Source of the DNA: Candidatus Parcubacteria bacterium | GTDB taxonomy: Bacteria; Patescibacteriota; Patescibacteriia; CAIXNZ01 | Direction: 5' to 3' | DNA length: 36,334 nt | Assembly (NCBI GenBank): GCA_026395685.1 | Contig: JAPLYG010000017.1 | Location: forward strand, 1-36,334 | Shown here: in pieces, positions 1-36,334 of the stretch | How the letters are laid out: the number at the start of each line of letters is the position of its first letter | Numbering within the stretch: the first letter of the stretch is position 1 | Position numbers and translations under genes: made by a program | Notes under the pieces: generated by a model | Database searches by the model: none | Told to the model about the DNA's origin: nothing | The model's input: the letters and a program-made list of their open reading frames with translations, nothing else

Positions 1-267
1 AATTTAACAAATACTGATTATGTATATGATAAGGATCCTAATAAATTTACAGATGCTAAACCAATAGAACAGATCAACTGGCCTGATTTCATTAAATTAG
101 TCGGTACCAAGTGGAATCCGGGCGCTCATGTGCCTTTTGACCCGATTGCCAGCCAAATGGCCGCCAAATTAAAACTGGAAGTCGCGATTTTAAACGGCAA
201 TAATATCTGGAATTTAACAAGTTATATAAATGGCGGTAGTTTTATCGGTACAATTATTAAATCTTAA
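1..267 (+). CDS. pyrH: UMP kinase, archaeal-type PyrH, C-terminal part (5' truncated by window)
   Basis: Frame 1 reads NLTNTDYVYDKDPNKFTDAKPIEQINWPDF...ILNGNNIWNLTSYINGGSFIGTIIKS*, with the NLTNxDxVYDKDP and ILNGxNxxNL...FIGTxI motifs of archaeal-type UMP kinases. Confidence 0.85.
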   Translation, partial: NLTNTDYVYDKDPNKFTDAKPIEQINWPDFIKLVGTKWNPGAHVPFDPIASQMAAKLKLEVAILNGNNIWNLTSYINGGSFIGTIIKS

Positions 268-275
268 GTCTTGTC

Positions 276-304
276 TTGACAAAATTTTTAAAATTTGCTA
301 AGAT
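276..304 (+). promoter_or_regulatory. sigma70-type promoter TTGACA-N17-TAAGAT
   Basis: TTGACA 276-281, 17-nt spacer, TAAGAT 299-304, upstream of the riboswitches. Confidence 0.75.
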
Positions 305-331
305 GCCTGCATAGTTAAAAACTGAATAATC

Positions 332-452
332 ATTATCAAGAGAGCAGAAAAGGGAACTGACCCGTTATATTCTGCCAGCAACCATCCTCCGAAGCTTTAG
401 CGAAGGAGGAACGGTGCTAAGTTCAGCCCTGCACTGCGGGGGAAGATAATAA
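332..452 (+). ncRNA. SAM-I (S-box)-like riboswitch, copy 1
   Basis: TTATCAAGAGAGCAGAAAAGGGAACTGACCC...CAGCAACC...GGTGCTAAGTTC...GGGGGAAGATAA follows the S-box core order (AGAG, AGGGAxCUGxCCC, GCAACC, GGUGCUAAxUUC, GAAxGAUAA). Confidence 0.85.
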
Positions 453-464
453 GTAATTTATTTT

Positions 465-504
465 GATCTTACCCCCTATGAGCGTGTAAGATTTTTTGTT
501 TTTT
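465..504 (+). terminator. intrinsic terminator of riboswitch copy 1
   Basis: ATCTTAC...GTAAGAT stem followed by TTTTTTGTTTTTT; the 5' arm ATCTT can also pair with AAGAT of the aptamer P1 3' strand. Confidence 0.75.
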
Positions 505-532
505 AACTGCAGTACCTTAACAATTTAATATA

Positions 533-635
533 AATATCAAGAGCGCGTTAGGGAACAGGCCCAATGATCGCGCAGCAACCTATCTTATTTTAGAAAAGGT
601 GCTAATTCCTGCCCCCAAAGGGGAAAGATAATCTT
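533..635 (+). ncRNA. SAM-I (S-box)-like riboswitch, copy 2
   Basis: ATATCAAGAGCGCGTTAGGGAACAGGCCCAATGATCGCGCAGCAACC...GGTGCTAATTCCTGCCCCCAAAGGGGAAAGATAA closely matches the S-box consensus. Confidence 0.9.
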
Positions 636-640
636 TGTTA

Positions 641-674
641 CAGTCTTTCTCATTCGGGAAAGGCTTTTTTATTT
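641..674 (+). terminator. intrinsic terminator of riboswitch copy 2
   Basis: AGTCTTTC TCATTCGG GAAAGGCTTTTTTATTT; TCTTT can also pair with AAAGA in the aptamer P1 3' strand. Confidence 0.75.
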
Positions 675-726
675 GTTTATCGTGCCAAAGTGTTCTTTAC
701 GTCAACAACTAACAAGGGAGGAAAAG

Positions 727-1446
727 ATGAAGCTGATTAAAGTAAACATCGTAGCTTATGATTCATTTAAGGAGGTTAACCATTATAACCCTGATAATCA
801 TGTAGGCGATTATCATTATATTGGCATTGATTATGCTGAAAAGCATGATTGGCGCAGCCTGTCTCTGTCAATTAATTATACTCTAACAAAATACAAGTTG
901 ATTCCTAATGATGGAGAAGAGGGAAAAAAAGGAAGTTGGAACTTAGTAGGTTTAAGAGATGCCTGGATTGAGGGTGATGATCTTTGTCTGTTATGGCGTA
1001 AACGCGGTCCATCTGGAAAAAAAATAATTATTACCAAGGAGGCTTATAAAGACGGAAAATATCATAGCAGTTACCCATATAATCCTCCAAAATATTATAG
1101 TTACGAGGTTGATGTATACGCTTACCATAATTACATCATTAGGATTAACTTGTTAAACTTTGTCTGGGATAGTAACTTTTTTTGCCAGTCGAAAACTGAG
1201 GATAAATTCATGTCTGTCGAGGCGATAGAAGCTTCCATGCAGAAGATACCTTTGGCAAAAACTTTGGCTAAGCATCAAGACGCCAAATTTGCTTTGTTTC
1301 ATGGCGTGAAAATACCGATTGCTTCATGGACTCCCCAAATCAGAGAATATGAGATCCCCAAAAAAGTATTTAATAATTTGGTCCTCTTTTGTCAAGGCAA
1401 AGCGCAGCTTAGCGCAATTGGTAATATTGAACCTTTGAAATTTTAA
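727..1446 (+). CDS. hypothetical protein, paralog A of a locally duplicated family
   Basis: ORF 673..1446 with likely start ATG 727 after AAGGGAGG; clear full-length similarity to the protein at 2293..3003 (LRDAWIEGxDLCLLWRKxGPSG, AYHNYII, FFCxSKTED, NLVLFCQxKAQL). Confidence 0.85.
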   Translation: MKLIKVNIVAYDSFKEVNHYNPDNHVGDYHYIGIDYAEKHDWRSLSLSINYTLTKYKLIPNDGEEGKKGSWNLVGLRDAWIEGDDLCLLWRKRGPSGKKIIITKEAYKDGKYHSSYPYNPPKYYSYEVDVYAYHNYIIRINLLNFVWDSNFFCQSKTEDKFMSVEAIEASMQKIPLAKTLAKHQDAKFALFHGVKIPIASWTPQIREYEIPKKVFNNLVLFCQGKAQLSAIGNIEPLKF

Positions 1447-1487
1447 ATTCTTGGACTAGCGGTCTGGGAGAATCTCGATAAAAAAGA

Positions 1488-1541
1488 CCTGAGCATGGGA
1501 TGTCGTTTTCAAACGACGTCCCAAGTCTTAAAACTGCTCAA
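1488..1541 (+). promoter_or_regulatory. duplicated structured intergenic RNA element, copy 1
   Basis: CCTGAGCAtGGGATGTCGTTTTCAAACGACGTCCCAAGTCTTAAAACTGCTCAAA: outer stem TGAGCA/TGCTCA, inner hairpin GGGATGTCGTTT/AAACGACGTCCC, then AAAGGAGG. Confidence 0.75.
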
Positions 1542-1556
1542 AAAAAGGAGGATCTC

Positions 1557-2201
1557 ATGGGAAAAAATAGATTTACGGAGATGGAAGAAATTGGGAGTGG
1601 TTACAAATATGGTGATAGTTACTATAGAAGGGGAGGAGGCACTTCACTCCTTGAAGATAACTATAAGCCATATACTGAGTATGTTCTTTATGCTCAAGAT
1701 GGTAGGCCGTACTTTTTACGTATTTCTAAACGTCGAGGAGATGAATACGATAGTGAACCATTCTCAGAAGAAGGTAAAAAGCTTTTTCCAGGATTATCTG
1801 CCGAGTGCCCTCATTGTGGCAAAAAATTAAATCTAACGGAGGAGTATTGCTTAAATCATGATTGCGAAAAGCCTGTTGATAATCCGATAATCATTAAACC
1901 CGAACCGGAAGAAGATGCTGCTGAAAGACTGCTGCAGATCCTTTTTAAAAATTGTCATAATTTTGAGCTTGGTGAACACTGGGAAGGATCGGTTAAGGTT
2001 GAAGTCAAGCTACGCCAGAGTACAATCGTTGATTTATGCGAAGTTTTGTCAGAAATTCGCATAGACAAAAAGCTAAAAGAATACTGGCGTGATAAACTAA
2101 AAAAATTGTCTGAAGAGGTGAAAGGCTATGGTTCTTACGCTGAAAATGTCGCCTATCTTTTGGATAGTTTGTATCGCAGGAGATTTAAATCCATTTCGTA
2201 A
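1557..2201 (+). CDS. hypothetical protein with C4-type zinc-binding motif
   Basis: ORF with ATG 1557 after AAAGGAGG; contains CPHCGKKLNLTEEYCLNHDC. Confidence 0.8.
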   Translation: MGKNRFTEMEEIGSGYKYGDSYYRRGGGTSLLEDNYKPYTEYVLYAQDGRPYFLRISKRRGDEYDSEPFSEEGKKLFPGLSAECPHCGKKLNLTEEYCLNHDCEKPVDNPIIIKPEPEEDAAERLLQILFKNCHNFELGEHWEGSVKVEVKLRQSTIVDLCEVLSEIRIDKKLKEYWRDKLKKLSEEVKGYGSYAENVAYLLDSLYRRRFKSIS

Positions 2202-2216
2202 ACTATCGTTATGATA

Positions 2217-2271
2217 CCTGAGCAAGGGACGTTGTTTTCAAACGACGTCCCAAGTCTTAAAACTGCTCAAA
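2217..2271 (+). promoter_or_regulatory. duplicated structured intergenic RNA element, copy 2
   Basis: CCTGAGCAaGGGACGTTGTTTTCAAACGACGTCCCAAGTCTTAAAACTGCTCAAA, near-identical to 1488-1541; the two stem substitutions keep pairing through G-U/G-C exchange. Confidence 0.75.
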
Positions 2272-2292
2272 ACACAAAGGAGGTAGATGAAG

Positions 2293-3003
2293 ATGGTTAG
2301 AGTGATTATCATGGCTTATGATTCCTATCGTGAGAGCGAGCGGCGGGGGCTTAGTCCTGAGGAACATGTAGGTAATCGTCATTTTGTTGGCATTCGTTAT
2401 TTTGGAAAAATAGATTGGCACTGGTTATCTAGGTCTATTAATTCTACTCTAAAAGAGTACCATTTGCTAACTAATGAAGGAGAATGTGGGAACGGTGGTA
2501 GTCCGTATTGGGCAGATTTAAGAGATGCTTGGATTGAGGGTAATGATCTTTGCCTGCTATGGCGTAAACTCGGTCCATCAGGAGTAAAAAGGACAAAACA
2601 GGGAGAATTGGATAAGCATGGACGTTATGGGATTACTCGATATAATCCGCCAAGATATTATTATTACGAGGAAGAAGTGTCCGCTTACCATAATTATATT
2701 ATTACGATTAGCTTGTCATCATTTTCTTGGGATTGTAAATTTTTTTGTCTGTCAAAAACTGAGGATGAAGCTTTAATAGGCCACCATTTAAAGGCTGATA
2801 AAGCAATGCATTTTCCTTTAGATAAGGTGCCTTTTTCAAAAAATTTGCGACAGTCTAAGGATACTGAATTTGCTATGGGTCTAGGAATCATAATGCCTGT
2901 TACTTTAAAGACGCCTAGATATCGGGAATATAATATGTCTGAGGAATTGTTTAGTAATTTAGTTTTGTTTTGTCAAAACAAAGCGCAGCTTACCTCAATT
3001 TAA
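2293..3003 (+). CDS. hypothetical protein, paralog B of the 727..1446 protein
   Basis: ORF 2287..3003; ATG 2293 has the better spacing from AAAGGAGG; paralogous to 727..1446. Confidence 0.85.
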   Translation: MVRVIIMAYDSYRESERRGLSPEEHVGNRHFVGIRYFGKIDWHWLSRSINSTLKEYHLLTNEGECGNGGSPYWADLRDAWIEGNDLCLLWRKLGPSGVKRTKQGELDKHGRYGITRYNPPRYYYYEEEVSAYHNYIITISLSSFSWDCKFFCLSKTEDEALIGHHLKADKAMHFPLDKVPFSKNLRQSKDTEFAMGLGIIMPVTLKTPRYREYNMSEELFSNLVLFCQNKAQLTSI

Positions 3004-3036
3004 AAAAATTGAACCTTTAAAAGCATTCTAAAATTT

Positions 3037-3074
3037 AAAGCCCTTATGGTTATCCATCGGGGCTTTTTTATTTT
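3037..3074 (+). terminator. intrinsic terminator
   Basis: AAAGCCC...GGGGCTTTTTTATTTT after the 727-3003 operon. Confidence 0.7.
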
Positions 3075-3167
3075 TAGAAATAGTGACAAACAGATAGTTT
3101 TGTGATAGATTATAAATCAATGTCAGATTCTTTGTTATTTTTCAACACAAACAAAGTAGGGGGAGAG

Positions 3168-3434
3168 ATGAAAAACGAACACAAAAGAAATATCCTCGGG
3201 TTTTTTCTGGGCATTCCATTGCCAGCGTTTGCTATTTGCTGGATTGCTCTAGGCATCGCCTTATGGGCGGAAAGTTCCAGACTTTTCGACAGAATAATCA
3301 GCCCAGCTCTTTTTTTTCCAATATACCTGGGAGTAGGCGCCGTCATTGTAATTTTGATTTTATATTGCGTTTACCGCTTTTTCCCCGATAGTAAAAATAG
3401 CCAGGGGGATAATTTACAGCAAAGCAACCACTAG
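3168..3434 (+). CDS. small membrane protein, two predicted TM segments
   Basis: ATG 3168 after GGGGGAGAG; hydrophobic stretches FFLGIPLPAFAICWIALGIALW and ALFFPIYLGVGAVIVILILYCVY. Confidence 0.65.
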   Translation: MKNEHKRNILGFFLGIPLPAFAICWIALGIALWAESSRLFDRIISPALFFPIYLGVGAVIVILILYCVYRFFPDSKNSQGDNLQQSNH

Positions 3435-3451
3435 CTTCAAAATGAAACTAT

Positions 3452-3486
3452 ATACCCGGAGATGTTATTCTCCGGGTATTCTTTTT
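3452..3486 (+). terminator. intrinsic terminator
   Basis: ATACCCGGAGATGTTATTCTCCGGGTATTCTTTTT. Confidence 0.85.
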
Positions 3487-3551
3487 ATTAAGAACTTGAC
3501 TTTTCCACTTTTTGCTTGACAAAATACGATGTTATGATAAATTTATTACAT

Positions 3552-3632
3552 ATGAATAACATTAAACAAGCTTTATTTGGATATTACTTTTTTAGCGGAT
3601 TTTATGAGCCAGCTTGTTTGAATATGTTTTAA
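3552..3632 (+). CDS. putative aromatic-rich leader peptide MNNIKQALFGYYFFSGFYEPACLNMF
   Basis: Short ORF ATG 3552 to TAA 3630-3632; Phe/Tyr cluster (F-G-YYFF-SG-FY) just before a set of mutually exclusive RNA pairings and a terminator; extended -10 TGTTATGAT at 3531-3539. Confidence 0.6.
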   Translation: MNNIKQALFGYYFFSGFYEPACLNMF

Positions 3633-3697
3633 AATAATTTTCTAGATTATTCAAATACAAGGAGCTGGCCAAGTAGGTCAGCTCTTTAAGTTTTGTT
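3564..3697 (+). promoter_or_regulatory. transcription attenuator (alternative hairpins and terminator)
   Basis: Segment 1 AAACAAGCT 3564-3572 pairs with segment 2 AGCTTGTTT; segment 2 GCCAGCTTGTTTGAATA 3608-3624 pairs with segment 3 TATTCAAAtaCAAGgaGCTGGC 3648-3669; segment 3 GAGCTGGCC 3662-3670 pairs with segment 4 GGTCAGCTC 3676-3684, followed by TTTAAGTTTTGTT. Confidence 0.7.
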
Positions 3698-3749
3698 AAC
3701 ACAAAGACATCCTCCGCAAAATGCTACGGAGGAGAAGGAGGGAAACAAA

Positions 3750-4019
3750 ATGCGGAAAAAGGATGTTAAGGGAGGGAAAGAGAAAAAGCTTCAGCCATCG
3801 GATTCAGCAGAAGCTCTAGAAAGCAGATGGTTGGTTGGCAAATGCCTACTTAACGGAGGAAACAACTTGAGGCCGGATTTACAAGCACTTTTGGACTCTT
3901 TGGCCGTAGAAGTCACCAGAATCGTGACAAATCGTAATACTGAGCCCATGGTGTGTATTAAAGGCCCCAAGGCGACTGTGAATGCCCTGGTAGCAATTGC
4001 TAAGGGTAAAGTGGTCTAA
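3750..4019 (+). CDS. hypothetical 89-aa protein downstream of attenuator
   Basis: ORF with ATG 3750 after AAGGAGGG; no family recognised. Confidence 0.7.
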   Translation: MRKKDVKGGKEKKLQPSDSAEALESRWLVGKCLLNGGNNLRPDLQALLDSLAVEVTRIVTNRNTEPMVCIKGPKATVNALVAIAKGKVV

Positions 4020-4030
4020 ATATGAAATAA

Positions 4031-4062
4031 AGGGTATTCTCAGTTGAGATTACCCTTTTTCC
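4031..4062 (+). terminator. intrinsic terminator
   Basis: AGGGTATTCTCAGTTGAGATTACCCTTTTT. Confidence 0.8.
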
Positions 4063-4067
4063 TTGAC

Positions 4068-4123
4068 CATCCTTCGCTTTTGCCGCCGCTAAAGTTATGG
4101 CGGACAGGAAAGCTTCGGATGGT
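4068..4123. repeat. palindromic dispersed repeat (CCATCC...GGATGG family)
   Basis: CCATCCTTCGCTTTTGCCGCCGCTAAAGTTATGGCGGACAGGAAAGCTTCGGATGG; related hairpins at 384-410, 3709-3733 and 9762-9787. Confidence 0.65.
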
Positions 4124-4124
4124 A

Positions 4125-4152
4125 TTGACATATTTTTTACTTCTGCTATACT
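4125..4152 (+). promoter_or_regulatory. sigma70-type promoter for rplJ-rplL
   Basis: TTGACA 4125-4130, N16, TATACT 4147-4152. Confidence 0.75.
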
Positions 4153-4156
4153 ATAT

Positions 4157-4268
4157 TTAACCGCAGACAATAGGTATTCCGCAAGGATATAAAACCTATC
4201 GAGGTTAAAGTCATTCTTCGACTATGTTTAGGATGACATTGAATTCTGCGGCGAAACGCAGATTTTTT
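4157..4268 (+). ncRNA. ribosomal protein L10 leader with attenuator terminator
   Basis: AACCGCAGACAATAGGTATTCCGCAAGGATATAAAACCTATCGAGGTTAA resembles the known L10 leader; CTGCGgcgaaaCGCAGATTTTTT terminator follows, and its arm TCTGCGG is the exact complement of leader CCGCAGA. Confidence 0.8.
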
Positions 4269-4364
4269 AATTTATTAATGATAACTTAACCACTGATGTA
4301 ATTCACTGATGCCACGGATTTGATATCCGTGTAATCTGTGAGAGAAAATCCGTGGTTCATACCT

Positions 4365-4889
4365 ATGCCAAAATCAAGATCAGAAAAAGAGCAAGCTTTG
4401 AAAGATTTAGCTGACTTGCTTAAAGATTTTAAAAGTGTAATCTTTGTTGATTATAAAGGTTTAAAAGTTAAAGAAGCAGCAGAGATAAAGAGTATTTGTA
4501 AAAAACAAAAAGCTCAATACATTGTTGCCAAAAAAACATTAATTAAATTGGCCTTGGAAAAGCAGGGCTTAAAGGATATTGATGTGAAAAATATGGATGG
4601 TAATTTGGCAATGATTATTGGTTTGTAAGATGAAGTGGCGCCTGCTAAGATTGCAGCCAATTTTGCCAAAGACCATAAAGCCTTAAAAATGTTGGGTGGC
4701 ATTATGGAAGGTAATTTATTAAATTTAGATCAGGTAACGGTTTTGTCTAAAATCCCGTCTAAACCGGAACTTTTAGGACAATTAGTGCGTACTATTAATG
4801 CACCTGTTTCCGGCTTTGTTAATGTTTTAGCAGGTAACATTCGCGGCTTATTAAATGTGCTGAATAGTCTTAAGGATTCTAAAGTTTAA
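4365..4889 (+). pseudogene. rplJ: 50S ribosomal protein L10 interrupted by an in-frame TAA at 4626-4628
   Basis: MPKSRSEKEQALKDLADLLKDFKSVIFVDYKGLK...NLAMIIGL*DEVAPAKIAANFAKDHKALKMLGGIMEGN...; both halves are L10-like and in the same frame across the stop. Confidence 0.85.
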
Positions 4890-4926
4890 GATTACAACTA
4901 ACTATTAATAAATAATTTATAAAATT

Positions 4927-5325
4927 ATGTCAGAAGAAAAAAAAGTTGAAGTCCCAGCTAAATTTAAGGATTTAGTTGCGGAAATTGAAAAAATGTCTGT
5001 CTTGGACTTGGCTGAATTAGTCAAAGTCTTGGAAGATAAATTTGGAGTCAGTGCCGCTGCTCCGATGGCCATGATGGCTGCTCCAGCTGCTGCCGGAGAA
5101 GCTGCTCCGGCCAAATCAGAATTTGATATCGAATTAGCTGCTGCCGGAGACAACAAAATTGGCGTTATCAAGATTGTCAAAGAGATTACGGGCTTGGGAT
5201 TAAAGGAAGCTAAAGATTTAGTTGACGGTGCTCCAAAAATCATTAAATCAGCAGTTAAAAAAGAAGAAGCTGAAGAAATGAAGAAAAAATTAATCGAAGC
5301 AGGCGCTAGTGTGAATTTGAAATAA
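4927..5325 (+). CDS. rplL: 50S ribosomal protein L7/L12
   Basis: [27 protein letters not shown]...[46 protein letters not shown] type sequence with Ala-rich hinge. Confidence 0.97.
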
Positions 5326-5340
5326 ATTTACCGATAAAAA

Positions 5341-5368
5341 AATCCCCGCGATGCGGGGATTTTTTTGT
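5341..5368 (+). terminator. intrinsic terminator after rplL
   Basis: ATCCCCGCGATGCGGGGATTTTTTTG. Confidence 0.9.
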
Positions 5369-5380
5369 TTGTAGAAAAAA

Positions 5381-7621
5381 TTATAAGTGAGTGAGATCGA
5401 AAGTATATATCTTATTATCACTGCTTAGAATTATTTTTTTGTCTTTTTCATTTACCGTGAAATCTTGCAAATTATTAAACGCTTCACTGAAATATTGGAT
5501 TTTGAAATCTCCATTCTTATCAATCACCACAATACGCTTATTCTTCGGTTCCAGTATGTAAAGATAGTTTGTTTGTTCGTTTGTAAATAATCGCGTTGTT
5601 TCTTCTAAGGCTGGTTCTATATTTTTTAGCTCAAAAGCTCGCTTAGTGCCCTTAGTATATTTTAGAATTGACCCCTTCTTGTCCAGCAGCCAAATATTGG
5701 TATCAATTCCTAAGGCAACGATATCTTTAAAATCAGCCTGTTCTTTCAGCCAATTTAAACCCTGATCATAACCGCCATCTGTCTTACTATGACGATAGAT
5801 TTGGTTATTGGCAGTATCTATGGTATAAAGTCGATCATTGTAATCTTTAAAATCTGCAATTTTTGCGTTAGCATTCAAGCTAACTGAAAGCGGTATATAT
5901 TTTTGGTCTTGGTATTGGATAAATGAGTTTTTATCATGATAAAGCAGTATTTTGCCGTCTATAATGTTAGCTTTAATAATTAAGCCGATATCTGTTGAAT
6001 TGGCTTCATATTTTTTAACTTCCTTTGTGGTAAGATCAACAGTAAAACTTTCATTTTTTGAGGAATCGAAAGCATAGAGCAAATTGTTAAGATAAATAAT
6101 ATTTTGAATATTTATGCTGCTATCAGCAGCTGTGGCAATGTCAGCAATCAGGCTGGGGTTTTCAATTATGGTTATATGCCTTATTTTAGCAATTATTGTC
6201 GTTATATTTTTATTAAGTTTCTCATAGGCTTCTTTTTGTTGTTTTGATTCAATCGGTAAAGAGGCTAATAATTGCTGGGCTTGATTGATAGCTTCTTTGG
6301 CTTTATCCTCATTGCCATAAATAAGATCTGATTCGGCTTCACTTCTTTTCTGTTCAATCTTAGCAATAATTTCCTGGTAATCCTTCTGGAATATTACCTG
6401 GCTCTGATGTTTTTTAAAGACAATAATACTAAAAATGAACAGCAGAATTAATATCCCCCCGGCAGTCAAAAGAATTTTACTTAGATTAGGCACATTCCTA
6501 AATCTGTTTTTGGAAATATTATAGCGAAGCTGTAATTTGTTTTTAAAATTATTAATTTTTCCCAAAAGGCGTCCGTTTTTTGCCGGAAAAAGTTTCATTA
6601 TTTTTCTTGCAGAAACTTTGATGTTGTTTAATGCATCACTTCCACTTTTAACTTCCGTATTTACGACAGGCACCTGCTCAATATTTTCTGCATTTATATC
6701 TGATTCACTTTTTAGTTTCGGCGATGTTGTCTTGATCTTGTCCAGATAATTTTTGGCTTTATTAAGAAAGTTTTTCAGCATGCCCCATAGTGAAGGCGCT
6801 AAAAGCTTTTCAGTCAAAGATTCAGTGTAATTCAATTCTGTAATAGATGTAAGTGAAGCAGGTTCTTTATAAGTATTTTCAGAATCGCTGAATATGTTTT
6901 TAATTAAGATGGCGGCAAAGTTTTGCCCTTCGAATTGCAATAATGAATTTTTAAAATATTCAGTCGCTTTGTGCAGGGGGAGAGAGGTAATAATTTTTTG
7001 AATTCTTTCCAGTGAAATATAATCAAGAAAATTGCCATTTGCCAAAATCAAAAAATCAGGGGGATTTACCTCTCCGGATAAAAGGTTGGAAAACAAGTTG
7101 GTATTTTCTTTGTTTCCTTGGCCGCTCTCATCATTGTTGGCAATTTTTTTAATATCAATAATTTTATAGTCTTGTTTTGACTTATGAACAAGAAAAATAT
7201 TAATATTATTTAAGTAGGAGATTTGCAGCTGGTTGTCTTTGAGCAGTCCGATTGAAAGGCTTATTTTTTCCCTGATTGTTTTTTCATTCAAATTTCCGAC
7301 TAAGGCAATTTGTCGGTCTTTAATCATCTGAACAAATTTTTGGTTTACTTGCTTTAATGTTTCTTCAAAACATAAAATAGGGTCTAAATTTTCATTTTCA
7401 GCATGACTATAATAAATATCCTCCAGATTGCTGATTAAAAGGTTAATGATATTATTATTTTCCCGGCTGGGGATATTAATTTCGATAATGCCAAATAATC
7501 GGCCCAGCAGCCTTTCTTGGTTTTGTGTCGGTTCACTAATAAAAAGCTTACACGCCGAAGCTGTTTTATTGGAATAGTAATGAATAAAAATATTAGCAAA
7601 TTGGCTCAAGATTTTGGCCAT
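5381..7621 (-). CDS. large single-TM protein of unknown function; N-terminal part possibly phosphatase-like, C-terminal repeats possibly beta-propeller-like
   Basis: 746-aa ORF; TM segment LSKILLTAGGILILLFIFSIIVFKK; coiled-coil EKRSEAESDLIYGNEDKAKEAINQAQQLL; C-terminal repeats of IWLLDKKGSILKY / NQIYRHSKTDGG type. Confidence 0.7.
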   Translation of the reverse strand: MAKILSQFANIFIHYYSNKTASACKLFISEPTQNQERLLGRLFGIIEINIPSRENNNIINLLISNLEDIYYSHAENENLDPILCFEETLKQVNQKFVQMIKDRQIALVGNLNEKTIREKISLSIGLLKDNQLQISYLNNINIFLVHKSKQDYKIIDIKKIANNDESGQGNKENTNLFSNLLSGEVNPPDFLILANGNFLDYISLERIQKIITSLPLHKATEYFKNSLLQFEGQNFAAILIKNIFSDSENTYKEPASLTSITELNYTESLTEKLLAPSLWGMLKNFLNKAKNYLDKIKTTSPKLKSESDINAENIEQVPVVNTEVKSGSDALNNIKVSARKIMKLFPAKNGRLLGKINNFKNKLQLRYNISKNRFRNVPNLSKILLTAGGILILLFIFSIIVFKKHQSQVIFQKDYQEIIAKIEQKRSEAESDLIYGNEDKAKEAINQAQQLLASLPIESKQQKEAYEKLNKNITTIIAKIRHITIIENPSLIADIATAADSSINIQNIIYLNNLLYAFDSSKNESFTVDLTTKEVKKYEANSTDIGLIIKANIIDGKILLYHDKNSFIQYQDQKYIPLSVSLNANAKIADFKDYNDRLYTIDTANNQIYRHSKTDGGYDQGLNWLKEQADFKDIVALGIDTNIWLLDKKGSILKYTKGTKRAFELKNIEPALEETTRLFTNEQTNYLYILEPKNKRIVVIDKNGDFKIQYFSEAFNNLQDFTVNEKDKKIILSSDNKIYTFDLTHL

Positions 7622-7750
7622 TTTGTTGAAAAAATTGACTGTTATTAGATAAATGTATTATACTAAAATAAAGGCAAAATGCCAAGGGTTGAGATATAGT
7701 TATGCACATATTTTGCCGCAGAGGTAATTATCAATATTTGAAATTATTTT

Positions 7751-8368
7751 ATGCTTGAACAATTATTTGGTTCGCAAACAAGAAGCAAGCTATTACAGGT
7801 ATTTTTGACTAATCCGGAAACTAAATACTTTGTCAGAGAACTGACCAGAGCTTTGAATTCCCAAATAAATGCTGTTAGGCGTGAATTACAGAATTTGGAG
7901 GATTTGGATATAATCAGGGTAATTGAAGAGGATAAGGGTAAGGAACTGCCCAAAGCAGACTCTAAGAGAAAGTTTTATCAGGTAAACCCTAAATTTATAA
8001 TTTTTCCCGAACTTAAATCGATTTTTCAAAAGGCGCAATTTATGTTGGAGAAAAATTTTGCTCGGGAGCTGAAAAAGACGGGGAGTGTTTATTATTTGGC
8101 TCTCTCTGGTTTTTTTGTCGGAGATAAGGAATCTCCCATTGATATGCTGGTTGTCGGTAATTTGGAAAAAAAGAGTTTCGAAAAAGTCCTCAGGAATTTT
8201 GAAAAAGACTTTAGGCGAGAAATTAATTATACTTTTTTGAATAAAGAAGAATTTGACTACCGCCGCAGCGTGGCTGATAAATTTCTGTATTCCATTTTAG
8301 ATGCCAATAAAATTGTTTTAATTGATGAGATTTTTAATCAAGCAAGCGCATTAAATGCTGAAAAATAA
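7751..8368 (+). CDS. winged-helix transcriptional regulator-like protein
   Basis: LFGSQTRSKLLQVFLTNPETKYFVRELTRALNSQINAVRRELQNLEDLDII is a typical winged-helix N-terminus. Confidence 0.75.
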   Translation: MLEQLFGSQTRSKLLQVFLTNPETKYFVRELTRALNSQINAVRRELQNLEDLDIIRVIEEDKGKELPKADSKRKFYQVNPKFIIFPELKSIFQKAQFMLEKNFARELKKTGSVYYLALSGFFVGDKESPIDMLVVGNLEKKSFEKVLRNFEKDFRREINYTFLNKEEFDYRRSVADKFLYSILDANKIVLIDEIFNQASALNAEK

Positions 8369-8792
8369 GAAGAATACAATTTATTTATATCTTAATACAT
8401 CTAAAAACAGGGAATTAGATGTTTTTTTAATTTCAAACAATAAACAAATTGATAAAATTATACAAACTGGAGATTATAAGGTAACGGAGTACCTATTAAA
8501 ATTGATTGAAAAGATATTAAAAAATAATAAGATTGATCCCAGTGATCTTAAGGGGATTATAACAATAACAGGCCCTGGACCCTTTACTTCTTTAAGAATA
8601 GCGGTTGCTGTGGCTAATGCATTATCATATTCTTTACATATTCCTGTAGTCGGCATCCAAAATAAACAAAAGATTGAGGATAATGATAGATTGCTTAAAT
8701 TGGGTCTTAAAAAAATGAAATTAAGTAAGTCCATAAAATATATCAGTCCTTTTTACGATCGAGGTCCAAATATTACCCTTGCCAAAAAGTAA
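8355..8792 (+). CDS. tsaB: TsaB-like tRNA threonylcarbamoyladenosine biosynthesis protein, short form
   Basis: ITGPGPFTSLRIAVAVANALSYSLHIPVVGI matches the TsaB/YeaZ GPGSFTGLRIG motif; overlaps the previous ORF by 14 nt. Confidence 0.75.
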   Translation: MLKNKKNTIYLYLNTSKNRELDVFLISNNKQIDKIIQTGDYKVTEYLLKLIEKILKNNKIDPSDLKGIITITGPGPFTSLRIAVAVANALSYSLHIPVVGIQNKQKIEDNDRLLKLGLKKMKLSKSIKYISPFYDRGPNITLAKK

Positions 8793-8805
8793 AGGAGGCG
8801 CAGGC

Positions 8806-8997
8806 TTGAAAATCTATTGTATTGATTGCCAGATAAGCTTTCCTGATACGGAGGAAAGCCTCGCTAAGGCCGAAGTTAACGACAATGGCAGGCCGACTGG
8901 GTGTCCACGGTGTAAGAAAAAGAAGATAGCCGTTATTTATGATATTAAAAAAGCAGAGGATCGAAAACGCTTTCTTGAAGGTGAAAAAAATGAGTAA
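8806..8997 (+). CDS. small zinc-ribbon protein
   Basis: Likely TTG start 8806 after AAAGGAGG; MKIYCIDCQISF...GCPRCKKKK. Confidence 0.6.
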   Translation: MKIYCIDCQISFPDTEESLAKAEVNDNGRPTGCPRCKKKKIAVIYDIKKAEDRKRFLEGEKNE

Positions 8998-9013
8998 CAA
9001 AAAGAAATGACTA

Positions 9014-9046
9014 ACAGCTCTGTCTTTAAGGGCTGTTTTTTTATTT
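9014..9046 (+). terminator. intrinsic terminator
   Basis: AACAGCTCTGTCTTTAAGGGCTGTTTTTTTATTT. Confidence 0.65.
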
Positions 9047-9097
9047 AGTCATATTTAGGGATTTTCATCCACCATGGTGAATATTTGGAACCTAAAG

Positions 9098-9244
9098 TTA
9101 TGCACAAGGCTTTATAACCCTGATTTTAAAGGATATTTAGCCTGTGTATAAAGTGGTTGACGCGTATTGTCAGGTGGGGTATAATTACTAAAGAAGGGAG
9201 TAAAGTGGATAAAAGTGGGGATAAACAAGGATAACTGTGGATAA
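9098..9244. promoter_or_regulatory. cluster of DnaA-box-like / MraZ-box-like sites upstream of mraZ
   Basis: TTATGCACA 9098-9106, TGTGTATAA 9143-9151 and TGTGGATAA 9236-9244 all fit TTATNCACA on one strand or the other; four GGATAA cores start at 9207, 9219, 9229 and 9239; AAAGTGG at 9150, 9202 and 9212. Confidence 0.5.
9157..9185 (+). promoter_or_regulatory. sigma70-type promoter for mraZ
   Basis: TTGACG 9157-9162, N17, TATAAT 9180-9185. Confidence 0.8.
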
Positions 9245-9298
9245 CTTTTAATAGGTCATTTGTACCTAAAATTCACAATCTAAGATCTAAAATCCAAT

Positions 9299-9730
9299 AT
9301 GTTCATCGGTGAATATCAACACAATTTAGATGAAAAAGGAAGGCTGGCAATACCAGTTAAGTTTCGTGCGAAATTAAGTAAGGGTGCAGTAGTTACTAAG
9401 GGTTTAGATAATTGTTTGTTTTTATATACCATGGAAGAATGGGGAAAGTTAGCGCCCAAGCTGGCTGCAATGCCTATTAGCAAGGCAAATACCCGTGCTT
9501 TCGGTCGTTTAATGTTAGCCGGAGCAATGGATGTGCAATTAGATAAACAAGGAAGAATTGTTTTACCTGAATATTTAAGGCAATTCGGCCAAATTAAAAA
9601 GAGATCGATTATCGCCGGCTTATATAACCGATTAGAAATTTGGGATGAAGATAATTGGAATAAATATAAGAAAGCAACGGAAAAAGAAAGTGTTGATATC
9701 GCAGAAGCATTGCAGGGACTGGATGTATAA
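9299..9730 (+). CDS. mraZ: transcriptional regulator MraZ
   Basis: MFIGEYQHNLDEKGRLAIPVKFR...DVQLDKQGRIVLPEYLRQF. Confidence 0.97.
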   Translation: MFIGEYQHNLDEKGRLAIPVKFRAKLSKGAVVTKGLDNCLFLYTMEEWGKLAPKLAAMPISKANTRAFGRLMLAGAMDVQLDKQGRIVLPEYLRQFGQIKKRSIIAGLYNRLEIWDEDNWNKYKKATEKESVDIAEALQGLDV

Positions 9731-9761
9731 ATTTACCTTTTATTATTAATATAATTAAGGA

Positions 9762-9787
9762 ATCCTCCTTTGCTAAAGCTACGGAGG
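9762..9787. repeat. short palindromic dispersed repeat
   Basis: ATCCTCCTTTGCTAAAGCTACGGAGGA. Confidence 0.6.
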
Positions 9788-9974
9788 AAAAAAATTAAGA
9801 AAGAAAAATTAAAAATTAGCTTGTTGTCATTTTTATTTCAAGGTCAGACAAAGTGTACCTTAAAAAAAATAAAATGGTAAACAAGTAGGGTTTTATTCAG
9901 GTGAGAAATGGCTATGCTTATCTATTTCTCTCCTGTAAAAACCTTATAACGGGGGATTTTTTTATCATAATAAA

Positions 9975-10907
9975 ATGGAATTTAAACATAAGTCAGTTCT
10001 CGCAAAGGAGGTTATTCAGTATTTGGCTCCTCAGCCCAATGAAAATTTTGTTGATTGCACCCTGGGAGGCGGTGGACATGCTGAGGCAATACTAAATTTG
10101 ACCGGACCAAGCGGTAAATTACTGGGAATTGATCTTGATCCAGAAGCTATAAAGGCTGCGCAGTCCAAATTACAGAGTTATGGAGACAGAGCAGTATTTA
10201 TCAATGATAATTTTAAGAATCTAAAAAGGATTATATATGACGCAGGATTTAATAAAATTAACGGTATTTTACTTGATCTTGGGATATCTAGCTTTGAACT
10301 TGAAGATAAAACGCGCGGATTTTCTTTTCGCGGTTCTTCATTTTTAGACATGAGGTTTGGCGCTACGGAAAAGACCGCTGCCTACATCATTAATCAGTAT
10401 AAAGAGGAAAATTTAACCAGAATTTTTAAAGACTATGGCGAAGAGCGCTATGCCAAGCTGATTGCCAGAGCAATAATCAATGAACGTAAGATTCAGCCGA
10501 TTAGCACTACGGAACAATTGGTAAAAATTATTGAAAAAGTCTATCAGCATAAGCCTAAATTAAAAATTCATCCCGCAACCAAGGTCTTTCAAGCACTTAG
10601 AATCGAAGTTAATCATGAATTGGAGAATCTGCAGGAAATATTACCCCAGGCTTTGGAATTATTGGTTAAGGGAGGCAGAATAGTAGTAATTTCCTTTCAT
10701 TCCTTGGAGGATCGCATTGTTAAAGATTTTTTTCGCCAAGAGGCAAAAGACTGCATCTGTCCGCCTAAAGTACCTGTTTGCACCTGTAATCATCAGCCGA
10801 AAATAAAGATATTAACAAAAAAAATAATAATACCAAGTAATAATGAAATAACGGAAAATTTCCGCAGTAGAAGCGCAAAACTTCGTGCAGCGGTCAAAAT
10901 AGCATAA
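9975..10907 (+). CDS. rsmH: 16S rRNA (cytosine1402-N4)-methyltransferase RsmH
   Basis: HKSVLAKEVIQYL...NFVDCTLGGGGHAEAIL...GILLDLGISSFELED..RGFSFR...ISFHSLEDRIVKDFF. Confidence 0.97.
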   Translation: MEFKHKSVLAKEVIQYLAPQPNENFVDCTLGGGGHAEAILNLTGPSGKLLGIDLDPEAIKAAQSKLQSYGDRAVFINDNFKNLKRIIYDAGFNKINGILLDLGISSFELEDKTRGFSFRGSSFLDMRFGATEKTAAYIINQYKEENLTRIFKDYGEERYAKLIARAIINERKIQPISTTEQLVKIIEKVYQHKPKLKIHPATKVFQALRIEVNHELENLQEILPQALELLVKGGRIVVISFHSLEDRIVKDFFRQEAKDCICPPKVPVCTCNHQPKIKILTKKIIIPSNNEITENFRSRSAKLRAAVKIA

Positions 10908-10913
10908 AATCGT

Positions 10914-11273
10914 ATGAACAACATAATTGCAGCTCACTGGAAGAGCTTTAAACAAAAAATTACTGATCGCACAGAATGGCAAGTTTGCCAAAGACACAAC
11001 AAAAATCGTTTATTAGTTTTGGGTATATTAGTTTTTGTTTGCGGTATTTTTTATTTATGGCAGATTAATAGCCTGGCGACTAAAGGATATCAAATAAAAG
11101 AATTAGAAGAGAAAGTCAGCGACTTAAAAGATAATAATAAAAAATTACAGGTGCAAATTACTGAATTGCGTTCAGTGAGCAGAATTAATGAGGAAGTTAA
11201 AAGGTTAAATATGCAGGAAGTAGCCAGAATAGAATATTTAAGCGCTAATGGTTCTGTGGCATTAAACAGATAG
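10914..11273 (+). CDS. FtsL/septum-formation-initiator-like protein
   Basis: Position after rsmH; single TM (LLVLGILVFVCGIFYLW) followed by a coiled coil. Confidence 0.75.
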   Translation: MNNIIAAHWKSFKQKITDRTEWQVCQRHNKNRLLVLGILVFVCGIFYLWQINSLATKGYQIKELEEKVSDLKDNNKKLQVQITELRSVSRINEEVKRLNMQEVARIEYLSANGSVALNR

Positions 11274-11291
11274 ACAAAATATATATAGAAA

Positions 11292-11328
11292 AAAGGACGG
11301 CTCCAAGGGGAAACGTCCTTTTATTTTT
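11292..11328 (+). terminator. intrinsic terminator
   Basis: AAAGGACGGCTCCAAGGGGAAACGTCCTTTTATTTTTTT. Confidence 0.75.
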
Positions 11329-12126
11329 TTACTTAAGGAAAAACTCTTCCATGCCAGGAAGAATTAATTGTACCCAGATTGGTTCTTCCTTGCCGAAGCT
11401 GATTACTTGAATATGGCCATAAAGGCTTAATAGTCCAAAGACTATACAAATAACCAATAATGGGAAGGAAAGGTGCAGTAAGGTCAGATGCACAGGCAAA
11501 AAGGTAAAAGTCTCGTGGAATTTAATTGATGTGGCCGGGTCAAATAGGAGCAGGCTGGAAATCACGATGATTTGAAAAACCATTTTGGTTTTGCCCCATT
11601 TGTTGGCCCCTGTTCTGCTGACATCAATCTGATGGATGATTTGCGGCATGCCCAATTCTTCAAAATAGCTGTGATTCTTTTCAAGCTTGGGGAAAATATC
11701 CTTAATAAAGAATTTGAATAGGGCAATCCCAAAAAGGCAGGAATCAATGATAATAATCGTCAAAATCGTGCCCAGATAGATATTATTCTTAATGTAAAAT
11801 AAGAATCCTATCCAGACCATGAAATTGACTGCTTTGTCAGCAGAAGGGTCGATAATCGCCCCCAGCTTAGTTTCCTGATTGCGAAAACGCGCCAAAGCGC
11901 CATCCAAGCCATCCATAATGGCAGCGACCAGGAAAAAGATGCCAGCTAACTTGAAAAAGTGCAGGAAAATTAGTAAGATTATAGGGAGCGATAGCATCAT
12001 GCGGATTAATGACAAGTGGTTCGGCGTAATCCATTTTGGCGTAAGTTTGACAAGGGGCAGGTAAGCAAGGTCAGATGGTTTGATTCTGGGGTATTTTTGG
12101 TAAATAGGCAATCTTTTCCGATACAT
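11329..12126 (-). CDS. CDP-alcohol phosphatidyltransferase family protein
   Basis: MDGLDGALARFRNQETKLGAIIDPSADK matches DGxDGxxAR...GxxxDxxxD; start 12126 preceded by AAGGAGG on the minus strand. Confidence 0.9.
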   Translation of the reverse strand: MYRKRLPIYQKYPRIKPSDLAYLPLVKLTPKWITPNHLSLIRMMLSLPIILLIFLHFFKLAGIFFLVAAIMDGLDGALARFRNQETKLGAIIDPSADKAVNFMVWIGFLFYIKNNIYLGTILTIIIIDSCLFGIALFKFFIKDIFPKLEKNHSYFEELGMPQIIHQIDVSRTGANKWGKTKMVFQIIVISSLLLFDPATSIKFHETFTFLPVHLTLLHLSFPLLVICIVFGLLSLYGHIQVISFGKEEPIWVQLILPGMEEFFLK

Positions 12127-12221
12127 CGCAAATCCTCCTTGTAAAGAACGGTGAAAAGAACGGTTGGTTTTCGACTGATTACAAAATATTAACAAAGTTT
12201 TATTAATTTGTAAATATATTA

Positions 12222-13337
12222 ATGTATAAGCTTTTAAAACAATCAAAAAGATCAAACGCGAGGCTTGGAATTTTAAAGACCGCTTGGGGAGTAATTCATA
12301 GCCCTTTTTTTATGCCGATTGCCACCAAGGCGGCCATTAAAAACTTGTCGGTGGAAGATATGGAGCAGTTAGGTGCTGAAATTATATTATCCAATACTTA
12401 TCATTTGTATTTGCAGCCCGGTGAAAAACTGATTAAAAAAGCCGGGGGTTTGCACAAGTTCATGAATTGGCCAAAACCGATATTAACTGACTCCGGCGGT
12501 TATCAGGTTTTTTCTTTATCAAAAATGAGGAAGATAAAGCCTGACGGAGTAGAATTTCAGTCTCATTTGGATGGTTCAAAACACTTTTTAACCCCTGAAA
12601 AGTCAATTCAGATTCAGCAGGATTTAGGGGTGGATATTATGATGGCTTTGGATATTTGTCCTCCGGGCGATAGTAAAAAAGAAGAAGTGGCTGAGGCTGT
12701 AGTAACTACATATGACTGGGCACAAAAATGTATAAAACAGTGGCATAGGAAAAAAAATAGTCAGCTTTTATTCGGTATTATTCAGGGTGGTATTTATCCT
12801 GATTTACGTCGGGTTAGTATTCAACAATTAACATCATTAAATTTTTCCGGTTATGCCTTGGGCGGTTTGGCAGTGGGCGAGGATCGTAAAGATATGTTTA
12901 AGATACTTGAGAAAATTGTCCCTTTAATGCCTGATAAAAAGCCTAGATATCTGATGGGCGTGGGCAGGCCTGAAGAAATAGTTCATGCGGTTAGGCAGGG
13001 CATTGATATGTTTGATTGCGTGATTCCGACCAGAGAAGCGCGTCATGGGAGATTGTATCAATTTTGTACTCAATCACAAAAGGGAGCTATTAAGCTGTTT
13101 GGCAAGCTTGCATACAAAACAGTTATCATTAAGAATACCGGATTTAAAAAAGATTTTTCCGCCATAAATAGCAAGTCAAAAATTAAATTATTGCGTAGCC
13201 AGTCAAAATCGTATCTTCATCACCTTTTTAAAACAGATGAAGGTTTGGGTTTGCGCTTGGCTACTTTAAATAATCTGGAGTTCTATCTGAGTCTTTTAAC
13301 TCAGATAAGGAGGGACATTAAGGAGGGAAGGCTCTAA
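12222..13337 (+). CDS. tgt: queuine/archaeosine-type tRNA-ribosyltransferase (TGT) lacking canonical Zn ligands
   Basis: ILTDSGGYQVFSL, GIIQGGIYPDLR, GYALGGLAVGE, FDCVIPTREARHG motifs. Confidence 0.95.
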   Translation: MYKLLKQSKRSNARLGILKTAWGVIHSPFFMPIATKAAIKNLSVEDMEQLGAEIILSNTYHLYLQPGEKLIKKAGGLHKFMNWPKPILTDSGGYQVFSLSKMRKIKPDGVEFQSHLDGSKHFLTPEKSIQIQQDLGVDIMMALDICPPGDSKKEEVAEAVVTTYDWAQKCIKQWHRKKNSQLLFGIIQGGIYPDLRRVSIQQLTSLNFSGYALGGLAVGEDRKDMFKILEKIVPLMPDKKPRYLMGVGRPEEIVHAVRQGIDMFDCVIPTREARHGRLYQFCTQSQKGAIKLFGKLAYKTVIIKNTGFKKDFSAINSKSKIKLLRSQSKSYLHHLFKTDEGLGLRLATLNNLEFYLSLLTQIRRDIKEGRL

Positions 13338-13351
13338 CCAAGGAGGAGACA

Positions 13352-13573
13352 ATGAGCGCTAACGTATTAGCAGTACAGAGGCAGATCGAAATGTTGCGCC
13401 AGTATGCTTTTAAATATGAAACTGCTTCCGCAATTGTCATAAATATCAATTTGCGGGTCGAGAATGGAGATTTTTCCTGGGGACTTTTGAGAACAAATCA
13501 GCTAGAGCTTGAATGTCTGCTGGAAAAATTAGCACGTGAAGAGTTTTGTGATTCAACCACAGGAACTAGCTAG
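13352..13573 (+). CDS. hypothetical 73-aa protein
   Basis: AAGGAGGAGACAATG start; followed by terminator GGAACTAGCTAGTCTAGTTCCTTTTGCTTT. Confidence 0.55.
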   Translation: MSANVLAVQRQIEMLRQYAFKYETASAIVININLRVENGDFSWGLLRTNQLELECLLEKLAREEFCDSTTGTS

Positions 13574-13658
13574 TCTAGTTCCTTTTGCTTTAGCCCAAAA
13601 TATGGTAAAATTAAGTTAGTTCAAATATCTTGATTTTATATAGATAAATAAATAGGGT

Positions 13659-14027
13659 ATGTCGAAAATGAGTGCCTCAAAAATTCCTTTTTTAGTCATA
13701 ATTAATGAAATTAGGACTATTTTGTATTTTCCTATTTGGTGGTATAGCAAAGGCTTGGTGAAAATGTTAAAGACAACCAGTTCGTTCATTGCTGATATGG
13801 AAAATACCATCGGTTTTTGGATTTGGGTAAAAAATTTATTTGTGCCGATGTTTGGGCAACATGATATCGCCGGACGCATAATCAGTTTTTTTCTAAGATT
13901 TTTCCAGGTAGCAGTAAAGGGGCTTGTCATGCTTGTAATCATGCTGGCTAGCCTTATAGTCGTGATTATCTGGCTAATTTTGCCGCCTTTTGCGATCTAT
14001 CAGTGTCTTATTCATATTAAATTTTAA
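13659..14027 (+). CDS. membrane protein adjacent to Clp-like ATPase
   Basis: 122-aa ORF with hydrophobic C-terminal segment GLVMLVIMLASLIVVIIWLILPPFAIY; 9 nt upstream of the next ORF. Confidence 0.6.
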   Translation: MSKMSASKIPFLVIINEIRTILYFPIWWYSKGLVKMLKTTSSFIADMENTIGFWIWVKNLFVPMFGQHDIAGRIISFFLRFFQVAVKGLVMLVIMLASLIVVIIWLILPPFAIYQCLIHIKF

Positions 14028-14036
14028 TAATAATAA

Positions 14037-16799
14037 ATGGCAGAGAATAAGCAAAATTTACAATTTTTAATCTGTAATAATTGTTACGGCATTGGTTATG
14101 TCGGCAATAAAAATTGCCCGGTCTGTGACAGGCGCGGTGTGATTAGCTTTTGGGAAAATAATATTTATTATTGGGGTAAAAAAATTGATAAATCTGCTTT
14201 AGCTTTAAATAAACTGGAAAAATTACTAAATAATATCAGCAAGCTAATTCTGGCTTTGATAGGTTTGGGCGGAATTATTAGCCTGGTATACGGCTTTTAT
14301 TTACTTGATTTTAATGTGAATTCAATCTTTAGTTTGGAATATTGGAATACGCCCAATGTATTTTTAGCGTATTTTTTTATCTCTTTATTCTTTGATTTAT
14401 ATTTTATTTATTTTTATTCTTTAGAGGCTGATAAAAAGGCCAGCGTAACAGAAAAGATTTATCGGGCTGAAGATGATTTTAGTCATCTATTGCCGCCGCC
14501 TTTAGATTGGGCTCAGCTAAGAAGCTTTAAACATAAAAATCAGATTGATATCAGCTTAGCTTTTGATGCGGAAACAAAAAAAATAATTGAGCAGGCATAC
14601 GAATTGGCTTTTAATTTGAAAGCTAATGAAGTAAGCGCCATCCACGTTCTATTATCGTGTTTGTTGCATTCGCAAGTCTCAGAAAATATTTTTTTACGAT
14701 TAGGCGTACAGCTGAATGATTTTGTGGAAAAGTTAAGCCGGCTAGCCGCAAAATATCCTCAATCAGACAAGGAAGTCTTTTTTGGCATTGAAATCCAGAA
14801 AATCTTAATTAAAGCCTATTATCTTTGTTATAATAATCGCAATCAAGTCGTGGATGTTTTGGATGTTTTGGCTGAAGCAATCCAAAGAGACGAAAAAATT
14901 CAGGAAATATTAACCGACTTAAGCATCACTAATGAACAGGTGACCAATGTAATCCTCTGGTTTAGGATCAGACGAAAATTAAGCAAGCAATGGTCTTCCT
15001 ATCGCGCCAGTTCCAGATTAAAATCAAAGTCAGGCATTGACCGTGCGATGACAGCAGTCCAAACGCCATTTCTGAATAAATTTTCAGAAGATCTGACAAT
15101 GATGGCTAAAAGAGGGCAGCTAGATTTATCGATTGACCGGGACAAAGAATTTGCTGAAATTTTTAGGATTTTAGAAGGTGCTACGATTAAGGCTGTGATT
15201 CTGGTAGGTGAGCCAGGAGTAGGCAAAACAGCAATTATCGAGGGATTAGCCCAGAAAATGATTGGTGATGATGTGCCGGAGTTTATGCAGGATAAAAGAT
15301 TGGTAAGCTTAAGCGTTTCCAGACTTGTGGCCGGAGTTTCTTTGAGCGAAGCCCAGGAGCGGCTGCTTATTTGTTTTAATGAAATTGCCCATGCCGGTAA
15401 TATTGTCCTATTTATTGATAACCTTCAGGACATGATTTCAATCAGCGAGGCTGGATTATCAGAAGTCATTGTAGAAGCTTTAAGCAAAAATTTATTTACT
15501 TTGATTGCCACCACTACACAACTCAGTTATAAAAAAAGTATTGAAAGCAGCAGCGTGGCAAATATTATAAAAAAGGTTGAGATCAGCGAGCCTGATATCA
15601 ACGGCGCCATCCAGATTTTAGAAGGCAAGGCTATATTCATGGAGTCGAAAAATAATGTTTATTTAAGCTATGAAGCCATAGAGTCTGCAGTAAAACTTTC
15701 AGATCATTATATCCATGAGCAGTTTTTACCTTATAAGGCTTTAACAATTTTAGAAGAAGTTGTTATCTGGGCGAGACAGACCAAGGGTCCTAATTGCTTG
15801 GTAACCGGCGATGATGTGGCTACATTGCTATCTGAAAAAATAGGCATGCCGGTTACAAAAATTAGTGAAAGTGAAAGTGAAAAATTATTAAATTTAGAGG
15901 ATATCATTCATCAGCGCATGATTGATCAGGAAGAGGCTGTATCCGCTGTCGCCAATAGCTTGCGTCGCGGCCGGGCAGAATTGCGAGAAAAAAATAGGCC
16001 AATTTCAAATCTTCTATTTTTGGGACCGACCGGCGTGGGTAAAACTGAATTGGCTAAAACAATTGCCGAGGTTTATTTTGGAAGTGAAGATAATATGATT
16101 AGATTGGATATGTCAGAATATCAGGCTGCTGATAGTGTTAATCGTCTGATAGGCGTACCTGCCGGCTATACCGAATCTAATAAAGGCGGGATTCTGACCG
16201 AAGCAGTACGACGCAAGCCGTATTCCATCGTGCTTTTAGACGAATTAGAGAAAGCGCATCCTGATATTTTAAATTTATTTTTGCAGGTATTAGATGACGG
16301 CAGATTGACCGATGCTAACGGCAGAACTATTGATTTTACTAATACAATTGTGATTGCTACGTCCAATGCCACGACCTCTTTTATTCAGGATAAAATCAAT
16401 GAAGGATTATCCATAGAAGAAATAAAAAAGCAGCTGATGGAAACTGAGCTGAAAAAGTCTTTTCGTCCGGAATTTATCAATCGTTTTGATAATATAATAC
16501 TTTTCAAGTCGCTTGGTTATGAGGAAGTACTAAAAATTACAGAGTTAATGCTGCTTAAAGTCGCCCGTTCTATGGAGGAAAAGGGCATTAATTTTCAAGC
16601 TACCGAAGAAGCTGTTAAGGAAGTTGCTCAAATCGGGTTTGATCCGCAGTATGGCGCCAGACCTTTGCGTCGGGCTATTCAGGATCATGTGGATAATGCG
16701 CTGGCGAAATTTTTATTAACTGGCAAAATCGGACGAAGAGACGTAGTCATCTTAGATAAAGGCGGAGAAATTAGGGTGGAGAAAGCAGAACAATTATAA
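14037..16799 (+). CDS. membrane-anchored ClpB/ClpC-like AAA+ ATPase with N-terminal zinc finger
   Basis: N-terminal CNNCYGIGYVGNKNCPVC, two TM segments, Clp N-like region, Walker A motifs GEPGVGKTA and GPTGVGKTE, LLDELEKAHPDILNLFLQVLDDGRLTD. Confidence 0.93.
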   Translation: MAENKQNLQFLICNNCYGIGYVGNKNCPVCDRRGVISFWENNIYYWGKKIDKSALALNKLEKLLNNISKLILALIGLGGIISLVYGFYLLDFNVNSIFSLEYWNTPNVFLAYFFISLFFDLYFIYFYSLEADKKASVTEKIYRAEDDFSHLLPPPLDWAQLRSFKHKNQIDISLAFDAETKKIIEQAYELAFNLKANEVSAIHVLLSCLLHSQVSENIFLRLGVQLNDFVEKLSRLAAKYPQSDKEVFFGIEIQKILIKAYYLCYNNRNQVVDVLDVLAEAIQRDEKIQEILTDLSITNEQVTNVILWFRIRRKLSKQWSSYRASSRLKSKSGIDRAMTAVQTPFLNKFSEDLTMMAKRGQLDLSIDRDKEFAEIFRILEGATIKAVILVGEPGVGKTAIIEGLAQKMIGDDVPEFMQDKRLVSLSVSRLVAGVSLSEAQERLLICFNEIAHAGNIVLFIDNLQDMISISEAGLSEVIVEALSKNLFTLIATTTQLSYKKSIESSSVANIIKKVEISEPDINGAIQILEGKAIFMESKNNVYLSYEAIESAVKLSDHYIHEQFLPYKALTILEEVVIWARQTKGPNCLVTGDDVATLLSEKIGMPVTKISESESEKLLNLEDIIHQRMIDQEEAVSAVANSLRRGRAELREKNRPISNLLFLGPTGVGKTELAKTIAEVYFGSEDNMIRLDMSEYQAADSVNRLIGVPAGYTESNKGGILTEAVRRKPYSIVLLDELEKAHPDILNLFLQVLDDGRLTDANGRTIDFTNTIVIATSNATTSFIQDKINEGLSIEEIKKQLMETELKKSFRPEFINRFDNIILFKSLGYEEVLKITELMLLKVARSMEEKGINFQATEEAVKEVAQIGFDPQYGARPLRRAIQDHVDNALAKFLLTGKIGRRDVVILDKGGEIRVEKAEQL

Positions 16800-16800
16800 T

Positions 16801-17889
16801 ATGCTATATTTTATAATTTTTATCTTAACGTTTTTGTTATCAGCAGTTTTGACCTGGCTGACAATAAAAATTGCCTGGAAACTCAATATTTTGGATTATC
16901 CGACCAGTGAGCGAAAGATACATAAGAAGCCGATACCTTTATTAGGAGGGGTAGCGGTTTTTTTAAGCTTTACAATTATTTTAGTAATTTTAACTTTTGC
17001 CAGTAATTATATCTTAGGCGGATTTATTGATTTAAAAAATATAATAGGAATTTTACTGGCGGGCTTAATAATAATTATTGGCGGGATTCTGGAGGATAAG
17101 TATAAATTAATCCCCAGGCAGCAGATAATTTTTCCTATTATCGCCGCCATTATAATTGTAGCCGCCGGAATAGGAATTTCATCAATCCGCAATCCATTCG
17201 GCGGCTTAATCAGCTTTAATAACTGGCAGTATATTTTATTCTGGTACCAGGGCATTCCTTACAAGCTGACTTTAATGGCGGATCTTTTTACTTTTATCTG
17301 GCTGATGGGCATGATGTATACAACCAAACTTTTAGACGGTTTAGACGGTCTTGTTTCGGGAGTTACTGTAATCGGAAGTCTGATTATCTGCGCAGTTGCT
17401 TTAAGCATAAAAATTGATCAGACTAATACTGCCCTGATTGCCCTGATTTTAGCCGGGGCTTTTGCCGGATTTTTAGTTTTTAATTTTAATCCGGCCAAAA
17501 TATTTTTAGGCGAAAGCGGTAGCCTTTTTGCCGGACTGATGCTGGGAGTTCTTGCTATCATTTCTGGCTCAAAAGTGGCGACTGCTCTTTTAATTATGGG
17601 CATTCCTATTTTAGATGTTGTCTGGGTTATTGCCAGACGTCTTTTTTCTAAGAATAAGATTGTCAATGCTGACCGCAAGCATCTGCATCACCGCTTACTG
17701 GATATCGGGCTTTCTCAGCGTCAGGCTGTTTTACTTTTATATCTAATTACTATAATATTCGGCAGTTTTACTTTATTCTTTGAAACATTTGGGAAACTGC
17801 TGGTTCTAATTGCCTTAGCAGTATTTATGATTATTTTGGCAATAATTTTAGTAAGATTATATCAAAAAAGAGAGGAACAAAAAATATGA
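16801..17889 (+). CDS. WecA/TagO/MraY-type glycosyl-1-phosphate transferase
   Basis: Polytopic; RKIHKKPIPLLGGVAVF, TTKLLDGLDGLVSGV, FLGESGSLFAGL, DRKHLHHRL. Confidence 0.93.
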   Translation: MLYFIIFILTFLLSAVLTWLTIKIAWKLNILDYPTSERKIHKKPIPLLGGVAVFLSFTIILVILTFASNYILGGFIDLKNIIGILLAGLIIIIGGILEDKYKLIPRQQIIFPIIAAIIIVAAGIGISSIRNPFGGLISFNNWQYILFWYQGIPYKLTLMADLFTFIWLMGMMYTTKLLDGLDGLVSGVTVIGSLIICAVALSIKIDQTNTALIALILAGAFAGFLVFNFNPAKIFLGESGSLFAGLMLGVLAIISGSKVATALLIMGIPILDVVWVIARRLFSKNKIVNADRKHLHHRLLDIGLSQRQAVLLLYLITIIFGSFTLFFETFGKLLVLIALAVFMIILAIILVRLYQKREEQKI

Positions 17890-18356
17890 AATATGTAAAA
17901 TATATCACGTATATAATCATTATAATTCTGGTGATTACCATGATTTTTCTATTTATTAATGAAGCACAGACCCAAAAGCCATTAGTGATGTCAGTTGTAG
18001 AAATTAATAATCAGCAGATATCAGTGGAAATTGCCAAAACAACCGCTGAACAGGCAAAGGGGCTGGGATTGCGGTCTTCTCTGGCTGCTGATAGCGGTAT
18101 GCTTTTTCGGTTTAAAGAAAAGCAGATCAGATTTTTTTGGATGAAAGATATGGAGTTTCCACTTGATATTATCTGGATAGCAGACAATAAAATTGTTGGT
18201 ATTGCCGCTGAGGTGGCGGCTCCGATTCCTGGACAGGATAATTTGCCTTCATATTCTTCAGGAATGCCGGTTTCCGATGTTTTAGAAGTAAATGCAGGTT
18301 ATTGCGCAAGCCATAATATTAAAACAGGGGATTTAGTTACTCTAAAATTAAAATAG
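17886..18356 (+). CDS. DUF192 family protein
   Basis: EIAKTTAEQAKGLGLRSSLAADSGMLFRF..KQIRFFWMKDMEFPLDIIWI; overlaps the previous stop (ATGA). Confidence 0.92.
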   Translation: MKYVKYITYIIIIILVITMIFLFINEAQTQKPLVMSVVEINNQQISVEIAKTTAEQAKGLGLRSSLAADSGMLFRFKEKQIRFFWMKDMEFPLDIIWIADNKIVGIAAEVAAPIPGQDNLPSYSSGMPVSDVLEVNAGYCASHNIKTGDLVTLKLK

Positions 18357-18362
18357 GCGCTC

Positions 18363-18391
18363 TTGACTTTCCTTAATATTTTTGTTAGATT
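18363..18391 (+). promoter_or_regulatory. sigma70-type promoter
   Basis: TTGACT 18363-18368, N17, TAGATT 18386-18391. Confidence 0.55.
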
Positions 18392-18471
18392 TAGCTATTA
18401 ATCAAGAAGTTTCTTCTTGATTTTATATTTAATTCGTTTTTTCAGGTAACAGCGGGTAAGGAGGGAGTTCC

Positions 18472-19092
18472 TTGAAAAAAATGCGCCCTGGTAAAAGAAA
18501 CGGATACAAACCGCCCAAAGATACGTGTACTGAATGCCACCAACTGAAAAGGATTATTAAGCGTGAAGGACCAAAGGCTTTTTGTCGGCAGTGTTATGAA
18601 GCTCCCAAGGAAACCTGCAGTATTTGCGGAAAGCTAAGTATCGTTAATCAAAATGGTGCTGATGGGCCCGTGTGCATCAATTGTTATCAGCGTCCCACTG
18701 ATATTTGCGTTATCTGCAATAAAGAGGCTATAATTGCCCGACGGGTTAAAGGACAGCCGATTTGTCATAAATGCTATATCCCACCTGCAAGTAAATGCCA
18801 CTCTTACCGAAAAGTTAAGGAATTGGCAGTTGCTAATCCGCCGACTTGTCATCAATGTTATAAATCTCCAAAAGCAGAATGTAGTAAATGTCATCAGATT
18901 GCTCCTTTGGCAGTGAGTGAGCCGCCGACATGTTATGGCTGTTATCAGCCACCCTTAAAAATCTGTGACATCTGTCAGCAAAGTCGTCCTTTAGCAATTT
19001 CCCAGCCGGCAATCTGCCGTGTTTGCTATAAGCAGTTACGCAGAAAATACGGGAAAGACTATTTTAAGAAGTTCAAGCCTCGTCAGGAATGA
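18472..19092 (+). CDS. tandem CxxC repeat (zinc-ribbon array) protein
   Basis: TTG 18472 or ATG 18481 after GGAGGG; six ~30-aa units of P-x(3)-CxxC-x(n)-CxxCY. Confidence 0.8.
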   Translation: MKKMRPGKRNGYKPPKDTCTECHQLKRIIKREGPKAFCRQCYEAPKETCSICGKLSIVNQNGADGPVCINCYQRPTDICVICNKEAIIARRVKGQPICHKCYIPPASKCHSYRKVKELAVANPPTCHQCYKSPKAECSKCHQIAPLAVSEPPTCYGCYQPPLKICDICQQSRPLAISQPAICRVCYKQLRRKYGKDYFKKFKPRQE

Positions 19093-19204
19093 CGGGGCTT
19101 TATATTTATCAACCGTAACTTTGTGCCTAGGTTGATTGACAAAATTAGTTATTTTTGTTTGTCTATATTTAAACGAAGTAAAAGTTTTGTCTATTTCATA
19201 TTCT

Positions 19205-19240
19205 CAGCGCGGGTCTTAAATGATCCCGCGCTTTTTTTGA
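19205..19240 (+). terminator. intrinsic terminator without an ORF immediately upstream
   Basis: AGCGCGGGTCTTAAATGATCCCGCGCTTTTTTT. Confidence 0.85.
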
Positions 19241-19259
19241 TTTGGTTATGGTTAAGTAT

Positions 19260-19288
19260 TTGACAAAAAGTATTAAAAAGGTTAATAT
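19260..19288 (+). promoter_or_regulatory. sigma70-type promoter
   Basis: TTGACA 19260-19265, N17, TAATAT 19283-19288. Confidence 0.75.
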
Positions 19289-19330
19289 GTAGAGTCAGTA
19301 CGTCTGCAATTTTTTGAGGAGGATACTATC

Positions 19331-20062
19331 ATGATTTCACTGGTCATACGGACTTTGAACGAGGCAGAAAAGTTGGCTCTTTTGCTCAAGGATCTAAAGG
19401 ACCAGACTCTGCCGATGAGCGAGGTGGAAGTTATCGTCGTGGACAACGAATCCTCGGACGGTACCCCTCAGATCGCACAGAAGCACGGTTTCAAGTTGGT
19501 CACCTTGCCCCGGAACGAGTTCACTTATCCCAAAAGCATGAACTTGGGGGTGGAGGCCGCCACAAACGAAGTGGTCATTTTAACAGTCGGTCATGCTCGT
19601 TTGTTTCGGGCGGATTGGCTAGAAGTCGCGGTCAAAACCTTCAAGGATCCCAGCGTAGCCGGTCTTTATTCTCCGGTGATACCCTTAAGGGAAGGTTCCT
19701 GGCTGGAAAAGTTTTTTTACTATCCCAACTATCTCCAAGCCCGGTTACGCGGACCTTACCGTCTGCATACCATGGGGATGGGCGTGATGGGCGCGACCAA
19801 CAGCGTCATCCGCAAGTCCCTCTGGGAAAAGCATCATTTTGACAACACCTTTGAGTGTGGCGGAGAAGACGGTGAGTGGACCAAATGGGTCATGGAACAG
19901 GGCTACGCCATCGTCTGCGACTCGCGGTTTTCCGTACGCCATTCCCATCAGCTTGATCTGGCCGGCCTCAAAGCCCAACTCGGCTATTGGGGCATGCTTG
20001 GCAAGCCGTCTAAGTTCGATCGCAAACAACTGTCCTTCAGACACGACATCAAATTCGACTAG
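19331..20062 (+). CDS. family 2 glycosyltransferase
   Basis: ISLVIRTLNEAEKLALLLKDLKDQ...EVIVVDNESSDGTPQIAQKHG; SD GAGGAGG. Confidence 0.92.
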   Translation: MISLVIRTLNEAEKLALLLKDLKDQTLPMSEVEVIVVDNESSDGTPQIAQKHGFKLVTLPRNEFTYPKSMNLGVEAATNEVVILTVGHARLFRADWLEVAVKTFKDPSVAGLYSPVIPLREGSWLEKFFYYPNYLQARLRGPYRLHTMGMGVMGATNSVIRKSLWEKHHFDNTFECGGEDGEWTKWVMEQGYAIVCDSRFSVRHSHQLDLAGLKAQLGYWGMLGKPSKFDRKQLSFRHDIKFD

Positions 20063-20136
20063 GTTCTCAACCTGCCCAGCGGCCTCATGCGCTGGGCTTT
20101 TCTATTTATTTTTTGTATCATTTAGCGAAGAACGAT

Positions 20137-20164
20137 TTGACAATTATAAGCTTTTTGTTAAGAT
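20137..20164 (+). promoter_or_regulatory. sigma70-type promoter
   Basis: TTGACA 20137-20142, N16, TAAGAT 20159-20164. Confidence 0.6.
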
Positions 20165-20254
20165 AGTTTCAGTGTGTTTTAAGCGTTCTGCTTTGGCAGA
20201 ACTAGGTTCATTTCTTTCCAACAGACCCGGACGGGTCAAAGATCGGAGGATCAG

Positions 20255-20662
20255 ATGGAAATGCAAAAGTATGCGAGAGCATGGGCGAATTTGAAAAAGT
20301 ACGAAAAGGATTTCCCTTGGTTATGGAGAATAATAGCCAAATGGCATCCTGGGTTTGTAGAGATTAACGTCTGTTATATGGACTATGAAAGGTGGGATAA
20401 TCCGTGGAATCACTTTCAGAATTGGACGGCTGAAAGAAGAATTTGGTTTAAGATAAAAAATCAGTCAAATTTTACCTACGAGGAAGTAATCGAGGTAACT
20501 CCGGAAAAGGGCAGGTATTCACTGCAAGAGTTGAAGACCAGGTATCATCAAATGTCCGATGTGAATGGAATTGAATATATTATTGTGGTAGAAGATATCC
20601 CTAATTCGGAAAGGAAGATTATCAGCATATTTCGTCCGCCCAAACCTAAAAAGGTTTTCTGA
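20255..20662 (+). CDS. hypothetical protein
   Basis: ATG 20255 after CGGAGGATCAG; followed by a terminator-like hairpin 20670-20700. Confidence 0.65.
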   Translation: MEMQKYARAWANLKKYEKDFPWLWRIIAKWHPGFVEINVCYMDYERWDNPWNHFQNWTAERRIWFKIKNQSNFTYEEVIEVTPEKGRYSLQELKTRYHQMSDVNGIEYIIVVEDIPNSERKIISIFRPPKPKKVF

Positions 20663-20722
20663 CGCGTTTTGCCGCTTGGTTCTGCCAGGCGGCTTTTATT
20701 TTAACCTGTAGTGTGGTCGGAT

Positions 20723-20751
20723 TTGACAAGAATTGAGCTTTAAGGTAATAT
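20723..20751 (+). promoter_or_regulatory. sigma70-type promoter for rplU
   Basis: TTGACA 20723-20728, N17, TAATAT 20746-20751. Confidence 0.75.
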
Positions 20752-20809
20752 ATTTACATAGATTTCTGAACCTTTAGGGTTCAATTTTATTTACTTAAAT
20801 TTATATAAT

Positions 20810-21130
20810 ATGACAAAAATTGCAGTAATTAAAACCGGTGGCAAACAGTATGTTGTTAAAGAAGGCGACAAGCTGGCTATTGAAAAAGTTGGTGCCAAAG
20901 AAGGCAAGAGCGCTTCTTTTAAAGATGTGTTGCTGGTTGCTGATAGTGAAGGCAAAGAAGTAGAAATCGGTACGCCAACAGTAAAAGGCAAAACAGTAGA
21001 AGTGGCAATTGAAAAGCAGTTTCGCGATAAGAAGATTAATGTCATGAAATTTAAAGCCAAATCCAGATATCATAAGAAAAAAGGACACAGACAGCACCAG
21101 ACCATGGTAAAAATCGGCAAGATCTCATAA
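20810..21130 (+). CDS. rplU: 50S ribosomal protein L21
   Basis: MTKIAVIKTGGKQYVVKEGDKLAIEK...MKFKAKSRYHKKKGHRQHQTMVKI. Confidence 0.96.
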   Translation: MTKIAVIKTGGKQYVVKEGDKLAIEKVGAKEGKSASFKDVLLVADSEGKEVEIGTPTVKGKTVEVAIEKQFRDKKINVMKFKAKSRYHKKKGHRQHQTMVKIGKIS

Positions 21131-21134
21131 TTAA

Positions 21135-21163
21135 AAAACCCTCCGCATTAGGAGGGTTTTTTA
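21135..21163 (+). terminator. intrinsic terminator after rplU
   Basis: AAAACCCTCCGCATTAGGAGGGTTTTTTAT. Confidence 0.9.
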
Positions 21164-21171
21164 TATCTCGA

Positions 21172-21414
21172 TTATTTTGATTTTAGCGCGTATACATCGG
21201 ATTTTATACTTGATACTCCGGACTTTATAGTTGCAATATCAGGCTTTAAATAATACATATCTGATTTTAATGCAATGACATCATTTTTTATGGCGTAAAT
21301 GTCTGATTTTAAAGCTGCAATATCATATTCGATTTTAGTAAAGTGTTTTTCAGCACGGGTGGATAAATCTTGGATCATTGCCAAGACAGCTTGGTTAGTT
21401 ACCTCATTTTGCAT
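21172..21414 (-). CDS. heptad-repeat coiled-coil protein
   Basis: IAALKSDIYAIKNDVIALKSDMYYLKPDIATIKSGVSSIKSDVYALKSK shows a strict 7-aa period. Confidence 0.7.
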   Translation of the reverse strand: MQNEVTNQAVLAMIQDLSTRAEKHFTKIEYDIAALKSDIYAIKNDVIALKSDMYYLKPDIATIKSGVSSIKSDVYALKSK

Positions 21415-21440
21415 ATTAGAAAAGTTAATAATAAATTATA

Positions 21441-22049
21441 TTAATTCCCGTTGATTTCTTTGCGATTTTTTAATGCGTTAAGCAGGGTGATTTCATCAGT
21501 ATATTCCAAATCAGCGCCGACCGGCATACCACGCGCCAGTCTGGTTACTTTAACCTTAAAAGGTCTTAAAATGTTGTTTAGATAAATCATTGTTGCTTCG
21601 CCTTCAATATCCGGATTAAAGGCCAAAATTATTTCAGTGAGTTTGTTTTTTTGCAAACGTGCCAGTAGCGAATTTATATGCAGGCGATCAGGCGTAATCC
21701 CATTTAAGGGGTCTAATACGCCGCCTAAAAGGTGATAAAGTCCTTTAAACTCTCCGGTGTTTTCTATTGCCGCAAGGTCGTGAGGCTCGGCTAAAACACA
21801 AATTCTACTTTGGTCCCGGGTATTATCACTGCAGATACTACAGGGATCTTTCTCGGAAATATTATGGCAGGTTGAACAGTGGATGACTGAATTACTGAGT
21901 TGAATAAGGGAAGATGCAAATTCTTCAATTGATACTTTTGGCTGGCGCAACATGAAGAAAGCCATGCGTTCGGCGGTTTTAGGACCAATGCCGGGAAGCT
22001 TACAAAACTGGTCGATTAGATTTTGTATGGGTTTGGGGAAACGGATCAT
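21441..22049 (-). CDS. recR: recombination protein RecR
   Basis: IQNLIDQFCKLPGIGPKTAERMAFFML, CSTCHNISEKDPCSICSD, RGMPVGADLEYTDEITL. Confidence 0.96.
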   Translation of the reverse strand: MIRFPKPIQNLIDQFCKLPGIGPKTAERMAFFMLRQPKVSIEEFASSLIQLSNSVIHCSTCHNISEKDPCSICSDNTRDQSRICVLAEPHDLAAIENTGEFKGLYHLLGGVLDPLNGITPDRLHINSLLARLQKNKLTEIILAFNPDIEGEATMIYLNNILRPFKVKVTRLARGMPVGADLEYTDEITLLNALKNRKEINGN

Positions 22050-22133
22050 GGATAAAAGGCTAAATTTTAAATTTTTAATTTTAAAATCAAGTCTAAATTA
22101 TAATATTTAAAATTTATAATTTAAAATTAAAAA

Positions 22134-22430
22134 TTAGGATAGTCCTGGTAAGCTAATCCCAGACTGCTTGACTTTTTCCGCCATAATGCGCTGAACTTTT
22201 TTAATTGCATCATTGGTCGCGTCTTTAAGTGCGTTTTGCAATTTTTCTTTATTATCAGCTGAAAGTAATTCAAGATCAATTTGAATATCCAGAATTTCCT
22301 GATTGCCGTTAATTTTAACTTTGACTTTGCCCCAGGCTGCTTCACCGTCAGCAGATTCCTGAGCCAGCATAGTTTGCATTTGCTTAGCGGTATTTCTTAA
22401 GTCTTTGAATTGTTTGAGTTTGTTGAACAT
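22134..22430 (-). CDS. YbaB/EbfC family nucleoid-associated protein
   Basis: Small protein next to recR; LRNTAKQMQTMLAQ...VKVKINGNQEILDIQIDLELL. Confidence 0.9.
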   Translation of the reverse strand: MFNKLKQFKDLRNTAKQMQTMLAQESADGEAAWGKVKVKINGNQEILDIQIDLELLSADNKEKLQNALKDATNDAIKKVQRIMAEKVKQSGISLPGLS

Positions 22431-22668
22431 ATTTATTCGTTAATAGTTATTCGGTTTAGTTTTTCGTTACGTTGAACGATTATCGAAAAACGTAACGATT
22501 GTCGATACCGTTTAACGTGCTACTTTAATAATAAGTATATTTTAGCTAAAAAATCTGATTTAAGCAAGTAAATATTTGACTAATTATAATATCCACGGTA
22601 TAAAAAAGATAGGAGGCAACGTACTGATTGTTACAAAATTGTTCCTTAACCAACTTAAGGAGTATACG

Positions 22669-22803
22669 ATGAACACAATCCTGGTCTTTGCGGGTATCTT
22701 GGCGGGAATTTCTTTAATATATGGCATCCATTACGCCAACTCAGTTACCAATACCGGAAAGTACCCTAATATTGTCCGGGGTGCAAAAAACCGTCCTTAC
22801 TAG
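22669..22803 (+). CDS. 44-aa single-TM protein
   Basis: ATG 22669 after AAGGAG; MNTILVFAGILAGISLIYGIHYANSVTNTGKYPNIVRGAKNRPY. Confidence 0.6.
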   Translation: MNTILVFAGILAGISLIYGIHYANSVTNTGKYPNIVRGAKNRPY

Positions 22804-22816
22804 GACGGTCTTTTAT
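22789..22816 (+). terminator. intrinsic terminator overlapping stop codon
   Basis: ACCGTCCTTACTAGGACGGTCTTTTATTT; stop TAG lies in the loop. Confidence 0.8.
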
Positions 22817-22896
22817 TTGGTTACTAATTTACAAATATGCTACTAATCTACTAATATTTGAAATGAAATTATTTGATTAGTGGAATAATAGTAGCC

Positions 22897-24387
22897 TTAT
22901 CCAAAGGAGGGTAGCTGCATATCCGGTGCTGCAAAGTCTTCGGGTTTTTTATTTTTAACAAAGACTGGATCAGCGCTATATCCCGATCCTTTTTCCAGAT
23001 TGCGGAAACTGACTTTTTGCTCATCGAAGAATAATTTAACTAATCCGGTCGGGCCATTTCTGTGCTTGGCAATGTGAATTTCCGCTATGTTCCTGCGGTC
23101 TAATTCTAAATCTCGCTTATAAACAGATTCACGATAAATAAACATTACAATATCAGCGTCTTGTTCAATAGATCCGGATTCACGCAAGTCAGACAGTTTA
23201 GGAATCGGCGGTGTTCTGGTTTCCACTGAACGGTTTAATTGGGATAAAGCCAAAATCGGAACATTTAATTCTTTGGCAATCTGCTTTAAGCCGCGGGAAA
23301 TTTCGGAAATTTCCTGGACGCGGTTATCTGATTTATACCTTGATTCCATTAATTGCAGATAGTCCAATACAATTAATCCGAGATTATGCTCCATTTGCAA
23401 ACGTCGGGCTTTAGTTCTAATATCCATGATATTGGCATTAGCAAAATCATCAATAAAAATCGGAGCTTCGGATAAAACACCAAGGGCATGACCGATTCTC
23501 GGAAAATCATCATCTTCTTCGCGGTCAGACAACCGTCCTGTTCTCATTTTCCATAAATCAACATTGGCTTCAGCGCAAAGCAAACGGTCAACCAGCTGTT
23601 CTTTGGACATTTCTAAGCTGAAAATGCCGACTGGAATTTTGTGTTTAACAGCCACATTGCGGGCAATATCCAAAGCCAAAGTAGTTTTACCGACAGATGG
23701 GCGGGCGGCCAGAATAATAAGATCTGATTTTTGTAATCCTGCTATTAAAGAATCTAAATCAGTAAATCCGGTGGGTACCCCGCGCAGTTTGCCTTTTTCT
23801 TTATGTAATTCATCAATTCTTTCAAAAGTATCATTTAAAATGCTGTTAATTGGGATAAAGGCTTGTTTTTGGTGTCCCTGGGAAACAGCAAATAATTTTT
23901 GTTCTGCCCGGTCAAGAATGTCAACCACATCTTCATCTTCATTGTAGCCGATTTCCGTGATTTCTGATGCTGATTTTAACAATTTTCTTAAGGTGGCTTT
24001 TTTCTGAACAATTTCCGCGTAGTTAATTACATGGCTGGAAGTAGGAACCATATTGCTTAAAGAAACAAGGTAAGTACGTCCGCCTATCAACTCTAACTGG
24101 CCTTTGTCAGTCAAACGGTTGGCTAAGGTTAAAAGATCAATCGGGTCTCTTTTACTAAATAAATCTATAATTGATTCATAGATAATTTTATGTTTGTCCA
24201 TGTAGAAATCTTGAGCATCAATAAGATCAGCCACACGGATAATGGCGTCTTTATCAATCAAAAGAGAGCCGAGCAGTGATTGTTCAGCTTCAATATTTTG
24301 AGGCGGGAGTTTTTGGAGTATTTCTTTGTCGGATTTGGATGACATAGGTTGGGGCTTAGAGCTTTGGGCTAAGAGCTCTAAACTCAT
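22897..24387 (-). CDS. dnaB: replicative DNA helicase DnaB
   Basis: LPPQNIEAEQSLLGSLLID, AARPSVGKTTLALDIARN, SLEMSKEQLVDRLL, LIVLDYLQLM; the real start may be 24345. Confidence 0.96.
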   Translation of the reverse strand: MSLELLAQSSKPQPMSSKSDKEILQKLPPQNIEAEQSLLGSLLIDKDAIIRVADLIDAQDFYMDKHKIIYESIIDLFSKRDPIDLLTLANRLTDKGQLELIGGRTYLVSLSNMVPTSSHVINYAEIVQKKATLRKLLKSASEITEIGYNEDEDVVDILDRAEQKLFAVSQGHQKQAFIPINSILNDTFERIDELHKEKGKLRGVPTGFTDLDSLIAGLQKSDLIILAARPSVGKTTLALDIARNVAVKHKIPVGIFSLEMSKEQLVDRLLCAEANVDLWKMRTGRLSDREEDDDFPRIGHALGVLSEAPIFIDDFANANIMDIRTKARRLQMEHNLGLIVLDYLQLMESRYKSDNRVQEISEISRGLKQIAKELNVPILALSQLNRSVETRTPPIPKLSDLRESGSIEQDADIVMFIYRESVYKRDLELDRRNIAEIHIAKHRNGPTGLVKLFFDEQKVSFRNLEKGSGYSADPVFVKNKKPEDFAAPDMQLPSFG

Positions 24388-24576
24388 GGCTCAAAGCTCG
24401 AGGCTATAAGTTATTTTATCTTACCTTATTTTATCAGACAAAAGCAAGGAGTCAAATGTTTATAAAGTGTGCAAGCTTATAGACAAAATTTCAAGTTTAT
24501 GCTAATTTTTGAGCACGGACATTGAAAATCCTGGGATTTTCCAGTGAAAGTTTTAACTCAGAAAGGGGAAACAAAG

Positions 24577-26076
24577 ATGATCGAACGGTATGCTAACAAG
24601 CAGATTACGGCGATTTGGAGCGATAAGTCAAAGCTGGAAAAATGGCAAGCTGTGGAGCTGGCTGTAATTATGGCCAGAGAAAAAATGGGAATTTTCCCGG
24701 CTGGCACTCATCAGCGTATCGCAGCTGCTTTAGAAAGCCATCCTTTTGATGCGGATGCAGTGGCCTACTGGAAAGCTAAAGATAAAGAAATTAATCATGA
24801 TCTGAATGCCTTCCTTGATGAAAGATTAAGGCATATTCCGGCAGAGCTTCATCAGTATTGGCATAAGGGGCTAACCAGTTATGATACTGAAGAGCCGGCC
24901 ATGGCTTTGCTGCTCAAAGAATCATTACAGCAGATTGAACTTCCTTATCGCACAACTATTAATTTGCTTCTGGAACTTGCTAAAAAGTATCGATATACGC
25001 CGATGCTCGGCAGAACTCATGGCCAGGAAGCGAAACTGCAAAGCTTTGGCAAACGTTGCCTGACCTGGCTAAAGGGACTGCAATGCAGTTATGAACTGCT
25101 CATTCAGGCAGCGATTTTTGCCAATCAATCAAAGTTAAGCGGCGCCATTGGTAATCATCAGGGGTTGACTATGGCTGAAGAAGCAAAAGCTCTGGAGATT
25201 TTGGAGCTTAAGCCTTTTATCGGCGCCACTCAGATTATGCCCCGTATTATCTATGTTCCTATTGCCAATGCGCTTGAGCTAATGGTAGCCAGCCTGACCC
25301 AGATTGCTGAAGACATCCGTTTGGGATCCCGCAGCGGCAATCCCATTATGCAGGAACCCTTTGGCAAAAAACAAAAAGGGTCGTCGGCAATGCCCCATAA
25401 GAAGAACAGCATTACCACTGAACAGCAAATCGGCATGCTGACAGCGGCGCGAAATTTTGCGCAAATGCTGCGTGAACGGGTTATTACCTGGGAAGAGCGC
25501 GCGATTGAGCAATCTTGTGTCGAGCGCATAGCCTGGCCTGATCTTTTTGCCGTTGTTATGCAGTCTTTCAAAAACATGAACAAAGTTCTTGAAGGCTTGC
25601 AGGTCTATCCCGATAATATGATGCAGGAAATTGTCAATTCCCGCGGTTGCTATGCCTCTGAAGACGCCAAAGACTGGCTCAAAGAGAGGATTGCGCCATT
25701 TGGGCTGACGCATGAAGATGCTTATCGCATTGTCCAGGTGGCATCTTTCATTGCTCATCAAATACCTGTCTATCGTAGAAAAATACGGGATGCAAAAATC
25801 ATATCCTATGAACAAGCAGACGGAATTTTACGCAACACAGACACACTTCTTATTTCCGTTGATGATATCATTATTATTACGGAGATCATCGAGATGGCTA
25901 ATCTGCGTCCGGTGGAAGAACTGGATATTGAACAGGCCACGGTGGATGCTTGGAACAAGGTTATAAGCGACATCTTTGACCAGCCGGAAAATCAGCAAAG
26001 CTGGAATCGGCTTTTCACCATTGCCTACCAATTGCGCGGTGAAGCGGCTATTTTCAAGGCTTTTGGCATTGAATAG
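24577..26076 (+). CDS. purB: adenylosuccinate lyase
   Basis: MIERYANKQITAIWSDKSKLEKWQAVELA, TSYDTEEPAM, GRTHGQEA, GSSAMPHKKNSITTEQ. Confidence 0.95.
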   Translation: MIERYANKQITAIWSDKSKLEKWQAVELAVIMAREKMGIFPAGTHQRIAAALESHPFDADAVAYWKAKDKEINHDLNAFLDERLRHIPAELHQYWHKGLTSYDTEEPAMALLLKESLQQIELPYRTTINLLLELAKKYRYTPMLGRTHGQEAKLQSFGKRCLTWLKGLQCSYELLIQAAIFANQSKLSGAIGNHQGLTMAEEAKALEILELKPFIGATQIMPRIIYVPIANALELMVASLTQIAEDIRLGSRSGNPIMQEPFGKKQKGSSAMPHKKNSITTEQQIGMLTAARNFAQMLRERVITWEERAIEQSCVERIAWPDLFAVVMQSFKNMNKVLEGLQVYPDNMMQEIVNSRGCYASEDAKDWLKERIAPFGLTHEDAYRIVQVASFIAHQIPVYRRKIRDAKIISYEQADGILRNTDTLLISVDDIIIITEIIEMANLRPVEELDIEQATVDAWNKVISDIFDQPENQQSWNRLFTIAYQLRGEAAIFKAFGIE

Positions 26077-26082
26077 TGAGTT

Positions 26083-26117
26083 AAGCTCTGGACCATACGG
26101 TTCAGGGCTTTTTTAAT
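26083..26117 (+). terminator. intrinsic terminator
   Basis: AGCTCTGGACCATACGGTTCAGGGCTTTTTT. Confidence 0.8.
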
Positions 26118-26145
26118 TTATAAATCAAGCTTTAGCGCAGGTAGA

Positions 26146-26174
26146 TTGACAAAGTATGCTAATTAAGTTAATTT
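26146..26174 (+). promoter_or_regulatory. sigma70-type promoter for gap
   Basis: TTGACA 26146-26151, N17, TAATTT 26169-26174. Confidence 0.6.
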
Positions 26175-26244
26175 CTTTATAAGCAAGGGGTTATATAAAG
26201 TATGTTTTTTTAAATCCCGCTAGGCGGGGAAAGGAAGCAGTATT

Positions 26245-27318
26245 ATGGCGATAAAGTTGGCAATCAATGGTTTGGGACGGATCGGCGGTTTGATTTTACG
26301 GGTTTGGATCGAGCGCTTGCTTTTGGGCAAGGAAGTCAATGTCGTGGCTGTTGTTGATCTTGACAACAATGCCAAAAATTTGGCTTACCGGCTTAAATAC
26401 GACTCGACACACGGCCAGTTAAAAGCCAAGATTAAGACCAAGAAAAGCAGTTCTGATCTTGAGTATGACGACATTTTGCTAATCGACGGACACGAAATTC
26501 TTTGTATTGCTGCGCCGAAAGATAAAAAGCTTGAGAAATTGCCCTGGGGAAAATTGGGTATCGACTTTGTAATCGATGCCACTGGCGCATTCAATACCAA
26601 AGAAGCGCTGTCCGGGCATCTGCAGGCAGGAGCAAAAAAAGTCGTGCTCACTGTCCCTCCTAAATCAGGAGAAGATATCCCACTTTTCGTCATGGGCATC
26701 AATCCGGACGATTATGACCCTGAAAAGGATCATATTGTTTCCAACGCCTCCTGCACCACCAATTGTCTGGCACCTGTTGCCAAGGTGCTCAACGACAGAT
26801 TCAAAATCAAGCATGGTCTGATGACCACGATTCATTCCTACACCAATGATCAGCGCATCCTGGACATGGCTCACAAGGATCCGCGTCGTTCCCGCGCCGC
26901 GGCACTGAACATGATTCCCACCTCCACCGGCGCTGCCAAGGCTATTGGCCTGGTTTTGCCGGAACTTAAGGGAAAACTGGACGGTCTGGCGATTCGAGTT
27001 CCGACACCCAATGTCTCGATCGTTGACTTGGTTGTCGAGGTTGAGATTCCTACTAAAAAGGAGGTTGTCAATGCAGCGTTCAAGGCAGCTGCTGAAAACG
27101 AACTCATGGGTATCCTGGGCTTTACCGAAGAACTGCTCGTTTCCTCAGACTTTAATGGTTGCCCATTGTCTTCGATTGTTGATGCCGGCCTGACTTACGT
27201 GATCAACGGAACTTCCATCAAGGTAATGAGCTGGTATGACAACGAGTGGGGGTACAGCAACCGCGTGATTGAACTGATTCTGCATATGATCGCAAAAGCA
27301 CAAAAACTGGCTGTTTGA
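26245..27318 (+). CDS. gap: glyceraldehyde-3-phosphate dehydrogenase
   Basis: INGLGRIGGLILR, SNASCTTNCLAP, TTIHSYTNDQRILDMAHKDPRRSRAAALNMIPTSTGAAKA, SWYDNEWGYSNR. Confidence 0.98.
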   Translation: MAIKLAINGLGRIGGLILRVWIERLLLGKEVNVVAVVDLDNNAKNLAYRLKYDSTHGQLKAKIKTKKSSSDLEYDDILLIDGHEILCIAAPKDKKLEKLPWGKLGIDFVIDATGAFNTKEALSGHLQAGAKKVVLTVPPKSGEDIPLFVMGINPDDYDPEKDHIVSNASCTTNCLAPVAKVLNDRFKIKHGLMTTIHSYTNDQRILDMAHKDPRRSRAAALNMIPTSTGAAKAIGLVLPELKGKLDGLAIRVPTPNVSIVDLVVEVEIPTKKEVVNAAFKAAAENELMGILGFTEELLVSSDFNGCPLSSIVDAGLTYVINGTSIKVMSWYDNEWGYSNRVIELILHMIAKAQKLAV

Positions 27319-27324
27319 AAGATA

Positions 27325-27361
27325 TGGCCCTGGACCATTTGGTTCAGGGCTTTTTTTATTG
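27325..27361 (+). terminator. intrinsic terminator
   Basis: GGCCCTGGACCATTTGGTTCAGGGCTTTTTTTATT. Confidence 0.85.
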
Positions 27362-27464
27362 ACAGATCGGTTTTGATTGTGTAAATTTTGATTATCATTG
27401 TTCTTTGTAAGCAATCAGGCTTTGCCTGGTTAAGGATTAACCCAAAGGGAAGAGGAGAACACAG

Positions 27465-28805
27465 ATGGCAAGTGATGCAATGACGTATGTGAAAGATCAA
27501 AAACTGATTGAAGGCAAAACTAAGATTATCTGGAGTGTCAAGGATCATCCCGATAAAGTGATAATCGAAAATAAGAAGGCAATTACTGCCTTTGATGATC
27601 CGGCCTATACTCAACAGTTTGACGCCAAGGCCAGATATGCGACTGAAACGACTTCCAGGATTTTCGAAATGTTGGAAGCTTGCGATTTGCCGTTAGCTTT
27701 TGTACGGCAACTTTCTCCCACGGAATTTTTGGCGCCCAAGGTGACCATGATTTCCCTGGAAGTTGTTTGCCGTCGCTTGGCAGTGGGCAGCTTTTTGGAA
27801 AGACGGCCTGATTATTGTCAGTCCAAACGTCCGCTGCGCTTCCATCGCCTGGTTACGGAATTCTTCCTCAAAACATCAAAGGGGAAAATCAATATTGACG
27901 GTGAGGAGATTGACCCGGGTCTGCCCCAGGTGCCTGCTAAAGAAGGCACTAAGTCTCTGGATGATCCTCTGATCGTTGATGCCTTTGCTGAAAAATGGCA
28001 GCTTTTCCATCCCAAAAAGCCGGGTTGGGACAAGGCTGCTGATCTAGGGGTTGATTTTGATCCTTCGCGCATCAAAATCACCAAGGAACTGCTGGAGAAA
28101 ATGGAATTGATCAACCGTAAGGCTTTCCTGATCATCGAGGCTTTCTGGGCTAACCAGGGCTTTGTCCTGGTTGATTGGAAGATTGAATTCGGGATTACTA
28201 CACAAGGCGAGCTGGTTATCGCCGACGTCATTGACAATGATTCCTGGCGTTTGCGTGATCCTGAGTTCAAGGAAGTCAGCAAGCAGGTTTTCCGTGACGG
28301 CGGAAAACTCGATGAAGTAGCATCTAAATATGGCTACGTGGCCAACATGGTTTCGCAGTTTCGTTTGCCCAATCAGGCTCTGGTGATCTGGAAAGGTTCG
28401 CCAAACGACAAGTCTCCGGAAGTGCCTGAAATTCCCGGAATCAATAAAGTGGAAGTCGTGCTTTCCGGCCACAAAAAAACGCAGGCTTGCCTGGCCAAAC
28501 TGGAAGAACTCCAGCGTGATTATCCGGATGGTGGTGTGATCCTTGCCATAGTCGGCATGAGTAATGGCTTGGGTCCTGTGTTATCAAGCCATACCAGCTG
28601 GCCGGTTATCGGCATCCCGATTACGGTCAAAGAATTGCCCGAGGATATCTGGAGCAGCCTGCGCTTGCCTTCGGAAAATCCAATGGTAACAATTCTTTCA
28701 GAAAAAAACGCTGTCCTATCTGCCCTGAATATCTTGGGGCAGAAAAATCCGGCAGCGTACATGTTCCGGCAGATCGCCATTGAGCAGCTGGACGCTGGCT
28801 ACTAA
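27465..28805 (+). CDS. bifunctional SAICAR synthetase / AIR carboxylase (PurC-PurE fusion, PAICS-like)
   Basis: N-terminal SAICAR synthetase motifs (LIEGKTKII, VCRRLAVGSFLERRP, LVDWKIEFG, ADVIDNDSWRL) and C-terminal PurE motifs (SNGLGPVLSSHTSWPVIG, DIWSSLRLPSENP). Confidence 0.92.
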   Translation: MASDAMTYVKDQKLIEGKTKIIWSVKDHPDKVIIENKKAITAFDDPAYTQQFDAKARYATETTSRIFEMLEACDLPLAFVRQLSPTEFLAPKVTMISLEVVCRRLAVGSFLERRPDYCQSKRPLRFHRLVTEFFLKTSKGKINIDGEEIDPGLPQVPAKEGTKSLDDPLIVDAFAEKWQLFHPKKPGWDKAADLGVDFDPSRIKITKELLEKMELINRKAFLIIEAFWANQGFVLVDWKIEFGITTQGELVIADVIDNDSWRLRDPEFKEVSKQVFRDGGKLDEVASKYGYVANMVSQFRLPNQALVIWKGSPNDKSPEVPEIPGINKVEVVLSGHKKTQACLAKLEELQRDYPDGGVILAIVGMSNGLGPVLSSHTSWPVIGIPITVKELPEDIWSSLRLPSENPMVTILSEKNAVLSALNILGQKNPAAYMFRQIAIEQLDAGY

Positions 28806-28818
28806 TTCTTATCGTGCC

Positions 28819-28851
28819 AAAAGGGCTGATTTCGGTCGGCCCTTTTTTAAT
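28819..28851 (+). terminator. intrinsic terminator
   Basis: AAGGGCTGATTTCGGTCGGCCCTTTTTTAATTT. Confidence 0.7.
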
Positions 28852-28878
28852 TTAGTGAGTGTTTCGAATTGGTCTCTC

Positions 28879-28910
28879 GGAATCCAATTCCCAATTGGGA
28901 ATTGGATTCC
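28879..28910. repeat. perfect 32-bp palindrome
   Basis: GGAATCCAATTCCCAA|TTGGGAATTGGATTCC. Confidence 0.95.
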
Positions 28911-28938
28911 AAATGACGGACATTAAGCTTGTCAGCCA

Positions 28939-28967
28939 TTGACAAATTTTTAAAAATGCACTATACT
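28939..28967 (+). promoter_or_regulatory. sigma70-type promoter
   Basis: TTGACA 28939-28944, N17, TATACT 28962-28967. Confidence 0.8.
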
Positions 28968-29007
28968 AGTTTTCACTAGATCTTTAAAAATCTATGAAAG
29001 GAGAAAA

Positions 29008-29094
29008 ATGATTGATCAGTACCTCTTCGGAAGCCGTTGTCACGGAAAAAAAGGAAACAAAAAGAAGAGTGTTTCCCGGACGGCAACCAACTAA
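29008..29094 (+). CDS. putative 28-aa upstream ORF MIDQYLFGSRCHGKKGNKKKSVSRTATN
   Basis: ATG 29008 preceded by GAAAGGAG; stops 44 nt before the next gene's start. Confidence 0.45.
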   Translation: MIDQYLFGSRCHGKKGNKKKSVSRTATN

Positions 29095-29138
29095 CCAGGG
29101 TTCGCGCAAGGCGGACCGACAAACGAGGAGGTAGGAAC

Positions 29139-30167
29139 ATGTTTGATTTGAATCAATTGACAGATGCGGAATTAGAACAACTGACTTCTGAGCAGACTGC
29201 GCAAATGGACGATGTCCAGATTACGCAATTGAGCGGGCGTCTTGCCAAGCTCAGTCATGAACTTAAGGCAACGAAGGCCCATTACAAACTTTGGGGTAGT
29301 TTGCGTGAAACTGAGGCAGTTATTGCCGAGATACGTGCCAGTGAGACTCTGTCTGAACGTGAGGACTGGTTGAAATGGTACTGCTATAATAACCGTCACA
29401 ATCATCTTCCCGAGTTGACACATGAGGAGTTTGCTGAGGTCTTTATGCTTTTGAAACAGCCATTTTCGCTGATAAGAGAGCGACTTAGCGAATTGATGTC
29501 AATAAGATATTGGCCTTTAGGGCGATCCCTAGTTTTGTATGATATTTCTCAAATGACTTTCCCTGTCTCCAGAGAAGATGGGCAATTAGTCAGTGAGATT
29601 ATGAGAGGCCAACAGGAACATTATGATACGACGATCAAACCATATTTAGGAATGCCTTCACAGTGGGATGACGATGAATGGCCAGATGATTATGTGGATG
29701 AGCGAACCCGCTGGGAGAAAATGGTAGGTTGGTTCAGCTGGAAATATCAAATTCTGTCTGCGCCTTTCCGCAAGCCATGGCCTCCTCGTGGAATTGAACA
29801 TCAATTGTCCGGCAGTATTTACGAACAATCGCCTGACGCTTTCCTTCAACTTCGGTTTAAGTGGGGGCATTGGAGCAATAGGATTGGGACTAATCCCGAT
29901 CTCGATTTTGTGCCGGTGAAGCCACTTGAACATTTCCGTTTCGGTACCAATGGTATCAATGGCAAGGCCGACTGCTATAACTTGTATCATCCCTGTACGG
30001 GTGACTACCCTTGGTGTCATCTGATTCCGGTTCTTGAAAATCCTACCGGTAATGATGCCGATTGGCGTTTCAAGGACGGTTGCGTCTTTGAGTATTGTCT
30101 GAAAGACGAATCGAATGATTCGCATGAATTTTCCGTGCGACCTCGTATGGTTGCTCGAGTCCGCTGA
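29139..30167 (+). CDS. hypothetical protein
   Basis: ATG 29139 after GAGGAGG; 342 aa; no family recognised. Confidence 0.75.
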   Translation: MFDLNQLTDAELEQLTSEQTAQMDDVQITQLSGRLAKLSHELKATKAHYKLWGSLRETEAVIAEIRASETLSEREDWLKWYCYNNRHNHLPELTHEEFAEVFMLLKQPFSLIRERLSELMSIRYWPLGRSLVLYDISQMTFPVSREDGQLVSEIMRGQQEHYDTTIKPYLGMPSQWDDDEWPDDYVDERTRWEKMVGWFSWKYQILSAPFRKPWPPRGIEHQLSGSIYEQSPDAFLQLRFKWGHWSNRIGTNPDLDFVPVKPLEHFRFGTNGINGKADCYNLYHPCTGDYPWCHLIPVLENPTGNDADWRFKDGCVFEYCLKDESNDSHEFSVRPRMVARVR

Positions 30168-30212
30168 AAAGCGGGTTTGGCCCTGGACTCAATGTAGTCC
30201 GGGGTCTTTTTT

Positions 30213-30238
30213 AACACGTCGCTCGCGAGCGACGTGTT
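30213..30238. repeat. perfect 26-bp palindrome
   Basis: AACACGTCGCTCG|CGAGCGACGTGTT, directly after terminator CCTGGACTCAATGTAGTCCGGGGTCTTTTTT. Confidence 0.95.
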
Positions 30239-30362
30239 TTATTAATGCGAATATTGATTTGGATGCTACGAATGGGCGAGAGGAAGTAAAAGGCTAAGCC
30301 TTTAATGGGATTATTTTTTATTTGGATTTAGATAAATAATTCAAGGCTTCATCTTGGTCGAG

Positions 30363-30468
30363 GCGAAAACGGCCTCACAAATGTCACCCTGAGGCTCTCG
30401 AAGGGTGGCGTGTCATGGTTCGAGAGCCTCACCATGACAATAGGCCGTTTTCGCATTTGTGATGACAA
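30363..30468. repeat. complex inverted-repeat element
   Basis: GCGAAAACGGCC (30363-30374) and GGCCGTTTTCGC (30443-30454); TGAGGCTCTCGAA and TTCGAGAGCCTCA; TCACAAATG and CATTTGTGA. Confidence 0.8.
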
Positions 30469-30496
30469 AGTTATGGTTATCTGTTAAAATTATTTC

Positions 30497-32590
30497 ATGA
30501 AATCATATAAATTAAACCACGAAATATTTTGTCCCGCGGATTTCAAGATCGACTATCAGGCGGAATTAAATAAAGAACAATTGGACGCGGTCCTGCATGG
30601 CGATGGGCCGTGTTTTGTTTTGGCTGGCGCCGGGTCAGGCAAGACGCGTACGCTTGTTTACCGCGTCGCTTATCTGATTGAAAAGGGAATTGAGCCCAGA
30701 AATATCCTTTTAGTTACTTTTACCAATAAAGCCAGTAGGGAAATGTTGAATCGCGTTGAAGTCTTATTAAAATGCACGCCTAAAGGACTCTGGGGCGGAA
30801 CCTTCCACCATATCGGAAATGCTCTTTTAAGGCGTTATGCTACTCATTTAGGCTATACCAATAAATTTACAATTTTAGACAGTGAAGATTCAAAAACCAT
30901 GCTTAAAGCTGTAATGGGGGAAATGGGTTTGAATTTTAAAGAAAAATATTTTCCCAAGCCTGATGTGATTCATGCGATTATTTCATTTTGCGCTAATTCG
31001 CAAAAGTCAGTAAAAGAGGTTTTTGAAACCAAATACCGGTATTTGGATGAAAAACTAATTCCTATTATTGACGGTATTTATCGGGAATATCAGCTGAAAA
31101 AGTTTAAGAATAATGTTATGGATTTTGATGACCTTTTGACCAACTGGCTTAAGCTTCTGCAGGAACATCCTGATGTGAAAAATAAATTAGCAAGTCAGTT
31201 TGAATATATTCTGGTTGATGAATATCAGGATACTAACAAGATTCAAAGCGAAATTATCTATGAACTGGCATCTGTTCATAATAATGTCTTAGTGGTCGGA
31301 GATGACTGCCAGTCAATTTATTCTTTTCGCGCCGCGGATATAAGTAATATTTTGAGCTTTCCTGAAAGACTGCCTGGCACTAAAATATATAAATTAGAAA
31401 GCAATTACCGCTCTAGTCCGGAAATTTTAGCCCTAGCAAATCAGAGCATTACAAACAATTTAAATCAGTATCAAAAGGCCTTGCATTCATCCCGTGAAAC
31501 TCAGGAGCGTCCTGCCTTGGTTTCTTTGCAGGATGAGAAAAAGCAGGCTGAATTTGTCACTCAAAGAATACTTGAATTGCAGGAAGAAGGAGGCTCCTTG
31601 AATGATATCGCAATTTTGTTCAGGTCTTCTTTTCAGGTTATGGATATGGAATTAGCCTTGAACAAAAAAAGTATTCCATATCAAATGCGCGGTGGCATCC
31701 GTTTTTTTGAGCAGGCGCATATTAAAGACGTCGTAGCCTATTTAAAAGTTTTCAATAACCATCATGATGAACTTTCCTGGAAAAGAATTTTATTGCTCTA
31801 TGACGGCATCGGCATGGTAAATGCCGATAAAATCTGGAAAGAAATTGATAAAATCGCCGACATCAAGACTGCATTGGATGCCTTGCCGAATCTGGCGTAT
31901 GGTGAAAAAATCAGTCGCAGTTTGGATAAAGTCAGGGGACTGTTTAAAATTTTAATTGAGCAGGAAAAGGATTTTATTGCTTCAGCCATCAGGCAAATAA
32001 TTAAAGCCGATTACGAAATATATATTAAAAATAATTATGACAATGCCAAGGATCGTTTGGAAGATTTGCTGCAATTGTCAAATTTTGCTTTAAGTTATGA
32101 TAAATTAGATGACTTTTTATCCGATGTAACTTTGTCCGAAGGTTTTCGCGGCGAGCAGATTGAAGGTTATAAAGAAGGACCGGATGAATCAATTGTTTTA
32201 AGCACTATTCACCAGGCTAAAGGACTGGAATGGAAGCATGTTTTTGTGATCGGTTTGGTTGAAGGCCAGTTTCCGCATTATAAAGTTTATGATCATCCTG
32301 AAGAATTGGAAGAGGAAAGGCGTTTATTCTATGTGGCAGTAACCCGCGCCAAAGATGACTTATATTTAACTTACCCGATTTTTTCTTTCTCTTTTACCAC
32401 TGGCCAAAACATCAATAAGCGCTCCACATTTATTTCGGAACTGGATGACAGCTTATTTGAAGTCTGGCAGGTAGAAGAAGACAAAGACGATAATAATTAT
32501 TCTGATGGCGATTTTGATGAGGAAGATACGATTGATTATGATTCGGACCAGCCATTTAAGAAGCATGAGTTCTTAAGAAAGGTTTTATGA
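30497..32590 (+). CDS. UvrD/PcrA-family ATP-dependent DNA helicase
   Basis: LNKEQLDAVLHGDGPCFVLAGAGSGKTRTL, DEYQDTNKIQ, GDDCQSIYSFRAADISNIL, LSTIHQAKGLEWKHVFVIGL, EERRLFYVAVTRAKDDLYL. Confidence 0.96.
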   Translation: MKSYKLNHEIFCPADFKIDYQAELNKEQLDAVLHGDGPCFVLAGAGSGKTRTLVYRVAYLIEKGIEPRNILLVTFTNKASREMLNRVEVLLKCTPKGLWGGTFHHIGNALLRRYATHLGYTNKFTILDSEDSKTMLKAVMGEMGLNFKEKYFPKPDVIHAIISFCANSQKSVKEVFETKYRYLDEKLIPIIDGIYREYQLKKFKNNVMDFDDLLTNWLKLLQEHPDVKNKLASQFEYILVDEYQDTNKIQSEIIYELASVHNNVLVVGDDCQSIYSFRAADISNILSFPERLPGTKIYKLESNYRSSPEILALANQSITNNLNQYQKALHSSRETQERPALVSLQDEKKQAEFVTQRILELQEEGGSLNDIAILFRSSFQVMDMELALNKKSIPYQMRGGIRFFEQAHIKDVVAYLKVFNNHHDELSWKRILLLYDGIGMVNADKIWKEIDKIADIKTALDALPNLAYGEKISRSLDKVRGLFKILIEQEKDFIASAIRQIIKADYEIYIKNNYDNAKDRLEDLLQLSNFALSYDKLDDFLSDVTLSEGFRGEQIEGYKEGPDESIVLSTIHQAKGLEWKHVFVIGLVEGQFPHYKVYDHPEELEEERRLFYVAVTRAKDDLYLTYPIFSFSFTTGQNINKRSTFISELDDSLFEVWQVEEDKDDNNYSDGDFDEEDTIDYDSDQPFKKHEFLRKVL

Positions 32591-32640
32591 TGTATTATAA
32601 AGTTAGATGAGGTTGTATAAGGTTGCTTAGAATATTCGCA

Positions 32641-33111
32641 ATGTCACTTCAAAAATATAAAGTCAAACGTAAATTTACTAAAACCAAAGAACCAAGACCT
32701 AAGGTGATACGGAAGTCCTTGAGTCGGTTTGTAGTTCAGGAACATCATGCCCGTAATTTGCATTGGGATTTTCGTTTGGAAATGGAAAGCAATATAAATA
32801 GCGGTAACATTGTTTTAAAATCCTGGGCAGTACCCAAGGGCGTGCCTGAAAAATATGGTGAAAAAAGATTAGCAGTCGCTGTTGAAGATCATCCCGTGGC
32901 TTATATTAATTTTAAAGGTATAATCCCCAAAGGTGAGTATGGCGGAGGTACGGTTAAAATTTGGGACAAGGGAAAATTTAAATTACTGAGGCGAACCTCA
33001 AAGGAGATTGAAATAATTTTAAGCGGTAATAAAGCTAAGGGACGTTATTCTTTAGTTAAAACTAGTTTTGCAAAAAATTCTTGGCTCTTGATTAAGCTTA
33101 AGCAAAAGTAG
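32641..33111 (+). CDS. stand-alone LigD-type 3'-phosphoesterase domain protein
   Basis: FVVQEHHARNLHWDFRLEM, LKSWAVPKGVPE, VEDHPVAYINFKGIIPKGEYGGGTVKIWDKG. Confidence 0.92.
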   Translation: MSLQKYKVKRKFTKTKEPRPKVIRKSLSRFVVQEHHARNLHWDFRLEMESNINSGNIVLKSWAVPKGVPEKYGEKRLAVAVEDHPVAYINFKGIIPKGEYGGGTVKIWDKGKFKLLRRTSKEIEIILSGNKAKGRYSLVKTSFAKNSWLLIKLKQK

Positions 33112-33134
33112 GATTTGTGGTATAATAAGGATAA

Positions 33135-33195
33135 TTGAACCACAGATTTTTACTCACTGATTACACTGATTGATGGGTAATCTGTGGTATAAGTG
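33135..33195. repeat. dispersed CCACAGATT...AATCTGTGG inverted repeat
   Basis: AACCACAGATTTTTACTCACTGATTACACTGATTGATGGGTAATCTGTGGT; related sequence at 4287-4358 upstream of rplJ. Confidence 0.7.
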
Positions 33196-33223
33196 AATAA
33201 AATCAGTGTTTAAGTTTACCAAT

Positions 33224-33718
33224 ATGATAGAAATCCAAATTCAAAAAGGCGATATAACTAAAGTCCAGGCTGACGCCATTGTAAATCCAGCTAATTCTTT
33301 TGGCTGGATGGGCGGGGGCTCAGCCGCTGCCATAAAAAGCGCAGGCGGAAGATTGATTGAGGATGAGGCAGTGAATAAAGCACCCTTGGAAATCGGTAAA
33401 GCTGTGGCGACAAATGCCGGTAAGTTGCCTTATAAAGCAGTTATCCATGCACCGACTATGATAAGTCCGACTGAAAAAGCTATGGATTACAACGTTGAAA
33501 TGGCTGTACGCGGAGCCTTGTTATTAGCTGATGATCAGGCCTTTAAGATAATTGCTATGCCGGGTATGGGCACAGGTATAGGAGACTTTCCTAAAGATAA
33601 GGCTGCCAAAATCATGATTGCGGAAATTAAAAAGTTAAATCCTATTAATTTGGAAAAAGTAATTTTGGTTGATATTGACGAGGAATTAATTGAAGCTTGG
33701 CAGAAAGAATTGAAATAA
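33224..33718 (+). CDS. macrodomain protein (ADP-ribose binding/hydrolase)
   Basis: IQKGDITKVQADAIVNPANSFGWMGGGSAAAIKSAGG...VIHAPTM...MPGMGTGIGDFP. Confidence 0.92.
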   Translation: MIEIQIQKGDITKVQADAIVNPANSFGWMGGGSAAAIKSAGGRLIEDEAVNKAPLEIGKAVATNAGKLPYKAVIHAPTMISPTEKAMDYNVEMAVRGALLLADDQAFKIIAMPGMGTGIGDFPKDKAAKIMIAEIKKLNPINLEKVILVDIDEELIEAWQKELK

Positions 33719-33779
33719 TATCGGAGCCACAAAAAATGATCACCAAATAGCACGAAATGATCTACTATTATAAAGAAAA

Positions 33780-33816
33780 AGCGGGCCCCGCGTGGCGGGG
33801 TCCGCTTTGGCGTTTG
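33780..33816. terminator. terminator-like hairpin
   Basis: AAGCGGGCCCCGCGTGGCGGGGTCCGCTTTGG. Confidence 0.6.
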
Positions 33817-33842
33817 CTTTCTAGCTAAGAATTGTTGGAATG

Positions 33843-33885
33843 AAAAAGGTCCCGATGCAATTTGTTTGCATCGGGACCGTACTTT
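33843..33885. terminator. perfect hairpin, probable terminator of the minus-strand gene
   Basis: AAAAAGGTCCCGATGCAAATTTGTTTGCATCGGGACC-type stem with A-run on the left (T-run on minus strand). Confidence 0.75.
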
Positions 33886-33908
33886 TGGGGTAGTTATTTC
33901 CCGAGTTA

Positions 33909-34484
33909 TTAATCCATGTTCGAGGGCTGTGCGGTGGGCGACGTTTGTTTGGCCGCGGTGATCTCTTCCTTGGAGGGGAGTTTCTTGAAGTGCAAGTAAT
34001 TGCCGGACCGAGGGATGTATATGTCGCCCCCTGTCTTATTCGGAATTTCGACGAAGTTGATTTTGTAGCTCGCCCAGGTGGTGTTAGGCTCTTTGGTTTT
34101 GGTGATGTTGAGCAAGATGTACTTTTTGCCGTCAGCGGTCGTTTTCTCGACCACTTCGACCGTGGCGATGATCCTTTTGCCAAAGTCTTGGTCGGCGAGG
34201 CCGAAGAAATGCCGGTACATGATCCCTCCGGGGATGGGTTGTCCATGCTTGTAGTGGGCCGGCACATTGACTTCACCGCTACTGGTTTGAAAGCTGTGCG
34301 CGGGCTCCTCTTTCATGTATTTGCAGCCGCTGCCGTCGTTCTTTTTGTCGCCACAGGTAGGCACCTTCACGAGGACCGCCTTCATGGTGATGAGAACGAG
34401 GTATGTGGACGGTTCGTCCACTTTTCTTCCCGGTCTTTCGATCGTTCCTACCGGTTGAGCCACATTTCCCAATCGAGTCTTCAT
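33909..34484 (-). CDS. hypothetical protein
   Basis: 191-aa ORF; upstream minus-strand TTGACT-N17-TATACT around 34577-34605; AAAGGAG SD. Confidence 0.7.
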   Translation of the reverse strand: MKTRLGNVAQPVGTIERPGRKVDEPSTYLVLITMKAVLVKVPTCGDKKNDGSGCKYMKEEPAHSFQTSSGEVNVPAHYKHGQPIPGGIMYRHFFGLADQDFGKRIIATVEVVEKTTADGKKYILLNITKTKEPNTTWASYKINFVEIPNKTGGDIYIPRSGNYLHFKKLPSKEEITAAKQTSPTAQPSNMD

Positions 34485-34687
34485 AACAGTCTAACTCCTT
34501 TGGTAGCGCTTGGATTGTTGTTCTGGGTAAACCTGTTAATTTTTGCAGAATCAGTTATATATTAAATGTTACAATAGTATAGCATATTTAAATGGGAAAG
34601 TCAATGGTTTGAGAGTTATGTTTCTGAATAAATCAAAAAAGCGGGCGTGGAAACGTCCGCTTTTGATGATATTGCGTTTCTGATAAT

Positions 34688-35164
34688 TCAATGGATGATT
34701 TCCACAGAATCTTTTTCTTCCTCCCATTGCCCTCTAATAGCTTTGACTGTGCGCCCTGTTTCTCTGCAATATTCACCCATTTGTTCGCCAGGCATATGCT
34801 TACATAGGCATAATATGCAGCTGTCCCAGATTTTCCCGTTATTTTTTATAACCTCTTTAAGCTGGCGTGAATTCAATTCTATCAGTGCCCAGTCCATGCC
34901 GCCATTCATTTGCAGATTGCCGCAATGCGGGCATTTGGCATAGATGCCCAAAGAGAATTCATCGGGGAATTTTTCAGACGGGAAATCATTCTTGTCCCAT
35001 AGAAGCAGGAAATCGTACATATCTTGATGCTTTGTAAACCAGAATTCCCAGGATCGCTTGCTCCGCCCTTTACAAATCATAGCGGTTTTGAGACTCCGCT
35101 GATATTTGGCAGGGAACAAGCCAATAATCCTCTCAACTTCATCTTGCGGAAAATCATGTTTCAT
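34688..35164 (-). CDS. hypothetical protein with CxxC zinc motifs
   Basis: Start MKHDFPQ at 35164 overlaps the upstream stop (ATGA); KCPHCGNLQMN and CILCLC motifs. Confidence 0.65.
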   Translation of the reverse strand: MKHDFPQDEVERIIGLFPAKYQRSLKTAMICKGRSKRSWEFWFTKHQDMYDFLLLWDKNDFPSEKFPDEFSLGIYAKCPHCGNLQMNGGMDWALIELNSRQLKEVIKNNGKIWDSCILCLCKHMPGEQMGEYCRETGRTVKAIRGQWEEEKDSVEIIH

Positions 35165-35391
35165 CCTCTTCCTCCTAATTTTTTTTCCCATTCTTCTTTC
35201 ATTTCTTCTTCTTTTTTAATCAATTCTTCTGGCAAGCCCCCGGGATCTTTTCCGCTGTTGATGTCATCAATGATCTTATTTAATTTCGCGGCAGATTCTT
35301 CGTTTAGGCCTTCCGAACCAAGGTTAACTCGCCCAACTCTGCTAAGAAATCTTTTTTCTTCCGGCCCAATTTCTTTTTTCCCCAAATTCAT
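35161..35391 (-). CDS. hypothetical 76-aa acidic protein
   Basis: MNLGKKEIGPEEKRFLSRVG..., AAGGAGG SD on minus strand; coupled to the downstream ORF. Confidence 0.6.
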   Translation of the reverse strand: MNLGKKEIGPEEKRFLSRVGRVNLGSEGLNEESAAKLNKIIDDINSGKDPGGLPEELIKKEEEMKEEWEKKLGGRG

Positions 35392-35409
35392 TGTTTTCCC
35401 TCCTTAATT

Positions 35410-36237
35410 TTACTTTGCATTTTTAACCAAGTTATGCAAAAGCATAGCCACTGTCAACGGTCCCACGCCTCCCGGGACCGGTGACCGCCAGGATGCGACT
35501 TTGTCGCAACTAGGGTCTATATCTCCAATGGTTTTACCGTCAACTTTTGAAATGCCGACATCAATTAGAATGGCATCTTTTTTGATCATGTCAGGTTTGA
35601 TGCAGTTTGCTTGGCCGATAGCAACAATTAGAACATCTGCAGTTAAAGTCCGAAGGCCGAAGTCCGAGCCGCGGAGCGGCATCCCGCTACGCGGGAAAGT
35701 CTGAAGTTTGGGGTTAATATATTCAACTTTAGAATCCGGAAGTAATTTTTTGAAAGGTTCGGCGAATTCTTCGGAATTGGAGAGAATAATTACATTTTTA
35801 TTTTTCAAATCAGTTTTAGTTTCTTTAAGCAATTCAACAATGCCTAAAGCAGTAGGGGAAGTGAAGGGCGAATCAGGATGAAAACCGTCAATGTCTTTTT
35901 GGGGATTTATGGCTTGGATTAATTTATGGGTATCAAATTTAGCAGGCAGGGGAAGCTGAAGCAAAATGCCGGTTGTTTCCGGATCTTTATTAAGAAAATC
36001 AATTACTTCAATAATTTTGTCTTCAGCGCAGATTGCATCCAAAAAATATGTGTGAAATTGAATATCGGTCTCCAGACAAGCTTTTTCTTTGAGTTTAAGG
36101 TAAAGTTTTGACGATTCGTTGTCGCCAACTAAAATAGCGGCTAATCCTGGTTGGTAATCCATGGTAGCGACTTTAGCTTTAACTTCGCTAAGTATTCTGT
36201 CGGATATGATTTTGCCGTTAAGTAGCTGTGCTGGCAT
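35410..36237 (-). CDS. folD: bifunctional methylenetetrahydrofolate dehydrogenase/cyclohydrolase FolD, atypical
   Basis: ILVGDNESSKLYLKLKEKAC, GILLQLPLPAKFDTHKLIQAINPQKDIDGFHP, VLIVAIGQ, LIDVGISKVDGKTIGDID, PVPGGVGPLTVAMLLHN. Confidence 0.93.
   Translation of the reverse strand: MPAQLLNGKIISDRILSEVKAKVATMDYQPGLAAILVGDNESSKLYLKLKEKACLETDIQFHTYFLDAICAEDKIIEVIDFLNKDPETTGILLQLPLPAKFDTHKLIQAINPQKDIDGFHPDSPFTSPTALGIVELLKETKTDLKNKNVIILSNSEEFAEPFKKLLPDSKVEYINPKLQTFPRSGMPLRGSDFGLRTLTADVLIVAIGQANCIKPDMIKKDAILIDVGISKVDGKTIGDIDPSCDKVASWRSPVPGGVGPLTVAMLLHNLVKNAK
35643..35706. repeat. GC-rich palindromic element inserted in frame within folD
   Basis: AGTCCGAAGGCCGAAGTCCGAGCCGCGGAGCGGCATCCCGCTACGCGGGAAAGTCTGAAG; hairpins GCCGCGGAGCGGC and CCCGCTACGCGGG. 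Confidence 0.7.
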
Positions 36238-36262
36238 AGTGAAATGCAAATATAGCGAACGC

Positions 36263-36331
36263 TCTTTGTCATTCTGAGTTGAACGAAGAATCTATGAAGT
36301 CGTAGATCCTTCACTCCGTTCAGGATGACAG
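36263..36331. repeat. dispersed GTCATTCTGAG...AGGATGACA inverted repeat
   Basis: TTGTCATTCTGAGTTGAACGAAGAATCTATGAAGTCGTAGATCCTTCACTCCGTTCAGGATGACAG; short relative at 4209-4238. Confidence 0.75.
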
Positions 36332-36334
36332 TTG

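Follow-up and report, generated by a model that had tools for sequence, protein, structure and literature searches.

Within the window, by which we mean the whole 36,334-nt stretch of contig JAPLYG010000017.1 (Candidatus Parcubacteria bacterium, assembly GCA_026395685.1) that was analysed, a small orphan gene, here called gene B, is preceded by a predicted promoter, a short ORF rich in Phe and Tyr codons and a set of mutually exclusive RNA pairings ending in a terminator (Table 1). Further upstream, two tandem SAM riboswitches (330-452 and 531-634) precede a 257-aa orphan gene (673-1446), which has a 49%-identical paralog two genes downstream (2287-3003); this orphan and its paralog gave no Pfam match above cut-off.

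Table 1 Features of the leader region and its neighbours, numbered from the first letter of the window.
Feature	Position (strand)	Sequence	Remarks
Upstream terminator	3452-3479		5' of the promoter-leader unit
Promoter, predicted	3516-3543 (+)		TTGACA 3516-3521, 16 nt, TAAATT 3538-3543; TGA directly 5' of the -10
Leader peptide ORF	3552-3632 (+)	MNNIKQALFGYYFFSGFYEPACLNMF	26 codons; stop TAA 3630-3632; no Shine-Dalgarno
Control codons, putative	3576-3593 (+)		Phe9 3576-3578; Tyr11 Tyr12 Phe13 Phe14 3582-3593
Segment 1	3564-3572; 3564-3575 (+)	AAACAAGCT; AAACAAGCTTTA	AAACAAGCTTGG in relatives
Segment 2	3609-3619; 3609-3624 (+)	CCAGCTTGTTT; CCAGCTTGTTTGAATA	partner is 1 or 3
Segment 3	3650-3670 (+)	TTCAAATACAAGGAGCTGGCC	partner is 2 (antiterminator) or 4 (terminator)
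Segment 4 and T-rich tail	3676-3697 (+)	GGTCAGCTCTTT; tail AAGTTTTGTT	terminator stem: 3659-3670 pairs with 3676-3687
Hairpin	3710-3733 (+; listed on - strand)	TCCTCCGC..GCTACGGAGGA	just 5' of Shine-Dalgarno AAGGAGGG, 3735-3742
Gene B (target)	3750-4019 (+)		89-aa orphan
Terminator-like hairpin	4029-4060 (+)		3' of gene B; -15.9 kcal/mol for 4020-4066; divides gene B from rplJL
rplJL promoter and Rfam L10 leader	4125-4277 (+)		promoter 4125-4152, L10 leader 4143-4277; neighbour outside the attenuated unit

The aromatic-rich ORF lies exactly where the initial annotation had placed it. Its promoter was positioned by aligning five relatives, which gave TTGACA-16-TATAAT/TAAAAT/TAAATT with 7-8 nt to the ATG; in the window the leader ATG lies 8 nt past TAAATT, and transcription is predicted to start within about 3 nt of it. 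This alignment displaces the extended -10 (TGTTATGAT) proposed at first, while the conserved spacing still favours, for a predicted start, the leaderless transcript that had been proposed with it, and the leader is probably read from such a transcript with TAAATT as the -10. The mutually exclusive pairings and the terminator claimed from the first reading also stand, with segment 2 moved from 3612-3620 to 3609-3619 and segments 3 and 4 shifted by a few bases; the 3:4 hairpin is present, but the T-tail claimed for it is a weak, broken-up U-tract (CUCUUUAAGUUUUG).

Since gene B is followed by a terminator-like hairpin, and rplJL is served by a promoter and L10 leader of its own, the unit under the window attenuator is probably gene B alone. 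Within the neighbouring rplJ (ribosomal protein L10, 4365-4889) there is an in-frame TAA at 4626-4628, where the relatives in L007, L003 and L006 encode Glu; this may be an artefact of assembly or sequencing, or else a genuine nonsense mutation in a gene that is normally essential. Palindromes of the form CC(T/A)TCC(T/C)(T/A/C)CGC..GC(T)(A/T)CGGA(G/T)GG occur at 3710-3733 and 4068-4120 of the window, at 1327 of L002 and at 1292 of L003; they sit just 5' of Shine-Dalgarno sites or promoters and possibly form a small repeat family. Two relatives carry hairpins resembling that at 3710-3733, there 5' of a second small gene, gene A (see below).

To gauge the chance level, we scanned for short ORFs carrying five or more F/Y/W in a seven-codon stretch. 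The window holds three, one of which has an adjacent promoter and terminator, and 60 first-order Markov resamplings of the window (4.36 million strand-bases) yielded 140, with a promoter at none of them, a terminator at one and both at none; the combination of promoter, aromatic leader and terminator exceeds chance. Folding of 3545-3700, a check suggested by the initial annotation, gave a minimum free energy of -34.5 kcal/mol (z = -2.56), with 1:2 plus 3:4 as the predicted fold of the full free RNA, and helix 2:3 by itself (3609-3670) came to -16.7 kcal/mol (z = -3.25).

Searches with gene B, with DNA and with a covariance model located the element in five of nine family genomes, at six loci: the window, G001 (one copy each on C66 and C28), G005, G006 and G008, the records of the four relatives being MAGs labelled Ca. 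Buchananbacteria, Parcubacteria, Uhrbacteria and Falkowbacteria, which places the family within Patescibacteria. Alongside the window's MNNIKQALFGYYFFSGFYEPACLNMF, the leaders read MNIIKQVWFTYFFFSGLPKPACLNV, MNMTKQVWFTYFFFSGLPKPACLNV, MNIRKQVWFTFYFFTDSKRPACLNMF, MKMIKQAWYSFYFFTDLKRPACLSVFK and MNKMKKQAWFNYYFFSGQKWPACLSIVN. Every locus keeps the TTGACA-16-(-10)-7/8 nt-ATG arrangement, the leader reading frame, the aromatic cluster and a stop codon a few codons past segment 2. A comparison of leader peptides at gene B homologues, likewise suggested at the outset, therefore found the aromatic ORF kept alongside the pairings in 6/6 copies, and the patterns named beforehand as speaking against attenuation, namely pairings without an aromatic ORF or missing pairings, occur in none of the six. 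Across these copies, 97.8% of cells are paired for 1:2 and 3:4, against 23-57% in slid controls, and 97.6% for 2:3, against 2-55%. Because covariation is scant among six related sequences, with one compensatory change, the case for the pairings comes from conservation and energy; the window copy has lost two pairs of helix 1:2.

A codon table of the six copies separates two sorts of constraint on the leader. Its KQ (AAA CAA) and PAC (CCA GCT TGT) codons, which lie in segments 1 and 2, are for that reason invariant even in third position, and codons 2-4, 10 and 17-19 drift. At positions 9 and 11-14 every leader has Phe or Tyr, the two residues swapping at 9, 11 and 12, and this F/Y-only exchange is, at the level of the aligned leaders, the pattern expected of control codons. 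A Trp codon is found in five of the six leaders and has been lost from the window copy; its presence in the family is partly explained by RNA pairing (TGG:CCA). Since five of six leaders have this codon, the sensed set, which the initial annotation had given as Phe and Tyr, is probably all aromatics: the cluster on which the earlier proposal rested is present, and what is sensed is most likely Phe and Tyr here and Trp too in the relatives.

We then modelled the ribosome by masking a footprint of our choosing that extends 13 nt 5' of the P site and 10 nt 3' of the A site. With the ribosome masked at each aromatic codon of the window, the transcript through segment 3 folds as 2:3; with a stall at any of the aromatic codons 8-15, 2:3 forms with P of about 1 in five of the six copies, and with the ribosome masked at the stop codon 3:4 forms in five of six, the window included. 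The exception is G005, where a codon-14 stall and the stop-codon case lead, with the footprint used, to the wrong helix. In the window, the control codons let a stalled ribosome cover segment 1 and not segment 2, while a finishing ribosome covers segment 2, and the geometry put forward in the initial annotation (a stall at YYFF giving 2:3, a ribosome at the stop giving 3:4) comes out cleanly. An untranslated transcript ending after segment 3 favours 2:3 in five copies, and the full RNA returns to 1:2 plus 3:4. We treat the masked-fold results as supportive only, because they are equilibrium calculations applied to a kinetic device.

Related leaders were found elsewhere in Patescibacteria. With model R1, built only from the six family copies, matches with E within 0.002-0.009 included L043, where the leader MIIQKSNFIFYFYFFSRP stands before a 311-aa DAHP synthase (PF00793, E 4e-6) and aroB; L035, where the leader MKLSHNTIKFFFNFYFTDWKGQRFRLSR (..IKFFFNFYFTDW..) is followed by a 92-aa orphan and then a DAHP synthase; and, in another class, L197, where MQNLINKIWFSFYFYTDY precedes a chorismate mutase-prephenate dehydratase, pheA (PF01817, PF00800). 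A match with E of 4e-5 (L033) has the leader ..IAFFSFYFTGSIRPVLHI before a 52-aa ORF. R1 matches with E > 0.001 are mostly plain terminators, and since R1 E-values are rough, reading frame, promoter and gene context were the grounds for accepting the divergent leaders. Independently of R1, an aromatic leader with a terminator was found at 12 of the 28 DAHP synthase loci of the class (a count that leaves out L114, on the wrong strand), the one closest to the window being L118 (MRKVALNKQFFGFYFFTDPVGSAACHTR). Most DAHP-locus leaders have TTGAC(A/C)-16/17-TANNNT directly 5' of the ATG, and the aro leaders have 4-10 nt between -10 and ATG. No aromatic ORF with a promoter or terminator turned up at 51 control loci (10 pheS, 41 unrelated) or in 8-fold resampled DAHP loci; at pheS loci of the family, no aromatic leader with a promoter or terminator was seen.

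The DAHP synthase and pheA leaders share with the window the promoter-ATG spacing, a cluster often followed by [ST][GD], and the terminator; unlike the window, their target is the aromatic pathway and their segments 1 and 2 differ in sequence. Judging by gene context, an aromatic attenuator of the window's kind serves the aromatic pathway in this class, and it is because of the R1 matches and the DAHP-locus leaders that we assign the window switch to this kind. Within the family, the cluster is always followed at codons 15-16 (window 3594-3599) by Ser-Gly or Thr-Asp (AGC GGA or ACT GAC), a pair that aro leaders often carry as well; by eye, the DNA of these codons shows some complementarity to segment 4 (GGTCAGT/GGTCAGCT), perhaps the trace of an older segment 1.

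Elsewhere in the class, other families have aromatic leaders before differing small orphans, at L046 (664-1159), L053 (- strand), L167, L169, L173 and L174, which suggests that the window case is not a single accident. Several of these orphans are Cys-rich and none is an aromatic enzyme; that of L169 has a near-threshold Fe-S motif (PF04060), and the products at L046, L053, L167, L169 and L173 (L174 not included) share no common Pfam family. Loose pattern scans for leaders returned mostly chance matches and serve as leads only.

At five of the six loci the element is followed by gene A (42-53 aa, MNRKQRRKLKR..) and then gene B, and in the window by B only. The small genes lie just 5' of rplJ in the window, G001 (C66), G005 and G006, and not at rplJ in G008; the C28 contig of G001 ends inside B. 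A search of 197 class genomes found neither gene beyond the family. In keeping with the initial annotation, which saw no aromatic amino acid gene in the target, gene B has no Pfam or NCBIfam match, and a PDB sequence search gave nothing of weight. An AlphaFold2 model has a β-α-β-β-α fold (pLDDT 77.7) for which Foldseek found no match in the PDB below E = 0.09, KH domains ranking first. Gene B was also compared with the ferredoxin-like N-terminal domain of DAHP synthase as a possible stand-alone relative, and the idea was rejected (hhalign probability 0.5%).

Neither type I DAHP synthase nor chorismate synthase was found in any of the nine family genomes, eight of which have completeness of 90% or more and contamination of 5% or less, and the controls were detected. 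The source genome thus appears to be without the shikimate pathway, and the organism is probably unable to make Phe, Tyr and Trp. Because it probably cannot make them, the window attenuator would report the outside supply of aromatic amino acids, and the small proteins perhaps serve in scavenging or in coping with aromatic starvation.

Taken together, the element is very probably a ribosome-mediated transcription attenuator that senses a shortage of charged aromatic tRNAs, an interpretation in which the sequence supports the leader, the promoter geometry, the pairings, their conservation and the kinship to aro-gene and pheA leaders. From these we infer stalling, readthrough, leaderless initiation and a function for the small proteins. 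Speaking against the reading are the weak U-tract and the lost Trp codon and 1:2 pairs of the window copy, the scant covariation, the wrong helices in G005, and target genes with no known tie to aromatic amino acids. Transcription would start at or beside the leader ATG, and a ribosome would load at a 5' end that is leaderless. If aromatic amino acids are in ample supply, it would reach the stop codon and cover segment 2, letting 3:4 terminate; with no translation, 1:2 would pair and 3:4 would again terminate. When Phe or Tyr is short, the ribosome would stall at codons 9-14, covering segment 1 and leaving segment 2 free; 2:3 would form while segment 4 is still to be transcribed, and the polymerase would continue into the small gene or genes. 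Aromatic shortage thus appears to switch on small orphan genes in an apparent auxotroph.

Of the other explanations weighed, the least improbable, though still unlikely, is that the attenuator is a relic of a lost aro operon that drives whatever gene follows, with no selected function. The family has neither DAHP nor chorismate synthase, the target is an orphan, and gene A and the Trp codon have disappeared from the window copy, whose U-tract is poor, all of which would fit a relic. However, four genera retain the aromatic codons, the pairings and the promoter alongside gene A, gene B or both, and other lineages also put such leaders before other small orphan genes; because of this conservation and these orphan-gene leaders, we consider that at least within the family the function has been retained. 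It is less probable still that the leader ORF is a functional micropeptide, or that the terminated leader RNA acts in trans, with attenuation secondary. The leader peptide is conserved across genera, and trans roles are documented for both RNA and peptide of the Sinorhizobium meliloti trpL attenuator (PMC7298713), but the conserved residues coincide with the RNA segments and control codons while the remaining residues drift, and such roles are compatible with attenuation without replacing it.

Nascent-chain arrest of the TnaC type, in which the peptide (W8..P20) would sense free tryptophan or another small molecule in the ribosome tunnel and arrest, not codon starvation, would position the ribosome, is given equally little weight. 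TnaC has W12 and P24, 12 residues apart, the same gap as between W8 and P20, and the PACL stretch is invariant in the family leaders. Yet the window copy has no Trp, RNA pairing accounts for both Trp-Pro and PACL (TGG:CCA; identical third bases), F and Y swap freely at the aromatic positions, and the aro-gene leaders resemble the family leaders only in the aromatic cluster, often with [ST][GD], and not in PACL. A ligand-binding riboswitch or T-box with an accidental short ORF is barely credible: the strong folding of 3545-3700 would suit it, but no Rfam covariance model matched 3531-3697 at gathering thresholds, although the SAM and L10 leaders nearby were detected, the sole indel among the leader N-termini is a multiple of three and keeps the frame, and aro genes and pheA have the aromatic cluster as well.

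Attenuation itself is a known mechanism. The aroF leader of Corynebacterium glutamicum (AroR) is a short peptide with Phe-Tyr-Phe before a DAHP synthase (PMC4046766), and the window likewise has a short leader peptide with aromatic codons, a likeness drawn without demonstrated sequence homology, in a different phylum, with a small orphan target and in a genome without DAHP synthase. The C. glutamicum ilvBNC leader peptide is reportedly made without a ribosome-binding site, according to work cited in PMC4046766. As is generally known, and as described in works cited in PMC1262725, pheA (PheL) and pheST (PheM) of Escherichia coli and other gamma-proteobacteria have, like the window, a Phe-rich leader, 1:2/2:3/3:4 pairings and an intrinsic terminator; unlike it, their leaders follow a Shine-Dalgarno sequence and their targets serve Phe synthesis or charging. 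In S. meliloti the trpL transcript begins at the leader ATG and is leaderless (PMC7298713), as is predicted for the window, but that attenuator senses Trp only and controls trp genes. A literature search combining Patescibacteria or the Candidate Phyla Radiation with attenuation or leader peptides, in which subscription papers were thinly covered, returned none among the matches listed. There is weak evidence of novelty, then, for an attenuator in Patescibacteria and for an aromatic-starvation switch that drives orphan genes in apparent auxotrophs.

Little work has been done on gene regulation in Patescibacteria, and a role has yet to be assigned to many of their small genes. We raise as a tentative possibility that, in apparently auxotrophic members, leaderless aromatic attenuators act as starvation sensors, and that former biosynthetic attenuators have given rise to a stress regulon of small lineage-specific proteins (A and B here, other orphans of 50-90 aa in the rest of the class) that aid amino acid uptake from a host or community. 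Model R1 and the promoter-leader-terminator signature can be used phylum-wide to list genes under aromatic-starvation control, and for orphan genes of this sort the attenuator names the signal, lack of Phe, Tyr or Trp, and so provides a testable hypothesis on their function.
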